A stretch of DNA of 64,000 bases from a virus. Where the stretch lies: positions 43,824 through 107,823 of the IMG/VR virus record IMGVR_UViG_3300006928_000001; one strand, written 5' to 3'. Positions 1-64,000 of this stretch are shown one piece after another. Numbering within the stretch: the stretch's first letter is position 1; each line of letters begins with the position of its first letter. The position numbers and the translations under genes were made by a program. The notes under the pieces are model-generated. The model was not told where the DNA came from, did no database searches, and saw nothing but the letters and a program-made list of their open reading frames with translations.

Positions 1-705
1 TAGCACTACTTTCTTACCACGGACTATGTTAAGAACATCTGCTGTCCAGGTTCCAGCACCACCTGTGATCAGCAAGGTCGGAAGACCTTGCTGGGCCGCT
101 AGAATTCCGTCTGGCTCACCTTCGAACATCCATACTTCATCCGCCTTTTCGATAGATTCGAAGCCAAACGGAATCCATACAGCTTTACGGTTAAGCCCTT
201 CATCATTGGCGTAATGAAACGACTTAACCGTTGATCTTTTGAACGGGTCGTACATACGCGCGTTGATAAGTTTACCAGACTGATCGCGAATCGGTATCCA
301 AAGATGACTACCGTCCCAGCCGATCAAAAGCTTTTCAATCGTAGCCTTAGTCCATCCCCGCTTACGTTCTAGGTCTGTTACGACCTGAGGAGAGTCGACT
401 AGGATACGATGGTATCGTGCAATCAAATCCTCAGACAGAGGGGGCAAGTCGCGTAGAGTTACAACTGTCCCAGCGGACTGAGGAGACTTGACAAACACGT
501 CAAGTGGCGGACCATCATCTCTCGATGATGCTCTGCACCGATGACACCGGTAGTATCCAGTGTCGATGTTTACACGCAGAGATGGCCGCTCATCTGGTCC
601 ACAAGCTGGACACTTAGCCGTCGCCCAACCATTGGACGAGGCTTTAGTTTGGTCCAGCCCAAGAGCCGTCAGAGCGGCGTTCAGCGCAGCTGCTGAGAGC
701 TTCAC
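1..705 (-). CDS. DNA primase (zinc finger + Toprim), C-terminus beyond the left edge
   Basis: This reading frame enters the window at its left edge, and 235 residues are visible. Cys32, Cys35, Cys54 and Cys57 form a CPxC-18-CHxC zinc finger of the CHC2 primase type. Around residues 191-200 is VWMFEGEPDG, the acidic EGExD motif of a Toprim catalytic domain. This order matches T7 gp4-like primases, so a helicase domain may follow outside the window. The start is the GTG at 705-703: the frame has a stop (TAA) just upstream and no ATG between. The gene lies 27 bases downstream of the putative ssDNA-binding protein gene, which fits a replication operon. Primase assignment is firm; whether it is primase only or primase-helicase cannot be seen. 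Confidence 0.85.
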   Translation of the reverse strand, partial: MKLSAAALNAALTALGLDQTKASSNGWATAKCPACGPDERPSLRVNIDTGYYRCHRCRASSRDDGPPLDVFVKSPQSAGTVVTLRDLPPLSEDLIARYHRILVDSPQVVTDLERKRGWTKATIEKLLIGWDGSHLWIPIRDQSGKLINARMYDPFKRSTVKSFHYANDEGLNRKAVWIPFGFESIEKADEVWMFEGEPDGILAAQQGLPTLLITGGAGTWTADVLNIVRGKKVVL

Positions 706-732
706 CGCTAACCGCCGCTCATGAGGGTTTTA

Positions 733-1761
733 CTAGAACGAATCTTCCGGAGCAGCCTCATCCTCGGAGGGAGGAGCGTCAATCACATCGCCAGACGCGG
801 CCCCGGTCTCGCCGAGATCACCGCCGTCATTCATGTCAGGGACGTAGGACTTATCCTGCGTCGACTCGTAAAGTTCACGAGCCTGATCAGTCAGGGCCTT
901 AACTGCGTATCCAGTCTGAGCCACCGTAGCGACGTAGAAAATACCCTTATCGTTCTGAGTCTTCTTAGCAGCCAGGGTGAAGATCTTAGCCCATGCCGGT
1001 TCGCGCGCAGCCAGCTTAATCATCCCAGCCAAGGAACGTCCCGCGGCAAGGCTACTGCGACTGAAGCTGATGAATGCCGGAACAATCTCTGGAGGCATTC
1101 CGTTGAACGGAGGCAGAGCTACTAGGGCCAAGACGTCAATGCTAGCAGTACACCTGGGAGCCCGCTGTTCGTTCTCAAGTCGGATAGATTCTCCGTCCTG
1201 AACGATGATCTTAGGCAACCAAGAGTTGCCTCGGCCACTGGGGGTACGCCCTGCAGCAGAAGCCGCTGCGCCGGGACCGTAAACACACTCTTCACAAGAG
1301 GAAGTAGGACGTCCACCAACCCACTCAAGGCTAGTAACAACACCCTTACTGTTAACTTCGAGCTTGAGCTTAGCCGCGGCCAGCCCTTCAGCATCCCGAG
1401 CCTGGTAATCGCCATAGGCTGCTTCACACTCGATGCCACCACCTTCAGTAAGAGGGGTCCATCGACGCTGAGCGTTGAAGATGCGAACAACAATAAACTT
1501 GAGACCATCTTCAGCAGACAAGCTAGCCGGTCGGTTGTATGGCGTGGTCCAGTACAGACCAGCCTTAGCACCTTCAATCTCCTCCTGCACGGCCTTACTC
1601 ATTGCCTGCAGCAGAGAAATCCGTGGTAGAACAATATCACCAGTCTGAATATCCTCAGACCCAGCTCCAGCATCACCCGCGTCAAACTGCTGGGTTTCAG
1701 CCGGCATCATAAGGTCTTCGACGCTCACAGCAAGTGCCGTCTCTTCTTTCTTCTTGGCCAT
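733..1761 (-). CDS. Putative single-stranded DNA-binding or recombination-associated protein
   Basis: The product has 342 residues. It starts with a lysine-rich stretch, has a conserved-looking LPRISLLQAMS segment near residues 45-55, and ends in a long acidic tail (last residues DEAAPEDSF). An acidic C-terminus finishing in phenylalanine is a feature of phage and bacterial ssDNA-binding proteins (SSB, T7 gp2.5), where it recruits replication partners. The position directly upstream of the primase supports this. A CEEC pair near residue 157 could bind metal. There is a strong ribosome site (AAAGGGAGG) and a TATACT box just upstream. The fold itself is not recognised, so the function is an inference. 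Confidence 0.5.
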   Translation of the reverse strand: MAKKKEETALAVSVEDLMMPAETQQFDAGDAGAGSEDIQTGDIVLPRISLLQAMSKAVQEEIEGAKAGLYWTTPYNRPASLSAEDGLKFIVVRIFNAQRRWTPLTEGGGIECEAAYGDYQARDAEGLAAAKLKLEVNSKGVVTSLEWVGGRPTSSCEECVYGPGAAASAAGRTPSGRGNSWLPKIIVQDGESIRLENEQRAPRCTASIDVLALVALPPFNGMPPEIVPAFISFSRSSLAAGRSLAGMIKLAAREPAWAKIFTLAAKKTQNDKGIFYVATVAQTGYAVKALTDQARELYESTQDKSYVPDMNDGGDLGETGAASGDVIDAPPSEDEAAPEDSF

Positions 1762-1792
1762 TATGGCCTCCCTTTCGTCAGGTGGACACTGC

Positions 1793-1802
1793 AGTATACC
1801 TC
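1793..1802 (-). promoter_or_regulatory. Candidate promoter (-10 motif GAGGTATACT)
   Basis: On the minus strand, GAGGTATACT lies about 30 bases upstream of the start of the ssDNA-binding-like gene. TATACT matches a sigma70-type -10 box. The same ten bases occur at 14070-14079. No good -35 is present at 17 bases, so it may be an extended -10 type promoter. Confidence 0.45.
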
Positions 1803-1853
1803 AATGGTCTACGCATTGCCATGGTTCAATAGTCGTGTGCCTTCGCCAGAGCA

Positions 1854-2123
1854 TTAAGCCGAAGCGATATTCTTGTTTTTGAAAACGGAATGGTCTTGCC
1901 ATGATTCGATGTGTTCAACAATCTTCTTAGAATCACCATCAGATTCGACAAGGTCTAGCCCATACAAAGCGGCTGCACCCCGTAGAATTTCAATTACATC
2001 TTCATCTTCACCAATGTGGTTTACGGATAGATACCCACCAGGCATCAGCGTAATTTCTACTCTTCCAATACACCCCTTCGGGATACTCGATACTACTGTG
2101 ATCATCTTATCATCGTCAGCCAA
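1854..2123 (-). CDS. Hypothetical protein
   Basis: Small acidic protein of about 89 residues with no recognised domain. The frame is open to an ATG at 2168, but that codon has no ribosome site. A TTG at 2123 is preceded at the right distance by AGAGGAG and is the more likely start. The gene lies between the helicase and ssDNA-binding-like genes. Confidence 0.6.
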   Translation of the reverse strand: MADDDKMITVVSSIPKGCIGRVEITLMPGGYLSVNHIGEDEDVIEILRGAAALYGLDLVESDGDSKKIVEHIESWQDHSVFKNKNIASA

Positions 2124-2208
2124 CAGACACACTCCTCTGTGGAGAAAGGTATACTCTACAGTAACCATGAATGGTTCTGCGGAAAAATTACGCTACTGCG
2201 TAGAAGTC

Positions 2209-3873
2209 CTAGCCGTAAATCGTTTCAGCAAGCCAATTTAGTAACGACAGAGCTACGCTTCGTTGTTTTCTATGAGCGATGACTACGGCTTCATCTGGAC
2301 CATTGTCAACTACCAAATCGTAGATGATAGCTTTGTGCTTCAAACCATGCCGGTGCACTCGATCTTCAGACTGTGATCTTGCGATCGTTCCAAGTGGCTG
2401 TGAATAGTACACTGCCGATTTGCTATGCTGCCAGTTCAACCCAGCACCAGCCACACCCGGGTGTGCGATTACGGTATGATATCTTCCTGCTCTCCAGTCC
2501 GATTGAATCATATCTCTTTGACGAGCGGGCGTAGGCCCATGAATAATCGCGACTCCTCTCTTCCCGAGTAGTTCAACTACTCGTTGATATTCAACCCGTG
2601 AAAAGTCTGTTGTTCCGTCTTCTTTGAGAGGTCCATACACTTGACCCCCAACACGAAGGGCGGTGTCTGGTTCTTCCCCAGCCGCGACAAGCGCAGCGGC
2701 GATGACTTCTCTGGACCTCGAGGCCCAAATGTGACGTGGCGCACGGTCACCGTGGGCGTCTTTGATTTCTTCGATAACATCTCGGAGGAGGGCAAGCTTT
2801 CCACTGTGGACAGGTCGCCCTTCAAGATATCCACCCGTAAGCTCAATGGTTCGAAGTCGTTCGATGAGAACATTCTCAGGGACGATTGCGTGCCCGTCGT
2901 CAAGAACGGCACGATCGTCTTCGATGAGATCGAGCATAAGCTTAGCAGCTGACGGCGGAAGATCAAAAGAGCGTTTGAAGTAAATTTTGTCAGGGAGGTC
3001 AAGACACTCGTCCTTACGCCTACGAACTGTGTATGGATGCATTGGGTCAAGTACTTCGTATTGAATGCGTTTTTGATTTACGCCAACTACGAATGATCTA
3101 GACACACTGAACTGTTTACCCTTACTCTCCATCGGGTCATGTAGCTGACCGTATCTATACTTGAACGCATCAAACGAACCTGGGGCACCGGCTGGAAATC
3201 TAGCTTTCCCGATTGTAATGATATCTGGTGGAAGTCTCTTCAAAACGTCTGGGCGTACAAGCTTCGTTAAACCCCAGAGTCTCATATGCTCCGGTCTACC
3301 AATTGGAGTAGCTGTGATACCAGCAGCTCCAATGCAGGCAGACGCAAAAGCTCTAGCTGCTACACCTTGCCCTGAATGAGATAGTGCAACGCCTTGTGCT
3401 TCATCCACGACGATGGCTATACGCCTACCCCTTGCATGTATCATCATAGGATGATCAGCTTTTACGATGTTTTTGCGTCGGTACTTAGTCACCAATAGAC
3501 TACGAAGGCCGGAGAACGTAGTTGCCATTACCGTAAGTTTGTGCTGTTCAGTTCTCAATCCCGACGTGATGACATCTTCAATCAAGTCGTTATCTGGTGG
3601 TCTACAGTCGATGAAGTTCACCAACCCTTCAGGCCACGTTCGCCCATCAAATGTTTCGCGCCAGTCTGGCATCGTCATACTTGGTAGCACCAAGACAACT
3701 TCGTCAATGACACCTCTAAGCCAGAGGGTTTGAAGCCACCAAGCTGTTGTAGCAGTCTTACCAGTACCCAGTTCGTTCCAGATGTTAACCCTAGAAAATC
3801 GAGCTAGTCTTTGAACATCTTCAGCTTGATGTTTAAGCGGAGACCATTCCGCTGGTAGCAACTGGTACGTCAC
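2209..3873 (-). CDS. SNF2-family DNA helicase/translocase
   Basis: The product has 554 residues and a full superfamily 2 motif set: Walker A GTGKT at 36-40, DEAQ (motif II) at 157-160, GITATP (motif III) at 185-190, and motif VI QSEDRVHRHG near 501-510. The spacing, and the arginine-rich motif VI of the SEDRxHRxG kind, are typical of SNF2-like ATPases that translocate on double-stranded DNA; phages use them in replication, recombination or anti-restriction. The GTG start overlaps the stop of the small membrane protein gene before it (GTGA). Family assignment is firm, the precise role is not known. Confidence 0.88.
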   Translation of the reverse strand: MTYQLLPAEWSPLKHQAEDVQRLARFSRVNIWNELGTGKTATTAWWLQTLWLRGVIDEVVLVLPSMTMPDWRETFDGRTWPEGLVNFIDCRPPDNDLIEDVITSGLRTEQHKLTVMATTFSGLRSLLVTKYRRKNIVKADHPMMIHARGRRIAIVVDEAQGVALSHSGQGVAARAFASACIGAAGITATPIGRPEHMRLWGLTKLVRPDVLKRLPPDIITIGKARFPAGAPGSFDAFKYRYGQLHDPMESKGKQFSVSRSFVVGVNQKRIQYEVLDPMHPYTVRRRKDECLDLPDKIYFKRSFDLPPSAAKLMLDLIEDDRAVLDDGHAIVPENVLIERLRTIELTGGYLEGRPVHSGKLALLRDVIEEIKDAHGDRAPRHIWASRSREVIAAALVAAGEEPDTALRVGGQVYGPLKEDGTTDFSRVEYQRVVELLGKRGVAIIHGPTPARQRDMIQSDWRAGRYHTVIAHPGVAGAGLNWQHSKSAVYYSQPLGTIARSQSEDRVHRHGLKHKAIIYDLVVDNGPDEAVVIAHRKQRSVALSLLNWLAETIYG

Positions 3874-4058
3874 AGCTTAATCACGTTCCCGTGTTCGTCG
3901 GTGATGACTTCAACTGTTTCAGACGATTGAAACACAGATGCCATACTGACAACCCAGGTCCCCAAAGCTATCACGAGACATAGTGTAGACGCTGCCTCGT
4001 GTGTGGGCGCCAAGTAACCAGTCAACACTACCAGTGATACAGGAAACAAGTGATGCAT
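3870..4058 (-). CDS. Small membrane protein
   Basis: This 62-residue protein has a hydrophobic N-terminal two thirds (about two short membrane segments, residues 2-42) and a polar tail. The open frame extends further upstream, but the ATG at 4058 directly follows the stop of the upstream gene and has an ideal GGAGG site that lies within that gene's last codons. Translational coupling is therefore likely. No family is recognised. Confidence 0.7.
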   Translation of the reverse strand: MHHLFPVSLVVLTGYLAPTHEAASTLCLVIALGTWVVSMASVFQSSETVEVITDEHGNVIKL

Positions 4059-4059
4059 T

Positions 4060-4314
4060 TTATCCTCCACAAACAAGAGCTTCACCAAGAGCGTCAGACA
4101 CATCGGTGTCGACTGCACCCTGAAGCTCCATAATCGGAATCCAGCGCCAGTCATCTGGCGGAGTCCCTGTAGAGTGCTGAATGACACGAACCGTGTTATA
4201 ATCGAATGACTCGATCACACTCGTGAACGACTCAACCTCTTCCACGGTAGGAATAGGGTCAGTAGTAGATGGCTTCGCCAGAACCTTCGTTCCACGAATT
4301 ACGATGGCAAGCAT
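4060..4314 (-). CDS. Hypothetical protein
   Basis: Acidic protein of 84 residues, first of a coupled pair with the small membrane protein. An AAGGGAG ribosome site precedes the ATG. No domain is recognised. Confidence 0.7.
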   Translation of the reverse strand: MLAIVIRGTKVLAKPSTTDPIPTVEEVESFTSVIESFDYNTVRVIQHSTGTPPDDWRWIPIMELQGAVDTDVSDALGEALVCGG

Positions 4315-4394
4315 TCTTGCTCCCTTAAGGTTTACAAGATACTTATACCACTGCCCTTAAGTGAGGACCATTCCGCAGAATCGTTTGTCTGCGC

Positions 4395-4880
4395 TTAGCC
4401 CCACATCCACTCAGACGTAAAATCGTTTTGCGGACATTCGATTTCATCAATCTGCGGAAATGGTGACTGTCCGTGCTTCACACGTTGAACAGCGACTTCA
4501 AATGTATTTCGCCCAATTGGCTTAAACGTCAGGCCGCCACCAACTCTGGTTTCTGCAGCGCGTCGTTTGTCGCGACTAGTAGCCCATCCGGTCATCAACC
4601 CAATTTTCGTCTTTGGGGAGTGCTCACGAATAGCCTCTCCTAGACCAACACCAACAGGACCACCATTCAACCGTACGTCGATTATAACGATGTTAGGTTG
4701 CCACTGCTCTGCTGTGTCTAGGGCTTCTCTTTTTGAAGTTACGCCACGTACACTCGCACCCAATCCTCGCATATGATTCATATACGATTTTAGTGCAATG
4801 ACGTTATCTTCGACGATAAGAACTCTTAGCTCTTCATTTGGGTCTGGTGGGTCTGGCCAAATATTGGTTCCTGGCATCAT
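4395..4880 (-). CDS. CheY-like single-domain response regulator
   Basis: The 161-residue product is almost entirely a receiver domain. It has the acidic pair Glu24-Asp25 in LIVEDN, the phospho-acceptor Asp68 in VIIDVRL, Thr97 in LMTGWA, and Lys120 in LTFKPI, so all residues needed for phosphorylation and switching are present. There is no DNA-binding output domain; a tail of about 35 residues follows. Receiver domains are uncommon in phages. Its ATG overlaps the stop of the 234-residue gene by four bases (ATGA), so the two are co-translated. No histidine kinase is seen nearby, so a host kinase is the likely phosphodonor (inference). Confidence 0.88.
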   Translation of the reverse strand: MMPGTNIWPDPPDPNEELRVLIVEDNVIALKSYMNHMRGLGASVRGVTSKREALDTAEQWQPNIVIIDVRLNGGPVGVGLGEAIREHSPKTKIGLMTGWATSRDKRRAAETRVGGGLTFKPIGRNTFEVAVQRVKHGQSPFPQIDEIECPQNDFTSEWMWG

Positions 4881-5581
4881 GGGATTCCTTTAACACGCGT
4901 CTTGAGCGTGTTAGCTGCGGAGCTGATTACCCATCGTGTAAAAGCCGCTCTAGACGAGCGCACAGCAGAATCTTCGCTATCAGGGTCTTCGTCGTCATCC
5001 TCATTTGGCATGACCATCGACGCAGGTGCTGCGTGATGAACTGCTAGGTACACTAGCTTTCTATCGTCTTCGGCTCTCCATAGCGTTTCGATAGATGCAC
5101 TCAGAACGTCAGATACTTGCCACTGATCACGTAGCTGACCAGGATTGACCTCTGACAGATCAAGGATGATAGACTTCTCGTCTTTTTCGATGAGATGAGA
5201 AAGCACAGAAGCTCTGTACGAATCTGTTACTTCTCGTCTACTCCAGTGGTTCTTAATTGGTTCAACTGCCCTAAGCGTGGCTTCTGAGACAATCGTTATG
5301 AACAGGTTAGATTTCGCTTCTCGTAGTGCGCCACCACCATTAGTAACGACTACGATAAACGCTCTTAGAGCAGCAGTTTCATTTACGATTCGTTGAAGCT
5401 GATTCTGAATGGCGAGCATATCACCACCACTAGCTTCTGCGTTAAGCTCTTCCTGCTTATACTTACGCCACCGTGCCCATAGCTCTCTAATCAACTGTCC
5501 AAATGCTACAGACGCAGTTGAGATAGCCGCTGCCACTTCTTTAGGGTGTGACTGAATGATTGCGTCAAACCAAGCAAGCAT
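4877..5581 (-). CDS. Hypothetical protein, possibly sensor-like (GAF-type)
   Basis: The 234-residue protein starts with a short hydrophobic helix (about residues 15-30), followed by a basic, coiled-coil-like stretch. A central region around TNGGGALREAKSN and a following alpha/beta pattern resemble GAF-type sensor proteins that carry an HNGG-like motif, but this is a weak, remote likeness. Near residue 200 there is an acidic DEDDDEDPDSED patch. The gene is coupled by overlaps to the response regulator downstream and to the 222-residue gene upstream, which suggests a shared role. Confidence 0.6.
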   Translation of the reverse strand: MLAWFDAIIQSHPKEVAAAISTASVAFGQLIRELWARWRKYKQEELNAEASGGDMLAIQNQLQRIVNETAALRAFIVVVTNGGGALREAKSNLFITIVSEATLRAVEPIKNHWSRREVTDSYRASVLSHLIEKDEKSIILDLSEVNPGQLRDQWQVSDVLSASIETLWRAEDDRKLVYLAVHHAAPASMVMPNEDDDEDPDSEDSAVRSSRAAFTRWVISSAANTLKTRVKGIP

Positions 5582-6249
5582 TAGTCCATACCACCACGAA
5601 TAAGTTCAAACGTCTTTTCACCACGATCAGACGCTTGAATGGAATTCATTTTGTGCTGAATCTCATTGAGAATCTGCTCACGGTCACTAGCCTTTTCTGA
5701 CCAGAAGGCGCTAGCACGACCCTTAAGATTGAGGTCCGGCATCATCTCGGCTAGTGATTCTTCAACTGAGGTTAGTTCTCTACATGCATCGCGTAGAGCT
5801 GTAGAGAACTGCGTTTTTCCGCTTTCACACTTTTCTAGTTCCGTCATTACGTATGCCGAAAGAGCTTCCCAGCGTTCCATAACCATGCGAATCTTAGTAG
5901 AATGGAACTCGATACCAAGAATAGCCCACACCTGAGCTTCAGCTTCAAGCAAAGCATCTCGACGAATCGCTGACCGTTTGGACTGAAAGATGGCACGCTT
6001 CTCTCTCCACCGCTCAGCGCGAGACCGTCTGCGTAGTTCACCTGGAACTGTGTGCTGCTCCATCTCTTCGAATTGGTCTGAATACATGCGGACAAGCTGC
6101 TGCATAGTCAATGGCACAGGACTGCAGATGAAAGCATCACCTGGGTCCTGGAAGACCAAGCGCAGATCTTCAATTGAACCATTGCCATTTTGAAGACGAT
6201 TGATCAGTGAAGTCTGACTCTCGTCAAGTCCGTCGTTGTCGTCTCGCAT
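5581..6249 (-). CDS. Hypothetical helical protein
   Basis: The 222-residue product is charged and rich in Glu, Arg and Gln, and predicted by eye to be largely helical or coiled coil. Its stop overlaps the start codon of the next gene by one base (TAATG). It belongs to the response-regulator operon. No known domain is recognised. Confidence 0.65.
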   Translation of the reverse strand: MRDDNDGLDESQTSLINRLQNGNGSIEDLRLVFQDPGDAFICSPVPLTMQQLVRMYSDQFEEMEQHTVPGELRRRSRAERWREKRAIFQSKRSAIRRDALLEAEAQVWAILGIEFHSTKIRMVMERWEALSAYVMTELEKCESGKTQFSTALRDACRELTSVEESLAEMMPDLNLKGRASAFWSEKASDREQILNEIQHKMNSIQASDRGEKTFELIRGGMD

Positions 6250-6268
6250 CTTACCAAGATACCCCGAC

Positions 6269-6751
6269 TTATCCTGTGATTCCAGACCTGTGAGCTCGAC
6301 TGTTTTCGATGTGACGCCAAGATACGTACCGTGCTAACTTAGCATCTTGTGGTGCTACATTTATTTGATTCTCGACAAAGATTCGATACGCATCGATAAC
6401 ATATTGACTGTTACCATCAATCTCTGGAGGTCGTAGCCCCATGATCCATTGTCTAGACATTTCTACGATTTCTTTTGTACGCTTATGGTGAGACCCTAGA
6501 GGTCTGAGATACCGTGCCATCCGTCTGTGCGCGTCAGACGGCGCGAAGGCTACATTATGCGCTCGTGGCCAATCAATGAGAAACTTCCATATAGCTTCGT
6601 CATTGAGTATCATGCTAGCCAGTACTACTCGCCAACTATGCTCGTCTTCATCTTCGCCACCTACCATTTCCTGCGGTAGTAGAAGTGGGCTTTCAGGGTA
6701 CCCTCGGTTCTCAACTTGGAGGAGCAAGTATTCAAACTCGTAGTCAATCAC
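6269..6751 (-). CDS. Hypothetical protein
   Basis: The 160-residue product has an acidic N-terminal part and a basic, helical C-terminal half. Its start overlaps the end of the upstream 48-residue coiled-coil gene. It is the first large gene of the cluster that includes the response regulator. No family is recognised. Confidence 0.65.
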   Translation of the reverse strand: MIDYEFEYLLLQVENRGYPESPLLLPQEMVGGEDEDEHSWRVVLASMILNDEAIWKFLIDWPRAHNVAFAPSDAHRRMARYLRPLGSHHKRTKEIVEMSRQWIMGLRPPEIDGNSQYVIDAYRIFVENQINVAPQDAKLARYVSWRHIENSRAHRSGITG

Positions 6752-6890
6752 GTTTCTGACTCAGTACAGGAGTAGATTCTAGTCGAGCGATTTCGTTGTT
6801 AATTTTACGCAGTTCCTCTTCAAGCTTACGTTTCTTTTGATGAAGAAGCATTAAACGTTGATTATGTTCATCCACCGATGAGGAATGCAT
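6744..6890 (-). CDS. Small coiled-coil protein
   Basis: The 48-residue protein is dominated by a heptad-like stretch of Lys, Leu and Glu (residues 15-40), typical of a short coiled coil. The ATG at 6890 follows a GGAGAG site and lies inside the last codons of the fibre-like gene, so translation is probably coupled to it. The open frame continues upstream, but that part is only the shadow of the fibre gene. Confidence 0.55.
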   Translation of the reverse strand: MHSSSVDEHNQRLMLLHQKKRKLEEELRKINNEIARLESTPVLSQKRD

Positions 6891-9006
6891 GGGCCTCTCC
6901 AATAATATCTTCGATAGCGATGTTCCCGACGAATGTATCACCAGTGGGGCTAGTACCACTAGTAGCATCTCGGTAGAATCGAATCCACAACTTGTCTCCA
7001 GGCACGAACGATGAGATGTCGAGCTCGAACTCTGTACGCTGGAGCACGTCATCATCAGCGGGAACAATGGCTGTGATCTCGGTGATCGTGTCGATGGCCA
7101 CACCAGAACCATCGATTGTATCTCCGATTCGAGCTCGGCCATACTCGATGGACAGCGCAACGTTACCGGTGGCTGACGCCCGGGGAAGCCAGTCGATCCG
7201 GAACCGAGCTTTAATTGCTGTGTTCACCCAATTTGGCATGATGACCTTGGCACCACGGGCGTCTACCTGACCATTGTTGTACGAGTTGTCGCCTGGAGAG
7301 AGCGATGTCGTCGAGCTATACGCGATGTTGTTGTTACCAGGGCTTGTCGATGTGTTGACTGTGTCGGCGAAACGGATCAGAGTCCGCCACTGTTGGAGAA
7401 GCCCGTAGAGTTTGGCCCCCACCTGATCCGCGGCCAGACGGCTCGTGCCGATCTCGCATCGGCTGAACTCCATGGGAGTTGTGAACGTGGTGGCCGGTCG
7501 AACTGACAGCCAGTAGTACTCCTGACTGTTATGTGTATCAGCATCCCAGTCGTCAAAAGCCGTTGCATGGTGGTCTAGATGCTGTGCAACCCGCGTTGAC
7601 GTATCGTCTTTGAATACATCGTTTCCGACTGGGTCGACGCCTCGAACCAGACTGGCGTCCATGACGTCGATCTCGTTCCAGCCGCTAGCACCGTCGGACA
7701 GTTCGATCACTACGTCTCCGGAACCTAGTGCCGTAGCCAGAGCGTACACCCAGTTCGTGAACTTGCCAAACTTGTAACCAATGAGAATTCGGTCATTGGT
7801 GTCACCGGGATGCACTACGTTGGTACCATCACTGACGTTGGCTGTGACGTCGGTGTAGACACCAGAGCCTCCTCCAGCGCTGTCGTCGTACGAGAGGACC
7901 ACCATGTTCTCGACGCCGGGTGCACCCTCGACAGCATAGAAGTTCTGCGGGTTTCTGGGTGCACCATGACTGAATCGACCACCTGCGCGTGTAGTTGGCG
8001 GGTTTACCACACCTTCGTCGAAGTAGAATACCCGCAGATCGTCACCAAGACCGGACACGAACGAAGCTGGGACGTCGATCTGCTCGCGCCGCATCTCCAT
8101 GCTGGTGAGCGAAAGAATGGAGCCACTATACGCTGGGCCATCATCTGCTGTGAAGTCATTGGCCGTTCCGTGGAGACGACCGCCGTTCATGACCATCGTG
8201 AATGGTCCGTCGCCGAAGTGAACCGCGTTGTTAATTCCACCACCACCATTCGGTGTGATGATTTTGACATCGACATACGCTCCGGCAGAACCACTGTCGA
8301 ACACAAAGACAGTGTCGGTGATCGTCATGGCAGGGCCACAGTCGATGGTACCTGGTCCTGTCACGTTTGCGTCTGTGTTGAGATTGATTCCCTTCGCCAA
8401 AGAGCCGTTGTTGAAGTTGATGCCTCCAGCGAGAACTCGCACGTTTCCGTCGTTCACCTCGATACCAGCCACAGCTGCCGAACCACTGTTGAACGACAAT
8501 TGGTTGACAACCAAAGCATTGGTGTTCTCGGCTCTGACGCCTTCACCACCACCGGTGGGGACTTGGCAGACTACTCGAGTCAGAAACGAGTTCGCTCCCT
8601 GTGTTAGAATCGAAGGGGACGAACCGTCAGCACCACCATTGACACGAATGTCCTGGATGCTGCTGTTATTGTTCAGCGTGATTGTTGGGCCAGTACCATC
8701 ACCTTCGATGACCGTGGCACTGATAAGTGTCGCGGCCATGATCTTGACACCAGCAGGTGTGTCGACACCAGACCCCACGTTAAAAGTACTCGGCCCAAGT
8801 ACGACCACGTCACCTGATGTTGCGTCTTGAAACGCTTCGGCAATCGTGTCGTAACTTTCCTGCGTAGTAGCCGTCAGAAGGTTTACACCAACAAACGAAT
8901 TGATGTCGTCCAACGCGGCGTTGACTGCCGTGTACCATGCCCACTCAAGTTCTAGATGCTCAGCAACCAAATCAATGTCTGAATATGGACGTGCTGCGTC
9001 AATCAT
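6868..9006 (-). CDS. Fibre- or spike-like protein with a probable beta-helix
   Basis: The 712-residue product is rich in Gly, Asn, Ser, Thr and Val. Residues 50-350 have the repeated short-strand pattern (for example NNNSSIQDIRVNGG, LSFNSGSAAVAGIEV) of right-handed parallel beta-helix proteins such as tail spikes and pectate-lyase-like adhesins. The C-terminal 350 residues look like a beta-sandwich domain. It is likely a receptor-binding or virion surface protein (inference). An upstream in-frame ATG at 9051 exists but overlaps a promoter -35 box, so the ATG at 9006, just after GAGG, is chosen. It is odd that such a structural gene lies on the early strand, with its own promoter. Confidence 0.6.
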   Translation of the reverse strand: MIDAARPYSDIDLVAEHLELEWAWYTAVNAALDDINSFVGVNLLTATTQESYDTIAEAFQDATSGDVVVLGPSTFNVGSGVDTPAGVKIMAATLISATVIEGDGTGPTITLNNNSSIQDIRVNGGADGSSPSILTQGANSFLTRVVCQVPTGGGEGVRAENTNALVVNQLSFNSGSAAVAGIEVNDGNVRVLAGGINFNNGSLAKGINLNTDANVTGPGTIDCGPAMTITDTVFVFDSGSAGAYVDVKIITPNGGGGINNAVHFGDGPFTMVMNGGRLHGTANDFTADDGPAYSGSILSLTSMEMRREQIDVPASFVSGLGDDLRVFYFDEGVVNPPTTRAGGRFSHGAPRNPQNFYAVEGAPGVENMVVLSYDDSAGGGSGVYTDVTANVSDGTNVVHPGDTNDRILIGYKFGKFTNWVYALATALGSGDVVIELSDGASGWNEIDVMDASLVRGVDPVGNDVFKDDTSTRVAQHLDHHATAFDDWDADTHNSQEYYWLSVRPATTFTTPMEFSRCEIGTSRLAADQVGAKLYGLLQQWRTLIRFADTVNTSTSPGNNNIAYSSTTSLSPGDNSYNNGQVDARGAKVIMPNWVNTAIKARFRIDWLPRASATGNVALSIEYGRARIGDTIDGSGVAIDTITEITAIVPADDDVLQRTEFELDISSFVPGDKLWIRFYRDATSGTSPTGDTFVGNIAIEDIIGEAHAFLIGG

Positions 9007-9042
9007 TGTAGTAGCCTCGTGTGTTATATTGAGGCTACTACA
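9007..9042. promoter_or_regulatory. Perfect 12-bp inverted repeat over -10 and start site
   Basis: TGTAGTAGCCTC (9007-9018) and its exact complement GAGGCTACTACA (9031-9042) flank a 12-base loop that contains the -10 box. It could be a repressor operator. The distal arm also contains the GAGG ribosome site of the fibre-like gene. A readthrough transcript would fold it into a hairpin. Confidence 0.6.
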
Positions 9043-9051
9043 GTTGTTCAA
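9023..9051 (-). promoter_or_regulatory. Sigma70-type promoter of the fibre-like gene
   Basis: On the minus strand TTGAAC (9046-9051) is followed after exactly 17 bases by TATAAC (9023-9028). Transcription would begin near 9016, about 10 bases before the ATG at 9006. This is the best -35/-10 pair seen in the window. Confidence 0.6.
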
Positions 9052-9066
9052 TGAATACCAATCGAT

Positions 9067-9258
9067 TTAATCGTCTGTCACCGCAGCAGCCACAAGCATT
9101 ACGAACGTGTGTAAGACCGCTACCATAACCAATACGACTGTTACAATCGTCATGACAATTGAGACTACTACCATTGCAGCTCGTATTATGAGGTCCATAG
9201 GATCAAACGTCCAAACGTCCAAGTCCGGTGGTTCGGAGTCATTCGAAGTCGTGGGCAT
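9067..9258 (-). CDS. Small membrane protein
   Basis: The 63-residue product has a polar, acidic N-terminus and one long or two short hydrophobic segments (residues 22-60) rich in Val, Met and Ala, ending in two aspartates. A GAAGGTG ribosome site precedes the ATG. A holin-like role is possible from the size, but nothing else supports it. Confidence 0.6.
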   Translation of the reverse strand: MPTTSNDSEPPDLDVWTFDPMDLIIRAAMVVVSIVMTIVTVVLVMVAVLHTFVMLVAAAVTDD

Positions 9259-9388
9259 GGCACCTTCGTGGCATCTAGGGTAGTTTACAATTGCCGAATT
9301 AGTTCGGGGCCCGAGCTTGGTGGGACGGGCCGTCGTGGGCTGTAGTAACTGGGTACCCCTTTCCCCGGCTGCTATGGCCCACGGCCGT
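9259..9388 (-). ncRNA. GC-rich structured intergenic segment
   Basis: These 130 bases hold no gene. They contain CCGAA-TTAG-TTCGG (9294-9307) and a longer imperfect pairing of GACGG...GTGGGC (about 9324-9340) with GCCCAC..CCGTC (about 9376-9390). They could be a terminator, a processed leader or a small RNA; the sequence alone does not decide. Confidence 0.3.
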
Positions 9389-9907
9389 CTACAGAGTGTT
9401 GTTCCTTAGTTCACGCCACATTCTAAGTACATGACGAGCATGCCGTAGAATTTGAACGTTGTCCAAATGAGCAATCCACAATGACCAAGATTTATCGTAC
9501 CTGACCGAGTGCTTGACAATTTCGTCTGGTGTCAAGTTCTTTGTACCAATTTGAGACATGACGTCTCGACCGCACACGTGTGGGTTATTAGCGTATTGTG
9601 CCGTTGCCTTCATGACAGCTGCAACAGTAGCTTCAGACCCTTCCGGTGAAAGAAGTCTTTCTACCGCTTCGGTACGAATCAGAATCTCACGCCTGAAATC
9701 TGCTTCGATCCGTGAAAGTTTGACGATCTGTTCTACATCTGGGAACTTGTCGCAGATATTTTCTGCTGCCTCTTGCCAGACCGCGTCTAGCCAATCTTCA
9801 AACTGACTTGGTGGCATGTCTCCACTGTACCTGTACCAAACCGCACGAAGCAGGTATGAGCAGCAGACTTCTTCTACGTAATTTTCAAGTTGCTTGAGTG
9901 TGGACAT
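9389..9907 (-). CDS. Hypothetical protein
   Basis: The 172-residue product is helical and has no recognised domain. The start at 9907 is taken because GGGGTG lies upstream of it and the open frame above it runs into the previous gene. It heads toward the structured segment at 9.3 kb. Confidence 0.65.
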   Translation of the reverse strand: MSTLKQLENYVEEVCCSYLLRAVWYRYSGDMPPSQFEDWLDAVWQEAAENICDKFPDVEQIVKLSRIEADFRREILIRTEAVERLLSPEGSEATVAAVMKATAQYANNPHVCGRDVMSQIGTKNLTPDEIVKHSVRYDKSWSLWIAHLDNVQILRHARHVLRMWRELRNNTL

Positions 9908-9909
9908 CG

Positions 9910-10722
9910 TTAACACCCCATCCGAATTTCAGCCATTCGCTCTGCGTGATGCGCCGCTTCATCCGCAGCCATTTCATTACGCCAGGTGAGCCATGCGTCG
10001 TACATCGGCTTGTCATCTGGATGAATAGCTGACTCTACCACAGCGATGTCATGGCCACCACCATTACAGCTGTAGCAGCGAACGTCGAAAACACCACTGA
10101 AGTAGTTATCGCGAAAGCCGGGGTCTTCATCGAACTCGCGAGACGAGATACCGCCAGCATCTACACTGGGGTTTACGTGAGTGCCCTTACCACCGCACGT
10201 CTCGCATGGAACACGCTTGACTGGCAGTACCATCTTGCGGAAAGGCCTGTACTCTCTGTCTTCCATGTCAGGGTCAGGCTTCTCTTCGTCTAGACGTACG
10301 AGAACTGAGGACTTTCCGTCGATGCACCACGAATCGTTACACTTTTCCTTACGAAAATTTTCGGGGCTCGTTTCAAACTCGCTTTGATAATTAGCCCACA
10401 TCGGGTCGGTGGGGGTTCCATCTGCACGGAGTGTAACGCCTTGCCACTCTTTATGCCGATACATAACCCTGTGACCTTTACACTTCTGACAAGGCTTGTC
10501 GATTGGTTGACGTTCCATGGAGATTACTGGCCGACCTCCAGCCTCGAAGTCTTCGGGGTCATAACCTGCGTCAGCCAGCAGCTGGTAGTCTGCAGTTGGG
10601 ACCCTGACTACCGCTTCAGTAGGTCCCTTCTCGTTATCGAGGCCGATGTACCAAGCTTCCTTGCCAAGGGCAAGTACCCGGCGGTCATTGTGGTAATTGA
10701 CGTTCTCGAGTGTACTATGCAT
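9910..10722 (-). CDS. DnaJ-like zinc-finger protein of unknown function
   Basis: The 270-residue product has several cysteine pairs of the CxxCxGxG type: CQKCKGH, CETCGGKGTH and CYSCNGGGH. These resemble the zinc-binding repeats of DnaJ, which bind unfolded proteins or zinc. There is no J domain. The N-terminal 70 residues and the acidic middle are not recognised. The start at 10722 has a GGGAG site and overlaps the upstream gene by eight bases. A role as a chaperone-like or zinc-binding adaptor is an inference. Confidence 0.6.
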   Translation of the reverse strand: MHSTLENVNYHNDRRVLALGKEAWYIGLDNEKGPTEAVVRVPTADYQLLADAGYDPEDFEAGGRPVISMERQPIDKPCQKCKGHRVMYRHKEWQGVTLRADGTPTDPMWANYQSEFETSPENFRKEKCNDSWCIDGKSSVLVRLDEEKPDPDMEDREYRPFRKMVLPVKRVPCETCGGKGTHVNPSVDAGGISSREFDEDPGFRDNYFSGVFDVRCYSCNGGGHDIAVVESAIHPDDKPMYDAWLTWRNEMAADEAAHHAERMAEIRMGC

Positions 10723-10960
10723 TTGTAAGCTCCCAATCAGTGATTCTGATATCAGAACTACCACGGACAATCACACAATCGTACAATCGTCCATTGATAG
10801 TCAGGTTTACGTTGAATTCTTCAATGAGTTTTGAGTCCTCGTCATAGGAACACCCCCAACTATCTTGAAAGAAGAAGTTCACTACTACATGAAGCTCTTC
10901 TTCCTGAATGCCTCTGTTGATGAGATGTTGAAGACGGGACAGGGCTGTGAGGTTATCCAT
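10715..10960 (-). CDS. Hypothetical protein
   Basis: This 81-residue protein has no recognised domain. Its ATG overlaps the stop of the upstream gene (ATGGATAA), with GAGAAG as the ribosome site. It is one link in a tightly coupled chain of small genes. Confidence 0.6.
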   Translation of the reverse strand: MDNLTALSRLQHLINRGIQEEELHVVVNFFFQDSWGCSYDEDSKLIEEFNVNLTINGRLYDCVIVRGSSDIRITDWELTNA

Positions 10961-11225
10961 TGATCTTCTCATCAACATCTAGTTTGTCTGTGCGAAAACA
11001 GTTTTCACGAGTATATAGTTCAGGATTTTCAAGCCAATCGAGTACGTCATTTGACCAGTGCATCATCAGGTAAGTCGGATACCAAAGACGAGCATCTATT
11101 TCAGGGTGCTTCTCAAAAGCATCAAGCATGAGTGCTTGTGCTTGATGACCTCTAGTATCGATCTTGGCTTGTTCACAGTACTGCATGAATGTATGTACGA
11201 TCTTCTTTAGCTGTTCTACAGTCAT
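10953..11225 (-). CDS. Hypothetical protein
   Basis: The 90-residue product is charged and helical at the start, with a Trp- and Met-rich centre. The start at 11225 lies seven bases past the upstream stop, with GTGAG as a modest ribosome site. No family is recognised. Confidence 0.6.
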   Translation of the reverse strand: MTVEQLKKIVHTFMQYCEQAKIDTRGHQAQALMLDAFEKHPEIDARLWYPTYLMMHWSNDVLDWLENPELYTRENCFRTDKLDVDEKING

Positions 11226-11232
11226 TGTAATC

Positions 11233-11649
11233 TCACTTCTGCTTTTCATCCTTAATCACGATGCCAGCAGCTCTAGCTGCAGCTTTTGCCATTGTTCGCA
11301 TCGATTGTTCCATTTGAATTACACGGTTCTCCATTTTGTCGATGCCAATCTCTGGAGACCCGTCAAGATTGAAGTTTCTAACGTTGCGTTCTGCTTCAGA
11401 CGCACAAATCCAATGACAAATTTCATGAAGCATGTCATCGGCATTCATCACAGGAAACTCATCTTCTCCACTATTACGCCTATTAGGCTTCTTGATCATC
11501 CATTTACCAAATCCGTCGTAGTAGTAGTCATTACCGCCCCATTCAGACGTGACGTATTTGATGTTTTCTCGTTGGTATGAAGGTTCCCATTCGATAGTGA
11601 AACCCATGGATACCCACAACTCCATGACGATCCAGCGGTACAGATTCAT
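11233..11649 (-). CDS. Hypothetical protein with HExxH motif (possible zinc metallopeptidase)
   Basis: The 138-residue protein carries HEICHW at residues 75-80, an HExxH zinc-binding signature set in a helix (DMLHEICHWICASEAE), with an acidic residue soon after. This is the usual layout of small zinc-dependent peptidases of the gluzincin kind. The protein is short, and the third ligand cannot be assigned with certainty. Its start overlaps the stop of the 246-residue gene by four bases. Confidence 0.55.
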   Translation of the reverse strand: MNLYRWIVMELWVSMGFTIEWEPSYQRENIKYVTSEWGGNDYYYDGFGKWMIKKPNRRNSGEDEFPVMNADDMLHEICHWICASEAERNVRNFNLDGSPEIGIDKMENRVIQMEQSMRTMAKAAARAAGIVIKDEKQK

Positions 11650-12386
11650 TCCGGATACCCCACAGTAATGTAGTCACGCAACTCAGTAAGCATATTAACC
11701 ACAGTCTTATCATCCTCACTGGACTTATACGCCAGCTCAAGAGACTTGACTGCGTCAAGCAGATGAGACCTTGGATTCTCGGGTAGACCATCTTCAGGAA
11801 TACCGGCTACAAATGCAAGTTCTTCGAAGGTTAGGTCAATTCCGTGGCTGCTGAAACTATCGTAGATGAAATCAGCCGGTGACCCTACACAGCAAATCAT
11901 ATCGGCGAGCTGGTACATGATCTCGTTATCTTTGAGACCAGTCCATCGATAGCCGATAGTCATGTCAATTGTATCGCCTCCACAGATACCAAGTGTATCA
12001 GCATGGATTTGAAGTCCAATCTCACAAAGCTCATTTGCCCGTTCTTCAGTGAGTTTAAACGGTCTGCCCTGTGGCAAGTCGTTGAACGCGCGTACCAAAT
12101 CGATGATTGGTACGACACCGTTAATAGACATACGTCCCTCGATCTGAATCGTGTCGTCACCAGACACAATTGTAACATTGGCTACAGACCGAGCGACTAG
12201 AATTGCGGACGGGTTGTTCGGGTCAGCAAAATCTAGTTCTTCAATGGTGATAGCCACAACATTTCCGTACTCAGCTTCCTCAAAGCTAAGCGTCAGACCA
12301 AACTCATCCATGAGGTCTGTAGCAGACATTCCGATGTAACGCGAGTGAAGGTTCATCGCGACAAAAGCATTGAGCAAAGGGTCCAT
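11646..12386 (-). CDS. Hypothetical protein
   Basis: The 246-residue acidic product alternates beta-type and helical segments. No known domain is recognised. It overlaps both neighbours (ATGA below, TAATG above) and is part of the early accessory operon. Confidence 0.65.
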   Translation of the reverse strand: MDPLLNAFVAMNLHSRYIGMSATDLMDEFGLTLSFEEAEYGNVVAITIEELDFADPNNPSAILVARSVANVTIVSGDDTIQIEGRMSINGVVPIIDLVRAFNDLPQGRPFKLTEERANELCEIGLQIHADTLGICGGDTIDMTIGYRWTGLKDNEIMYQLADMICCVGSPADFIYDSFSSHGIDLTFEELAFVAGIPEDGLPENPRSHLLDAVKSLELAYKSSEDDKTVVNMLTELRDYITVGYPE

Positions 12387-12976
12387 TAGTCAATGTCCTC
12401 TTCAAAAATCACGAAATCGGCTGGGTAACCTGGAAACGATTCGTACACCGTAATTCGCGTACTAGATTGAAACGCGTTGAAATCGTTGCTGTGTAGTAGT
12501 TGGATAACCTCGTCGTTACATGCTGGTGCCTCAATCGCGATGTCTGGTCCATCTTCGAAGTGTGAATCAGCTGGGACTTCGAAGACGTGCTGTGTAGTGA
12601 AGGTGTACTCAACTAGGAGCCTTGCAGGAGGTGCGTTTTTTTCAGGAACTTCAAGTGTGCACTTGTTGGGGTGACCGTCTACCACATTGATGTTGTACGT
12701 AGTTGACATGCGGTTAAACGTAACCTGCCAACAATAATCTGTGAATGGGCTAATGCTTAATGTAAGTTCTGCGGACGTTACCGGCTTGGCTGGATCATTC
12801 GTGAGTAACTGTAGATGCGCGCTTGGGAACAGGTAATTAACAACGGTCTTGAAATCTTCGTCTGTATGTTCAAGACTAACCCACCATTTGTGTAGTTTGG
12901 CTAGATGATCTTTATCATCTTGATTGATTAGGTCATCAAACATTTCGATTAGCTTGAGCTTGTCCATACTACTCAT
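12386..12976 (-). CDS. Hypothetical protein
   Basis: The 196-residue product has a helical first third and then a beta-rich region (about residues 60-140). It is not recognised. The ATG overlaps the stop of the 42-residue gene upstream (ATGA). Confidence 0.65.
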   Translation of the reverse strand: MSSMDKLKLIEMFDDLINQDDKDHLAKLHKWWVSLEHTDEDFKTVVNYLFPSAHLQLLTNDPAKPVTSAELTLSISPFTDYCWQVTFNRMSTTYNINVVDGHPNKCTLEVPEKNAPPARLLVEYTFTTQHVFEVPADSHFEDGPDIAIEAPACNDEVIQLLHSNDFNAFQSSTRITVYESFPGYPADFVIFEEDID

Positions 12977-13101
12977 TGAGTCACTTCCTTCTGTGAAGTC
13001 AAGAACTTCATGATGGCATCGTACTCAAGCTCTGAGATAACGCCATCATCGTAATTATTCATCGTCAATTCTTCGAGAAGAGTTAAGACGTCAATTTCCA
13101 T
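12973..13101 (-). CDS. Small acidic protein (42 aa)
   Basis: This very short frame encodes an acidic, helical 42-residue protein ending in KEVTQ. It is supported by its fit in the operon: the ATG at 13101 lies within the last codons of the upstream gene (ATGGAAATTGA) and its stop overlaps the next start by ATGA. Its function is unknown. Confidence 0.6.
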   Translation of the reverse strand: MEIDVLTLLEELTMNNYDDGVISELEYDAIMKFLTSQKEVTQ

Positions 13102-13315
13102 ACGTCACACCTTCCAAGAGGTTTCCGTCCTCATCATACTCTGCATCATCATTGACTGGTTCATCAAGGCTAGAGGTGAGTCGATGCTCAGCAAACGAAA
13201 TCACGGCCAGTGCTGCTCCATACTCTTCGCTCGTCAAGTACCCGTTTTCTAGGTCAGAACCCAACGCTGACTGAAGTACGAAGATTGCCTCAGCCCATGT
13301 CTTTCTGTTCTTCAT
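13091..13315 (-). CDS. Hypothetical protein (TWAEA family)
   Basis: The 74-residue product begins MKNRKTWAEAIFVL. The 117-residue protein at 14430-14783 begins MKTNITWAEAGLLV. This shared start supports the ATG at 13315, which has GAGG upstream, over the one at 13333. The two may be paralogues. Function is unknown; the C-terminus is acidic. Confidence 0.6.
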   Translation of the reverse strand: MKNRKTWAEAIFVLQSALGSDLENGYLTSEEYGAALAVISFAEHRLTSSLDEPVNDDAEYDEDGNLLEGVTYGN

Positions 13316-13348
13316 GTTGGCCATCCTCAGCATGCACCTTATGCATGG

Positions 13349-13380
13349 ACACCCACTTGTCAGAATTGACGAGTGGGTGT
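13349..13380. terminator. Hairpin between two early genes
   Basis: ACACCCACTTGTCA and TGACGAGTGGGTGT form a 14-bp stem with a 4-base loop. It lies downstream of the abundant-type gene at 13400-14002. Pairing is complete (one G-U) in the plus-strand RNA and has one mismatch in the minus-strand RNA, with no clear U-run on the minus strand. Terminator or mRNA-stabilising hairpin. Confidence 0.45.
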
Positions 13381-13399
13381 TTCGGCCTTTAAGTGAACT

Positions 13400-14002
13400 T
13401 CAGGCAGCTTCGCTCTTAGCCTCAACGATCTTCTTCGCAATCGTCTCAGGCTTCCAGCGGGTAGTGGCCTTGATGCCAAGTGCACCAGCCATTTCTACGA
13501 GGGTCTCATGGTCGTTACCCTCCACCAGGAGAGCAACGGTCAACTCAGGTGCATCCTTGGCCTCTTCCAAGTCTGCCTGGACCTCTTCCTTCTGACGAGT
13601 CTTACGCACCGCGTGCGGAATCGGCGGAAGGTCTTCACGAAGACCCTTCAGTCGACCGTGCCTGGCGTGGCTCATGTAGTGCTTACCATGTCGGTCACTG
13701 ATGTTAGCGTTCGGGAACGCATTCGACAAAGCAGTAGTCAGGTTGCTGTCATTGAACGGGACCCCCTCGCCGATAGTGAGGTTGATAAGCACCGCAGCAA
13801 AGTGACCCTGGGTCGAGATACCCTGCATCCGGAGGTAAGCTTCCGCTCGATCCTCTTCCGTAGAGCCCTTAGTGACAGCAATGTTGGACTTCTCCAGCTC
13901 ACTGTCGATGGTAGAGAGCTCCACAACGGACGTCATGACAGTGGCCGCTGCTCGGACGTCAAAGAAACGGGCGTTCTTGTTGTTGGTGTTAGCGTCAGAC
14001 AT
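13400..14002 (-). CDS. Putative nucleic-acid-binding protein
   Basis: The 200-residue product has a basic centre (DRHGKHYMSHARHGRLKGL, about residues 104-122) and a C-terminal segment (about 155-195) resembling a SAP/HeH- or Lsr2-type helix-turn-helix: ..ETLVEMAGALGIKATTRW.. then a basic helix ending in AKSEAA. This suggests DNA or RNA binding. The start at 14002 has GAGGGGAATC upstream. The gene is alone behind a GAGGTATACT promoter and followed by a hairpin, so it is probably expressed strongly as its own unit. Confidence 0.55.
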   Translation of the reverse strand: MSDANTNNKNARFFDVRAAATVMTSVVELSTIDSELEKSNIAVTKGSTEEDRAEAYLRMQGISTQGHFAAVLINLTIGEGVPFNDSNLTTALSNAFPNANISDRHGKHYMSHARHGRLKGLREDLPPIPHAVRKTRQKEEVQADLEEAKDAPELTVALLVEGNDHETLVEMAGALGIKATTRWKPETIAKKIVEAKSEAA

Positions 14003-14069
14003 GATGATTCCCCTCATCGTGGCCCGGTGGATGATGGAGAAGGAGTGGGCCTTGCCCCTTCCCTAGATT

Positions 14070-14079
14070 AGTATACCTC
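14070..14079 (-). promoter_or_regulatory. Candidate promoter (-10 motif GAGGTATACT)
   Basis: The minus-strand GAGGTATACT is identical to the motif at 1793-1802. It lies 67 bases upstream of the ATG at 14002. At 17 bases above it is only TGTACT, a poor -35. Confidence 0.5.
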
Positions 14080-14122
14080 TCTTTGTGGGAGAAGTACATA
14101 GGAAAATGCATCTAAGATGCCG

Positions 14123-14443
14123 TTAGTTCCACCTCTCAGGAAGCTTCATGTTCCACAAGGCGTCAAGTCCGATCTCGATCGCTTCCAGATGGTCATCAAG
14201 AGTACGCAAGTCATTAATATTGATCTCAACGCACTGACGTTCGAAGATGATTTCGCCACTGTGTACAGTAATGTCACCAGTTCCACTATCGGGGAAGACG
14301 AGACCGCCACAGGCGCTGTGCGCATAGTGTGCCCAAGAAATTAAGTCATTTTCTTGACGCAAACTACTCCACTTTCCGTCAGCATAACTCTCAATACTAG
14401 GAAAGATGGCGTCGTAGTTGATATCTTCATCATCGGTTGGCAC
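14123..14443 (-). CDS. Hypothetical protein
   Basis: This 106-residue acidic protein is not recognised. It starts with GTG, preceded by GGAG seven bases away, inside the end of the upstream gene. Its stop is about 40 bases before the promoter at 14.07 kb. Confidence 0.6.
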   Translation of the reverse strand: MPTDDEDINYDAIFPSIESYADGKWSSLRQENDLISWAHYAHSACGGLVFPDSGTGDITVHSGEIIFERQCVEININDLRTLDDHLEAIEIGLDALWNMKLPERWN

Positions 14444-14783
14444 GTTGGTACTCCATAGCTTCTTCGTAAGCCTTAGTCATTTCTTCTTTAGACAGATCCG
14501 TTCTAAGCCAGAGGCCATCGCCAACATACATGTATTTGCTGTAATCGACGCGATCGTTGTTCATACCGAAGATATACCAACCTCGAGGCTTATTATCTTC
14601 AGGATAATCTGTCTTGTCAGATACCAGTTCGGTATCAATTGGAGACATATACTCCAGTCCAGCTTCAACAAACAGTCTACATGCTTCTTTCTGCATGTCA
14701 GTCAAGTTGTCAGCCATGACGTCCCCATCAACTACTTTGCCGACCAGCAAGCCAGCTTCAGCCCATGTGATGTTGGTTTTCAT
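14430..14783 (-). CDS. Hypothetical protein (TWAEA family)
   Basis: The 117-residue product begins MKTNITWAEAGLLV, like the 74-residue protein at 13091-13315. The C-terminal half is charged and helical. It overlaps both neighbouring genes by a few bases. Function is unknown. Confidence 0.6.
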   Translation of the reverse strand: MKTNITWAEAGLLVGKVVDGDVMADNLTDMQKEACRLFVEAGLEYMSPIDTELVSDKTDYPEDNKPRGWYIFGMNNDRVDYSKYMYVGDGLWLRTDLSKEEMTKAYEEAMEYQRANR

Positions 14784-15073
14784 AGTGATTGACTCACACG
14801 AAATTCAGGGTTAGCCTCGTCTCCAACGTTGTCTTCAGCTGGAATTTCCCATTCCACGGGATAGTGGATTTCATCCAGTGGGGGCTGATAGACGAGAATG
14901 AAGTAGGTACCCCATTTTGGGTCCTTAGACCTATCGAAGAGAACACAAGTCTCACCAAGTGGTGTGGTAGCATAAAAGATTGGGAAATCTTTCGTACCTT
15001 CGTACACCTCCATTGCATGGCGAGCGAAATCGTTGATCTCTCCTCTGGAGGGCTCGAATGTGATGGTGTTCAT
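14780..15073 (-). CDS. Hypothetical protein
   Basis: The 97-residue product is beta-rich and acidic, with no recognised domain. The ATG overlaps the upstream stop (ATGA) and has an AGAGGCCGG ribosome site. Confidence 0.6.
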   Translation of the reverse strand: MNTITFEPSRGEINDFARHAMEVYEGTKDFPIFYATTPLGETCVLFDRSKDPKWGTYFILVYQPPLDEIHYPVEWEIPAEDNVGDEANPEFRVSQSL

Positions 15074-15342
15074 TCCGGCCTCTTAACATTCCAAACGCCA
15101 ATAGCGAATGCGTACATGTCTGGAACATTGATGAGCATCTCGTAGAACCGTTCAACCAGTTCCTTCTCTTCAGGCTCGCAGTGGTCATACAGGCGACCAG
15201 CGTCGTAGCACAGTTCGACGATAGCTTCTTCGTCGTCAGGATCATCCATGAATGGGATACAGTCGGCAGCGATGTATTGCCATGCTTTGTACATGATTCG
15301 ATGCATGGTCCAAGCTTCACCGGGTGTTAGCTCAAGTACCAT
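15070..15342 (-). CDS. Hypothetical protein
   Basis: The 90-residue product is helical and acidic (for example MDDPDDEEAIVELCYDAG). It is not recognised. The ATG overlaps the stop of the SspB-like gene by one base (TAATG). Confidence 0.6.
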   Translation of the reverse strand: MVLELTPGEAWTMHRIMYKAWQYIAADCIPFMDDPDDEEAIVELCYDAGRLYDHCEPEEKELVERFYEMLINVPDMYAFAIGVWNVKRPE

Positions 15343-15710
15343 TACTTCTTCGGCTCCAGCTTGATGACGTTGCCAGACCTGGTGTTGTATGGCTTGTTAG
15401 GGATAAGATGGTCTTCGCTGTAGTTAAACGTCACGAAAGACTCCCAGGGAATCTTGACCCTGTACAGCTTGTCGAAGCTCACAAAAGCGTGAAAGTAGGT
15501 GTCATCGGTCTTAACTTCCATGCCCTGGTGGACGTTGTCGTTAGAGAAGTCGAATCGAAGACCAACAAGAGCACGTCGCTCACGGTGCGCTTTGACAACA
15601 TTCTCCGGAAGTCCAGTTTCCGCGCTACTCAGAAAGGGAGAAACCAGGACAGTACAATCAGCATGTGCTTCGTACGCCCCATCAATCAGCACCTTGAAAA
15701 AGTTCACCAT
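15342..15710 (-). CDS. SspB-like protein (possible ClpXP adaptor)
   Basis: The 122-residue product resembles the SspB fold. An N-terminal helix (NFFKVLIDGAYEA) is followed by a beta strand ending in VSPF, the LPENVVKAHRERRALVGLRF block, then FHAFVSFDKLYRVKIPWESF, which matches the core strands and the VPxxAV segment of SspB family proteins. SspB tethers ssrA-tagged substrates to the ClpXP protease. A phage copy could steer or block host proteolysis. Likeness is by pattern only, without a search. A GAGGAGG site precedes the start. Confidence 0.45.
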   Translation of the reverse strand: MVNFFKVLIDGAYEAHADCTVLVSPFLSSAETGLPENVVKAHRERRALVGLRFDFSNDNVHQGMEVKTDDTYFHAFVSFDKLYRVKIPWESFVTFNYSEDHLIPNKPYNTRSGNVIKLEPKK

Positions 15711-15889
15711 ACCGACACCTCCTCATCATCCAGATAGTCTGGTTCCAAACCGAAGACGCTTTGCATCGCTTCTTCTAGTTGAAACAATCCAGTAGCTCCT
15801 TCAATTTGTTCTTTATACTCAGCGATCATGTCATCAACAACACTGTCATCAACATCATCGCGGTTCTTGATTAATTCACGTAGACTCAA
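15704..15889 (-). CDS. Small acidic protein
   Basis: About 61 residues, acidic and helical, not recognised. The open frame extends well above, but the rest is antisense-like and overlaps the zinc-ribbon gene. A TTG at 15889 (or 15895) follows GGTGGG and is the likely start. The end overlaps the start of the SspB-like gene. Confidence 0.5.
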   Translation of the reverse strand: MSLRELIKNRDDVDDSVVDDMIAEYKEQIEGATGLFQLEEAMQSVFGLEPDYLDDEEVSVW

Positions 15890-16211
15890 TTTCAACCCAC
15901 CTACCAAAGCAGTTATTCTCGTTATGCCTGGACCCAGGCACATTCTTTTCGACGACCTTGCAGTCATCACACCGGCATAGTACGTCAAGGTGGGCAGATT
16001 GATGCCGCCGAATACGAACGGAAGTACCATAAGCACCAATCTGACCACGAATGACGAAGTTTCGCATCGGGAAGTATTCCCGACCGATTAGGTCTGCACA
16101 CTTTGGGCAGTAGAACAGACCCGTGATACTATTCCAGCAACGTGGATCAGCGGAGTTGTGACAGGCTTCACGACCACAACGAAGCCAGGCTTCATCACTT
16201 GGATTGCTCAT
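15876..16211 (-). CDS. Zinc-ribbon protein of unknown function
   Basis: The 111-residue protein has paired cysteines: CGREACHN near residue 12, CPKCADL near 35, and CRCDDCK near 80, enough for two zinc sites. Such small treble-clef or ribbon proteins bind nucleic acid or proteins. It overlaps the downstream gene. Function is unknown. Confidence 0.6.
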   Translation of the reverse strand: MSNPSDEAWLRCGREACHNSADPRCWNSITGLFYCPKCADLIGREYFPMRNFVIRGQIGAYGTSVRIRRHQSAHLDVLCRCDDCKVVEKNVPGSRHNENNCFGRWVEIEST

Positions 16212-16705
16212 TGTGGGTTCACCTCTATCGGAAAATAAACCGTTTTACGAGCTACACCTTCAGCACGGATTTTGCCACTATTCTTCAGTGTCAACGCGAA
16301 CTTTTGGAACCGCTTGGACTCCAGACCCATGATCTCACGATAAGTCTTGGGTGAGCAACCTGGATGTTCTCTTACGAGCCGAAGTAGTTGCTGTGTACGA
16401 GTCTCTTTCTTCGGTACAGACAGATTTCCGGAAAGCTCAGGCTCAAGAAACGCCAGTAGCACACCAGATTGACTAAAGTCGAGCCTCAGCTGGTACTTCG
16501 GATTGCCTTCGTTCATATCATGGAATCCAGCAGCCAGACCCTTGGAATCTGGGCGTGCCATGACATAGTTAGGTCGTGACGGTTCTGGTTCATACATCAC
16601 TACCGTGACAATTTTGCGGTCAGCTTCCTCAGCAAGTTTCTCGATGACTTGACCGATAAGGAATGACTCATGGTTTTCAGAACCCTTAATGATGAGTTTG
16701 CTCAC
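16208..16705 (-). CDS. Putative winged-helix DNA-binding protein
   Basis: The 165-residue product has an unrecognised N-terminal 100 residues. The C-terminal segment (about 103-165) has the helix-turn-helix plus wing pattern of a winged-helix domain: TRTQQLLRLVREHPG, then TYREIMGLESKRFQKFALTL, then a hairpin ending KTVYFPIEV. It could be a regulator of early genes. GTG start, overlapping the upstream stop. Confidence 0.55.
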   Translation of the reverse strand: MSKLIIKGSENHESFLIGQVIEKLAEEADRKIVTVVMYEPEPSRPNYVMARPDSKGLAAGFHDMNEGNPKYQLRLDFSQSGVLLAFLEPELSGNLSVPKKETRTQQLLRLVREHPGCSPKTYREIMGLESKRFQKFALTLKNSGKIRAEGVARKTVYFPIEVNPQ

Positions 16706-17004
16706 AAGTCCTTCCCAGTCTTAGGATTCCAAAGCCAATCACACTCAGGCTTTACTTCAGCAGACTTCCACTGCTGACGAGTGATGAGCTCACCAGCGTC
16801 GTTGAGCATACACCATTCATTACCATCGAATGATAGGTCAGCGTAATTAACAAACTTTTCGTTGTCAATCCAGGCAAGACAAACGTAAATTCCGCCACTG
16901 TTGTGATGAGCAATTTTCATATCAAAGAGCTCATTCCACTTAACGTCATGCCCGTATTCTTCCCAGTATTCCTTTAGGCCGTTTACATCTTCAACCTTAC
17001 TCAT
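16702..17004 (-). CDS. Hypothetical protein
   Basis: The 100-residue product is Trp-rich (WNELFD, WIDNEK, EWCML, WKSAE, WLWNPK) and not recognised. The ATG at 17004 has a GAGGG site and overlaps the upstream gene's stop. Confidence 0.6.
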   Translation of the reverse strand: MSKVEDVNGLKEYWEEYGHDVKWNELFDMKIAHHNSGGIYVCLAWIDNEKFVNYADLSFDGNEWCMLNDAGELITRQQWKSAEVKPECDWLWNPKTGKDL

Positions 17005-17213
17005 GCTTCTACCCTCACTGGCTTGATTTTGTCTTTGTCTACAGTGTGTTGAGCGGCGTTCTTTCTGGCGTTGAACAGTGTGGCGTTGCACAAATTGTCT
17101 ACGATACTGTAACGCACAAACTCACGGAGTTCTCCATACTGTCGTTTGGCGGTTCTGCGAACATTCAAGAATCCATCGTCGCGGATGATGACATAAGCTT
17201 TGTCATTCTTCAT
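17001..17213 (-). CDS. Small basic protein
   Basis: The 70-residue product is rich in Lys and Arg (about net +9) and could bind nucleic acid. The ATG at 17213 follows AAGGAG. It is coupled to its neighbours by overlaps. Confidence 0.6.
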   Translation of the reverse strand: MKNDKAYVIIRDDGFLNVRRTAKRQYGELREFVRYSIVDNLCNATLFNARKNAAQHTVDKDKIKPVRVEA

Positions 17214-17412
17214 CTTTGTGCTCCTTAAGAAACTGTTCGAAGCAGTCTCCACACACTGGTGATGAAAACGGATTGGAGCTCACTTGATGCATATCATCGT
17301 CTGTTGTGACGTTGTCACACTCACAGCGCCAGTAACCAGGCTCAAGGCCTTCCCGCGCATCAAAATAAGCAGATTCTGCAGCGTCTTCCATTGAACTTAG
17401 CCAACACAGCAT
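17203..17412 (-). CDS. Small zinc-ribbon protein
   Basis: The 69-residue product has CECD near residue 32 and CGDCFE near residue 56, a CxC...CxxC pattern able to bind one zinc. The ATG at 17412 is preceded by AGAGG and lies just downstream of the tRNA-like segment. Function is unknown. Confidence 0.6.
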   Translation of the reverse strand: MLCWLSSMEDAAESAYFDAREGLEPGYWRCECDNVTTDDDMHQVSSNPFSSPVCGDCFEQFLKEHKDEE

Positions 17413-17435
17413 TGTTTTCCTCTTTTTGTTAAAAA

Positions 17436-17623
17436 CGGAGATAATGGGAATCGAACCCACCAGTCTTTCAGTGAGCTGCTCAAGTGACGGAAGCCGTCCG
17501 TTAGGCCTCTACCCCTTACGTCACGAGCACAAAGGTTGCAGGCACACAACCAGTTGGTGGAACACATCTTGACTATCCATGAGCCTACAAAGCTCGGCGG
17601 TCACCAGCTCCGCATGTATCTCC
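17436..17623 (-). tRNA. tRNA-like element, split or decayed
   Basis: On the minus strand GTGGG-TTCGATT-CCCAT (17446 to 17462 or so) is a canonical T-arm, followed by the acceptor strand TATCTCC (17443-17437) and a G. A normal tRNA would start about 75 bases upstream, but no matching acceptor strand is there. The exact complement GGAGATA occurs at 17623-17617, 180 bases away, followed by a D-arm-like GCGG-AGCTGGTGA-CCGC and a stem-loop GAGC-TTTGTAG-GCTC. About 110 extra bases with their own hairpins lie between. It may be an intron-containing tRNA, a rearranged relic, or an attachment-site copy of a tRNA 3' end. The T-arm is firm; the rest is tentative. Confidence 0.4.
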
Positions 17624-17653
17624 TGGATGCCTTAGTCGTCTCGACGCCAGCCA

Positions 17654-18457
17654 TTACGCTGACTCATCGAATTCCCTGTAGACTCGAGAAGGGATGCTCT
17701 TACCTCCAGGAGCTTCTGTGTCGTAGAAGTCTCCGTTGATGAGGTACGTAATGTTTTCTACGTAGCCCCATGGTCCAGATGATTCTGGTTCGATCTCGGC
17801 CTTAGAACGAATCAGCTTGTTATCAACAATGATAACATCACACCCATCCTTCTCGTGCCTAATGAGTTCACACTCATGACTGTAGCCGTCACCAAGCTGG
17901 TTGCTCTCAGGATACCAATTGTAGTCATGACCTCGTTCAACCCAATAGACCACGATCCGTAGCTCTCCATGATGGTCGTAGGCGCCCTTTACATAACTGG
18001 CGAATGCCCACGGTACTGGGGCATCATAAGAGGCTCGGCCACCTAGTACAACTACATCACCAACTACGAATGGACACTTGGCACTACGGGGCTGGTACTC
18101 ACGGACTGGTGCTCCTCGACGAGCTACAGCAGCCATAGTCAAGTCTACAGTCATTCCCGTAAGGTCATCTTCCTCACCGCTATAGCGAAGACGGTATCCC
18201 CACTTTTCATTACTGGTAACAGTAAACCATAGAGTTTGACCAACCAAGTCTTCGTCGATACACTCCTCCACAGTCATGGATGCAACATCTTTCGTAAAAG
18301 ACTGAAGCTTCAATTCGATGTGGAAGTACGGGGTACCAAGAGTGCACCGCTTCGGCAAGAACTCCTTCACACGAGTCTCATAATTGATCCTATCCCAGTC
18401 AGAATCAGGATGGAGGTAATGACAGACAACGCGTTCGTTCGTGTAGTTGTAGAACAT
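17654..18457 (-). CDS. Hypothetical protein
   Basis: The 267-residue product is beta-rich and acidic. No known domain is recognised. It ends about 30 bases before the tRNA-like element. Its start overlaps the stop of the 72-residue gene by one base. Confidence 0.65.
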   Translation of the reverse strand: MFYNYTNERVVCHYLHPDSDWDRINYETRVKEFLPKRCTLGTPYFHIELKLQSFTKDVASMTVEECIDEDLVGQTLWFTVTSNEKWGYRLRYSGEEDDLTGMTVDLTMAAVARRGAPVREYQPRSAKCPFVVGDVVVLGGRASYDAPVPWAFASYVKGAYDHHGELRIVVYWVERGHDYNWYPESNQLGDGYSHECELIRHEKDGCDVIIVDNKLIRSKAEIEPESSGPWGYVENITYLINGDFYDTEAPGGKSIPSRVYREFDESA

Positions 18458-18675
18458 CAGAAGCTCCTGGGGTATTCAACCTTGTAATGGCATTTGCCGT
18501 TGACAGAGACCGTTACCTTGCCTTCTTCGAAACCGATGGAGACATCAGCCATTCCGAGCTGGAGCTCGAGCTTGGCATATGTTGGATCAACATTGTCATG
18601 GACAACAGTACAGTCTTCGCCATTTACAGTTGTCGTGATATTCCCGTTGTTCTCAGTCTTAAGCTCGGCGTACAT
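18457..18675 (-). CDS. Hypothetical protein
   Basis: The 72-residue product is all-beta by pattern, with NGxx turns (ENNGNITTTVNGED). It is not recognised. It is coupled at both ends by overlaps (TAATG upstream). Confidence 0.6.
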   Translation of the reverse strand: MYAELKTENNGNITTTVNGEDCTVVHDNVDPTYAKLELQLGMADVSIGFEEGKVTVSVNGKCHYKVEYPRSF

Positions 18676-19484
18676 TACTTCTTCTCCGTCGGTGGGGTAG
18701 AAAATCCAATGCCCTTCCAGTCACGCAAAGAGTCTTCCAGTCGCCTTCTAGTGTCCAAAGGCGATCCGTTAAGACACATAGCCTCACGGACGAGATCATC
18801 TCGTGACATGCTATTAACACTCCCGAATCCTTCTGAGATAGAGTCGATTACCATGTCACGACTCAACTCAGGCTCAAGCCAACAGTTGGCTACATACCAG
18901 GCGATGACACCATCTGAGTAGCCTTCCAGACAGTCTACTGCCCGAGGGTTAGGATCATCAGTAGACGTAGGCTTCCATGTGAGAGTGCGCATGTCACACA
19001 TCTCATTGATACTACGCGCGGACTTTTCTTTCACGTTGACGAAGTAAACGCCACTAATCGCCTCGTACCATCCATCCTTGGCTGGTTGGGGAGAAGCGCG
19101 GTCGACACGAATCTGCTGTGCAGAGTGCCAAAGCATCATGGCCATACGCTCCATCTCACTCGGTGTCATGGTGAAACCAGCACGATTTCCGATGTTGAGT
19201 AGCGGCAACTGGCCGTCGATCTCGTCGGTTACTGTAACCGGCCCATGGACACTACCGATGTACATCGTGCCGATGTCTTCGACCTCACTGAACTCGTCGT
19301 ACATGTCGAAGATAGCCATGATGAGTGGCGCAAGCGGGTCTGGTGAGTACTGGGTATTATCCTTGATTGATGGCTTCCCATACGTAGCGTAGTACCCAAT
19401 TTCATCCTCGTGCACAGTGATACTACGGATTACTTTGTCCGGAAGTGTGACAGCCGCGGTGATATGCTTTTCTGGCTTAGGCAT
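18675..19484 (-). CDS. Hypothetical protein
   Basis: The 269-residue product is beta-rich in its N-terminal half, with a helical C-terminus. It is not recognised. The ATG has a strong AGAGAGGTAAAT site, the leader type common to many genes in this block. Confidence 0.65.
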   Translation of the reverse strand: MPKPEKHITAAVTLPDKVIRSITVHEDEIGYYATYGKPSIKDNTQYSPDPLAPLIMAIFDMYDEFSEVEDIGTMYIGSVHGPVTVTDEIDGQLPLLNIGNRAGFTMTPSEMERMAMMLWHSAQQIRVDRASPQPAKDGWYEAISGVYFVNVKEKSARSINEMCDMRTLTWKPTSTDDPNPRAVDCLEGYSDGVIAWYVANCWLEPELSRDMVIDSISEGFGSVNSMSRDDLVREAMCLNGSPLDTRRRLEDSLRDWKGIGFSTPPTEKK

Positions 19485-19487
19485 GAT

Positions 19488-19856
19488 TTACCTCTCTTCT
19501 GCGTTATGAAAGTGAACTGTATCCCAGAGCAATTCTGGCATAGAACCTTCTGCTCTAGATCTAACGTTGTACCGTCGGCCGCCATGGTGGATACCAACTC
19601 CGTATGTTACGGTACCTTTATACGGGTATTTCCAGAGCATGATGTGCGCAATTTTCCCATTACACTTGCGAGAAAATGTGTAGATCTGCATTTTATCGAG
19701 TGTACGCATGGCACCAATTTGCGGGAACCGGAGCAGAAAGCTTGTGCTAAGCGCTCGGCACTTCAATTTGAGAGTGCTTCCATCCGCTACGAGCTTGGCC
19801 TTTGTGACGTCTGCCATGATGACGTCATTAGCAAACTGTAGGATTTTCTTGCTCAT
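19488..19856 (-). CDS. Hypothetical protein
   Basis: The 122-residue product is basic. No domain is recognised. A GTG three bases above the chosen ATG is also possible. It overlaps the end of the 71-residue gene. Confidence 0.6.
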   Translation of the reverse strand: MSKKILQFANDVIMADVTKAKLVADGSTLKLKCRALSTSFLLRFPQIGAMRTLDKMQIYTFSRKCNGKIAHIMLWKYPYKGTVTYGVGIHHGGRRYNVRSRAEGSMPELLWDTVHFHNAEER

Positions 19857-20071
19857 CACTCTTCCACGAAGCAGACATCGTCCAACGCCACCTCTGGGCC
19901 TGTTGTGTCCATAGACTCAACGTTCACCAGGTGGAGGTCTGTGATGTTGAGAAGAAGGCGTTCTTGGATTGCTTTCTTGGCCTTTTCGACAGCTTGGTCT
20001 TTTGTTGCACCGCGAGCATCAACAACGACACTCATCTCGACTGTGAGCGTGATTTCGTACAAGTCTTCCAT
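19856..20071 (-). CDS. Hypothetical protein
   Basis: The 71-residue product has a strand-helix-strand layout: an N-terminal strand (YEITLTVEMSVVVDA), then a helix with ATKDQAVEKAKKAIQE, and a last strand. This is like small ferredoxin-like folds found in phage proteins. The family is not recognised. A GAGGTAGAAC leader precedes the ATG. Confidence 0.6.
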   Translation of the reverse strand: MEDLYEITLTVEMSVVVDARGATKDQAVEKAKKAIQERLLLNITDLHLVNVESMDTTGPEVALDDVCFVEE

Positions 20072-20079
20072 TATGGGTT

Positions 20080-20346
20080 CTACCTCTTTGCGAGAAGACT
20101 ACGAGCTTCTCGGTCATTTCTGATTTGAATCATTGCTACTGCTGAGCCGTTCAATGTCGCTCTAAGTAGCTTCATGAAAGTCTCATCATCTTCGATGAGT
20201 TCTTTTTGAGCTTTTCTCTCTTCTCGAGATAGTGGCGTTTTGCAGGTGTGTTCCTTGTCAGTTGAACCTGTAAACACAACTTCTGCGCAGGCACCACACT
20301 CTGTATCTACTCCAACGTTGTTTAGACATTGAAGAACTTCGTCCAT
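20080..20346 (-). CDS. Hypothetical protein
   Basis: About 88 residues from the ATG at 20346; the open frame above it overlaps the neighbouring gene. It has a CGACAEVV motif near residue 18 and a charged helical C-terminus. The ribosome site is weak, so the start is uncertain. Confidence 0.5.
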   Translation of the reverse strand: MDEVLQCLNNVGVDTECGACAEVVFTGSTDKEHTCKTPLSREERKAQKELIEDDETFMKLLRATLNGSAVAMIQIRNDREARSLLAKR

Positions 20347-20359
20347 TGTTCGACTACAC

Positions 20360-20683
20360 TCATGGGATATCCGTGACAGAAATCTTGATACCAAAATCAC
20401 CTGTATGGGAGATGATGTACCACTGTTGGTTAATGAGCATGACGTCAAGTTCCCGCTTGTGGCTGAACACAGAGTCCAACACGGTGTCACCTTCAGGCGT
20501 ACCAGGAGTACCACCAACCACATAGATGGTTTGTATCATGACTCTATAAGCTTTTGAGGCATCTTCATCGAAGGACCACCTCCAGGCTTCACCCTGGCAG
20601 TCTGACGTAATGTCTTTGACAAAAATGGCGTCAACTTTGAGGATGCAGTTTTCTTTCTCAGTGTCGATGTGGTAGCGTTGCAT
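20360..20683 (-). CDS. Hypothetical protein
   Basis: The 107-residue product is beta-rich and not recognised. The ATG at 20683 has an AGAAAGGAA site. It follows a 220-base non-coding segment with strong secondary structure, so its expression may be controlled by that leader. Confidence 0.6.
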   Translation of the reverse strand: MQRYHIDTEKENCILKVDAIFVKDITSDCQGEAWRWSFDEDASKAYRVMIQTIYVVGGTPGTPEGDTVLDSVFSHKRELDVMLINQQWYIISHTGDFGIKISVTDIP

Positions 20684-20689
20684 TGTGGT

Positions 20690-20910
20690 TCCTTTCTCTA
20701 AGACAGAGAGACATGGTCCACCCACAACCATCAGACCAGCGAGGTAAAATTACCGGGAGGTTGTGGGTGGCCAGTCTCCAGAAGTGGGCCCAAGTTGGGG
20801 TGGTCGAATACCCCTAGTTTTGGGCTGAGTGGATTTCTAGGGCCTACGAAAGGGTTGGGCTGGTAGTTTCCTCAGGTCCAACTTTTGGAGTGGTTCGTAG
20901 GGGCTAGAGA
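20690..20910 (-). ncRNA. Structured leader or small RNA, no gene
   Basis: No gene fits here. CCACCCACAACC (20718-20729) pairs perfectly with GGTTGTGGGTGG (20759-20770), enclosing the palindrome GGTAAAATTACC. Further on, CTAG..CCTACGAA (20837-20850) pairs with TTCGTAGG..CTAG (20894-20907), enclosing GTTGG/CCAAC, and GGGGT/ACCCC lies between. Nested stems of this kind suggest a riboregulator, a processed RNA or a protein-binding leader for the 20360-20683 gene. Confidence 0.45.
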
Positions 20911-21117
20911 TTAGTCTAGTTTTTCACGAATAGTCTGCTCGATCAACACGTGGTCAACTAAACTAGACGAAGGTTCGTACACGAATGTGACAGTACACTT
21001 ATCAGGATCGATGTGTACGTCAGACACGCTACTGGCAAGCTCGATCAAAGTTTTGTCGACTAGGTTGCCCGAAAGTTTCACAGAAGTCTTGTGCTCGACG
21101 ATTGCGCTATTCTTCAT
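20911..21117 (-). CDS. Hypothetical protein
   Basis: The 68-residue product has a strand/helix alternation and an acidic C-terminus. It is not recognised. A GGAGTAA site overlaps the stop region of the upstream gene. It is the last gene before the structured segment. Confidence 0.6.
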   Translation of the reverse strand: MKNSAIVEHKTSVKLSGNLVDKTLIELASSVSDVHIDPDKCTVTFVYEPSSSLVDHVLIEQTIREKLD

Positions 21118-21121
21118 TCAT

Positions 21122-21610
21122 TTACTCCATAGACTGGAAGTCAATATCCATTGCCCATCGACGAATCAACGCCCTCAAGATGCGCTGAGACTCATCTTTC
21201 ACAGGACCCTTTCCACGCTTCTTAACATGGGCAACAGCCTCATCCAAGAAGTCATTCATACACACGTGCTTGACGTTGTGCATGAGTCGGCGGACCTCTT
21301 CTGTGCGCTCGGCAACAGTTTCGTCCATTCCGCGCTTGGTTCGAACGGTCTTGTACAGAGACCCATCATTCCAACCGTAGTCATGGGTAGACTTGACGCC
21401 AAACGACAGAGTCTTCTTAGCGATTTCGCACCAGAGGTACTCAGCCATGTAGAGAGCCATCCAGCCGGAGCCTTCACTCTCTTGAGCGTCGAACTCTTCA
21501 CCCTTGTACATGAGCTTTGAGTAGACGATACGAATCTTAACGTCGAATTCGATAGGCTCTGGGGTAGCGGTAAACCCAGCAGTGCTGAGTGCAGCTTTGA
21601 GTTGGTCCAT
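21122..21610 (-). CDS. Hypothetical protein
   Basis: The 162-residue product is mainly helical with a basic C-terminus (KKRGKGPVKDESQRILRALI). No family is recognised. The start overlaps the end of the 198-residue gene. Confidence 0.65.
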   Translation of the reverse strand: MDQLKAALSTAGFTATPEPIEFDVKIRIVYSKLMYKGEEFDAQESEGSGWMALYMAEYLWCEIAKKTLSFGVKSTHDYGWNDGSLYKTVRTKRGMDETVAERTEEVRRLMHNVKHVCMNDFLDEAVAHVKKRGKGPVKDESQRILRALIRRWAMDIDFQSME

Positions 21611-22206
21611 TACTCATCCTCCTCAGACCAGCACCAGTTCTGGCTGAACAATTGCATTACTGTCACTACTTTGTTGTTCCACTCATGATTGAGTGTCTTA
21701 CTTGGTACGAGTAGGTTGACGAAACAACAAACTTCCACAGAGAGGCTGTTGTGGTCTTTGATGATGAGGTCATCGTGAAACCATTCAAACTCGTAACTGG
21801 TTTCACCGAATTCCTTATCACTTTCGGTAACTTCGTCGATGATGGCCTGAACTTCCTTGCGTTCGAAATACGGGTTAGCCCAGCCGTTCCAACGCCGTTC
21901 AGACGGAACAACGTACCCTGGCTGGCTAAACATCGAACCTTCGCCATCGATGCTGAAACGATTGGGCTGTGCTCGGAACAGTTTGCTAGTAAGGCCCAGG
22001 TCGTGCTCACGTGGATGCTTGAACTGAGTTACTAGCGTTTCCACTGTCCCATCATCGTCAACGGGACGAGTGACATGAAACAGACCGACCAAGTCTTTTG
22101 TGACGTTGTTGTAGAAGTCACGGTAGTGAGTACGCCTGGTACTAGCAGCCACGCGACTATTGTGCCAGATGGTGAGGTTGCGGTCTCGAAGTTCTGTACT
22201 AGTCAT
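21610..22206 (-). CDS. Hypothetical protein
   Basis: The 198-residue product is mixed alpha/beta with many His and Trp residues and an acidic end. No domain is recognised. It overlaps both neighbours by one base. Confidence 0.65.
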   Translation of the reverse strand: MTSTELRDRNLTIWHNSRVAASTRRTHYRDFYNNVTKDLVGLFHVTRPVDDDGTVETLVTQFKHPREHDLGLTSKLFRAQPNRFSIDGEGSMFSQPGYVVPSERRWNGWANPYFERKEVQAIIDEVTESDKEFGETSYEFEWFHDDLIIKDHNSLSVEVCCFVNLLVPSKTLNHEWNNKVVTVMQLFSQNWCWSEEDE

Positions 22207-22457
22207 TAGAACAGCTCCTTTTCGATTAGCTCGTCACTAACTTCTGTCCACCTGGCTGTAACAGTCTCGCTGATCTCAGTTCCAGAGTAGTCTCCGCCAC
22301 TAGGAACCTTCATGACCAGTTTTGCATCATTTGGAATGCTAATTCCTAGATGCTGAAGCGCAGCAATCATGACTTCGTTTGGTACGGTTAGTTCTACGTT
22401 TTCGTGTGTCTTGACCTTTCGAGTGACCTTTAGTCCAAGGGGCTTATGTTGATTCAT
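22206..22457 (-). CDS. Hypothetical protein
   Basis: The 83-residue product has a basic N-terminus and a short central helix. It is not recognised. The ATG overlaps the upstream stop (ATGA). Confidence 0.6.
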   Translation of the reverse strand: MNQHKPLGLKVTRKVKTHENVELTVPNEVMIAALQHLGISIPNDAKLVMKVPSGGDYSGTEISETVTARWTEVSDELIEKELF

Positions 22458-23098
22458 CACGCATCTCCTGCTGTGTTGACCATCTGCAAAGAAGCTTGCA
22501 TGGTAATCATTTTGTGAGCCTCTTCGTACATCTCAGCTACCTCTCCCGCCAGGGCCATGTACAGTTGTGCTTCACAGAATACCACCGCTTCTGGGTGCAT
22601 AGTCTTTCGTACTAGATCTGCCTCGTCGATGGCTGATCCGTCTTTGAGCATGAACCTTGTGCAGTTGACTGTAACGTGTGGTGGTTGCTGCATGGTAAAG
22701 CCGGAGTAGATCGATGAACCCATCGGCTCAAAGACTTGAATGATGCTTTCGTACAAGCCGTGTGGGCATCCCTTCTCAAGTTGTTCGAGTGCAGGCTTTG
22801 TACAGGCTTGGTACGGCAGACATCCTAGCTGAGGAGTGTAGATTGCTAGTCCGACCTTGCCAGCTTCATTGATGCACTGTTCTGTATCGAATGTGACAGG
22901 AAGCGCGTCATTAACACACTTGACCAAGACGTCTACGAGTAGCTGAGGGTTCTTGACTCCGTATCGGAGTACATCCGCGTTGGACCGAACCATGAATCTA
23001 ACCGCCTCGAACATCTTAGCGTGCGTCTCACAGCAGATGTGGTCAGGGTTCATCTGGCCTGACTTTAGGAACCAACGAATGTCATTGGGGTCTAGCAT
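22457..23098 (-). CDS. Hypothetical protein
   Basis: The 213-residue product is helical with ten cysteines spread along it, more than its neighbours have. No motif for metal binding is clear. It has an AGAGGTAAAACA leader before the ATG. Function is unknown. Confidence 0.65.
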   Translation of the reverse strand: MLDPNDIRWFLKSGQMNPDHICCETHAKMFEAVRFMVRSNADVLRYGVKNPQLLVDVLVKCVNDALPVTFDTEQCINEAGKVGLAIYTPQLGCLPYQACTKPALEQLEKGCPHGLYESIIQVFEPMGSSIYSGFTMQQPPHVTVNCTRFMLKDGSAIDEADLVRKTMHPEAVVFCEAQLYMALAGEVAEMYEEAHKMITMQASLQMVNTAGDA

Positions 23099-23111
23099 TG
23101 TTTTACCTCTT

Positions 23112-23348
23112 TCAGAGTTGAGATTCTAGTCGTACTTGAACAGGAACAACTTCCCAGGTTTTGCCAAGAAAGAACCTGTCTTTCTTCGGTAGCTTTCTGT
23201 CAATCCACTTAGCAGCAGTCTTGGCTGCTGTTGGACTAGAGAATACACGAGCTGCACTGAACCGTGATACGTACATCCGATACCGTGACCCGCCAATGAA
23301 GAACTGCCTGTTGTCAGAGCAACGGAGTATCCAGCGTGTAGTGGTCAC
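23112..23348 (-). CDS. Small basic protein
   Basis: The 78-residue product is strongly basic (many Arg and Lys), with a helix around AAKTAAKWIDRKLPKKDR. A GTG start overlaps the previous stop (GTGA) behind GAGG. Nucleic acid binding is possible; the family is not recognised. Confidence 0.6.
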   Translation of the reverse strand: MTTTRWILRCSDNRQFFIGGSRYRMYVSRFSAARVFSSPTAAKTAAKWIDRKLPKKDRFFLGKTWEVVPVQVRLESQL

Positions 23349-23830
23349 TTGTGCGTGACCTCAATCTCAATGATACCATCGTCAGTGTCTCGCAGTTGAC
23401 CCTTCAGACCCTTCTGGATTAGAGCGTTCTTTGCTGCATCATCTGTCATGCAGCCTAGTGGAGCGAATGAACCACGACCAAACTTGCCGTACTGGTCATC
23501 GGGCAGGATTGGACCATAAAACACGGCCTTCTTGCCTTCCCAGCACCAGGACCAGTCAGGGTCGAGCCAGATGATCATGAATGTAACAGGGACAACATCG
23601 TAGTCCTTAAACGCCCGGTAGTGTGTGAACCCCAGGTTGTACAGAAACTCATGGAATCCTGGGTGTTCAGATGGAACCTCTGACGCATTACAGAGCTCGT
23701 AGTACATGTCGTACAAGGTCTTGTCGTTAGTCAACTCGCCATTGACAAGCAGACCTCCGCCGGAGCCTTCCATAGTGGTGTCATCAAACACCTTGGCGCC
23801 GTATGGGAAGTTCATCATGTAATTGTTCAT
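23345..23830 (-). CDS. Hypothetical protein
   Basis: The 161-residue product begins MNNYMMNFPYG. The open frame runs on upstream to 24217, but the ATG at 23830 has an ideal GAGGAG site eight bases away and overlaps a TGA in another frame as ATGA, the usual junction in this operon. I therefore read it as a separate gene. No domain is recognised. Confidence 0.6.
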   Translation of the reverse strand: MNNYMMNFPYGAKVFDDTTMEGSGGGLLVNGELTNDKTLYDMYYELCNASEVPSEHPGFHEFLYNLGFTHYRAFKDYDVVPVTFMIIWLDPDWSWCWEGKKAVFYGPILPDDQYGKFGRGSFAPLGCMTDDAAKNALIQKGLKGQLRDTDDGIIEIEVTHK

Positions 23831-24184
23831 TTCAAGTACTCCTCGTAAGCATCCAAGTCGACAAACTCGTGGAGAGTGTGCAGAACCCGGGCCGTAGTAG
23901 TCGAGTGTTGCTCCAGCTAGGCGTTCTTGCATCATCTGCAGAGTGGCTTTCTGGGCGTCCGTCAAGTTGAAATTCTTCTTGTCACTAACAAGCTCGCGGC
24001 ACTTCGGACAGGTGATGGTAGAAAGTGGCCTGTCTTCGTTTAGCCAGGATGGTGCGACGAAGTCGTGACCTTCTGGTGAGGTAACGCCTTCATAATCAAT
24101 ACGAAGTGTCATGCCACAGTACGTATCAACAGTTGCTAGACTGACTTTGCAGTCATGCTTCTCAATGTGAATGACTCCGGTCAT
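23827..24184 (-). pseudogene. Small zinc-ribbon gene, apparently frameshifted near its 3' end
   Basis: The frame starts at ATG 24184 (GAGGC site, ATGA overlap with the upstream gene) and has a zinc-type CPKCREL motif near residue 58. As it stands, the frame reads straight through into the next gene, giving a 279-residue fusion. Near 23885 the other frame reads RVLHTLHEFVDLDAYEEYLK and stops exactly at the next start, which looks like the true C-terminus. A one-base difference between about 23880 and 23910 would explain this. Mutation, sequencing error and programmed shift are all possible. Confidence 0.45.
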
Positions 24185-24462
24185 TGTGCTTGCCTCTTTC
24201 TGATGTTGTCTGCCCAAATTGCACCTAGCGTGTCAAAGTCTTCTGAGAAGAACACGTTGAATCCATATCCGTGCTCTTCAAATTCGATGTTGAGCTCTAT
24301 TGTTCCTTTGATGAAGTCTTGATACAGCTGGCCTAGAACACAGCGTGTACACGTTGTCATATCAAGCACGTCTAGGTCGATTTCATGGTGCCAACCAGGT
24401 CGCTTTGCGTCTAGTAGCGCGATGCCATTGCTAACACACAACTCTAGGTTTTTTCTATTCAT
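24181..24462 (-). CDS. Hypothetical protein
   Basis: The 93-residue product has a TTCTRCVLGQLY segment (CxxC) in its centre. It is not recognised. The ATG at 24462 has AGAGGTACAG before it and overlaps the upstream stop (ATGA). Confidence 0.6.
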   Translation of the reverse strand: MNRKNLELCVSNGIALLDAKRPGWHHEIDLDVLDMTTCTRCVLGQLYQDFIKGTIELNIEFEEHGYGFNVFFSEDFDTLGAIWADNIRKRQAQ

Positions 24463-24929
24463 GACTGTACCTCTTTCAAGTAGTTGAACGCGTCTTCGTT
24501 CCTCAAAATACCTAGGTTTTGTGTCTCGCATGACAGGTGGCCATGTTTACCGATAAACACACGGGTTTCGTGCATCTTGAAGTGTAAGGTGCCTTTCGCC
24601 GATTGCTTCGTAATGTCGCTGAATGCTAAACCGAGATCTTCCATCGTGTTGAGTTGTGGCTCAAGCACTTGGTAAGCGGTCTTTTCCTGAAGGAAGTGTG
24701 CCTTCAGCTCTTTGATGAGGTCACCTGGTGTAATCCAGGAGTGTCGTCCCCAGGTGACACGCCCAGTTGTACCAATATAAATAGTCGTATGGACATCGTT
24801 GTGAGACGCTTTTAGGCACACAGTGCCGCGGGCTGTTTGCTCGATGAGCTTGAGCTTAACGCCGGGGATGGCTGTGTAGAGGGCATTCTGCATGTCCTCT
24901 TGACTAGCTGTGAGTGGCTTGTGGAGCAT
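24459..24929 (-). CDS. Hypothetical protein with internal duplication
   Basis: The 156-residue product holds two similar halves. ARGTVCLKASHNDVHTTIYIG (near 33) and AKGTLHFKMHETRVFIGKHG (near 110) align, each followed by a strand and a helix. This points to a tandem repeat of one small alpha/beta domain. Function is unknown. Confidence 0.6.
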   Translation of the reverse strand: MLHKPLTASQEDMQNALYTAIPGVKLKLIEQTARGTVCLKASHNDVHTTIYIGTTGRVTWGRHSWITPGDLIKELKAHFLQEKTAYQVLEPQLNTMEDLGLAFSDITKQSAKGTLHFKMHETRVFIGKHGHLSCETQNLGILRNEDAFNYLKEVQS

Positions 24930-25345
24930 CAGTCATCCCAACCTGAGAGGTTTTCAATCCTGTGTACCGCTTCTACGTTACCTGATAGCATAGCGTGAGT
25001 CAGCATCAGGTGTGTTGCGTCCTTGTACTCTTCTGAGTAGACTACCGATGGTCTCTTGCCTTCTTGGCAGAACTCGAGCGGTAGTTTCTCTATGACAGAT
25101 GGGTCGATGAAGTCAACGATTGACTCAGGCAGGTTCAGCATCGCCTCGACCTGCCAGTAGTCAGCGTCTGGACGGTTGGTGTTCCGCGCCTCTTCTTCGT
25201 CCTCTTCGATTTCTTCTGGAGTTCTGTCGCAGAAGTTGTCGTGGCGGGTGTATGACAGTTGACCACACCGTTTGCATGGAACCATGCCGAGGGTGTCGGC
25301 GCGGATTTGACAGATGAAGATGTCTGGCATTTCTAGTTGTGCCAC
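24929..25345 (-). CDS. Zinc-ribbon protein of unknown function
   Basis: The 138-residue product has ICQIR and CKRCGQLSYTRHDNFC near its N-terminus, a possible zinc knuckle, then an acidic helical region. GTG at 25345 is the first start; the ATG at residue 6 is an alternative. It overlaps both neighbours. Confidence 0.6.
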   Translation of the reverse strand: MAQLEMPDIFICQIRADTLGMVPCKRCGQLSYTRHDNFCDRTPEEIEEDEEEARNTNRPDADYWQVEAMLNLPESIVDFIDPSVIEKLPLEFCQEGKRPSVVYSEEYKDATHLMLTHAMLSGNVEAVHRIENLSGWDD

Positions 25346-25686
25346 CTTTCATTGATGTAATCATACTTGATGACGCTGCCTTCGAAGAACAAGTAGCTTT
25401 CTGGTAACAGGTCAGGTGGAGGTTCACACTTCGCTTCTGCCAGGCGCTTGAGTTCGCCTGGCAGGTTGTTGAGGTAGCACTCGTTCCAGTTCTCGTCGTC
25501 TGGGTCGATGCAGATGGAGTCTCCGTTCGGAGATGGGTAGAGGTGGAACGTTGCTTGCATTTTCAACTCACAGTATACATCAACCGGGTCACATACGCTC
25601 ACCCAGATGATTCCCCACACAGCATGTACCAAGGCGTCCACCATGTCATTGCCCGTTTCTGGTTTTAGCGTGGAGCACTTTGTCAT
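25333..25686 (-). CDS. Hypothetical protein
   Basis: The 117-residue acidic product has a hydrophobic stretch near residues 18-32 and several cysteines. It is not recognised. It has an AAAAGGACATG leader. Confidence 0.6.
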   Translation of the reverse strand: MTKCSTLKPETGNDMVDALVHAVWGIIWVSVCDPVDVYCELKMQATFHLYPSPNGDSICIDPDDENWNECYLNNLPGELKRLAEAKCEPPPDLLPESYLFFEGSVIKYDYINERWHN

Positions 25687-25698
25687 TTACATGTCCTT

Positions 25699-26355
25699 TT
25701 AGTCTGTGACTACAAGTCTTCCTGTAACACTCTCATAAATAAGATCCATCATCGTAGAATCGTAGGGGGACTCATCTGGAGTCATGTTTTGCTCGATGAG
25801 CAGGAATCGTTGTGCTGCCAGATAGGCATCCTCAGGCGTACCATCGTCACAGACGTATTCACCGGCTGAGGGGTGGCCTTCCGGGCACTTGATGTGCCGA
25901 GACCTCCATGGTGCCTTCGCGTGAGCTGCCTCATGGACAGTTGCGACACTCAACTGCTCAGGAGATGAGTATCTTGGTGAGCGAAACACCACACGTCGGC
26001 CGGAGTAGTAGATGGCTGCTTTGTGTGTTGCGCCTGGGTCATACTCAGGTGAGACTTCAACTTCGTCGAACTCAACCAGGCTGTCACCGTAGTAGTCTTG
26101 GTCTGCTACCAGGAGCATGTGCCATGTAGTGAGGAGGGCGTTGATGTCGTCTTCGTACGCGTCGTATGGTTGATTGTGTGAATCAATCTGCAGGTTAGCA
26201 TCTGCCGCGATGCTGTACGCGCAGTCTCCGGTTGGAGGGAGTGCTTCGAACGCGAGATGACGTTGATTTTCGCAAGAATCAAGCGTGGCACTGATGTCCA
26301 ACTGGTAGTCGCTGGAACAGGCTGCGAATACTAGCAAAGTTGTGATACTGCGCAT
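25699..26355 (-). CDS. Lipoprotein with zinc-protease signature (HExxH)
   Basis: The 218-residue product begins MRSITTLLVFAACSS, a short signal peptide with lipobox FAAC and lipidation at Cys13, so the protein should be anchored in a membrane after export. HEAAH at residues 141-145 is an HExxH zinc-binding helix, followed by RSRHIKCPEGHPSAGEYVC, where His or Glu could be a third ligand and two Cys a disulfide. A secreted or membrane-anchored metallopeptidase is likely. Phage lipoproteins often act in exclusion of other phages or in changing the cell surface (family knowledge, not shown here). It has an AAAGGAAATG leader. Confidence 0.65.
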   Translation of the reverse strand: MRSITTLLVFAACSSDYQLDISATLDSCENQRHLAFEALPPTGDCAYSIAADANLQIDSHNQPYDAYEDDINALLTTWHMLLVADQDYYGDSLVEFDEVEVSPEYDPGATHKAAIYYSGRRVVFRSPRYSSPEQLSVATVHEAAHAKAPWRSRHIKCPEGHPSAGEYVCDDGTPEDAYLAAQRFLLIEQNMTPDESPYDSTMMDLIYESVTGRLVVTD

Positions 26356-26379
26356 GACATTTCCTTTCTGTTTAAAGAG

Positions 26380-26703
26380 TTATACCTTCTTTGCGAGCAG
26401 CCCGTCATCACCCCAAGACAGGACGAGACTAGCTTTTTCGAGCCTTCTGGAACTGAATGTATCCTTCTTGACATTTCTCAGTTGTCCGGGTAGGTGGTCT
26501 AGAAAGTCACACGCTTCTTCCAAGCTAAAGTGATGATAGTTTCTTAGGGCCGTAATTCCGTCAGCCCTATCGGCACAGTCGATGACTGTTACCGTGGACG
26601 CCATGTTGTTGGTGGTGATAAGCACGTCGGTCAGAGCTAGAGCAGAAGCCAGGACACGTCGTAGGTCCTTCAAAGCGAGCAGTGGGTCGTGCACTTCCAT
26701 CAT
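26380..26703 (-). CDS. Hypothetical protein, weakly L7/L12 C-domain-like
   Basis: The 107-residue product starts at the ATG at 26703 (GGAGAA site). The open frame above it is low-complexity and non-coding. A pattern from about residue 40 (VTVIDCADRADGITALRN then SLEEACDFLDHLPGQLRNV) recalls the ribosomal L7/L12 C-terminal domain, which has the order strand, helix, helix and is found in some phage proteins. The likeness is weak and not verified. Confidence 0.45.
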   Translation of the reverse strand: MMEVHDPLLALKDLRRVLASALALTDVLITTNNMASTVTVIDCADRADGITALRNYHHFSLEEACDFLDHLPGQLRNVKKDTFSSRRLEKASLVLSWGDDGLLAKKV

Positions 26704-26758
26704 TTCTCCAATTGGTGGTTGGTTGGGGTGTAGCCCAGGGGTCAGATTGGTCCATTGG

Positions 26759-26782
26759 TGGCCAGATTGGGGTGATCTGGCC
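26759..26782. repeat. Perfect 8-bp hairpin
   Basis: GGCCAGAT-TGGGGTG-ATCTGGCC followed by ATTTTAGG. It lies just upstream of the 26380-26703 gene on the minus strand. It may be an operator or a terminator on the plus strand. Confidence 0.4.
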
Positions 26783-26788
26783 ATTTTA

Positions 26789-26815
26789 GGGGGTTGGGGT
26801 GGGGTAGGTTGGGGG
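26789..26815 (+). repeat. G-quadruplex motif
   Basis: Four G-runs of four to five bases with loops TT, T and TAGGTT lie on the plus strand. This fits the usual rule for intramolecular G-quadruplexes. It is next to the candidate origin. Confidence 0.45.
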
Positions 26816-27000
26816 TTGGAAGTTTCGCAGGGCTCAGAAATGGACTGGTAAAAAGCAGGAGGTTTGCTGAGTGTTTTTCTTAAGTAAAGCAAGAGGGTTT
26901 GCTGGGTGAGCTGTAAGAGAAGCACGGGCCGTAGGTTCGTCTGGCAAGTTGTCTGCTAACAGGTTGTCTGCTGTTCGACTAATGGGTTGTTACCTGTACC

Positions 27001-27294
27001 ATACACACGCGGACGGCTAGACAGCCCCAGCAAGCTTTTTCTCTTTCTCTTGGTCTCTCTTATTTAATCACTCAGAGTATTTAAGTTAAATCTGATCAGA
27101 TGTCTGATATAGAATACAGTAACAGTATTATGTAATTGACCTCGAGAACAGTATCAGAACAGGTATCAGATATATAAGGTTGAATACTGTTACAGAAGTC
27201 GTAGTCTGAAGTGATACTTTCTGACCTTGTCTCGAGAAAGAGCAAGAGAAAGAGAAAGAGCTGGTTGGGGCTGTCTAGCCGTCCGCGTGTGTAT
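27001..27294. repeat. Long inverted repeat around an AT-rich iteron-like core
   Basis: The first 29 bases (27001-27029) are perfectly complementary to 27266-27294, and the match continues with few mismatches for about 30 more through a pyrimidine tract (TTTCTCTTTCTCTTG). The enclosed 175 bases are AT-rich. They contain AATAC-AGTAACA-GTATT, an inverted copy AATACTGTTAC (27183), the palindrome TCTGATCAGA, and GTATCAGA twice. This architecture suits an origin of replication or a strong regulatory site. Confidence 0.5.
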
Positions 27295-27391
27295 GAGGTT
27301 GGCGCCACAGACGGCAGAGTTGTTAATATCAGCATTCTGGGCCAGTTTCGGCCGTGTGGAACACCTAAACCCCAACCCTTGCCGTTGTGGT

Positions 27392-27772
27392 TTAGAAATC
27401 ACCCTCGATAATCCGGTGTCGGGCGATCTTTTTGGCATCATCAACATTGACGACGTCGTACTCGAAATCACCGTAGAAGTGCTGCCACTTCCATTCGTCG
27501 GTGTCGCGGTAGTGAATAACCACTACTCCACGGCGTTCGAAGTTGTCACTGAACGTCGCAGCCTCTCGGCCATCGCGTGGGCCTACCTTGATATGGACTC
27601 GGCTTATCGACTCTTCGAACGTGGAGACCAATTCGATATCATGGAGTGCCCTAGCGACAGCCTGGTGGACAGACTTTTCGTCGTCCGTAAGGGACTCTAG
27701 AGCAGCCTTTCGCTTGGCTTCGAGAGCCTTTTGAGTGGAGTCGATTTGGTTGGCGATGAATTCGTCGAACAT
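27392..27772 (-). CDS. Hypothetical protein
   Basis: The 126-residue product has a helical, charged N-terminal half and a beta-rich C-terminal half (HYRDTDEWKWQHFYGDFEYD). It is not recognised. It has an AAAAGAGGTAAACC leader, and its stop lies about 100 bases from the inverted repeat at 27.29 kb. Confidence 0.65.
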   Translation of the reverse strand: MFDEFIANQIDSTQKALEAKRKAALESLTDDEKSVHQAVARALHDIELVSTFEESISRVHIKVGPRDGREAATFSDNFERRGVVVIHYRDTDEWKWQHFYGDFEYDVVNVDDAKKIARHRIIEGDF

Positions 27773-27818
27773 GGTTTACCTCTTTTGATTAGACTAATCA
27801 GTTTAATTATGCTATCTT

Positions 27819-27840
27819 GTGGACAAGTTTTGGCCTACGA
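27819..27840. repeat. Direct repeat, copy 1
   Basis: GTGGACAAGTTTTGGCCTAC plus GA. It differs at three positions from the copy at 27927-27948, 108 bases away. Confidence 0.5.
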
Positions 27841-27926
27841 CTGGGTAGATTCGTTGGTATTCGTGAGTGGTCGAGTGGGGTCGATTGGTAGACTGGCTGG
27901 TCTTTTTATGAATTCGGATGGGCTTC

Positions 27927-27948
27927 GTGGACACTTTTTGGTCTACGA
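27927..27948. repeat. Direct repeat, copy 2
   Basis: GTGGACACTTTTTGGTCTAC plus GA; see copy 1 at 27819. Confidence 0.5.
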
Positions 27949-28110
27949 GGTGAGTTCTCGTTGTATTAAACCAGGCGGTCTATTAATGAGGTTCATAAGG
28001 TAGGCGCGCGGGCGATTTTGCGACTTGTCGTGCGGCCCTCGATCAACCATGCCCCAACCTCGCGCATCGTTTTTCGCACTCTCCACAGTCCAATTTCGCA
28101 CTCAACACAA

Positions 28111-28311
28111 TTACGCCTTGCCTCGGCGCGCCCTCCGATTGTGCGGCGGACGCCAGGCCGGCACCTCTTCGGGCCACCCCACCACGCACATCGCGAACAT
28201 CAACGCGTCAGGCCTCAGCTGAGGATGCTTGAGCTTCGCACGGTACATGTGGAGCACCCGACGGCTCTGACTCTCGCGAGAAAGAGCGTCGGTGATGATG
28301 ACATCAATCAC
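28111..28311 (-). CDS. Small basic protein
   Basis: The 66-residue product is strongly basic, ending in HNRRARRGKA. A GTG start overlaps the upstream stop (GTGA), which is the main support. The base composition is GC-rich compared with the genes around 20-27 kb. It is not recognised and could be a chance frame. Confidence 0.4.
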   Translation of the reverse strand: MIDVIITDALSRESQSRRVLHMYRAKLKHPQLRPDALMFAMCVVGWPEEVPAWRPPHNRRARRGKA

Positions 28312-28601
28312 TGCGACACCACAAAGTGCACCGTGGTGGGCACCCCACAAACATCGACGTTACTGTGCAGGTTGCCATGCGGAATAACCTTGGCGTATCG
28401 CTCGTGGTGACAGGACTCGAAGTCGAATGCCTCACCCACACCAGCCACGGCCAGAGCAAGGTTATGCTCGTCTCGCGGCCAGTGGACACGCATTCCGACA
28501 ACGCGGCCCTTTTCGTCCTCAGCAAGATCGAACTCAACGGTCAGCTCGATGCAGTAGTAAAAACCGAGGGCGATGAATGCGTTTTCAACTGGGTGAGTCA
28601 T
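28308..28601 (-). CDS. Hypothetical protein
   Basis: The 97-residue product is beta-rich with several His and Cys residues near its end. It is not recognised. The leader AGGAGGTAAAC is identical to that of the kinase gene at 28930-29394, and a TATACT box lies 17 bases above the ATG. Confidence 0.65.
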   Translation of the reverse strand: MTHPVENAFIALGFYYCIELTVEFDLAEDEKGRVVGMRVHWPRDEHNLALAVAGVGEAFDFESCHHERYAKVIPHGNLHSNVDVCGVPTTVHFVVSQ

Positions 28602-28617
28602 GTTTACCTCCTATGAT

Positions 28618-28623
28618 AGTATA
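28618..28623 (-). promoter_or_regulatory. Candidate -10 box TATACT
   Basis: The minus strand reads GGTTATACTATCATAGGAGGTAAAC then ATG in two parts; the TATACT is at the place expected for a promoter with a very short leader. A related GTTACACTACCGTAGGAGG lies above the kinase gene. Confidence 0.4.
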
Positions 28624-28661
28624 ACCCGTACGAGCTACGCTACCAGAGTTTTTTCGAAAAT

Positions 28662-28904
28662 CTATTCGAATGAACCGTGCATCACGGTAATGTACCACAC
28701 ACCGTCACCGTGCTTGACAAATCGAACCACACCGTTTGGGATGGTGGCTTCGTACGTCGAACAGTCAGCACGAATGCGTTCGAGCTTTGTGTAGTAACAC
28801 CGCTCAACATCAGCCTGAATGCCCGCAGCCTCTTCGGCTGAGAAGATCATCGTGAGACTGAGTTTGACACCGCGCTCAACAGACAGGATGGCTTGCCAGA
28901 ACAT
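28662..28904 (-). CDS. Hypothetical protein
   Basis: The 80-residue product starts at the ATG at 28904, which has a perfect AAGGAGG site. The open frame extends upstream over the kinase gene in another frame, but this is a shadow. It has a helical centre and a beta C-terminus. It is not recognised. Confidence 0.6.
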   Translation of the reverse strand: MFWQAILSVERGVKLSLTMIFSAEEAAGIQADVERCYYTKLERIRADCSTYEATIPNGVVRFVKHGDGVWYITVMHGSFE

Positions 28905-28929
28905 TGGTCTGTTCCTCCTTGAAAGAGTT

Positions 28930-29394
28930 CTACTTGCGCTCCCACGGCGGGCGGGTGTCACCACCAACCCAGTCGTGCTCGTACCGGTCCCGCATCCGAG
29001 CGATGGCCTCCACCGGCACACCGTGCGCGTTCCTGGCGGCCAGCTCTTCGTTGGACAGTCCACCGTCGAACATGTCGAGGACGTGCACCCGAGCACCGAG
29101 CTCTTCGGCGAGCTCCAGATAGGGCTGCATCTCCCAACGCTGGGTGAAGGTGTTCGAGACGATCGCCTTGCCATGACTAACAAGCGCCTGACGGGTCTTA
29201 CCAAGGCACCAGGCGTGCGCCTCGGGCAGCTTCTTCGGGTCGAAGTTGTACTCGCCAGTATCGCGGTCGACGAAGTACATGTCGGCCTCGACCATTTCGT
29301 GACCGAGCATCCCGGCCACGGTCGTCTTACCGACGCCCGAGAGCCCGCGGACGAGAATCAAGACCTTCTTACCAGAAAACTCAGTGTTGTCCAT
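28930..29394 (-). CDS. P-loop kinase (AAA_33 / zeta-toxin-like group)
   Basis: The 154-residue protein has Walker A GLSGVGKTT at residues 17-25, a following VEADMYFVDR acidic strand, and an AHAWCL..ALVSHGKAIVSNTFTQ segment. This is the layout of small predicted kinases related to polynucleotide kinase, T4 Pnk's kinase part and NEDD4BP2-like ATPases. It probably phosphorylates a nucleic acid end or a small molecule; the substrate cannot be read from sequence. The leader is AGGAGGTAAAC. Confidence 0.8.
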   Translation of the reverse strand: MDNTEFSGKKVLILVRGLSGVGKTTVAGMLGHEMVEADMYFVDRDTGEYNFDPKKLPEAHAWCLGKTRQALVSHGKAIVSNTFTQRWEMQPYLELAEELGARVHVLDMFDGGLSNEELAARNAHGVPVEAIARMRDRYEHDWVGGDTRPPWERK

Positions 29395-29410
29395 GTTTAC
29401 CTCCTACGGT

Positions 29411-29416
29411 AGTGTA
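29411..29416 (-). promoter_or_regulatory. Candidate -10 box TACACT
   Basis: The minus strand reads GTTACACTACCGTAGGAGG just before the kinase gene. It parallels GTTATACTATCATAGGAGG before the 28308-28601 gene, so the pair likely shares one promoter design. Confidence 0.35.
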
Positions 29417-29457
29417 ACACACTTTTCGAAGCTGTGTACAAACTTGTCGTGCTTTTT

Positions 29458-30276
29458 CTACAGAGGACGCACGTCCACATCATCACCGGTGATGCACGAC
29501 AGCCGTTCGCCATCATTTCCATGAAGCAAAACGTACATCTCCGTGTTGTACACATAGACCTCACGGTCTTCCTTCGTGTACCCACAGAGATCGAACACCC
29601 TCTTGCAGCCAGGGTCAGGATGGACCATGACTTCGGTGATGATCATCCGCTTGTTGCGGTGAATGACCACGTGGACCTCATCATCAATCCAGATCGGGTC
29701 GTCGTCCTCAAGGCACCCAGGGTCCACGAGCACCTTGGTCAGGTTACCCTGGTACACCTCGAGGAATTCTCGAAGCATCTCCCACTCAGTTGAGCCTGGC
29801 CCTTCGATCGGGTCGTCGTCAGACTGGACGTCCTCGGCGGCCTTCAGGCAGGACAGGGCCTCGTCGACATGCTTGAGCGAGTGGATCGCGTAGTCCGCGT
29901 AGTCGAACTCCTTGATGCCAACGTGGAGACCATTCAGCTCAGGCACGAGCTCTCCACCCATCGGAGTGCCCGATCCATCGCGTGGTCCCTCGGCTCTGTA
30001 TCCGAGCGTCTCGTCACTGGTGTTGGAGATGAAACCATCATCCCACTCAACCTCAGCGACGTAGGAGACGAACGACTCATCATCGATGATGTCGACTTCG
30101 ACACAGTCGATCAGCTTGCCAACCAGGTGTGGGTGCGATTCGCACTTCGTAACCCTCAGTTGGTACCAGGTAACACCCGCGGCGGTCGCTCCGTTCACTT
30201 CGACCTCCAGGCCGATCAGCCAGGAGCCGCGAACGTTGATGTCGGTCTTGTGATGAAATGCTCTGTTTTGTGTCAT
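29458..30276 (-). CDS. Hypothetical protein
   Basis: The 272-residue acidic product has an N-terminal beta-rich part and a helical centre (HSLKHVDEALSCLKAAED) before more strands. No domain is recognised. The leader is AGAGAGGTAAC. It sits in a more GC-rich stretch (28-30.7 kb). Confidence 0.65.
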   Translation of the reverse strand: MTQNRAFHHKTDINVRGSWLIGLEVEVNGATAAGVTWYQLRVTKCESHPHLVGKLIDCVEVDIIDDESFVSYVAEVEWDDGFISNTSDETLGYRAEGPRDGSGTPMGGELVPELNGLHVGIKEFDYADYAIHSLKHVDEALSCLKAAEDVQSDDDPIEGPGSTEWEMLREFLEVYQGNLTKVLVDPGCLEDDDPIWIDDEVHVVIHRNKRMIITEVMVHPDPGCKRVFDLCGYTKEDREVYVYNTEMYVLLHGNDGERLSCITGDDVDVRPL

Positions 30277-30299
30277 TTGAGTTACCTCTCTAGACTAGT

Positions 30300-30596
30300 T
30301 TAGAGACTAGACTTATTATCAATAGTAGGTTGCCACGAAGGTGTGGACGGACCCTCATGACCGGAATGGTCAGAGTGTTCCCAGTACGTCCCGTCCGGTT
30401 CGATCAAAGCGTTGTAACCTTGCTCTTCAGCCAGGTCGAGGGCAGCCGAGAAGGCCTCATCTTCGAAGTAGTCCGGGTAGCGGTCGACATCATCACCTCG
30501 AATCGGCGCGTCGTGCACTTCACCATCCGAGAGATGCAGGCGAACCGTGTCAGACTCGATTCGTTCGTACTTGACGACATGAAGCAGCTTGCTCAC
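30300..30596 (-). CDS. Hypothetical protein
   Basis: The 98-residue acidic product with a His-rich C-terminus is not recognised. It starts with GTG, whose bases overlap the stop of the small membrane protein gene (GTGA). Confidence 0.6.
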   Translation of the reverse strand: MSKLLHVVKYERIESDTVRLHLSDGEVHDAPIRGDDVDRYPDYFEDEAFSAALDLAEEQGYNALIEPDGTYWEHSDHSGHEGPSTPSWQPTIDNKSSL

Positions 30597-30748
30597 TTGG
30601 ACCCCCTGAACTGTCGCCAGGCCGAGACAAACAGGTTGATGAGCGCGAAGGTCACACTGACCATGCCAGCCAGGAGCATCAGGCAGGCGACCATGAACTT
30701 GACGAGCAGAAGGCCGATGGTCAGAACATTTTTGATGGTGTCGATCAT
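30593..30748 (-). CDS. Small membrane protein (51 aa)
   Basis: The 51-residue frame encodes a hydrophobic protein: residues 7-42 form one long or two short membrane segments (LTIGLLLVKFMVACLMLL then GMVSVTFALINLF), with a basic end. The ATG has GAGGTAACC upstream and the stop overlaps the next GTG start. The role is unknown. Confidence 0.6.
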   Translation of the reverse strand: MIDTIKNVLTIGLLLVKFMVACLMLLAGMVSVTFALINLFVSAWRQFRGSK

Positions 30749-30763
30749 GTTGGTTACCTCAGA

Positions 30764-31039
30764 CTAGTTGTTGAAGAAGTTGGCCACATCGGCCGAGTGA
30801 GCTCCCACATTGACCTTCATCTTGCCATTGTGGTTGGGCTGGTCATCCGTGAGATCAGCCTTATCGATACCATACAGGCTGCACAGGTCATTGGCTGTTC
30901 TCTCGCGCTCATCATCATTGAGCTCACGAGCTCCCAGACTCAGGCCGAGCAGGAAGGCCTTGCGTTCAGCCTTGGTGTTCAGTCGCTCGAGGTTGTCCTC
31001 GGCGAGCTTTCGGAAGGTCAGTCGGTCGAGCTTGGTCAT
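30764..31039 (-). CDS. Hypothetical helical protein
   Basis: The 91-residue product is helical and highly charged in its first 60 residues. It is not recognised. The leader is AGAGGTAACC. Its start overlaps the end of the next gene upstream. Confidence 0.65.
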   Translation of the reverse strand: MTKLDRLTFRKLAEDNLERLNTKAERKAFLLGLSLGARELNDDERERTANDLCSLYGIDKADLTDDQPNHNGKMKVNVGAHSADVANFFNN

Positions 31040-31320
31040 TTGGTTACCTCTTCGGTTTGTTGGCTGGCTAGCCAGGTTTCTTTATCAATTTGGCCAATAA
31101 TCCGTTTCTTATACCAGAAACGGATTATTTGGTTTTTCTTATCGAATTCCGTTGTTACCCCAGCTTTATTTGCTAATTTAGCGGCGGGGTTGATTTGACG
31201 GATTTTGGCCCCTTTACGGTGCACCTTCCAAACGTCGGACGGGCCCCACCCTATAGAGGATGCGCCATTCTGGGCATTTTCTAGACCCCTTTCGGGGTCA
31301 TACTCGACGGTGGAAACCAT
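31036..31320 (-). CDS. Hypothetical protein, coding sequence contains a perfect hairpin
   Basis: The 94-residue basic product has no recognised domain. ATG 31320 begins MVSTVEYDPERG; a further ATG upstream is possible. Within the gene the DNA for NQIIRFWYKKRIIGQ forms a 13-bp inverted repeat (31096-31129), so codon choice has kept both a peptide and a hairpin. Confidence 0.6.
   Translation of the reverse strand: MVSTVEYDPERGLENAQNGASSIGWGPSDVWKVHRKGAKIRQINPAAKLANKAGVTTEFDKKNQIIRFWYKKRIIGQIDKETWLASQQTEEVTK
31096..31129. repeat. Perfect 13-bp inverted repeat inside a gene
   Basis: AATAATCCGTTTC (31096-31108) and GAAACGGATTATT (31117-31129) with an 8-base loop. On the plus strand it is followed by TGGTTTTTCTT, as in a terminator. 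Confidence 0.6.
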
Positions 31321-31367
31321 AGGTACACACTTTATCACGGGTTGGTCGAAAACAGGGGCTATAAACG

Positions 31368-31411
31368 AAATAACCCCGGTAAATAGCCAAAGGGCTAATC
31401 CGGGGTTATTT
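31368..31411 (-). terminator. Strong hairpin, probable terminator
   Basis: AAATAACCCCGG (31368-31379) pairs perfectly with CCGGGGTTATTT (31400-31411), with a second stem TAGCC/GGCTA inside. It overlaps the stop codon of the 31406-31735 gene, and a T-rich stretch follows on the minus strand. Confidence 0.6.
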
Positions 31412-31735
31412 CTTTTGGTTTTTAATCAGGTTTCGGTTTTGCTGACGTTGCCTTTCTGCTAGTCGTTTGTGCAAATCCGAATGTTTGGAAACTTGGAATT
31501 TACCAGCGTTTGGGGCTGGATATTTCCTTTTCCATTCGATATCAGTTAGCCATTTACGGTCGTTAGCATCCCATGTCCATTCTAGAGATATTCTAGATTC
31601 TTTAATTGGAATCCATACCGTTTGCCCACTAGGGGCTTTCCACGGGAACCGTTTACCAGTCTTTACCCGATAAGTTAGGGTTCTGGTTTGGCCGTGGAAA
31701 GCCCCTATATATTCTGGTTTAGGCAATTGAGGCAT
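31406..31735 (-). CDS. Small basic protein
   Basis: The 109-residue product is strongly basic, with a helical tail (LHKRLAERQRQQNRNLIKN). It is likely to bind nucleic acid (inference). Its ATG overlaps the upstream stop (TAATG), and its stop lies in the terminator hairpin. Confidence 0.65.
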   Translation of the reverse strand: MPQLPKPEYIGAFHGQTRTLTYRVKTGKRFPWKAPSGQTVWIPIKESRISLEWTWDANDRKWLTDIEWKRKYPAPNAGKFQVSKHSDLHKRLAERQRQQNRNLIKNQKK

Positions 31736-31935
31736 TATGCCGCCAATTGGTCAAACCAAATTTTATCGAGTACGGCTGTTACCTCCATTTGGACGATATA
31801 GGTTAGCCAATCCTCCGGATGATACCAATCCTCCAAAAGTGGGGTTATATACTCCATTACAATCTCCCCATTATAGTACGCAATAAGTACACGTTCGTTG
31901 GGGTCGATATGGTCAATTTGGGCGACACTCCACAT
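31735..31935 (-). CDS. Hypothetical protein
   Basis: The 66-residue acidic product is not recognised. The start at 31935 has TTGGAGG before it. It follows the large hairpin at 31.97-32.02 kb. Confidence 0.6.
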   Translation of the reverse strand: MWSVAQIDHIDPNERVLIAYYNGEIVMEYITPLLEDWYHPEDWLTYIVQMEVTAVLDKIWFDQLAA

Positions 31936-31967
31936 ATTTACCTCCAATTTGGGTTGGTTTAGAAACC

Positions 31968-32015
31968 CAAATAGCCCTTGGATTAATCATATGACTAATC
32001 CAAGGGCTATTTGGG
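31968..32015 (-). terminator. 19-bp perfect hairpin
   Basis: CCAAATAGCCCTTGGATTA (31968-31986) and its complement (31997-32015) enclose a 10-base loop. It separates the 32048-32452 gene from the next one. GGGGCC-CTAA-GGCCCC (32013-32028) is directly beside it. Confidence 0.6.
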
Positions 32016-32047
32016 GCCCTAAGGCCCCACCAGATAACCAATCTGGT

Positions 32048-32452
32048 TTACTTTCCGAAGAAACTAGAGATAGCGTCTGCCATCTTTCCGGTGGTAGGGA
32101 TATCCAGGTTCATTCGGCCACCCCGTCCGGAGGTTACCGGGTAATGAGTAGAGTACTTCGGACGGTACTTATCCGGGTTACGGAATCGACACAGGTGGTG
32201 AGAAGCCGTCTTAGTAGACCCTTCCGGGTCGATGGTATCCAGGATAGACTGAATATCCTCGGTAGTACCCTTACCCAGCAGGATATCCCAGAATACTGCG
32301 ACGGTGTGTTCCTTGGTTTCCAAGGTGGAAAGGATAATAGCCGTACCCGTTTCCAGGTTAGGGGCTTCCTTACCGTACTTACGGTTAAGGTAATCGTTGA
32401 TTCCAGCGAGAGTAAGCTTAGAAGCGACGGCCTTAACGATATCGGTGGACAT
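32048..32452 (-). CDS. Hypothetical protein
   Basis: The 134-residue product starts at the ATG at 32452 (TGAGGTAAAT leader). It has a helical first half and a basic, Arg-rich second half (KYRPKYSTHYPVTSGRGGR). DNA binding is possible; the family is not recognised. The open frame above it is non-coding hairpin sequence. Confidence 0.6.
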   Translation of the reverse strand: MSTDIVKAVASKLTLAGINDYLNRKYGKEAPNLETGTAIILSTLETKEHTVAVFWDILLGKGTTEDIQSILDTIDPEGSTKTASHHLCRFRNPDKYRPKYSTHYPVTSGRGGRMNLDIPTTGKMADAISSFFGK

Positions 32453-32487
32453 ATTTACCTCATTCTCTATTGGGGTTGGATTACCCC

Positions 32488-32524
32488 TATCAGTACCTAA
32501 CCGTTTGGTGGTTAGGTACTGATA
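32488..32524. repeat. 15-bp perfect inverted repeat
   Basis: TATCAGTACCTAACC (32488-32502) and GGTTAGGTACTGATA (32510-32524) with a 7-base loop. GGGGT-TGGATT-ACCCC lies just before (32472-32487). They sit between two genes on the minus strand. Confidence 0.6.
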
Positions 32525-32555
32525 CCGGTAATCCATCCGGTAGCTATCTACTAGG

Positions 32556-32750
32556 TTAGTTCCAATAAATAGCGTTAGCTGCGTATACCCTATCGGTATA
32601 CTCACGTTGCTTACGGGTTAGGTGCCTAGTATGGTGATAGCTATTGGTTAGATTAAAGAACCAACCAATAAGTCTAAAGGAAGTGGAAGCTAGAAGGCTA
32701 GCCAAGGTGACTAGCCCAATAGCAGTAACGGTGATAAGGAAGCCTCTCAC
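32556..32750 (-). CDS. Small membrane protein
   Basis: The 64-residue product has an N-terminal membrane segment (residues 4-33) and a basic C-terminal tail. GTG start behind GGTAAG, directly after the stop of the 27-residue peptide gene. It is probably coupled to that gene. Confidence 0.5.
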   Translation of the reverse strand: MRGFLITVTAIGLVTLASLLASTSFRLIGWFFNLTNSYHHTRHLTRKQREYTDRVYAANAIYWN

Positions 32751-32751
32751 C

Positions 32752-32835
32752 TTACCAACCTACCCAATACCGGGTAGACCGGTAAGAGAGATAGAGACCG
32801 ACCAACAGGACCAACATGGACATAAGACACAACAT
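32752..32835 (-). CDS. Small membrane peptide (27 aa)
   Basis: The ATG at 32835 has an ideal TGGAGGTAAAG leader. The peptide is almost all hydrophobic up to residue 17 (MLCLMSMLVLLVGLYLSYR) with a basic end. It is one of several tiny membrane proteins in this block. At this size a chance frame cannot be excluded. Confidence 0.45.
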   Translation of the reverse strand: MLCLMSMLVLLVGLYLSYRSTRYWVGW

Positions 32836-33234
32836 CTTCTTTACCTCCATTAGAACCATCGGTTAGCTAACCGTCCGATACAAGAGGACGGTTCGGTTAG
32901 TAACCGATAGCTCTAAGGGAGGGGCCACCCTAAAGGTGGCCAATGCCCAATACATATAGAGCTTTCAAAGAAGATGACCGCCGGGGCGTCCATCGCTCGG
33001 ATACCCCCTCTGGGGCCTCACCCATGCTACCCAAAAAATATTTTCATGATGTTTTCCAAACTGGTTTTCTAATTAATTAAAAAGAAAAAAATCTATTTCA
33101 AACTCACTTTTCCATTTCGGACCATCGACCCTCTCAATCCTCGTGCCGTCACACCGCACCCCAACGAACCTACGAACACCCTCCGCCTAAGCTATGAGGG
33201 TTACTATCCTTCCATCATGCAAGGAGTGCATAAT
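32836..33234. other. Divergence region between the two transcription units
   Basis: No gene is seen in about 400 bases. It holds the cruciform at 32858-32908, the hairpin GGCCACC/GGTGGCC (32923-32941), and an AT-rich tract near 33035-33105. A GAGGGTTACTAT element near 33196 may be the promoter for the plus-strand genes. Confidence 0.5.
32858..32908. repeat. Cruciform-forming inverted repeat
   Basis: AACCGTCC (32869-32876) pairs with GGACGGTT (32886-32893). Each arm carries its own palindrome: GGTTAGCTAACC on the left and GGTTAGTAACC on the right, with ATCGGTT/AACCGAT at the ends. Confidence 0.5.
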
Positions 33235-33462
33235 ATGGCCAGAGGACAAGTCATCAGAGGAACGATGGACGGCGGTAGCATGTCTGACGACACGGTGCCA
33301 GCATACGTCACGGTCTACTCAACTGACGACCAGGTGGGTAACATTCCTCTTGGTTCTGAAGTTGTCGTGATGCAGCTCAAAGACGTCGAGAACCTGTTGT
33401 CACTAGAGCTGCTTAAGCACACCGCTGCTGCGTCTTTCCTGGAGGAAATCATCAATGGATGA
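33235..33462 (+). CDS. Hypothetical protein, first plus-strand gene
   Basis: The 75-residue acidic product is not recognised. The ATG at 33235 has AAGGAG upstream; an ATG at 33217 is in frame but lies over that ribosome site. It is the first gene of the rightward unit. Confidence 0.65.
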   Translation: MARGQVIRGTMDGGSMSDDTVPAYVTVYSTDDQVGNIPLGSEVVVMQLKDVENLLSLELLKHTAAASFLEEIING

Positions 33463-33709
33463 CAAGCGAGTCTACATGTTTGACACAGCAATCGAAGACA
33501 ACGACCTTCGCAAAGACCTTGAGATGAAGGCCCAAGCAACCGGTCGAGAAGCCGTTTTTGGAACCCCTCCGTCGGATGCCCGACGATTCGATTCTCCTGA
33601 CGAGCTCCAACAGGCGCTCCTTGCAGAGCTGGAACGTCGGCCTGGTGAAAACAGGAAGCAGCATAGGAAGCGTCTTCGTGACATGCGAAGTAAGAGGAAC
33701 CGCAAATGA
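33455..33709 (+). CDS. Small basic protein
   Basis: The 84-residue product has an acidic N-terminus and a strongly basic C-terminus (ENRKQHRKRLRDMRSKRNRK). Its start overlaps the previous gene. It is likely to bind nucleic acid (inference). Confidence 0.65.
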   Translation: MDDKRVYMFDTAIEDNDLRKDLEMKAQATGREAVFGTPPSDARRFDSPDELQQALLAELERRPGENRKQHRKRLRDMRSKRNRK

Positions 33710-34230
33710 GTACTTACACCATTCGCTGCAGCCGTTGTCAAGCTAGTACTCGAATTTCGAGAAACCACGTCGGTGACGTACATTGTTCTAGCTGTGGACA
33801 TCAGTTCTCGGTAGAGAACGATAATTTCAGCGAAATGTCTACGGAAGATTTGACACAGCTATTCAATGACCTTGAGCCAGCAGCAGCAGACTTTGTTCCT
33901 GGTACTGGTATGAGCATGGCTTCGGTTCTTCGCAGGAACGCGATTCTTGAAGAGCTACTTAAGCGGGCTAAGCAGGAAGTGCCATCTATCGGTGCTAAGA
34001 TTCAAGTTCTCAGTAAGGACCATGACGCTGGAGCATTCGAGTTGCAGGGCATGGAAGGCCGGTCAATTCCATGCAACATCAGGGCGTACCGTGATATTGA
34101 TGCGTCCGTCGAAGTCATGCTAACAATGGAAGTCAACAAGGGCGCAGACGTAATGTGGCGGCTAACCGCTGTCGGCGCACACCAGTTGATTACTGAATTG
34201 CAGTCTATCCTTGTGGAGATTACAGCGTAA
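33706..34230 (+). CDS. Zinc-ribbon protein of unknown function
   Basis: The 174-residue product starts with a zinc ribbon: CSRCQ at residues 8-11 and CSSCG at 27-30. The remaining 130 residues are acidic, helical and then beta-rich; no match is recognised. Its start overlaps the previous stop (ATGA). Confidence 0.65.
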   Translation: MSTYTIRCSRCQASTRISRNHVGDVHCSSCGHQFSVENDNFSEMSTEDLTQLFNDLEPAAADFVPGTGMSMASVLRRNAILEELLKRAKQEVPSIGAKIQVLSKDHDAGAFELQGMEGRSIPCNIRAYRDIDASVEVMLTMEVNKGADVMWRLTAVGAHQLITELQSILVEITA

Positions 34231-34305
34231 CTGAAAAAATCCCCGACGCCGCACGGCGAAGGAACCTCCATCCACCAATAGAGGAAATCAAAAAGGAGAG
34301 GAGTA

Positions 34306-34656
34306 ATGTCTCGCACCAGAAGTCTTGAGGATCCGTTCACAGTAATGATGCCGCGGTTTCTCACTGTAGGCGAAGCAGTTTGGCTAGAGCGGCCGTGGCA
34401 CTTCGAGCTTATCAAGGAAAAGCGTAACCAAGCGTTTGGACTGCATCTAACTGGCTCTGCGCTGTGGGAACAGCAAAAAGTCACCATCCCGGGTGGTACG
34501 TTGCTTGTGGTTAAGCGGGTGTACATTCGTGCAGGAGCCCAAGCAGACTTTAACAGTGTGACGTTTCAGGTGAATCCAGGTCTGAAGAACACCAAGTTGA
34601 AGGGTCGCTTTTTCGTACGCCTTGATGACGTACACAACATGAGATTTTACCAGTAG
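34306..34656 (+). CDS. Hypothetical protein
   Basis: The 116-residue basic product is not recognised. It has an AAAGGAGAGGAG leader. A small hairpin (CGCCG-CA-CGGCG near 34246) lies in the 75-base gap before it. Confidence 0.65.
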   Translation: MSRTRSLEDPFTVMMPRFLTVGEAVWLERPWHFELIKEKRNQAFGLHLTGSALWEQQKVTIPGGTLLVVKRVYIRAGAQADFNSVTFQVNPGLKNTKLKGRFFVRLDDVHNMRFYQ

Positions 34657-34664
34657 GAGGAGTA

Positions 34665-34901
34665 GTGCAGTCAGTTACAATACAATTTGAATACGAGACA
34701 CGTATCCTCACTGCCGAAGGCATCCAGGAAATGGAAAACGAGTCAGGATGGTCACTTGTGTCAGCCAGTGTGCTTGACCCAGATAAACATGAGCAATTCA
34801 TCAAATGGGTTTGTCTTGTAAGACGTCCCATTGTACGTAACACTTTGACGCTTGACGCAATTCGTGAAATGAAGAGGAGTCACTCCGATGAACAGTCGTA
34901 A
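34665..34901 (+). CDS. Hypothetical protein
   Basis: The 78-residue product starts with GTG behind GGAGGAG. The helix TAEGIQEMENES and a Trp-containing strand follow. It is not recognised, and its end overlaps the methyltransferase start. Confidence 0.6.
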   Translation: MQSVTIQFEYETRILTAEGIQEMENESGWSLVSASVLDPDKHEQFIKWVCLVRRPIVRNTLTLDAIREMKRSHSDEQS

Positions 34902-36690
34902 CTTGAAGCCCAGCGACCAGCTGGAGATGATCGCGGATAACATCCGTACCGGCAATAAGGCCGGTGAAATCACAGCCCTTGGAGCCTGCGTGTTCGCTGG
35001 TGGGTTTAGCTTCGGCTTGGAAGAAGCTGGGTTGAAGGTGTGCGGGCATTTTGAGCTCACTGACCTTGAGCTAGGTGCAGAGACTTCGGCAGCGAAGTGG
35101 CCTGTTCTAGTGGCTCCGCTGGAGAAGGGGTACGAGCCGAATAGTGCGTTTCCTACTGACCCCACGACCTGGCAGAGTGCTATTACGTACCTGAAGGATA
35201 ACGACGCCATCCCTCGGGTGATGTTCTGCAATCCCCCATGTGCTGCTTTCGCCAAGAATGGTGCTCGTGGTGGCATGGATGATAACGACAACATGTGTTA
35301 CAGTCGTTACGTCACCTACCAGCTATGTATGAAGATTCAGCCGGAAGTGTGGATGTGGGAGCTCGTGCCTGGCATCTTCGAGGATACCAAGGATGGTGGC
35401 CGTGACTTCCTCGACAAGATGGCTGAGGAGGCTCAGGCCAACGGCTATGAGGTTCACTACTTCCTGACCTCCGCTGCTCACCACGGTGGGTACCAGAATC
35501 GTCCTCGGTTCCACTTTGTGGCCTCCAAGGTAGGTCTGGACTGGGCTGGTACCTACAAGGAGGATGGAGATGAGCATAAGGGGTGGAAAACGCTAGGAGA
35601 ATGCCTTGATAAGCTCGAGCAATACATCGCAGAGAACGGCCCAGTGCCGAATCATGAAGGTGAACGCATCTCTGGAGGGGCACTCCTGGACATTATCCCG
35701 TTTTGCCCGCCCGGTGGCTACCTCCGGGACGTCAAAGACGAACTCATGGAGAAGCATTATCGGCCCCGTGGACAGCCGTGGAATGGTCAGAGTCGTGCCG
35801 GTGTGACACAGTTGCGCGGTCGTCGAGACCGTACTAGTCCAGTCATCATCGGTGGTCACACAGTTATTCATCCTGAGAAGAACCGTTTCCTTACGATCCG
35901 TGAATCCGCAGCTGTTATGGGTTTCCCGTACGACTACCAGTTCAGTCACGGTAGCAAGGGCTACGCAGAAGTCGGCAAGGGACTCTGTACGCACAACGCT
36001 AGGTTCCTTGGTCTGACGGTGAAGACTGGCATCGAGCTTCAGGAAGCTGGTAACGGCATTACGGTCGACACGACCAAGGTGCACGTCGTTGACTGGCGTG
36101 GCCAGGTCAAGGTTCCTAGTCAGTCCTCTACTGACGAGGAGCGAATCGAGTGGTTCAAGAAGCGTCACCCTGAGTTGGACCCGCAGCTTGGTTTGGCTCG
36201 GCCTAAGCGTGGGCCTGGTCGCCCGAAGGGTGGTAGTTCGCGACGTGGTCGTCGTGGCCGCGGAGGTCCTAAGACTGTTCTCATTATCGGTGACAACGAA
36301 GAGCTCCAGGAAACCTTGGAGAAGATGGAGTTTAACGTCGAGATGGATGACCTCGACAACATCGAGATGGACGACCTTCCTGAGGTTCTCGGTAAGGCGG
36401 GGCGCTCTCACTGCATTGTCGTGAGGGGGCCTTCCTGGGATACACAGGAGTTTATGGTTCTCGGTGCGTGTCTGGCTCAAGGGACGCGACTGGTTCTGTA
36501 CAACTTTGCAGGACTTCCGGAAGGAGTCCCGGATCATGCGTCTATTACCGTGTCTGGTAAGAACAAGACGACGGCTGTGGCACCAATTATCGCGCAGGCT
36601 CTTGGTATGAGTGCCGAGGATGTGCTTAGCAAGATGATGGAAGGGCAGGATGCTGCATCTCTCCTGGCGAAGCTGTTGGAGGCGTCGTAA
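34888..36690 (+). CDS. Cytosine-C5 methyltransferase-like protein fused to AT-hook and deoxyribosyltransferase-like domain
   Basis: The 600-residue protein shows C5-methyltransferase motifs in order: I (VFAGGFSFGLEEAG, 35-48), IV (NPPCAAF with catalytic-type Cys118), VI (WELVPG, Glu158), VIII (QNRPRF, 203-208), IX (RFLTIRESAAVMGFP, 333-347) and X (GKGLCTHNARFLG, 363-375). It is divergent: the usual PCQ is PCA and ENV is ELV. Residues 441-449 (RGPGRPKGG) form an AT-hook next to an RG-rich stretch. Residues 463-600 resemble the Rossmann-like nucleoside deoxyribosyltransferase fold (VRGPSWDTQEFMVLGACLAQ). DNA base modification is likely; the fusion is unusual. Confidence 0.75.
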   Translation: MNSRNLKPSDQLEMIADNIRTGNKAGEITALGACVFAGGFSFGLEEAGLKVCGHFELTDLELGAETSAAKWPVLVAPLEKGYEPNSAFPTDPTTWQSAITYLKDNDAIPRVMFCNPPCAAFAKNGARGGMDDNDNMCYSRYVTYQLCMKIQPEVWMWELVPGIFEDTKDGGRDFLDKMAEEAQANGYEVHYFLTSAAHHGGYQNRPRFHFVASKVGLDWAGTYKEDGDEHKGWKTLGECLDKLEQYIAENGPVPNHEGERISGGALLDIIPFCPPGGYLRDVKDELMEKHYRPRGQPWNGQSRAGVTQLRGRRDRTSPVIIGGHTVIHPEKNRFLTIRESAAVMGFPYDYQFSHGSKGYAEVGKGLCTHNARFLGLTVKTGIELQEAGNGITVDTTKVHVVDWRGQVKVPSQSSTDEERIEWFKKRHPELDPQLGLARPKRGPGRPKGGSSRRGRRGRGGPKTVLIIGDNEELQETLEKMEFNVEMDDLDNIEMDDLPEVLGKAGRSHCIVVRGPSWDTQEFMVLGACLAQGTRLVLYNFAGLPEGVPDHASITVSGKNKTTAVAPIIAQALGMSAEDVLSKMMEGQDAASLLAKLLEAS

Positions 36691-37136
36691 TGGCTGACTT
36701 TTGTCATGACTTCGACCCTGGTGGTCTCGGTGGGTATCACCCGTTAGGCGATTTTTCTTGGGCTCTTGAAAAGTGGGGATCGAAGCTAAAGGTGGACGAA
36801 TTTGTTAGACTTGGTCTTTGCGAAGGTCATGGATGCGGGGTTGCCCTAGAGAGGCACGAAGATGGTTTAACATTAGTCCACTACGAGTTTTCCGACTTCC
36901 CTCTTACAGATGGTGAAGAAGTTCCTCCACCAAAGAAGATTCCTGAGTCGTTTACAGTGACTCCTGAAGTCATACTAGAGGTTGAAATACAGAATTTTAC
37001 TCAGCAGATGCTAGTTCAGCAAATTAGTGAGGGGCACTTCGACGAAAATCTTGATCACGTACTAAAGGTGGCGGATAAGTTCGAGCGGTATGAAGTTGTT
37101 GAGGCTGTTCATTCGCGTCAGGAGAAAATTCAATGA
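36690..37136 (+). CDS. Hypothetical protein
   Basis: The 148-residue acidic product has a CEGHGCG motif near residue 44. The C-terminal half is helical. It is not recognised. The start overlaps the methyltransferase stop (TAATG). Confidence 0.65.
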   Translation: MADFCHDFDPGGLGGYHPLGDFSWALEKWGSKLKVDEFVRLGLCEGHGCGVALERHEDGLTLVHYEFSDFPLTDGEEVPPPKKIPESFTVTPEVILEVEIQNFTQQMLVQQISEGHFDENLDHVLKVADKFERYEVVEAVHSRQEKIQ

Positions 37137-37435
37137 GTTCTGAAGAAGAAACCAAGACCACTGAAATTCAGCTCGACCCTGAACGAGTTCAGTATCTTGC
37201 TACTAAGGTCATGGAACTGCTGGAAGAAGAAGGCGCTAAGAACGAAGAACTGATGGTCGTCCTGCCGATTGTCGCGTCTTCTGTCATTCTCAACTTTACT
37301 GCGGACTATCAGTGCGCCGTTGGTTCTGCTGCTAGTACGTTCATGCAAAAAGTGGACCATTTTGTCATGGTTTCCATCCAGGATGCACTTGAGAAGGGCA
37401 CTGCTGACCTTGTGGAACCTAAGTCTGATGGTTAA
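37133..37435 (+). CDS. Hypothetical protein
   Basis: The 100-residue product is acidic and helical with a hydrophobic centre (LMVVLPIVASSVILNF, about residues 40-55). Not recognised. It overlaps both neighbours by a few bases. Confidence 0.6.
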   Translation: MSSEEETKTTEIQLDPERVQYLATKVMELLEEEGAKNEELMVVLPIVASSVILNFTADYQCAVGSAASTFMQKVDHFVMVSIQDALEKGTADLVEPKSDG

Positions 37436-37778
37436 GGTACCAGGATTTGATATTGCAGCAGCCACTCTCTGGGCGTTCCATGAGAGTGGCTGCTGGATGG
37501 CTCTACGTTGTAATATCGCGTGCAACGGGTGGGAAAGTTCGCTAGGTCAATTCTTCGAGCCTGGTTCTATGCTCGGTGATGGATGGACCTTCATTCCGGG
37601 CCGGTCTGAGGACCAACTACCAATCAAACCTGAAAGACGCATCCAAGTACAGCAGATTAAATGGGAGAACATGACGCATGTCTACGGAAATTTCACGACA
37701 GGAATTCATCAAGTCGATCGCACCTACTTCGCGCGTATGTCTAGTCGGGAGTACCCGGTATTTGGCCGACTTCATTAA
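37428..37778 (+). CDS. Hypothetical protein
   Basis: The 116-residue product starts MVKVPGFDIAAATLWAF. The ATG overlaps the previous stop region. The last 100 bases overlap the start of the deoxyribosyltransferase-like gene in another frame, which is unusual here, so its real 3' end may be disputed. It is not recognised. Confidence 0.5.
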   Translation: MVKVPGFDIAAATLWAFHESGCWMALRCNIACNGWESSLGQFFEPGSMLGDGWTFIPGRSEDQLPIKPERRIQVQQIKWENMTHVYGNFTTGIHQVDRTYFARMSSREYPVFGRLH

Positions 37779-38106
37779 GTGGAATGCTGAGCTGACGAAG
37801 GTTGGTAGTATCGTACTGTCCATTTCGTGTGTTTTGCATGACAAAGATGCTAACGAATTCATGGCTGACAGGCTGGATGATGTACACAAGAGGAAAATTG
37901 ACATTAGCCACTGCGTTCTGGTGATGGACCCGTTGCCAGACGTGTATACAGGGAAGTCTACGGCTAGCGAGCTTGAGTACGCTGAATCTAGGCAGAAAGA
38001 AGTGTTCCGGTTGTCGAAGTGGGGTGTGCACGAAGTAAATCTAGAGGACGAGCTTCGAAGGCAGCTGTGTATCACTCCGAAGATGAGGTTTGACCGTGGG
38101 AAGTAA
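37678..38106 (+). CDS. Nucleoside 2-deoxyribosyltransferase-like protein
   Basis: The 142-residue product has the N-terminal strand-loop VCLVGSTRY (20-28), a helical middle, and DVYTGKSTASELEYA (88-102), matching the substrate-binding GxST and catalytic-type Glu of the deoxyribosyltransferase/DUF4406-like family. These enzymes exchange or release bases of deoxynucleosides or monophosphates. A second copy of this fold appears to be fused to the methyltransferase nearby. A role in nucleotide or modified-base supply is inferred. Confidence 0.7.
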   Translation: MSTEISRQEFIKSIAPTSRVCLVGSTRYLADFIKWNAELTKVGSIVLSISCVLHDKDANEFMADRLDDVHKRKIDISHCVLVMDPLPDVYTGKSTASELEYAESRQKEVFRLSKWGVHEVNLEDELRRQLCITPKMRFDRGK

Positions 38107-38560
38107 GCAGGCGTACACCTTGGGATTTGGTATCGGCCCTTTTCAAGACGATATTCAAACCATCATGGTGCGGAAGCGAGCATCTAGTGAAGTTCCTGCC
38201 TCCGTTAGAGGGATGCTCAATGCCCCTGGTGGTCATGTTGAACCGAACGAGATGCCTGTTGAAGGGATGATCCGTGAGTATGAGGAGGAGACTGGGCTCT
38301 ATGTAGCAGTCCAGAGATGGCATCAGTTTGCCACTGTTTTCGGCAATAATTACAGGCTTCACTGTTTCAGGGCAGTAATCTCCCCGATTGAGTTTGGAGC
38401 GGCGCTGATGCATACTGGTACTAGTGAGCCTACTGAGGCTGTTTCAATTCCTCTGATGGGTCAAATGAATGATTTGGCACTCCACGTGGTTTGGCTAGCA
38501 CCAATGGCCTGTGATATGACCATTAAGGGCTGTGCTAACATTCATCTGGAGGGCGCGTGA
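38096..38560 (+). CDS. Nudix hydrolase
   Basis: The 154-residue product carries a complete Nudix box at residues 46-68: GHVEPNE, seven residues, then REYEEETGL, matching GX5EX7REUXEEXGU. These enzymes hydrolyse nucleoside diphosphates linked to another moiety, such as modified dNTPs. GTG at 38096 follows GAGG and is preferred to a TTG at 38090. It follows the deoxyribosyltransferase-like gene directly, which supports a shared role in nucleotide metabolism. Confidence 0.88.
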   Translation: MGSKQAYTLGFGIGPFQDDIQTIMVRKRASSEVPASVRGMLNAPGGHVEPNEMPVEGMIREYEEETGLYVAVQRWHQFATVFGNNYRLHCFRAVISPIEFGAALMHTGTSEPTEAVSIPLMGQMNDLALHVVWLAPMACDMTIKGCANIHLEGA

Positions 38561-39345
38561 ATATCTATCCTACTAGTTTGGACCCTGAAAAGGCCGCTAG
38601 GGCATGTTGTGACGTCCATACTAGCAAAATGATGCTCGAAACAGCTCAGATGCTCAATACTGCGGCTCTAGCCCTTGGATACGATGATCCAGTTTACGGA
38701 AAGATGTCGCCAGGCGACAAGTGTACCGTGTGGGTTGGTAAGTCTCGTGAAAATTGGGACTGGATGGTTGAGCACGGCATGGCTTACTTTGACGAATTTC
38801 AAAAGAGAAAGAAAAAGGGCCATAAGGCGTTTATCGGGCTACTTTGGGCTAAGCAGCTCAACCCAGAGAAGGATAGGTTCCCATTCGAGGGCCTAACCCC
38901 CTTCCCGATGAAGGTTTGGCCGCGCGTAGAACTTGTTCCACAGCACCCTCAGGAGTGCGTGCCCGTGTACAAGAGGTACTACGGACGCAAAGAAGAGGCT
39001 TGGATGATCGTGGCGAAGGCTGAGGCACTTATCCGTCTAGCGGCTGGACATCGCCTCAGTAAAGGCTCTAGGCCCATTATGGAATGGACTGAGCCTGGTT
39101 TTCGACCAGATTGGATGCCGGAAAGGCCTGAAAGTTGGTCGTGGATTCCAAATGATCAGTTTATCTCTGAAGCGATTCAGTACGCGGACAGCAATCCTGA
39201 CATGTTTGATAGATCACAAATGGGGTTTGCTGCCTTTAAGCGGGTAGCTGTTAACCACCGGCAGTGGTTTGTCAATCTCGCGTCGCAGGACTTCGAAAAC
39301 GTTGATGTGGAAGTCGCCAAAGAACTGATTAGACTCGCCTCTTAG
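38557..39345 (+). CDS. Conserved phage protein of unconfirmed function
   Basis: The 262-residue product begins NIYPTSLDPEKAARACC then DVHTSKMMLETAQML. This pattern (DP..AA...C..H..KM.LE.AQ.L) is widespread in phage genomes and is sometimes annotated as a DNA glycosylase-type or unknown protein; I cannot confirm a function. A WVGKSRENWDWMVEHG segment and a YYGRKEE segment are further conserved-looking blocks. The GTG start overlaps the Nudix gene's stop (GTGA). Confidence 0.65.
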   Translation: MNIYPTSLDPEKAARACCDVHTSKMMLETAQMLNTAALALGYDDPVYGKMSPGDKCTVWVGKSRENWDWMVEHGMAYFDEFQKRKKKGHKAFIGLLWAKQLNPEKDRFPFEGLTPFPMKVWPRVELVPQHPQECVPVYKRYYGRKEEAWMIVAKAEALIRLAAGHRLSKGSRPIMEWTEPGFRPDWMPERPESWSWIPNDQFISEAIQYADSNPDMFDRSQMGFAAFKRVAVNHRQWFVNLASQDFENVDVEVAKELIRLAS

Positions 39346-39354
39346 GAGGCAGTA

Positions 39355-39903
39355 ATGCGTATTCTGCTCTACGATAATACTCAGGGCTTTATGTCGTGGA
39401 TTTGGTGGCTTGGGTCTTTCCTGTCTTCGTGGGACCACAAGGCAGGCGTAGCTTCTTGGGATGAAGCTATCACTGAAGCCGCTAAGTGTAGAGCGCCAGT
39501 ACGAGAAATCCAGTTTTGGGGACATGGTGTCGCCGGGTCCCCACTCATTAACGGTTTCTCTGTTTCGTCAGAGATGTTGTATGGGCTAGCAGAAGCGGCT
39601 AGATTTCGACGGGTAGCTAACCCGTTTATTTGGTTCCGCTGCTGCGAAGTTTTTTCGCGGTCCAGTGGTGAGCGATTCGCTATCGCAGCTGTTCGTGCAA
39701 CAAACGCCACGATTATTGCTCATACAAGAGTAATCGGCATTTTTCAGTCCGGTGGTTACGCACTTCGACCCGGAGAGTGTGTTTGGTGGGACTCGTACGA
39801 GGGCATTGATAATAATACGGGTAGAACAACTAGATCACAGCCGTGGTATAAGAATACCATTTTCGCTTTTCGAATGAGTGTTCCGCATTCCTGGTGGAGA
39901 TAA
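39355..39903 (+). CDS. Hypothetical protein with a FWGHG motif
   Basis: The 182-residue product has a REIQFWGHGVAGSPLI segment (51-66), WFRCCEVF (93-100) and IIAHTRVIGIFQSGG (119-133). The strand-GHG pattern resembles CHAT/caspase-like or lipase-like folds, but the match is weak. No signal peptide is seen. Function unknown. Confidence 0.55.
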   Translation: MRILLYDNTQGFMSWIWWLGSFLSSWDHKAGVASWDEAITEAAKCRAPVREIQFWGHGVAGSPLINGFSVSSEMLYGLAEAARFRRVANPFIWFRCCEVFSRSSGERFAIAAVRATNATIIAHTRVIGIFQSGGYALRPGECVWWDSYEGIDNNTGRTTRSQPWYKNTIFAFRMSVPHSWWR

Positions 39904-39905
39904 AC

Positions 39906-40580
39906 ATGCTTACGTACTTTCTACTGGTCTTCTTTCTGATCGTGGTCGGTGTACCAGTGGTGAATTTTTTCATCAATTTCATCGACCAAAAGAAGCTCGG
40001 TTTGGTGGTTTTTGGTGCAGTTACCACAGTTGTTGTTGGTTCCATTTTCTACGGTGTTTTTCTTGTAGAACCTGTTGTACCTAAGGTTAGGTACTCGAAA
40101 GACGCCATTCCAGTTCGTCTATGTGGTTCTATGCTAGACCAGATGATGATTTTGGAATCTATTCGTGAAGATACTGTTCCTCAGTGCGAGATTGAGTGGC
40201 TTTACGCTGAAGGTGCCTGCGGTTGTCAGCCCGCGGGCAAGCATGATGTTCCTTACCACTTTGTAGAGTGGGTTGAGAGCCCTACAGACGAAAATAGAGG
40301 CTTTACACCACGAGTTGCTGGATCACAGAAGTGGATTGACGAAGACGGTAAAGAAGTTACCGTTGGTGAGCTTAAGGGTGGTTGTACGCGTAGTACTCAG
40401 AACCTTAAGAGCATGCGACATGAACTCGTTCACATTTGTGGATACCATCACGCAATTGGTAATGCCGTTACAAAAAATGTGCGTGGTCACGTGATGAGTC
40501 GAGACACTGATTCGATTGGGGACGATACACGTGGTCTGGACGTCGACCATGATGCCCTGTACACTCCATTTATCGAGTAG
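39906..40580 (+). CDS. Membrane-anchored metzincin-like zinc protease
   Basis: The 224-residue product has two N-terminal membrane segments (residues 2-23 and 31-54) and a C-terminal domain with HELVHICGYHH at 172-182, the HExxHxxGxxH metzincin signature (His172, Glu173, His176, Gly179, His182), followed by HVMS with Met197 at the place of a Met-turn. Such a set indicates a zinc endopeptidase of the matrixin/astacin type. It lies just before the structural block. It may work in the cell envelope (inference). ATG 39906 is chosen because GGAG lies before it. Confidence 0.75.
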   Translation: MLTYFLLVFFLIVVGVPVVNFFINFIDQKKLGLVVFGAVTTVVVGSIFYGVFLVEPVVPKVRYSKDAIPVRLCGSMLDQMMILESIREDTVPQCEIEWLYAEGACGCQPAGKHDVPYHFVEWVESPTDENRGFTPRVAGSQKWIDEDGKEVTVGELKGGCTRSTQNLKSMRHELVHICGYHHAIGNAVTKNVRGHVMSRDTDSIGDDTRGLDVDHDALYTPFIE

Positions 40581-40589
40581 GAGTCAGTC

Positions 40590-40916
40590 TTGGCCGCGAC
40601 CCCGATTGCTGTTGATGGCACTACCACTAAAATCACGTTGCCATTGAACACTGCTGGTAAGCAGTTGATTCCGATGAAGGGTGCTGATTTTGAGGACAAG
40701 GTCATTTTGTTCCATTGGCCTGTTGCCAGTGAGGACGTTGCCAACGTGGTTTACGTCCTCATGGGCGCCGAAGATGCAGCAGACGACTCTTCTGCTCTTC
40801 TTGCTGTGCCTCTAAGGCCCGATTCCGAATGGAAGGCAGTTTGGCCCATCACGTCTGACGCTAACCTAGTGGTGTATGGCTCTTCTGATTTTGACATTCT
40901 CACCACGGTGCTCTGA
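40590..40916 (+). CDS. Hypothetical protein, likely virion-associated
   Basis: The 108-residue product is beta-rich and low in Lys and Arg, like small virion or decoration proteins. TTG start behind GGAG. Its stop overlaps the ATG of the lectin-like gene (ATGA). Not recognised. Confidence 0.5.
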   Translation: MAATPIAVDGTTTKITLPLNTAGKQLIPMKGADFEDKVILFHWPVASEDVANVVYVLMGAEDAADDSSALLAVPLRPDSEWKAVWPITSDANLVVYGSSDFDILTTVL

Positions 40917-42703
40917 TGCGTAGAGGTTCCAACGTCTGGAACACACTCGCTAGACTGGGTGGAGGCGTCAACCTAGGTCTGTACGCCGTTATTGCGGCAC
41001 TTTCCAGTAGCGGCAGTGGCGGAGCTGCTGTTACGTACGCTGTCGCCGATCAAGGCGGCCAGAGCGCGGGCGACCGCTACGGATCCTGGCCCACGCTCAC
41101 GGTGGGCGCCGACGACATTGTGCTCGACCCCTACACCGGCGAGTATGCGGCGGTCGATGCCGGATACGAGGTCGGCGACGAGGTGGGTGAAGGCCAGGCG
41201 TACGTGGGCGGCGTCGGGAAGGGTGACGGCACCTTCGCCATCTATGGTGAGCCTGCGAGCCAGCGGCGGCAAGGCTTCGACCAGATGGATTTCACCAACA
41301 ATGTTGGCGTGACGCTGGCCGGCGACGCCCATACCTTCATCGGTCGAGCAGCTCTCGGCCCTGGGTCTTCGACAGGAGAGAACCCATTTTTCGGCATCGA
41401 CGCGTCCGACCATCGGTGGGGGATTCAGTTCGTCAGCGCCAACGAGTTGAATGCGCGCCTGTTCGACAACTCCACGGTGCGGGCAACGGCTACGATCACG
41501 AGTGGCTCTGCGTTTGCCGCTGGCGAGACCGTCGTTGTTGCGGGCACGCAGGACAGTGAAGCCACGGCGACGACGCAGCTGATCGCCTGGCAGGACGATG
41601 GAAACGAGATCGACCGAGCGTCCGCGACATGGGGTGGCGGCGTCACCTCGCTTGCTGGCGAGTACCGAATCGGCCGAGGTCGTGGAGGCGGGGACTTCGT
41701 CAACGGCACCGTCCAGGTCTTGGGGGGAGTCGATGGATCGGCGCTCACCTTCGCACAGATGGAAGCGCTAGAACTACTGGTCAACGCGTCCCAGGATGCT
41801 GACGAGTTGACGCTGCTGGCCCCCATCGCGTGGGTCGACGGCGAGATCCGCGGCCTCTACTCCCGCGCGGCCGATGAGATCCTACCCGAGCTGTCCGGCG
41901 CTGGGGATCTGCCCCTCGTCGTGGTGCCCGAGGAGGCCGGGCCGACGTACACGCAGCCGTCCGAGGTGGCGGGGCTCGTCGCCGACTTCGATGCCTACCG
42001 AGGCGCGACCTACTCGGGAACGACGCTGACGGGGTGCCGCGACTTCGGACCGAATCGCTGGGACCTAACACACGCATCCACCGTGGGTCAGCGAACCGTC
42101 GACATGATCGGTCGCAGCGTCTTCCTGCCAGGGACCGGTGGTGGCACCTACCTGGAGCGGGCGATCACCACGACGGTGGAGGATTTCACCCTCATCTGTT
42201 CCATTCCGATCTCGTCGTACAGCTCGACAGGACGGAAGTATTTTTCCTGGAACGTCGCCGCAATCGCCACGTGGGGTCTGGAAATCGGCCAGGCCAGCTC
42301 GACCACGATGTCGGTGCTGGACCACACCGGCGCAGTCGTTGGCTCTCCCATCGTGCACGGGTCTCGGACGTCGGGCAACGGCGCACAGGCCCATGCAGTG
42401 CTCGTCGTGCGTCGGACCGTTGGTGGTAACGTCCTGATCGACGCCTGGTACGACCAGGACACGGGTGCCGGGGTCGTGCGCTCTACGCAGGTGGTCGCGG
42501 CCGACAGCTTCGCCGCGGCGATCGCCGTCACGGGCGTGTCGCTCGGTGGCCGGTACGGCTCCAGCCCGGGCAGCTGGAACGCGTTCAGTGGCGTCCATCG
42601 GGTCACCTGGCACGACAGCGCCCTCGATGATGACGACGTGGTAGCATTGGTGAAGGCCGCTATGGCACGTACCGGAAATGATCCTGACTCCGTGACTATT
42701 TAA
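40916..42703 (+). CDS. Large GC-rich protein with LamG/concanavalin-like domains
   Basis: The 595-residue product has two beta-sandwich regions resembling concanavalin A-like lectin/glucanase (LamG) modules, roughly residues 125-290 and 400-590, joined by a Pro/Glu-rich linker near 340. Such proteins are often receptor-binding or surface decoration proteins. The base composition is far more GC-rich than its neighbours on both sides, and codons mostly end in C or G, which suggests recent acquisition. Function is inferred from the fold pattern only. Confidence 0.55.
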   Translation: MRRGSNVWNTLARLGGGVNLGLYAVIAALSSSGSGGAAVTYAVADQGGQSAGDRYGSWPTLTVGADDIVLDPYTGEYAAVDAGYEVGDEVGEGQAYVGGVGKGDGTFAIYGEPASQRRQGFDQMDFTNNVGVTLAGDAHTFIGRAALGPGSSTGENPFFGIDASDHRWGIQFVSANELNARLFDNSTVRATATITSGSAFAAGETVVVAGTQDSEATATTQLIAWQDDGNEIDRASATWGGGVTSLAGEYRIGRGRGGGDFVNGTVQVLGGVDGSALTFAQMEALELLVNASQDADELTLLAPIAWVDGEIRGLYSRAADEILPELSGAGDLPLVVVPEEAGPTYTQPSEVAGLVADFDAYRGATYSGTTLTGCRDFGPNRWDLTHASTVGQRTVDMIGRSVFLPGTGGGTYLERAITTTVEDFTLICSIPISSYSSTGRKYFSWNVAAIATWGLEIGQASSTTMSVLDHTGAVVGSPIVHGSRTSGNGAQAHAVLVVRRTVGGNVLIDAWYDQDTGAGVVRSTQVVAADSFAAAIAVTGVSLGGRYGSSPGSWNAFSGVHRVTWHDSALDDDDVVALVKAAMARTGNDPDSVTI

Positions 42704-42715
42704 ACGGGACTTAAG

Positions 42716-42943
42716 ATGTTCATTATGTTTACTGCTAACGGCTTTGGTGCTGTTCAACTAGACGGAGCTATTGGTGATCTTTCTTGGGAACCCAACCAAG
42801 ACTTTGATGATGACGACAAGAACGGGCGTAAACCTCGTGGTGACGCTATTCAGTACGGCTCTGATTCTGGCGAGAGTCGTCGTCGGAAGCGTAATCAGCG
42901 GCGTAACAACCGTATGCTTGGGCGAGGAATGGTTCTAGTCTGA
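42716..42943 (+). CDS. Small basic protein
   Basis: The 75-residue product has an acidic centre and a very basic C-terminus (SRRRKRNQRRNNRMLGRG). It directly precedes the 136-residue gene with a one-base overlap. No family is recognised; a role in DNA or capsid contact is possible. Confidence 0.55.
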   Translation: MFIMFTANGFGAVQLDGAIGDLSWEPNQDFDDDDKNGRKPRGDAIQYGSDSGESRRRKRNQRRNNRMLGRGMVLV

Positions 42944-43353
42944 TGGTGTACCGTGCTATTGAAAAGCCTAAGCCTCCTGAGAATCCAAAAGTTCGATTGA
43001 GTAGGTTTAAGCGTGATCATGTTAGAATTATCGAGGTTCTTAGATGGTTGCGCCGCCATAATGGAATGGCACATATCGATACCAACGATTTTTTTAGGCA
43101 CATGGCCTTTCGCGGCATGGTTGACCCATTTGAAGGGATGATTGGAGGCATTGAACGCCCACTCAGCTCTACGAATAAGACTAGAGCGGTGTTCAACAGA
43201 GTCAAGACTCTTATGCTAGATTTGGGTCTAGCAGAAAAAGCCCCATCTAAGAAGGCAGATCGTATCAATCACAAGTTGATCATGACTCATGACGGTGCCG
43301 ATACCCTCAGGGACTGGGAGAACGAAGATGCTAGAGGCATCTACGTGCCATGA
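42943..43353 (+). CDS. Putative winged-helix-like protein
   Basis: The 136-residue basic product has helices RIIEVLRWLRRHNG and RAVFNRVKTLMLDLGLA, a pattern like a winged helix. Its site just before the head genes could fit a small terminase-type or regulatory protein; this is only a guess. A hairpin lies over its stop. Confidence 0.45.
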   Translation: MVYRAIEKPKPPENPKVRLSRFKRDHVRIIEVLRWLRRHNGMAHIDTNDFFRHMAFRGMVDPFEGMIGGIERPLSSTNKTRAVFNRVKTLMLDLGLAEKAPSKKADRINHKLIMTHDGADTLRDWENEDARGIYVP

Positions 43354-43375
43354 AGTTCGAACTGTAGCGAACTTC
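43352..43375 (+). terminator. 8-bp hairpin after the pre-head genes
   Basis: GAAGTTCG-AACTGTAG-CGAACTTC overlaps the stop of the 42943-43353 gene. No U-run follows, so it may be a processing or weak termination site between two gene groups. Confidence 0.4.
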
Positions 43376-43449
43376 GCAGTACCCTTTCGGTATGGACGCA
43401 ACCATCATCAAGAGGTAAACTGTCTAGGTACGAAGTCGGAGCGCTGGTC

Positions 43450-44373
43450 TTGAGTACTGAAGCTGCCACTCAGATTGCCATTCAGATCGCCATGAAGGCA
43501 GACCTACTTAGGTCTGATCTTCGTGAGGGTCTTGTGTGGTTTGTCAACTACGCAGCGCTTGATCCGACTTCCATCAAGGTCGATGACCTGGACCTTCATG
43601 GTGCAGGAATGCTTCCTGAAGACGTCGAAAAGTTCGCTCATCGTTGGCTTGGGTACAGTCGTTCTATCGACATCAATCATGATGGAGTCGGTCGACCTAT
43701 CCATGTTATCGAGTCCTTCTTTAACTCCGAAGATGTTAAGGCTGCATCATGGCCTATCAACTCCCATGCAGTTCGGTTTAACATCTCTCAAAGTCAGGAA
43801 GCCATGGACGGAATGCGTAATGGAACACTCAACAGTGTTTCTCTAGACGCATTGACCTTTAACAAGGTTGTAAGGCTTCCTGCCGCAGAAGCTAAGGCGT
43901 TCGCTCCAAATCAGGAGCCATTCGTCCCGCCCACTACGGTTAAGAAGTGGGCGGAAGAGCTTGCGCAAGATGGATATCCTGGTATTACCGGGGTTAAGCA
44001 AGTTGGTGACGGGATGTTTATTGCACAGCGATCGTGCGGACTTCCCGTTGCTATCACCATAAAGAACGGTGGCCTTGAAGCCAGTGCGGCATCTGGACCT
44101 TGGGCTCACATCGGAATGGCTCTCTGTACGTCTCCTTCTTTGACCAGGAACGCTATTCGACTTCCTGATGGCCCACAAGGTCAGCAGACCACCTTGATTG
44201 ACTCTTCTGTAGTTGACAAGATGCTTGCAGAACAGGGACTTTCCACCCCGGAACAGCGTGTTTCGGCGCTAGAAGCCTATATCGAATCTATCTCTGGCGG
44301 AATTGCTGGAGCTGCAGGCGGCGACCCTGATCCCATTCCTGGACTTCTCGAAGACGGGATGGAGATTACATGA
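43450..44373 (+). CDS. XkdF-like prohead protease
   Basis: The 307-residue product matches the XkdF-type serine protease family: VWFVNYAALDP.. start of the core, DINHDG (74-79), IESFFNS, WPINSHAVRF, then MRNGTLNSVSLDAL, the GxxxGxS-like end of the core. Prohead proteases cut scaffold and capsid proteins during head maturation. TTG start behind GGAG, after the 96-base gap. The end overlaps the start of the next gene (ATGA). It heads the head gene block, but terminase and portal, which normally come before it, are absent. Confidence 0.65.
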   Translation: MSTEAATQIAIQIAMKADLLRSDLREGLVWFVNYAALDPTSIKVDDLDLHGAGMLPEDVEKFAHRWLGYSRSIDINHDGVGRPIHVIESFFNSEDVKAASWPINSHAVRFNISQSQEAMDGMRNGTLNSVSLDALTFNKVVRLPAAEAKAFAPNQEPFVPPTTVKKWAEELAQDGYPGITGVKQVGDGMFIAQRSCGLPVAITIKNGGLEASAASGPWAHIGMALCTSPSLTRNAIRLPDGPQGQQTTLIDSSVVDKMLAEQGLSTPEQRVSALEAYIESISGGIAGAAGGDPDPIPGLLEDGMEIT

Positions 44374-45722
44374 CTACTAGGCGCAAGCTCGAAATCGGTC
44401 CTGATGGGATGGCTGATGTCATGATTCTCACTGAGCCTATTCCTAGGCATCTATCAGTGGTGAATTGGGGTGCTAATAACCGCCCCGCTGAGTCTTGGAA
44501 AAGCGCAGAGATGACAGAAACCTCTAAGAGTACTCTACGAGAATTTCCTGCAGAAGTACTTCGCATGGACGGTTTCAATATGGAACGTGTTCAAGGGTTC
44601 CTTAGCGAGACTCTCGACGCGTTTTCCACAGTCGCTGCAGATATTCTCAGCAAGCCTTTGACTGCTGCTGAACGTTCTGCTCAAATTCGCGCAATTGCAA
44701 GTCAGGCTGGAGCCCGAGTCGCAGCATTCGCTTTTGCGGCTGGTCCAGCTGTTAAGGCTATCGCTAAGACTTACAAGACTGTCGGTCTTAAGCCCCCTGC
44801 ACCTCAGGAAAATTCGACGCTTCAGGCTGAGCTTGATCGTCGTCAATTCATGTCTGCCGTTGAGCAGTACAACGCGTCTATTACTGACGAAGTTCTTTCC
44901 GTCATTCGCGACGCATCCACTCCGTCTTCTGCTACCGAGTCCATTCTGTCACTATTCGGTGATATGGGCAGTCTTTTCTCTAAGTGGGCAGCAGCCCTTC
45001 CTGATGGTGTTGTCGGCGTTAAGCAGACTGCTCCTGAAGAGACTAAGAACGCTGGAGCCCGTCACAGTAAGGGTGATAAGGCTAAGCTGAAGGCGGCGCT
45101 AGACGCCATTTCTGCTCTCCTCGACGGGGACGACGAAAATCAACCGACTTCTACGGAGAATTCCGCCATGAACATCAGCATTAAGGACCTTCAGGCTCTC
45201 GCTGAAGAGAACCCCGTCGGTCTGGTCCACGCGATCAAGACCGCTTTCGAGCAGGCTGCTAAGATGGCTCCTGAAACGACCAAGAAGTTCTCTTGGGGCG
45301 ATACTGGAGTTGAGCAGCACGATCCTTCGGCTATCATCAACGAGCTTATCGGCTTCCAGGGTGGCGAAGCCATTGGTCGTGTCATTGCTGGTGCTGTCGC
45401 TGGTATCGACGTTGGCTCGATGGCAGAGCGTGATAACGTCCAGGTCGCTTCTACTATGCGCTCCGGTATTGTCGCTCACTGCGCAGCCGAGATTAAGGCT
45501 AACCCTAAGGGTGAGCTCGCTGAAGCACTCAAGACGGCTATGGCTGAGGATATCGGCGAGGCTGTTGAGGCTTCCCTCAAGGCTCTGCTTGAAGGCATGA
45601 CGCCTGATGATGGCGGTACTGATTCCGCGCCTGGTGCGTTTGGTCTCGGTGGCCTTCGCCCCGCTCCGACTGAGAAGTCGGAATCTGATCCTTTCAAGGT
45701 TGTGTACCCCGGTCAGGGCTGA
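44370..45722 (+). CDS. Probable head scaffold protein with nested internal start
   Basis: The 450-residue product is mainly helical and acidic, placed between the protease and the major capsid protein, as scaffolds are. The N-terminal 30 residues (PRHLSVVNWGANNRP) resemble the end of protease-type proteins. At 45168, inside the gene, an in-frame ATG (MNISIKDLQALA) follows GGAG by nine bases. The 184-residue product from there would be a compact, helical scaffold, as with lambda C/Nu3. A DGGTDSAPG-type linker is near the end. Confidence 0.55.
   Translation: MTTRRKLEIGPDGMADVMILTEPIPRHLSVVNWGANNRPAESWKSAEMTETSKSTLREFPAEVLRMDGFNMERVQGFLSETLDAFSTVAADILSKPLTAAERSAQIRAIASQAGARVAAFAFAAGPAVKAIAKTYKTVGLKPPAPQENSTLQAELDRRQFMSAVEQYNASITDEVLSVIRDASTPSSATESILSLFGDMGSLFSKWAAALPDGVVGVKQTAPEETKNAGARHSKGDKAKLKAALDAISALLDGDDENQPTSTENSAMNISIKDLQALAEENPVGLVHAIKTAFEQAAKMAPETTKKFSWGDTGVEQHDPSAIINELIGFQGGEAIGRVIAGAVAGIDVGSMAERDNVQVASTMRSGIVAHCAAEIKANPKGELAEALKTAMAEDIGEAVEASLKALLEGMTPDDGGTDSAPGAFGLGGLRPAPTEKSESDPFKVVYPGQG
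45168..45722 (+). CDS. Nested scaffold-like product from internal start
   Basis: In-frame ATG at 45168 (GGAG at 45155-45158) would give a 184-residue, acidic, helical protein: the C-terminal third of the 450-residue gene. In-frame nested scaffold genes are known for tailed phages. The sequence shows a good start site; actual use is inferred. Confidence 0.5.
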   Translation: MNISIKDLQALAEENPVGLVHAIKTAFEQAAKMAPETTKKFSWGDTGVEQHDPSAIINELIGFQGGEAIGRVIAGAVAGIDVGSMAERDNVQVASTMRSGIVAHCAAEIKANPKGELAEALKTAMAEDIGEAVEASLKALLEGMTPDDGGTDSAPGAFGLGGLRPAPTEKSESDPFKVVYPGQG

Positions 45723-45766
45723 TACTTTAACCACGATTCCTTCCTCTTCGATCCAGGAGACTCACG

Positions 45767-47185
45767 ATGGGCGACGCCATCAAGAACCAGGCCCTTGCGG
45801 CCGTTCAGAACCTCATCGGTGGCGGCATGCCGGTTCGCACCGAGAACAACGCGAGCCCTGTGACCCCACAAGGTAGCCAGAATCCCGGGGAAGCTCCTGT
45901 AGCTACTTTCCGCGGTACAGGCTATCTGGGTGTCGACGACGAGCCTGCTGGCTCGGCTTTGAACCCTCAGGCACAGCTCGGACTTTTCAGCAAGATTCGT
46001 AGTGAGAGTCAGTGGCTTCGGTACACGACTTTCCGGCCGGTCGACGCTTCTCAGGGCTTTATTGACCTGTGGGATGATCGTGGCTTTCGGATGAAGCCTA
46101 CTGCGAAGGAAGGCCCGCGTCCGAATATTCCTCTGCACAAGCCCGATGTGTCGCAGACTCAGTTCAGTACGAACACTCTTTCCGGTGCTTTTGGACTTCG
46201 TTTGCCGTCTATTCGTGCAGCAGCCAAGGCTGGTCAGAACGTCAACGCACTCGTTCAGCGTGGTGTGTCTGCGGGGATTGCTAATGTCCTCGCTGATATT
46301 GGTGTGAACGGCAACTCTGGTCTTCCTTCTGATACTGATGAGAACGCTCAGCGTTCTACTTGTGACGGTTGGTATCAGAAGATGCGGGATAACAGCCCGA
46401 ACTATCAGGGTCAGGCGAACGGTTTTGGGTACCACAATGGTCTGTGGGCTGGTATGCTGCATCAGATTGATAAGGCATACCGTAACCATCCTGGTCTTGC
46501 GTGGGGTCTTACCGACACTCTGTCCAGCCGGTGGCTGACTGAGCTCTCTGCTACTGGTTCTAACCCCAGTAACGCTCATCCGAGTATCGTTAACAACCTC
46601 GGTAGCAACCTGCTTAACGCTGTTGGTACCCAGGCGAATCCACTCGGTAAGTTTGGTGTCATCATGCCGCAGCTTGATGACCAGATGTGGAGCTCTGATG
46701 AGGGTTACGACGGTATCGCTCCTACGTCTATCACGGACAATGGTGATGGCACTCTGACGATTAACGTCAACTCGCTTGCTGATAGCGGTACTGACCGCTC
46801 CAGCACTGGTGACGACGGTCAGCGTTACATGGTCATTGGTTGCGCCGATACTGGCGTTGAAGAGATCGTTGAAGTCGATTACTCTGCGCCAAACAACACG
46901 GTGGATACTACCTCTCTGCTTGGTCAGAACACGGCTAGCACGACCGCTAGTGACTACTACATCCGTTGGGCTGATTGTCAGTCTCTCTTCCTTGGGCCCT
47001 GGCAGTACCTTGCTCTGGTCGCTCAGCACGGAATGCGCATCTACACGGTGTTCTACCCGCACGATGAGACCATCGAGGTTATCATCCACGCTGATATTGA
47101 CTACGTCGTTATTGATTACGAGGCGACTAGCCTTGTTGACGACCTCATCTCCCCGCAGTTCGACATTCTCCCCGTCACCGTCTGA
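45767..47185 (+). CDS. Major capsid protein
   Basis: The 472-residue product lies directly after the scaffold and has the composition expected of an HK97-fold capsid protein: an N-terminal arm rich in Gly, Ala and Asn, a long helical middle (RAAAKAGQNVNALVQRG), and a C-terminal beta-rich domain. Residues about 320-400 look like an inserted beta domain (TDNGDGTLTINVNSLADSG). The gene is GC-rich with a narrow codon choice, as for a highly expressed gene. Assignment rests on position, size and composition, not on a sequence match. Confidence 0.65.
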   Translation: MGDAIKNQALAAVQNLIGGGMPVRTENNASPVTPQGSQNPGEAPVATFRGTGYLGVDDEPAGSALNPQAQLGLFSKIRSESQWLRYTTFRPVDASQGFIDLWDDRGFRMKPTAKEGPRPNIPLHKPDVSQTQFSTNTLSGAFGLRLPSIRAAAKAGQNVNALVQRGVSAGIANVLADIGVNGNSGLPSDTDENAQRSTCDGWYQKMRDNSPNYQGQANGFGYHNGLWAGMLHQIDKAYRNHPGLAWGLTDTLSSRWLTELSATGSNPSNAHPSIVNNLGSNLLNAVGTQANPLGKFGVIMPQLDDQMWSSDEGYDGIAPTSITDNGDGTLTINVNSLADSGTDRSSTGDDGQRYMVIGCADTGVEEIVEVDYSAPNNTVDTTSLLGQNTASTTASDYYIRWADCQSLFLGPWQYLALVAQHGMRIYTVFYPHDETIEVIIHADIDYVVIDYEATSLVDDLISPQFDILPVTV

Positions 47186-47232
47186 GGTTAATCGTTCTTG
47201 AGTTCACTGTCATAACTGCCAAAGCTCAACAT

Positions 47233-47262
47233 CCGTTTCATTCTTGTCGTAGAGTGAAACGG
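47233..47262 (+). promoter_or_regulatory. Hairpin over the start of the gene after the capsid gene
   Basis: CCGTTTCA (47233-47240) pairs with TGAAACGG (47255-47262), which contains the GTG start at 47254. It may lower translation of the following gene or protect the capsid mRNA end. Confidence 0.45.
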
Positions 47263-47499
47263 GGTTATACGGTGGTTCTGGAACCAAACAAATACCCAAA
47301 ACATGCTAAAGCGGTTGAAAAGCTGCGAGCTGACTCGGGTAGATGGAAAGAGACAGAAAAGACTGAACTCAAGAAGCCTGAGCCTGAGTCAGAGGCGGAA
47401 CCCACCTCAGAGGTCCTCCTCCCGCATCAAGCTAGGGCGATCGAAGAGATTAGACGAAACCGAGAAAACTTCACTCACTCTACGGAGACGACAAAATGA
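47254..47499 (+). CDS. Small charged protein
   Basis: The 81-residue product is highly charged and has an acidic, Pro-rich centre (ELKKPEPESEAEPTSE). GTG start inside a hairpin arm. It precedes the head decoration gene with ATGA overlap. Not recognised; may be a small head protein. Confidence 0.5.
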   Translation: MKRGYTVVLEPNKYPKHAKAVEKLRADSGRWKETEKTELKKPEPESEAEPTSEVLLPHQARAIEEIRRNRENFTHSTETTK

Positions 47500-48455
47500 G
47501 TCTCGATGTTTACAACGCGTCGATGGTTGCGGGTGGCGAAAGCAGCCTGTCCATGCCCCCGCTTGAGGTTCGCGGCCTGGAGGTTATCCCGGCTGTTGAG
47601 ACCCTTTCCTCTCAGCTGACTGGTGATACCGACTCGGTTCTCACTATCGCATACAAGAAGGGCGCTGTCCGTATGTTCGGATACGTCAAGGAGTTTCAGC
47701 AGACTGAACTGACGCTGATCAGTACTTCTGGTGAAGCTCATATGACTGCTGGCCAGGCACAGTGGTACACCTTGTGTGCAGTTCAGCATCGTAATGCCGG
47801 AGCAATTTCTGTGATTGCTGTTGCCGGTACGATTGCTGCATTCGCTTCTGTCGCGAAGCTCACCTTTGCCGAGATTCTTGCAGCTCTCGGTAAGGGAGAT
47901 GCTGACGCCAACGTGGTGATTCTTGGTGATGCGCGCTTCTACCGCAGTGCTGACACCGTGATGGAAGTTGCTGTTGACGGTGATCGCCGAGGTTGGTTCG
48001 TCGATGAAGCTGATAAGACCATGTTGGGTGTTAAGACGACTGCTGATGTCTCGACTCTCAACGAGGTTTACGGCGGTTTCATGGACTTTCCGGTTGATCT
48101 GACCACTCTGTCCGGTGTTACCCCTGGTAACCTTGCAGTTGATGGTGCTGATCTGCCTAAGTGGCCGTTCGGTGGAACCATTCAGGGTCTTGAGTACATT
48201 GGTACTGTTGACGGCGCTAACTCCGGTGCAGACATCACCCTCAAGGCGCAGATTGATGGTACCGCGGTGACCGATTCCGATCTGAATCTGACGCTGGCCA
48301 ACACGGCTGTTCCGTCTACTGTTGACGGTAGTACTCCTAGTGCTAACGACAGTTGGGCCCCTGGTGATGGGTTTGACATTGAGGTTGACGCTGTTGATAC
48401 GGCGTTCACTGCTGGTTCTGGAATCGTGCGCGTCCATCTTGGCCGCTACGAGTGA
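47496..48455 (+). CDS. Probable capsid decoration or head fibre protein
   Basis: The 319-residue product has an N-terminal helical/Ala-rich region and a C-terminal beta domain (VDGANSGADITLKAQIDGTA, VDAVDTAFTAGSGIVRVHL) like virion beta-sandwich domains. The position right after the capsid gene suits a decoration or fibre protein. No specific family is recognised. Confidence 0.5.
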   Translation: MSLDVYNASMVAGGESSLSMPPLEVRGLEVIPAVETLSSQLTGDTDSVLTIAYKKGAVRMFGYVKEFQQTELTLISTSGEAHMTAGQAQWYTLCAVQHRNAGAISVIAVAGTIAAFASVAKLTFAEILAALGKGDADANVVILGDARFYRSADTVMEVAVDGDRRGWFVDEADKTMLGVKTTADVSTLNEVYGGFMDFPVDLTTLSGVTPGNLAVDGADLPKWPFGGTIQGLEYIGTVDGANSGADITLKAQIDGTAVTDSDLNLTLANTAVPSTVDGSTPSANDSWAPGDGFDIEVDAVDTAFTAGSGIVRVHLGRYE

Positions 48456-48481
48456 TCATCTCCGGCCGGTAGGAGGCCGGT

Positions 48482-49507
48482 ATGCGTCACGAAGTTCAGC
48501 AGCGGGATAAGATCCGCGTTTACATGCAGGTCATCTCGTCGGGGGCAGGCCAAACTGGTCTGTCCCCTGTCGCGCTTTTGAAGCGCGTTTCTGACGGACA
48601 ATACTGGAGTGGGTCAGCTTGGCAAGCTTCTGCTACAACTTTCACGTTGGCAGAAGTTGATGCCACAGACCAACCAGGTTTGTACCTTAACGAAGTAAGT
48701 GCCGACTCAGACTTTTTTGACGCCCTACTCGGCGCAGAAGGGTATGAAGCCGTAGTTTCTGAAGCGACGACTCCTTTGGAGGAGCACGTTCGTATCGAGG
48801 TGATACCTGAGGTGCGAGCTGGTGCTGTGTTGGCATTTGACGTAGATGTTGACGTAGTTTCTCAAACTGAAGCGGTCATGGTGAGTGAAACTCGTCGGAT
48901 TCCACTAACACTTGTCACTTCGCCTCCCCAGTACGGGCATGCTGGCGCGTTCGACTTGGCACACGCTCTACTAACTGTTTCCGGCACTACTGATGATCTC
49001 ATCGCTGATGCCGTGGCAGTTAGCGAGTTTGTCGAGTCTGGAGCCCCTGTTGCTACTACTGCTGCTGCTGTTAGTAGTACACCAGCATTTTCGGCTGGTG
49101 GAGGCCCTAATTCAGAAGATGTCTATGACATCACAGTTGATGACTCCGGTGTGTTTTCTGTAGGCCAATTTGTGCGTGCGGTAGATAAGGATGCTGGTGA
49201 AGGTCTCATCCATGAGATTCTTGAACTACCGGACGGAACCTCCATTCTGGTTCATGCTATTTCTGGCAAGATCGATATTGTAGACGGCGATATACTTGAG
49301 CGCGTCATCCCTACGGGGGTGTACACTGGGTACATTGATATTCCAATTAGCGATTATCTATCGTTTACCAATAGTACTGGTACACTCATTATGGTAGGAG
49401 AACCTGTAATCACCGGTGATGGGCCGGTGTTTAGCACCGACTTCAAGGTGACTTGGATTCGTGAGCTGCGGGTTGATCCGACAGGGAGTGGATTCCGTGC
49501 AGGCTGA
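48482..49507 (+). CDS. Structural protein of head or connector
   Basis: The 341-residue product is beta-rich with acidic surface residues and an Ala/Ser-rich linker near 190. A hairpin CCGGCC-GGTAGGA-GGCCGG just before the ATG holds GGTAGGA, part of the ribosome site, in its loop. It lies between the decoration and connector genes. Function unconfirmed. Confidence 0.5.
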   Translation: MRHEVQQRDKIRVYMQVISSGAGQTGLSPVALLKRVSDGQYWSGSAWQASATTFTLAEVDATDQPGLYLNEVSADSDFFDALLGAEGYEAVVSEATTPLEEHVRIEVIPEVRAGAVLAFDVDVDVVSQTEAVMVSETRRIPLTLVTSPPQYGHAGAFDLAHALLTVSGTTDDLIADAVAVSEFVESGAPVATTAAAVSSTPAFSAGGGPNSEDVYDITVDDSGVFSVGQFVRAVDKDAGEGLIHEILELPDGTSILVHAISGKIDIVDGDILERVIPTGVYTGYIDIPISDYLSFTNSTGTLIMVGEPVITGDGPVFSTDFKVTWIRELRVDPTGSGFRAG

Positions 49508-50816
49508 TGTAGTTGCTACTAGGCAAGAAGCATTCGACCTTACGTATGCGACTAGTCCCGCTCGTACTGGTTCTACGGTACAGATTGAAACCATTTACGG
49601 TATTGATGGTGTAGATACTGGTGTAGACAGTAGCGGCGACGATTTGGTATTCCCTTTGTCTATGACTGAGGGCGGAACTGGTGTCTATTCCGTTGAAGTT
49701 AGGTTGGATAGCTCTGGACCGTATTGGGTTCGTATCAGCATCGATGGTACTGTTGAAGACGTTCTGTTGGTTAGAGTTCATGCCAATGACGTTGCCGATG
49801 ACGCTCAAGTAGATGTAGCAACGACTATTGGACTAGTGGCGTCGACATCTCCAACATCTGTACAGCTCACCATTACCGATTCGGCCGGGTCAGGTGCCGG
49901 TGCTGATGATAATGGAGACGATATTTCTTGGCCTGAAGCTATGATTCAGGTTCCAGGATACACCGATAGTTGGTACTACGAAGATGTAACCTTCTCTGAA
50001 GGCGGCACATACCAGGTAGTTATCGCCCCTACTCCTGGGTCGATTCGTACTGATGCTTTTACGGTATATGAATCTCCAGCTTCAGTCGCACTGGCACACT
50101 ATAACGGCTGGGAGCCTACTACACTTCTTGAGTCTAACCAGTGGCTAACCCTATCGTATATTCGTCGTTGGACTGGATGGGATGTTAATGCTATTGGGAA
50201 TGAAAATCTGCGTGAACTTCGTAGAATGGCTATCGATACGTTCATCGGCGAAACTAACATTTGGGCTCCAGCATGGGTAGGCACCTGGTACGGTCTAAAG
50301 GGCCAAGGTTCTCGTCTAGATTTGCCAGTTTCTCTCCTTCTACCTAGTGATGGAGGTTCAGTACCAAGCGTAAGTTATTACGAGCCGTACGGCGATCAAA
50401 CGGTTGTTGATAACATCGATAACGGTGATCTCATTTGGCGTGTACGCGGAAGGCATATTAAGCAACCGTACATTGAGCGAGTGCACGGTAGCTGGTGGAA
50501 CAGTGCGTACGATGTAAAAATCACTGGAACATTTGGTCTGGTTGACCACGATCGAAAGCTTCCTACAGACATTCGTCAAGCGGTCGTTGGTCTCATCAGA
50601 TGGCATAGTTTGTCGTTTGGTGTAGATGCAGACGAGGCACGTGACCAAGCTACCTTGAACCGTATTGCCCGTGAATCTTCACGAGACATGGGCGTTATGT
50701 ACTCAGAATCAGCAATTGGCCGAGGTATTACCGGTGACGTAACAGTTGATCGCATCATCAATAAATACAGAGTGTCTGCTGGCTCGTGGGTAAGGAAGTG
50801 CGGTGATGCGGGATAG
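49497..50816 (+). CDS. Head-tail connector with N-terminal Ig-like domains
   Basis: The 439-residue product starts at GTG 49497 (GGGAG site). Residues 1-200 are two Ig-like beta domains (GGTGVYSVEVRLDSSGPYWV, EGGTYQVVIAP). The C-terminal 200 residues have the pattern of gp6-type head-tail connectors: LPTDIRQAVVGLIRWH, then RDMGVMYSESAIG and VDRIINKYR. It probably sits at the portal-tail interface. The added Ig domains are unusual for this family. Confidence 0.5.
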   Translation: MQADVVATRQEAFDLTYATSPARTGSTVQIETIYGIDGVDTGVDSSGDDLVFPLSMTEGGTGVYSVEVRLDSSGPYWVRISIDGTVEDVLLVRVHANDVADDAQVDVATTIGLVASTSPTSVQLTITDSAGSGAGADDNGDDISWPEAMIQVPGYTDSWYYEDVTFSEGGTYQVVIAPTPGSIRTDAFTVYESPASVALAHYNGWEPTTLLESNQWLTLSYIRRWTGWDVNAIGNENLRELRRMAIDTFIGETNIWAPAWVGTWYGLKGQGSRLDLPVSLLLPSDGGSVPSVSYYEPYGDQTVVDNIDNGDLIWRVRGRHIKQPYIERVHGSWWNSAYDVKITGTFGLVDHDRKLPTDIRQAVVGLIRWHSLSFGVDADEARDQATLNRIARESSRDMGVMYSESAIGRGITGDVTVDRIINKYRVSAGSWVRKCGDAG

Positions 50817-51237
50817 AACACGACGACCGCAGATGATCACGATCCGACCGCTGGAAGAACCTACTACGGACGTGTTTGGTGACGTATCAATTATGTCTCA
50901 AACACACCGTGCAGCGTCCTTTCGGATGAAAGGACAAGTGACTCATACTGGTGGACTCTTGTTTGACGACGGTCGTCCTGGTCGAAGTATCTCATACGCC
51001 GCGACTGTGATGCTACGTAAACGAGATGTACCGGCAGCTGCTCCAGTTGATTGGTCACCAAGTTCTAACGATCTATTTGACCTAGCTGATGGCAGAAAAT
51101 TGTTCGTTGTAGACGTCCAACCAGCGTACCCGAAAAAGATCTCTATCCGAAACCCAAATGGTGGTTTTGCCGGATGGCGCGTCACACTGAGTGACAGACA
51201 GCCTACCCTGTCGGCTGCGGATCAGTACGAATCATGA
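50806..51237 (+). CDS. Probable head-closure or minor tail protein
   Basis: The 143-residue beta-rich product (TIRPLEEPTTDVFGDVS, FDLADGRKLFVVDVQPAYP) resembles short head-completion proteins in size and position. It starts at ATG 50806, overlapping the connector gene. No firm family. Confidence 0.5.
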   Translation: MRDRTRRPQMITIRPLEEPTTDVFGDVSIMSQTHRAASFRMKGQVTHTGGLLFDDGRPGRSISYAATVMLRKRDVPAAAPVDWSPSSNDLFDLADGRKLFVVDVQPAYPKKISIRNPNGGFAGWRVTLSDRQPTLSAADQYES

Positions 51238-51377
51238 GCCGTGGACTCATCGAAAGTCTCGGGGTACACTACAGGTCTGAAGCATGGTTGACGGTTAATG
51301 GGTACCGAATTTGTCGACAGCGACATGCTGGGAATCATGGGCCAAGTGTCCAAACCTTCTCAGTCACGCCAGAGTAA
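51234..51377 (+). CDS. Small protein (47 aa)
   Basis: This 47-residue frame overlaps the previous stop as ATGA and reads MSRGLIESLGVHYRSEAWLT to QTFSVTPE. It overlaps the first part of the next gene in a different frame, so one of the two starts must be revised. The junction and the sequence pattern favour it as real. Confidence 0.4.
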   Translation: MSRGLIESLGVHYRSEAWLTVNGYRICRQRHAGNHGPSVQTFSVTPE

Positions 51378-52083
51378 GGCAGCAGCCAAGCTCGCGGGTG
51401 TTGGTGTATCGGCAGTTTCTGGTTCGAAGAATGACTTCATCATTCTGCAAAATCTCATTAGCCCGATTCAGAAGTTTTACGGTCAGTTGGCGGCACTCAG
51501 TAACCGTCTTCGAAACAAGCCACCTGAGGTTCAGAACAAAGTTGCGTACGCTATTGCTCAGGTGTATCGAAACCGACTTCGTAGAGGTGTTGGCCAAAAG
51601 TTGAGCCCGTTGACTAAGGTCTTGACAGATGACCATAAACCTCTGTCTACGCTAGCTGACCATGTTGTCGTACGCCAGGCTCAAGGGTATCGTCCAGCAG
51701 TTGTTACGTTCGAAAATAGTGGTGGAAAGAGCTGGGCTCGTATTGCTTGGATGCTAGAAAATGGGTATTGGATTGATGTTAAGGCACGACCTGACATCAA
51801 AGCCCGTCTTTTCTGGATTGCTCAACAGCGTGCAGGCACTACTGATCTTCTGCGTATTCTTGATGACCCAGGGAGCGGGCGTCAATACTGGGAGGTTCCA
51901 CCACGACCACACCAGCATTTTCTACGTGATAAGAAGCTAGATGCTATTTTACGAGAATTTAGTATGTATGTCTTCTTCGGCCAACCGATGTCGCCACAGG
52001 CGACTTGGATGCTAAAGAACACCACACCTGCTAAGCGCACTCAGTTCAAGATTATCGAGAAGGAACAATTCGTTGAGCGTTGA
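51298..52083 (+). CDS. Probable neck or minor tail protein
   Basis: The 261-residue basic product has a helical N-terminal part (KNDFIILQNLISPIQKFYGQL, then LRNKPPEVQNKVAYAIAQVY) and a beta-rich C-terminus. Its size and order fit a gp10-like neck protein. The start is uncertain because of the overlapping 47-residue gene; ATG 51337 is an alternative. Confidence 0.5.
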   Translation: MGTEFVDSDMLGIMGQVSKPSQSRQSKAAAKLAGVGVSAVSGSKNDFIILQNLISPIQKFYGQLAALSNRLRNKPPEVQNKVAYAIAQVYRNRLRRGVGQKLSPLTKVLTDDHKPLSTLADHVVVRQAQGYRPAVVTFENSGGKSWARIAWMLENGYWIDVKARPDIKARLFWIAQQRAGTTDLLRILDDPGSGRQYWEVPPRPHQHFLRDKKLDAILREFSMYVFFGQPMSPQATWMLKNTTPAKRTQFKIIEKEQFVER

Positions 52084-53341
52084 TGTCATGGCCCTTGATG
52101 CACGCTATGCCACTGCTAGTGGCGATGTATACGTGCATCTCGGTATTGCCAGGCTAAACCTCAACAAGTCCGCTGAACCTTCTGGTACACTTGTTTTTCC
52201 TGAAGTTGAGAGTACGGGAACAGTAGTCAACTGGTTGGCTGCTGAGATTATCGGTCTTGAAGACCCGAGTCTTGATGGAATTCGTATCAGGCTTCAGCGC
52301 GAAGACGGGGGTCAATTCTATATCGATCGAGCTGATGGTAAGGTTAAGTCTGTCTCTGACACATCTACGTGGGACAGTGAGTATACCCCGCCGTATGCTC
52401 TGTCTCTGCTTGATGGGTGGACCGGTCCACACTTGACTGTAGTTGTTTATCTAGTTAGTACAGAAAACCAACCAGACCCTCGGTTTAGTCGTGTGTCAAT
52501 CCTTGTAGATTTTCCGGCTTGGGAAGGTGCAATCGCCCAGTGCGTCCGTGAAGTGGCTGAATTTGTTAGAGACCTTGAACCGATCATCATTCATCGTGAA
52601 ACAGTCTCATCCGATACTCAATCGTGGAAGCCTGGGAAACCATATTCTGAACAAGGAATTCAGGTAACTGATGTCGTGCAAGTCACTCTTGACGGAGTAC
52701 ATAAGAGTTCAACGTACTCTAACGGTGTGGTAACACTATCGGGTCCTCCTGCTAAAACCGGTCAAGTCGTAGAAATTGCGATGAAGATTCGGGCGACTAT
52801 GACATTTCGTCGTGTAGACCAAAGCAGGATTCTTCACTATACGCCCGCTTGGCTGTTGCGTAATGCTGTTGTTTCTGGCGGACTTGTCGGTAAGGCCCCG
52901 GGAATTGAAGTTGGCGGTTACAAGGTTGAGGAACGCCATCATGAACTTCGAATCACTATTCAAGGCGTCGCTACACAGCTTAATCATGCTTTTGCCATGC
53001 GGTTGGCTCTTCAGACCGGATTTGCTGATGGCCTCAACGTCATTTTCCCAGGTGGACGATGTGTCAACGCTCAACTTGACGGTCTAATCGAGATTGTAGA
53101 AGCTGGAACGGACGAGAGTCTTCCTATGGCCCAAGGCGTGGTCATTCTTCCAGTCAACGAATTTGTGAAAGCGACCAGTTTTCGAAAGCAACGTGTCACC
53201 GCGGAAGACGTGGTGTCTAATCCATCCTTGGTTGAAGGTGCGTATGTTAATACGAACCTCAACATCACTTTGCCTACCGGACAAGTCATCTTTTCGTTTG
53301 ACGACGATGGTGATTTTGTCAACGAATCTCCAAACCAGTAG
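52073..53341 (+). CDS. Structural protein, possible tail completion
   Basis: The 422-residue product is mainly beta, with a helix region AIAQCVREVAEFVRDLEPII near 165. Order (just before the sheath) suits a tail-completion or terminator protein, though it is larger than usual. TTG start at 52073, ATG 52088 as an alternative. The upstream stop overlaps. Confidence 0.45.
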   Translation: MSVDVMALDARYATASGDVYVHLGIARLNLNKSAEPSGTLVFPEVESTGTVVNWLAAEIIGLEDPSLDGIRIRLQREDGGQFYIDRADGKVKSVSDTSTWDSEYTPPYALSLLDGWTGPHLTVVVYLVSTENQPDPRFSRVSILVDFPAWEGAIAQCVREVAEFVRDLEPIIIHRETVSSDTQSWKPGKPYSEQGIQVTDVVQVTLDGVHKSSTYSNGVVTLSGPPAKTGQVVEIAMKIRATMTFRRVDQSRILHYTPAWLLRNAVVSGGLVGKAPGIEVGGYKVEERHHELRITIQGVATQLNHAFAMRLALQTGFADGLNVIFPGGRCVNAQLDGLIEIVEAGTDESLPMAQGVVILPVNEFVKATSFRKQRVTAEDVVSNPSLVEGAYVNTNLNITLPTGQVIFSFDDDGDFVNESPNQ

Positions 53342-53352
53342 CGGAGGCCTAG

Positions 53353-56115
53353 ATGTCCCTCGTTCTTACTCCTGATGGTCCCGGTACGACTATCATCGTT
53401 CGTGATGGTGCTCAGGGACTTCCCACAGCTCCTCGTGGAACCTCGGCTCTTCTTGGCCAGTACCCTTCTGGCCCGGTGACCCATGCTGCGCTGGCACTAA
53501 CTAAGTCGTCTGCTCGTCTGATCAGTGGTGGTCCTGACGACGACTTTGAAGCTAGTCTCGCTCTTGACGATTTGTACTCTGAGTACGAGCCTCCTGTTCT
53601 TTTGACCCGTATCACCGACGGAAACGAGATTCAGGCTCAGTCGTATCTGTGGGACCGTGCTCCGGCTCGATCTTACTCTCGGTCCGAGAGTGGAACTCTG
53701 TTCTCTGATCGAGCTCCACTAGCTACCATGAAGGCTCATAATGGCGGACGTTGGGGTGGTGCTAAGCATATTATCGTTGGCGATCTGAACGATATCACCG
53801 CTGACCTTACCTCCACCACCATTGACATCTCTACCGCGTCTGAGACTCCCGCTGCTGGTAGCTACTTGGTTGACCGGTACAAGGGAGCTTCCATTTACAT
53901 GGAAGGTGACAGCGACGGACCTTACACCATCGCTTCTAACGACGCCAACGGTGTCTGTACGCTTGAAGGTACGTTCAGCCAGGCCGTGCAGGATGCGGAT
54001 GGTACCGGCTCTATTGATGGTGAATTTCGTATCGTCGTTCCTCACCAGAAGGAATTGGCGGTTGTCATTGGTCAGGACAGCGCCACTTCTGAGTTGTTTA
54101 GCCTTGTCGCTAAGCGTAAGTTTACCGAAACGTCTGACTGGGAGACTGTGTCTTCGTACGACGATCTCGGTCTTAGTTCGAACGATGATAAGCCTTGGCT
54201 TACGACTATTCTTGAGCAGGAAGAAGAGCTTCGACTGTATCAGCTGGAAGTGTCATCTAGCTACACTGGTGCTACTGTGGAGGCCAAGCTTCCTGCTAAC
54301 TTCTGCGAGATTCCAACTGATGTTTCTGGGGCTACTCTGACGTTCCAGTGGTACCGTTGGAGTGCAGACTCTACGAATACTGGTGACCCTTTTCTTGGCG
54401 ATATTACTGCCGTAGACACGTCGTTCATTGAGCCTCATGTTTACACAGTTGATTTCACTGCTGCCACTACGTTTGACGTTACTGTTACTTGGCCTGATGG
54501 CACTTCGCAGGCACTTGGTTCCGGTACTGTTGGTACTACGTTCGCACCGGCGCATCCTCAGCTTACTACTTTTACGATTGAAGCTGGCGGTACTGCTGCG
54601 GTTGATGGTGATCAGCTAACGGTTCGTGTTGATCCTCTTCCGTTGGATCTATACAAGCGGGAGGCGTTTGTTTATCCCGTTGCTGTGTCGGCTGATGGTA
54701 ACAATAACCAGCGCATTCGTATCGTCAGTAACACGTACAACTCCATTACGGTCAGGTCTGACTTGGTTCTGACTAGCTTCGGTGCGGTTGCGGCTGTGGC
54801 TCCGTCTGTAACCACCGGTGATCTCAGTGCTGTGTCGTTTAGTGGCAGTGAGACTATCATTCTGACCCCTGACTCTGGTGACGCAGTCACCCTGACCATT
54901 TCCGGTGCAGTTGGACCTGGTGCAGCAGCTATCAAGGCTGAACTTGATACTCTTGATACGGATAGTCTGTTCACTTTCACCGTAAGTGGTGACACTATCA
55001 TTATTAGTGTCAACGGGTCTTACGGCTCTCAGTCTACCATCACCCTTGGTAATGGTACGGGCCATGGTGATCTGAGTATCGCTACTTCTGGTACCGTTAC
55101 CGGTACTGATGGCGTCCCCGCTCGAGTTGAAGCTCGCATGCCAATGTGGGGTGGGTACGACGGCGATACGCCGGCTGCTGCTGATTACATCGTGGCTATG
55201 GACCTCAGCGAGAACCGTTTCAACAGGTGGTTTGATACTAATCTTGGACTGGTTCGGTTTGCTACTGTCGGTATCACCGCAACTACCGTCAAGGACGCTG
55301 CACGTCCTCTGGCCGCTAAGCACGGCTGGAAGTACATGGCTGAGTTCGCGTCTAGTCTCGAATCTCAGGCTCTGCCTGGTGAGGCTGCGTTGGCTGACAT
55401 GATCGCTAACGAAGAAGAAAGTGACTACGTTGATCATATCTTCCCGAGCCGCGTTAAGTACCTAAACGTCGCAAAGACCAAGACGGTCACTCGATCGCCT
55501 GTTGGTCAGTTCATGGGGATTAAGGCCCGACTTGCGAATGCCGGTGTCGATGGTGAACGAGGGTTCCATATTGCTGCGGCTAACAACAACCTTCAGGGCA
55601 AGCTTAGTCCGAGGTGTAAGGGTCTGTCTGACGATCTTGGACGTTGGACTCCACCTAAGAAGCTGCTTAACGACCATGGCGTTGTCATGATTCTATGGGA
55701 AGGCCCTAACGTGTACCTGTGGGGCAACCGCATGTACAGCAAGGGTAGGACCCCCAAGGGTAAGCGGTACACTATCACAGAGCGTGACGTGTACTACCAC
55801 GTGGCTCGCGATTTGTTCGTTACTACTCGCCCGTTTTTCTTCAAGAGCATCTCGGCTCGCCGTCTTGGTGACGTGAGCCGAGCACTTCGTGAGAAGATGA
55901 AGGTGTACTACCACGATGGTTGGTTCAGTGATGAGGGTGGTCGAGCACCTGGTTTTGAGCAGCAGTGTTCTGTTCAGGTGCCTTTGTCGCTAAACACTGC
56001 GGCCGAACTCAATGAAGGAAATGTTTACGCAAGCGTGACGTTTACTCCACGCCCCGCACTTGAGAGTCTTACTATCGTGCTCTCCCCAACTCAGACGACG
56101 GCTACTGACAGCTGA
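53353..56115 (+). CDS. Contractile tail sheath protein
   Basis: The 920-residue product has the N-terminal features of sheath proteins: APRGTSALLGQYPSGPVTHAAL, then PPVLLTRI, and GGRWGGAKHIIVGDL. The C-terminal part has GVVMILWEGPNVYLWGNRMY then KRYTITERDVYYHVARDLF, the conserved sheath end. Between about 330 and 600 are inserted beta domains (TFDVTVTWPDGTSQ, IILTPDSGDAVTLTISG) that make it longer than the usual 400-600 residues. It marks a contractile-tailed virus. The tube gene follows directly. Confidence 0.85.
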   Translation: MSLVLTPDGPGTTIIVRDGAQGLPTAPRGTSALLGQYPSGPVTHAALALTKSSARLISGGPDDDFEASLALDDLYSEYEPPVLLTRITDGNEIQAQSYLWDRAPARSYSRSESGTLFSDRAPLATMKAHNGGRWGGAKHIIVGDLNDITADLTSTTIDISTASETPAAGSYLVDRYKGASIYMEGDSDGPYTIASNDANGVCTLEGTFSQAVQDADGTGSIDGEFRIVVPHQKELAVVIGQDSATSELFSLVAKRKFTETSDWETVSSYDDLGLSSNDDKPWLTTILEQEEELRLYQLEVSSSYTGATVEAKLPANFCEIPTDVSGATLTFQWYRWSADSTNTGDPFLGDITAVDTSFIEPHVYTVDFTAATTFDVTVTWPDGTSQALGSGTVGTTFAPAHPQLTTFTIEAGGTAAVDGDQLTVRVDPLPLDLYKREAFVYPVAVSADGNNNQRIRIVSNTYNSITVRSDLVLTSFGAVAAVAPSVTTGDLSAVSFSGSETIILTPDSGDAVTLTISGAVGPGAAAIKAELDTLDTDSLFTFTVSGDTIIISVNGSYGSQSTITLGNGTGHGDLSIATSGTVTGTDGVPARVEARMPMWGGYDGDTPAAADYIVAMDLSENRFNRWFDTNLGLVRFATVGITATTVKDAARPLAAKHGWKYMAEFASSLESQALPGEAALADMIANEEESDYVDHIFPSRVKYLNVAKTKTVTRSPVGQFMGIKARLANAGVDGERGFHIAAANNNLQGKLSPRCKGLSDDLGRWTPPKKLLNDHGVVMILWEGPNVYLWGNRMYSKGRTPKGKRYTITERDVYYHVARDLFVTTRPFFFKSISARRLGDVSRALREKMKVYYHDGWFSDEGGRAPGFEQQCSVQVPLSLNTAAELNEGNVYASVTFTPRPALESLTIVLSPTQTTATDS

Positions 56116-56137
56116 TTCAACGTAATAGGAGAACCTG

Positions 56138-56578
56138 ATGCCTGCACGTACTATCGCGGATGGAGCAGCTGTCACTAACCACTTTGCGGCATCATTTGCC
56201 CCATGGGTTGTTGATGGTAACTTCATCTCTGTTACTGGTCTCGGCGATGAGACAGAAATTATCGATGGCCCAGACGGTCGTGGATATTCTACTGGTAAGA
56301 AGACTAAGCGAGAACTGACCGTTGTTCTGGCTGATCATGAAGATGCCATTGCTGGTATGCACGATTGGAAGGAGGCTGTTGAAAATGGCGGTCTGAACAA
56401 TGCGGTTAATGGTACTGTTACCCGGATGGATGCAGGTGGAAACCCCATCGCTATCTGGGAGTTGGAGCGATGCCTTTGTAAGATGGTAGAGCCTAACGAC
56501 ATGTCGTTGGACGGTGCCGAAGTCGGACAGTCGACTTTCACTATCACGTACTATCAGGCTAAGCTCATCGGACCTTGA
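56138..56578 (+). CDS. Tail tube protein
   Basis: The 146-residue product follows the sheath and matches T4 gp19-like tubes: strand-rich core (GNFISVTGLGDETEI, KRELTVVLADH, FTITYYQAKL) with the helix HDWKEAVENG in between. The order sheath, tube, chaperone, tape measure is conserved in myoviruses. Confidence 0.78.
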   Translation: MPARTIADGAAVTNHFAASFAPWVVDGNFISVTGLGDETEIIDGPDGRGYSTGKKTKRELTVVLADHEDAIAGMHDWKEAVENGGLNNAVNGTVTRMDAGGNPIAIWELERCLCKMVEPNDMSLDGAEVGQSTFTITYYQAKLIGP

Positions 56579-56646
56579 TTGATGCCGTGGCTCAAGCAGG
56601 TCCACCAACTGTTTGAGTCTTTACCTCTATTACCTGGGAGATAGAA

Positions 56647-57423
56647 ATGGGACAGGAAGATACAAGCGGGCTGATTACTTCTACGTTCAAGGAGCTTTAC
56701 GAGCAAAGTAAGCTCCCTAGCGGTTTGGAGTTTGAGCTTCAGCCAGATACCGTAGAGAACGCTCTTGCTGTGGCAGAGATTGACGATCCTCAGCCATGGA
56801 AGAAGAAGGCTCTTCAAGTTTTTACCGTTACTAAGAGTGTGAATGGCGTTCCATTTCACGATGATGACGGGTCTGTCAGTCTAGTTAACAACATGCTCGA
56901 CACAGACATTCAGTTTCTTAGTCTAGCGTGGACCGCACAGCTTAACGGTACCAAGATGGATCTCGATGGAGGAGCTCCGTGCCCATCATGCAATAAGCTG
57001 ATTCTTAACATCGATTACGGCAACCTTAAGGTTCATCATCGTGATACGCCAGCTACTGGTCCTGGAATGCACGAAGTTGAAGGCATTGACCCTGCCATGC
57101 TTCCCAAGACTCTTGTCGGTGGTAAGATGGCCGTGGCGGATACCAGCTGGATGAACGCACGAAAGCGTGTTACAGAAAAGAGTTGGGAAAATCTCGATGC
57201 CATTATGATGCACCGTATCATGTCTGCACTGTACGTCATTAAGGGTGATTCTGGTAACCGTATCGTTACCAATCATGAAGCTATGGCCATGCGATCTAAG
57301 GTTTTGCTTCTTGCTAAGGACGTGATGGATCAACACGTTCCTCATTTTGACTTGCACATGATTCTCACCTGTCCTCATTGCAAGGAGGATAGCATGATCC
57401 CTTTCACCCAGGGTCTGGGCTGA
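56647..57423 (+). CDS. Tail assembly chaperone (gp26-like), zero-frame product
   Basis: The 258-residue product lies between tube and tape measure genes. It has the N-terminal LPSGLEFELQP, a helical middle and two CxxC pairs (CPSCNK near 118 and CPHCKED near 247), as in myovirus baseplate/tail assembly chaperones related to T4 gp26. Near its end CCCTTTC (57399-57405) is a slippery heptamer in the right register, and the -1 frame is open to 57632. This suggests a G/GT-like programmed frameshift. Confidence 0.7.
   Translation: MGQEDTSGLITSTFKELYEQSKLPSGLEFELQPDTVENALAVAEIDDPQPWKKKALQVFTVTKSVNGVPFHDDDGSVSLVNNMLDTDIQFLSLAWTAQLNGTKMDLDGGAPCPSCNKLILNIDYGNLKVHHRDTPATGPGMHEVEGIDPAMLPKTLVGGKMAVADTSWMNARKRVTEKSWENLDAIMMHRIMSALYVIKGDSGNRIVTNHEAMAMRSKVLLLAKDVMDQHVPHFDLHMILTCPHCKEDSMIPFTQGLG
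57399..57405 (+). promoter_or_regulatory. Slippery heptamer for -1 frameshift
   Basis: The zero-frame codons read ATC CCT TTC, so C CCT TTC fits X XXY YYZ exactly. In the -1 frame the sequence reads PFHPGSGLNVLDPPVFYMDL with no stop and joins the 60-residue downstream frame. Confidence 0.6.
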
Positions 57424-57449
57424 ACGTCCTAGACCCTCCTGTCTTTTAC

Positions 57450-57632
57450 ATGGACCTGGAAGACTACGCCAATCTAGTGTACATGTTCATGACTGGTGTA
57501 CCTGGTTGGGGTTCGTCTGGATTTTGCATGATGGGCCCGGAGGAACTAAAAAAACAGCGCTGGACGTACGTTAAGTACTGGGCCAATTTGCTTGTTAAGC
57601 AAAGGTCTGAAGCGATATCAGCGTTGTCTTAG
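57450..57632 (+). CDS. Tail assembly chaperone extension (-1 frame)
   Basis: The 60-residue frame begins MDLEDYANLVYMFMTGVP, but its ATG has no ribosome site. In frame, it continues upstream to the slippery site at 57399, so it is probably made only as a frameshift extension of the chaperone, as lambda gpGT. It ends 12 bases before the tape measure gene. Confidence 0.6.
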   Translation: MDLEDYANLVYMFMTGVPGWGSSGFCMMGPEELKKQRWTYVKYWANLLVKQRSEAISALS

Positions 57633-57644
57633 GAAGGTGCCCGT

Positions 57645-60020
57645 ATGATGAACATCGGCGCAAAGATCGTCATTAATCCGCTTAAGGCTCTTTGGGCCAT
57701 GGCGCGGATGACGAAGTCTACTCGATTCCTCATCAAGACGTACGGATCGTGGCAGATTGCTTCGGCTAGGACTGGTGCATCAGTTAAAGAACTGATGAAC
57801 ATCGTCAAGACGGAGCGCTCTACGACACAGATGCAGCGTAATGTCAATCTGCTGAACCGTAGCGTTCGCACGACAACTGCTGCTGTAAAAGAACTTCGTA
57901 TTTCTAGTAGCAAGCTGTACGGATTCTTTAGCGGTGGTAAAGCACGTGGTCCTGTTAAGTCACTAAAGAAGATCAATAAGACTGCGAAGCAGGTACAACA
58001 CACCATCAGACGGACGACGCAATCGTCTCATGACTTGATTGCCACGTTTGCTGGTGCTATTGCTGCCATCGGTGGTGTAAAGCTAGCTAGATCTTTTGGC
58101 TCGTTTTTTCAAAGTGCTGTCGCTTCAGCAGCTCATACCGAAGCGAACAGAGTTACGTTTGACGCTCTGCTAGGGGATAAGGGCAAGTCGAAAGAGCTCA
58201 TGAGTCGTATCACATCCTACTCTGCGGCCACTCCGTTCCAACGGTCTGACCTCATTGAAGGCTCTAAGATGCTACTTAACGTGACTAAGGACAATCTCGA
58301 TGAAAACGAGAAGTTGTTCAAACTGTCTGCTAATATCGCTGCACTCCGGCCAGGTAAGAAGGTTGCAGAGGTATCACGAGGAATTGTAAACGCCACAGTT
58401 GGTGAATTCGACATTCTGAAGTCGTCGTTTGGCTTGGTCCTTAGAGCAGAACAGTTTAAGAAGTACGGTACACCAGGCGGCAAGGCGTACTCTGAGGCAG
58501 TCATCAAGGAGATTCAACGTCAGTTCACGGAAAAAACTGGTGGCGCCGATCTCGTTGGTGAATTGTCTAAGACGCTACAGGGTAAAGTCTCAACGCTGAT
58601 TGATAATCTTGATATTCTTCGAGATTACTTCGGCGAAAAGATGATTGAAATCTTCGACATCAAAGAAGTCGTTGACGTACTCATCAAGGGAGCTAGCGAT
58701 TTCATTTTCGCATTCCGTGGCCTGATGGGCGAAGGTGTCTTGAACGGCACTCAAGACATGGCAAGGTGGATGGACATTCATCCGTTTATCAAAGACCTTG
58801 CGTTTTTTACCGTTGAAGGTATGAAGAAACTTGAAATGTTCGTGTCGTTTACTAAGCACAGCGTTATCAAGCCTCTTTACGACATGTTTAGTAACCTGAG
58901 TGAAGGTGTACGTCAGGCTGTCATCGGGATCGGGTTTAGCGGGCTAGCGGCGTCACTCGGGACTGGTATCATCGTACCGACTATTACGATGATCGGACTA
59001 GTGTTTAGCGCTCTAGTTGCCGTATTGTCTCCGCTATCCTCGTTTATCATCCCAGGTATTGTTGCCGGAATTGGTGCTCTGCTCGGTATTCTACCGTCCG
59101 GTGGTATCGTCGGTATATTTGGCGTTGGATTTGCTGTATTCAGAAAGGACGGTGAATCTGTTGCGACCACGTTTAAGCGAATGGCGTGGTGGCTTACATG
59201 GTTCAAGGATAGCGCCGTCGCTGCGATGAAGGCATTCTGGACTCCGTTCATTAAGGAAGTGATGCCTGTAGTTAAGGAGAACTTCGGTAATACCATGAAA
59301 GCTCTAAACGAGCTGAAGGTGCCATTGCAAGAGTTCTTTGCGCAGTTTACTGGTCAGCGTGTTACTTCAATCAAAGACTTTGCTATCTTGGGCAAGGAGC
59401 TTGGAATTGCATTCGGAAAGTTCCTCGCTTGGAACGCCGAAAAAGCAGTCAAGTGGATTAACCGACTTACGGCTGTGCTTAAGTTCGCGCAAAGCTCTGG
59501 GTTCTTCCAGGCATACGCTAGTGATATCATTAATCTAGGTAAGTCGTTTTTCGGCCTGTTGACTGGCGCTGACCGTAGTACCAAGAGTCTAAAAACGTTC
59601 ATGCTAGCATTGGCTGACGTAGTGACTAATCCGTTTAGGTTGATTATCGTCGGCCTGATTGATATGCTAGATGGTGCATTCAAAAAGCTTCAACCCATTG
59701 TTGCGGCATTCAGTACTGACATGGCAGAGAAAATCGGTTCGACCATTGAATCACTGAAGGGTATGAAAGAGACGATTAAGGAAGGGTTCTTGAAGACGAA
59801 CATTCCTATCGGGTTGGAAGTCGAACCATTTGAAGACACGTTGTCTGTAGAAATTGACGGAGAAAAGGTCGCTGAAACTACTCGTAAGCGCGATATGCGT
59901 GCTCGTCATGGTGGCCGTGGCGGTAATCCGGTTAACCCAGAAGAATTGGGCTTCGTTTTGACGTCTGGTGGTGCGGGAATCAAGGTGGTTACTTCTGACC
60001 AAATCGTCGAGGAGCTCTGA
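57645..60020 (+). CDS. Tape measure protein
   Basis: The 791-residue product is basic and helical. It has a hydrophobic, Gly-rich region about residues 425-500 (SGLAASLGTGIIVPTITMI, FIIPGIVAGIGALLGILPSG), typical of tape measure proteins. The position after the chaperone and before the hub genes confirms it. A tape measure of this length would suggest a fairly short tail by the usual rule of about 1.5 A per residue. Confidence 0.75.
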   Translation: MMNIGAKIVINPLKALWAMARMTKSTRFLIKTYGSWQIASARTGASVKELMNIVKTERSTTQMQRNVNLLNRSVRTTTAAVKELRISSSKLYGFFSGGKARGPVKSLKKINKTAKQVQHTIRRTTQSSHDLIATFAGAIAAIGGVKLARSFGSFFQSAVASAAHTEANRVTFDALLGDKGKSKELMSRITSYSAATPFQRSDLIEGSKMLLNVTKDNLDENEKLFKLSANIAALRPGKKVAEVSRGIVNATVGEFDILKSSFGLVLRAEQFKKYGTPGGKAYSEAVIKEIQRQFTEKTGGADLVGELSKTLQGKVSTLIDNLDILRDYFGEKMIEIFDIKEVVDVLIKGASDFIFAFRGLMGEGVLNGTQDMARWMDIHPFIKDLAFFTVEGMKKLEMFVSFTKHSVIKPLYDMFSNLSEGVRQAVIGIGFSGLAASLGTGIIVPTITMIGLVFSALVAVLSPLSSFIIPGIVAGIGALLGILPSGGIVGIFGVGFAVFRKDGESVATTFKRMAWWLTWFKDSAVAAMKAFWTPFIKEVMPVVKENFGNTMKALNELKVPLQEFFAQFTGQRVTSIKDFAILGKELGIAFGKFLAWNAEKAVKWINRLTAVLKFAQSSGFFQAYASDIINLGKSFFGLLTGADRSTKSLKTFMLALADVVTNPFRLIIVGLIDMLDGAFKKLQPIVAAFSTDMAEKIGSTIESLKGMKETIKEGFLKTNIPIGLEVEPFEDTLSVEIDGEKVAETTRKRDMRARHGGRGGNPVNPEELGFVLTSGGAGIKVVTSDQIVEEL

Positions 60021-60718
60021 TGCCATCACCAATTGCGTTTCCTCCTGGACCATCATGGGTTCTTGTTAACGCAGATCAGCCTCTTAGTCTACCGGTTCTA
60101 GGTCAATTCGATCCAGAACTGCGTGTACAGAAGGGCCGACCTAAGTGGCAGTCAAAAGATGGCATCGCTGGAGGTATGCCATGGTTGAAGTACACAGGAA
60201 AAGGTCTTGGGTACTTTACGTTTGTATTTCACGCGATCTCACTGACAACGTTCGACCAGTACCCGTTGTTGGCATGGGAACGTATCAATGAACTAGCAGA
60301 TTATGATAGTACTTTCGGCCGACCACCAAGAGTTTGGTGGTGGCATGGACTTCATTTTTTCGAAGGCTTCATCGTCGATATCCCAGATGCACCAATCAAG
60401 CACTGGGGACCCGGGATCATTAATTCTCGACTTGTCCGCGAGATTGGCCCGGTTACTATTACTGTTAAGCGCATTCCTAAGGAGAAGACCGAACTTTCTA
60501 TTAGTACAAACTACGTAACTAAGACAGATGATACTTTGTACGAAGAGCTAGCGCTACAGCAGTATGGTGACGCTAGGTACGGTCATACCCTTGAAGAACA
60601 CAATCAAGGGGTTCAAGTCGAAGAGACTATAGAACTACCGCGTAAGAATAGTGGGCTAATCTCAAAAACGACCGAGGTCGCTCCGTTCTTTGATGACCCA
60701 GTTGACCCGAGACTCTAA
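60020..60718 (+). CDS. Tail tube-initiator/LysM-type baseplate protein
   Basis: The 232-residue product resembles the N-terminal domain of contractile injection system tube-type proteins (GYFTFVFHAISLTTFDQYP, PRVWWWHGLHFFEGFIVDI, ITVKRIP). Such proteins link the tape measure to the hub. Start overlaps the tape measure stop (TGATG). Confidence 0.55.
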   Translation: MPSPIAFPPGPSWVLVNADQPLSLPVLGQFDPELRVQKGRPKWQSKDGIAGGMPWLKYTGKGLGYFTFVFHAISLTTFDQYPLLAWERINELADYDSTFGRPPRVWWWHGLHFFEGFIVDIPDAPIKHWGPGIINSRLVREIGPVTITVKRIPKEKTELSISTNYVTKTDDTLYEELALQQYGDARYGHTLEEHNQGVQVEETIELPRKNSGLISKTTEVAPFFDDPVDPRL

Positions 60719-61950
60719 TGCCACTCGGTGATAAACTCAAATTCGAAAAGTTCTCTGGACCAGAGTCAGAGATTTACGCACAGGTACAGTTTAAGACTTC
60801 AGGCGGGTATGATATTGATACCCAAGGTCTTTCTAGCGTCAAAGTGCGTTTGCAGCTTGGTTCGGCTGACGAGCTAACTATGGCTTTGCCATCTAGGGTC
60901 ATGGACAAAGAGTATAACATGGTTTGGCGGCCGGATATGTCTATTTGGCAAAACGGTTCGATCATTCATGTTGACATGGGGTACGATGGTGAATTTACGC
61001 CTATGCAACACTTTGAAATCGTTAGCAGTACAAATCAGTACCAAGGCTCAGAAGCTGAGATGCTAACCATTCGTGGTGTGTCTGAGTTGGCACGTGCTGC
61101 TAGAAATCAGAAGCATCGAACTTGGGATCAGTCCCCCGGTGATGATCTTAGGGTTATCGATGATGTCGCTGCTGAATATGGCTGGACCGTCGACGTTGAC
61201 GGTAGTGACATGTTGAATCTCAAGCAACGGGTTAAAAAGGCTGGGAAGACTGATCTTGATTTGTTGAAGCTTATCGCTAGTCAAGCACGCCTAGGCGGCC
61301 CACGCGTCGACTACTACAATACGCTATTCATGCCAAAGCCGGTGGTTGGTAAGCTGAAGTTTACTCGTGGTATTGGTGACCCAGACGCTAGACGCCTTCA
61401 TACTCTAAGTATGGAGCGTGATGGTGGTGCCTCAACTCGTGTTCTTGTAGTTTCATGGGACCCGACTAACCAGACTTGGGTCGAGAAGGAATTTCAGGCT
61501 GACAAATTCAGTGGCGACCCAGTACTTACGTTTGAGGGTGCCAAGTCTGAGAAAGAACTACGTCTCAAGCCTGGCGGCGACATTAAGACTCAGACTTTAA
61601 CCCTAGCGGCAGTCGAACACAGTGGCCATGGTAGTAGTGAGCGTGTAGATGTCTTGAACTCTGCTGTGTATGAAAAGGAAGATGGACTCACGGCAGAAGA
61701 GCTAGCCAAGCGATACTTCGAACTACGTGAGAAGCTATCTCGTTGGGCTACTGTTACTGTAGATGGTCATCCTGACATCGTGCCATACGTGTCTATCGAG
61801 TTGCAAGGTGACCTGGCAGAAATTGATAAAGGTCATTGGCTTCCGCTATGGGTTGAGCATACGATTGATAGCAACGGTTGGATGACTACGTGCCGTGTAG
61901 TTCGAATCGTCGATGAACGAAACTTCCCCGTCAGTTCAGTGGAGTCCTAG
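60718..61950 (+). CDS. gpD-like baseplate hub protein
   Basis: The 410-residue product matches the late-control gpD/VgrG-type hub: LSSVKVRLQLGSADELTM, then SIWQNGSIIHVDMGYDG, QHFEIVSSTNQYQGSEAEML, and VIDDVAAEYGWTV. It forms the trimeric hub through which the tube passes. It is the last tail gene here, so further baseplate genes lie elsewhere. The start overlaps the previous stop (TAATG). Confidence 0.7.
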   Translation: MPLGDKLKFEKFSGPESEIYAQVQFKTSGGYDIDTQGLSSVKVRLQLGSADELTMALPSRVMDKEYNMVWRPDMSIWQNGSIIHVDMGYDGEFTPMQHFEIVSSTNQYQGSEAEMLTIRGVSELARAARNQKHRTWDQSPGDDLRVIDDVAAEYGWTVDVDGSDMLNLKQRVKKAGKTDLDLLKLIASQARLGGPRVDYYNTLFMPKPVVGKLKFTRGIGDPDARRLHTLSMERDGGASTRVLVVSWDPTNQTWVEKEFQADKFSGDPVLTFEGAKSEKELRLKPGGDIKTQTLTLAAVEHSGHGSSERVDVLNSAVYEKEDGLTAEELAKRYFELREKLSRWATVTVDGHPDIVPYVSIELQGDLAEIDKGHWLPLWVEHTIDSNGWMTTCRVVRIVDERNFPVSSVES

Positions 61951-62055
61951 AGGCTTACGAAAACTTAGGGGGTATACTAACCCCCTCCCAAGGACCTTCG
62001 TGGCCTCCTGGAGTGAGCTAGGGCTACGAAAGTCCCTAAATAGGAGGCCCAAACC
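61951..62055 (+). promoter_or_regulatory. Leader of the lysis genes with promoter-like and hairpin elements
   Basis: GGGGG-TATACTAA-CCCCC (61969-61985) carries a TATACT box between complementary runs. GGAC.TTCGT.GCC (61992-62005) pairs with GGGCTACGAA.GTCC (62022-62034). This may be a promoter, attenuator or processing site that sets lysis gene expression. Confidence 0.45.
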
Positions 62056-62355
62056 ATGGCCCTTACTCCCAAGACCACCAAGTATGTGATCACGGCGATT
62101 GTAGTGATCACGCTTCTTATCGTCGGGTACGCTATGTACCAGAATGGGTACGCAGAAGGTGCGACTGCTGCTGCTGGTGCAGCTACCGCGGCCGGTGCTG
62201 CTGCGTATGCCACCGGACGCGAACGTCAACGCGTTGATGACGTAGTTGATGACGCTCGAGAGTTCGTGGCTGACAGTAGTCAACCGGTAGTGAGTCCTGA
62301 ACCGGTTAAGAGCGTAGATAACGTTGCTGATAAGGCTAACGAGTTGTCGTCGTGA
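62056..62355 (+). CDS. Small membrane protein, possible holin
   Basis: The 99-residue product has one membrane segment (residues 10-27), a Gly/Ala-rich part (TAAAGAATAAGAAAYATG) and an acidic tail. Its position just before the spanin-like and endolysin genes fits a holin (type III), but the single segment leaves this open. GGAGG site. Confidence 0.5.
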   Translation: MALTPKTTKYVITAIVVITLLIVGYAMYQNGYAEGATAAAGAATAAGAAAYATGRERQRVDDVVDDAREFVADSSQPVVSPEPVKSVDNVADKANELSS

Positions 62356-62732
62356 TAGCTCTTATCCTATCTTTAGCGTTGGCTCAAGACTTGCCATTAG
62401 TTAAGTGTAACGATGAAACTAAAATGTGTGATGTACATGTAGAGCGGCTTAACGTACTTAACCACAAAGCAGGTCAGTACGAAGATGTCAAGCTTAAGCT
62501 TGATGACGCACTTGTCAAGATTAGCAGACTTGCTGACGAGCTGGAGAAAGCAAATGACACGCTATCTGAGCAAGATGCCAGGTTGCTGGCCCTTCAGGTC
62601 CAGCTTGCCGATGCCGGAATCAGAACCCAACAAGCTACCAGACAACGCAACACCGCCTACGTCATTGCCGGAACCACATTCGCCTCGATCCTTGGAGGAG
62701 GTTACCTTGTCTTACGAGCTACCAGGCGATAA
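62352..62732 (+). CDS. Spanin- or holin-like protein
   Basis: The 126-residue product has an N-terminal signal-like helix (MIALILSLALA), a coiled coil (about 40-95) and a C-terminal membrane segment (TAYVIAGTTFASILGGGYLVL). A coiled coil between envelope anchors fits a spanin or holin-type lysis protein. GTG start overlaps the upstream stop (GTGA), and its end overlaps the endolysin start. Confidence 0.5.
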   Translation: MIALILSLALAQDLPLVKCNDETKMCDVHVERLNVLNHKAGQYEDVKLKLDDALVKISRLADELEKANDTLSEQDARLLALQVQLADAGIRTQQATRQRNTAYVIAGTTFASILGGGYLVLRATRR

Positions 62733-63417
62733 GAAGCGTATCATCGAGAGTGTAGTCGGTCTTTTTGAAACTGGCAAGCCAGGTGGTGGAGACTACACTA
62801 CTTGTGTATACCTCGCTGACGGTGCTGGTATCACGTATGGTAAGCACCAGGCTATTGACCGTAGTGGTAGCCTAGACGCTATTGTACAAAGATACATTCT
62901 ACTTGGTGGAGTATACAGGGACGATCTCAAGAAGTTTCAGACTCTTCTTGAAGAAAACGGTACCGTTGGTTTCGAGCCTGATGATCTTCCAGCACAAGTG
63001 ACAGATCTAATGCATCTGTTGTTTATTACAGGTAGTGACCCAGTCATGCACCAGGCCCAAGACGAGGTCTTTGACGAATGGTACTGGAACCCGATGGAAG
63101 TCAAGTGCAAGGAGCTTAAGCTAGAGCTCCCGTTAAGTTGGCTCGTTATGTACGACAGTTCCATCCATAGTGGTCCAGCCGGTATCGACCGTACTCGAAA
63201 CCTGTTTCCGCAGGTCCCACCGTCTAAGGGTGGCACTGAGAAAGTGTGGACTACCGCGTATATTGAAGCTCGACGCGAGTGGTTGGCGACCCATAGCAAA
63301 ACCATCCTGCACGGTACAGTGTACCGGCAGGATGCTATGCTTGATCTTGTAGCCGCTGGAAATTGGGACTTGACAACTCCATTTCAAGTTGCCAAGCCTA
63401 GAGCTACGATTACTTAG
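62707..63417 (+). CDS. Endolysin, chitosanase (GH46)-like
   Basis: The 236-residue product starts at TTG 62707 after GGAGG. KKRIIESVVGLFETGK then YLADGAGITYGKHQAIDRSG matches the catalytic region of GH46 chitosanases, in which Glu21 and Asp38 sit at the catalytic positions, by alignment with the N174-type enzyme. Phages use this fold to cut glycan strands of peptidoglycan. The previous lysis genes overlap it. Its stop overlaps that of the ribonucleotide reductase gene on the other strand. Confidence 0.75.
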   Translation: MSYELPGDKKRIIESVVGLFETGKPGGGDYTTCVYLADGAGITYGKHQAIDRSGSLDAIVQRYILLGGVYRDDLKKFQTLLEENGTVGFEPDDLPAQVTDLMHLLFITGSDPVMHQAQDEVFDEWYWNPMEVKCKELKLELPLSWLVMYDSSIHSGPAGIDRTRNLFPQVPPSKGGTEKVWTTAYIEARREWLATHSKTILHGTVYRQDAMLDLVAAGNWDLTTPFQVAKPRATIT

Positions 63418-64000
63418 CAGTCGCGTCAGCGAATGTCAAAGTTTGCGAAGAATCAAGTAGACTGCTGTAATCAACACCACACTCTCCGCTTGGGCATTCC
63501 AACGCGGAGAGTACTTGCATGGGCTTGCTTCGGTCACGGTACACAGTAGTTCCTGGAATACCCATCTTCCAAGACAATCGGTATGCATGCTCAACGTCTT
63601 CGATAGACGCGTCATTCGGCATGTTGATAGTTTTGCTCACGCTCATGCATGTAAACGCACAGACTGCGGCCTGCATACGAACGTGCTCAACAGCAGAAAG
63701 TTTGTTAGCCGTAATCATCCACGGCTTACCTCGGTGCTCATCTGTGTGCCAAAGGTCATGGTAGGTGATGTCCTTTCCAGCGCTATCAGTACGCTTGATG
63801 CCCCAATCAAATGGAGGCTCCAGTCCACCAGAAATCGTTACTGGTGTATCAGCCCCAATAGCACGGGTCATTGTCCATCCAGCGATCATAGAGATCGTTC
63901 CAGTTGGGGCGACCGAAGTTACGCACGTATTGGTTGCGTATTCACCAGCTTGAGTTCGCTTAATGAGCGAATTCCAACGGTCTAGATGACTCTGAGGACA
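63410..64000 (-). CDS. nrdJ: Adenosylcobalamin-dependent (class II) ribonucleotide reductase, C-terminal part
   Basis: About 196 residues are visible; the gene runs off the right edge. TSVAPTGTIS, EHVRMQAAVCAFTCMSVSKT then INMPNDASIEDVEHAYRLSW, and the tail region ECPSGECGVD are typical of class II reductases that make deoxyribonucleotides with vitamin B12. The C-terminal CPSGEC is the reductant cysteine pair. The enzyme needs no oxygen-dependent radical and suits phages of aquatic hosts. It marks nucleotide supply for replication. Confidence 0.85.
   Translation of the reverse strand, partial: CPQSHLDRWNSLIKRTQAGEYATNTCVTSVAPTGTISMIAGWTMTRAIGADTPVTISGGLEPPFDWGIKRTDSAGKDITYHDLWHTDEHRGKPWMITANKLSAVEHVRMQAAVCAFTCMSVSKTINMPNDASIEDVEHAYRLSWKMGIPGTTVYRDRSKPMQVLSALECPSGECGVDYSSLLDSSQTLTFADATAK

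Follow-up and report, generated by a model that had tools for sequence, protein, structure and literature searches.

A gene-free gap in the genome of a tailed phage holds a long inverted repeat whose 61-nt arms enclose an AT-rich core of 174 nt. We propose, giving the proposal about an even chance of being right, that this element is an inverted-repeat replication origin that works like the stem-loop of plasmid pRN1 or like oriS of herpes simplex virus. This reading is favored because of the anatomy of the element, its uniqueness, and the comparison with other phages that encode a Toprim-MCM primase-helicase. The window (the whole stretch of DNA analyzed, 64,000 nt) comprises bases 43824 to 107823 of a virus record of 107,823 bases, and the features in and around the element are listed by window position in Table 1. 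Start sites of replication have been mapped in few large phages, and the open-licence literature yielded none for phages that encode a Toprim-MCM primase-helicase.

Table 1. Window positions of the inverted-repeat element, its parts, and its neighbors
Feature	Position	Strand	Remarks
Left neighbor gene	26380-26700	-	106 aa; starts at 26700; no assigned function
Gene-free gap	26701-27391		691 bp; flanked by two minus-strand genes
G-quadruplex motif	26789-26815	+	Four runs of at least 4 G; motif search
Direct repeats	26861-26972	+	Two 13-nt pairs, between the G-quadruplex motif and the left arm
Left arm	27000-27060	+	27000-27029 perfect; inner part pyrimidine-rich
AT-rich core	27061-27234		Iteron-like words; repeat counts, AT content
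GAATACAGTAACAGTATT	27112-27129	+	Inverted partner of 27183-27200
AGAACAGGTATC	27145-27170	+	12-mer; 2.2 tandem copies in the core
AATACTGTTACAGAAGTC (plus-strand letters)	27183-27200	-	Inverted partner of 27112-27129
GAGAAA tract	27234-27260	+	4.5 copies; polypurine
Right arm	27235-27295	-	27266-27295 perfect; inner part polypurine GAGAAA repeats
Right neighbor gene	27392-27772	-	126 aa; ends at 27392; Phage_HCP match below threshold, not relied on

The record starts and ends with an identical 123 bases (L005:1-123 and window 63878-64000), an exact terminal direct repeat, and the join of its ends is spanned by a relative (L010). The map is therefore circular and the genome, of 107.7 kb, essentially complete, although the record is classed among linear ones. 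Leftwards of about 32.7 kb, genes occupy the minus strand until close to the beginning of the record; from 33.2 kb onwards they occupy the plus strand. The phage encodes a sheath protein, a terminase, and both thymidylate synthases. ThyX and ThyA, together with a dCMP deaminase and two C5-cytosine methylases (L005 to L006 and window 34888-36690), make modified bases possible.

The arms pair at 56 of 61 positions, with the outermost 30 perfect. An earlier note on this DNA had described an inverted repeat of about 60 bases, perfectly complementary over its outer 29 and enclosing 175 bases; the repeat is real and lies far beyond what shuffling yields, with the perfect stretch corrected to 30 bases and the core to 174. 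In a search for perfect inverted repeats that allowed at most 400 nt between the arms, the longest in the window was 30 nt, compared with 11 to 14 nt in 10 dinucleotide shuffles. On a common ungapped inverted-repeat score (spacers of 40 to 400 nt allowed), the element reached 46, the runner-up in the genome 16, and shuffles 12 to 13. With five mismatches, the arms do not look like a palindrome generated by amplification or assembly. Folded as single-stranded DNA, the element has an energy of -79 kcal/mol (z = -15.7).

Terminal inverted repeats around a noncoding, AT-rich middle, 296 bp in all and free of genes, also fit the form of a MITE-like mobile-element relic or of an invertible segment. 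We consider this very unlikely, as the target-site duplication is at most 2 bp for any nearby end, which is not what marks a MITE or an insertion sequence, and as the further copies typical of MITEs were not found: the element is single copy in the whole record, and the exact arm words are absent from IMG/VR and from the GTDB species genomes. Scans of viral and genome contig collections found no relative that covers the site of the element. Relatives in the terminase region comprise two fragments from other metagenomes (L008 and L009, 100% identity) and L010 (63%); two further sequences (L011 and L012) have only a kinase gene in common with the phage.

The surroundings of the element bear out the earlier description of a region free of genes and adjoining a G-quadruplex and direct repeats. 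No credible gene was found between 26701 and 27391, where the open reading frames overlap the arms and lack support. The G-quadruplex motif is the sole one in the window when both strands are searched, and the direct repeats are real but short (pairs at 26861/26896 and 26945/26960). The 700-bp segment at the gap holds 49 inverted words, the genome maximum, with 18 in the next segment, and 5 of the 10 genome sites of GGTTGGGG fall in the 691-bp gap. A second gene-free block (27773-28307; 535 bp; 54% G+C) lies on the far side of the right neighbor gene and has no repeat excess. Farther on, a 27-nt block with a TATACT-like hexamer and a strong ribosome-binding site is repeated at 28599-28625 and 29392-29418, each copy preceding a minus-strand gene.

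The core has a G+C content of 33%, and AT content peaks, for the whole genome, in the 170-bp segment from 27036 (68%; next, 63%). Its short words recur more often than in shuffled sequence: the counts at k = 6 and k = 7 were reached by none of 2,000 shuffles, and P was 0.0035 at k = 8. Three of the four copies of AACAGTAT in the window, and three of the seven of TATCAGA, are in the core. The full 8- to 9-mers named earlier, GTATCAGA and AACAGTATT, occur twice each.

These properties can be set against known origin systems. In the Sulfolobus plasmid pRN1, a stem-loop is required for replication and functions even after relocation; it is about 100 nt long, with a 21-nt stem and a 58-nt loop, and lies just 3′ of a gene, and an origin of this type has also been proposed for Bordetella phage BIP-1 (PMC4234260). 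The earlier remark that such a layout is known from no standard phage origin was therefore too strong. Like pRN1, the phage encodes a primase-helicase fusion and carries, in noncoding DNA, a long inverted repeat whose loop is large; the stem and loop are longer than in pRN1 (61 and 174 nt), and more than 26 kb separate the element from the primase gene of the phage, whereas that of pRN1 adjoins its replication gene. The pRN1 protein joins an AEP primase, an SF3 helicase, and a winged helix, and that of the phage joins Toprim and MCM domains. With a protein of this different kind, the element falls outside the pRN1 class and at most works like a pRN1 origin.

Iteron origins are bound by the AAA+ Rep helicases SaPI Rep and SCCmec Cch2, and Cch2 binding needs direct repeats, with inverted repeats being dispensable (PMC7581432); phage P4 alpha is another initiator helicase with an iteron origin (cited in PMC4234260). 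Like these systems, the phage has short repeats and encodes its own, here putative, initiator helicase. The core is AT-rich like the melting region of such origins, and its repeats (AACAGTAT and TATCAGA, three copies each, and the 12-mer, 2.2 copies) are candidate binding sites; the origins of those systems, however, adjoin the gene, and the main feature here is the long inverted arms. In herpes simplex oriS, inverted initiator boxes surround an AT-rich spacer (PMC12543377). This likeness is an analogy of working alone; oriS has short boxes, belongs to a eukaryotic virus with an SF2 initiator, and is unrelated to the element.

The phage has its own replication set, consisting of a family A DNA polymerase, a helicase, an NAD ligase, and the fusion of Toprim with an MCM AAA+ domain. 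The fusion protein (950 aa; L007:1676-4528, minus strand; window -2147 to 705) matches Pfam Toprim_2 and MCM, and its sequence matches in the PDB are MCM. The genome also encodes, at L006:2123-4747 (minus strand), an 874-aa topoisomerase VIII-like protein in which a single chain carries both a GHKL ATPase domain and a Toprim domain of the Topo VI A type. GC skew at 4-fold sites does not change sign at the element, and the cumulative skew has its minimum near window position 23.9k and is almost flat up to 34k. The absence of a skew switch, the distance to the phage's own primase gene, and the small, related comparison set count against the origin reading.

To compare the element with those of other phages, we used tblastn with the Toprim-MCM protein, which found matches of 26 to 30% identity in Bacillus, Weizmannia, Microbacterium, Arthrobacter, and other phages. 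Eight public Toprim-MCM phages (L013 to L019 and L027) were compared with seven controls that have a family A polymerase (L020 to L026). In BSP7, Anakin, and Youna2 (3/8), the top inverted repeat of the roughly 50 kb searched (scores of 17, 20, and 25, respectively) lies in the gene-free gap that immediately precedes the primase gene or the HTH gene in front of it; a score of 17 was reached by just 2 of 180 shuffles. In the Manatee Spring phage, a repeat of 60 nt lies near the strand switch, away from the primase gene. Sparcetus carries inverted iteron arrays in the gap upstream of its primase gene, which the word count detects and the gapless score misses. Wollypog has direct repeats and no inverted excess, BboS-125 has no inverted repeat above shuffles, and that of SV21 is below the threshold. 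Among the controls, LP-037 scores 17, and an AT gap rich in inverted words adjoins the primase gene of VpKK5.

The level of 17 is thus attained by 4 of 8 Toprim-MCM phages and 1 of 7 controls, which is weak evidence by itself; had the count been 5 of 8, P would still be 0.08. The comparison set is small, and its phages are related (two host lineages). That the repeat immediately precedes the primase gene, or its HTH gene, in 3 of 8 is a stronger point than the counts, and it rests on two lineages. Long repeats near primase genes are recurrent and neither universal nor, given the VpKK5 gap, specific to MCM. The gaps of BSP7, Youna2, and Krampusvirus (Anakin and Sparcetus) resemble the element in having inverted repeats or iteron arrays in gene-free DNA. 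Those of BSP7, Youna2, and Krampusvirus are also lower in G+C than their genomes and accompany a related Toprim-MCM protein; they differ in adjoining the primase gene, and no sequence in common with the element was seen. In Krampusvirus, inverted CCCACAATC / GATTGTGGGG-like arrays lie directly upstream of the primase gene (L015, 25569-25678; L019, 26355-26500). In Wollypog (L016), two gene-free gaps (26604-27034 and 42940-43414) have similar repeats and GAA/CTT tracts, and one of them is upstream of the primase gene.

The same comparison bears on the main rival, a two-sided transcription-control element, which we regard as possible but doubtful. Here the arms and core repeats would be operators of a phage regulator, and promoters in or beside the core would feed the leftward operon that begins at 26700 and perhaps an antisense transcript. 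The element does lie upstream of a minus-strand gene, and the repeats of BSP7 and Youna2 enclose, as read by eye, a TTGAC...TATAAT-like promoter before the HTH and primase genes; it is this promoter-like sequence that makes regulation the chief competitor. Usual operators are much shorter than 61-nt arms, which counts against this reading, as does a promoter search of 26300-29600 that returned one match where 2.3 are expected by chance, the sigma factors of the host not being known. The earlier note had left the choice between an origin and a two-sided regulatory element; it named the right rival, and of these two candidate readings the origin is the better supported.

An RNA element is a further possibility, and one that we judge quite unlikely. 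Both neighbor genes are on the minus strand, so the element may be transcribed, and leftward transcripts from the gene at 27392-27772 would then form a 61-bp hairpin serving as a processing site, a barrier, or a stabilizer. The predicted RNA fold is strong (-134 kcal/mol; z = -14), and a hairpin is made possible by other leader palindromes of the genome: long, near-perfect palindromes at 31959-32022 and 32474-32538 lie just upstream of minus-strand start codons and may be mRNA leader hairpins. Several observations point the other way. A G-U pair is kept at only one of the five arm differences in minus-strand RNA and at two of five in plus-strand RNA, the core folded alone as DNA is no more structured than shuffles, and the arms have no terminator-like site and no U-run, unlike an intrinsic terminator, in which a U-run follows a G+C-rich stem. 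No Rfam family was matched at its gathering score; sub-threshold matches to miRNA precursors were rejected, as they probably just reflect the long hairpin. In Weizmannia phage Youna2 (L017), two elements (3709-4372 and 36702-37185) have four arms that share the 23-bp TTGGAAAGGAGTGTAAAGTTCAA, and one arm carries two uncompensated changes in it. Since these arms conserve sequence rather than pairing, they are more likely to be DNA-binding sites than to fold as RNA.

If the element is an origin, its two oppositely oriented arms would be bound by an initiator, in all likelihood the Toprim-MCM primase-helicase of the phage or a protein that partners it. Melting of the AT-rich core would follow, assisted by proteins at its repeats and perhaps by extrusion of a cruciform; two helicase rings would then load, primers would be made, and two forks would presumably depart. 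The origin reading would offer a short, testable stretch, with BSP7 (Bacillus subtilis) and Krampusvirus (Microbacterium foliorum) as cultured stand-ins. More speculatively, and in our view unlikely, start sites of one kind may be common to Toprim-MCM phages, with two inverted arms around an AT-rich core onto which opposed rings of the MCM-type fusion protein load themselves. This would be the counterpart in bacterial viruses of the MCM double hexamer, with no separate loader needed, and the window would hold the longest example of such a start site, detached from the primase gene.

Two other regions were considered as start sites. One, rich in direct repeats and located downstream of the primase gene (window -3772 to -3072), was rejected because its repeats, with a period of 15 bp, lie inside the end of a 376-aa gene. 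The strand-switch gap at 32606-33216, where inverted words are not above shuffles, contains the most AT-rich 100 bp of the genome (33018-33117; 74%) and may be a candidate origin or promoter region.
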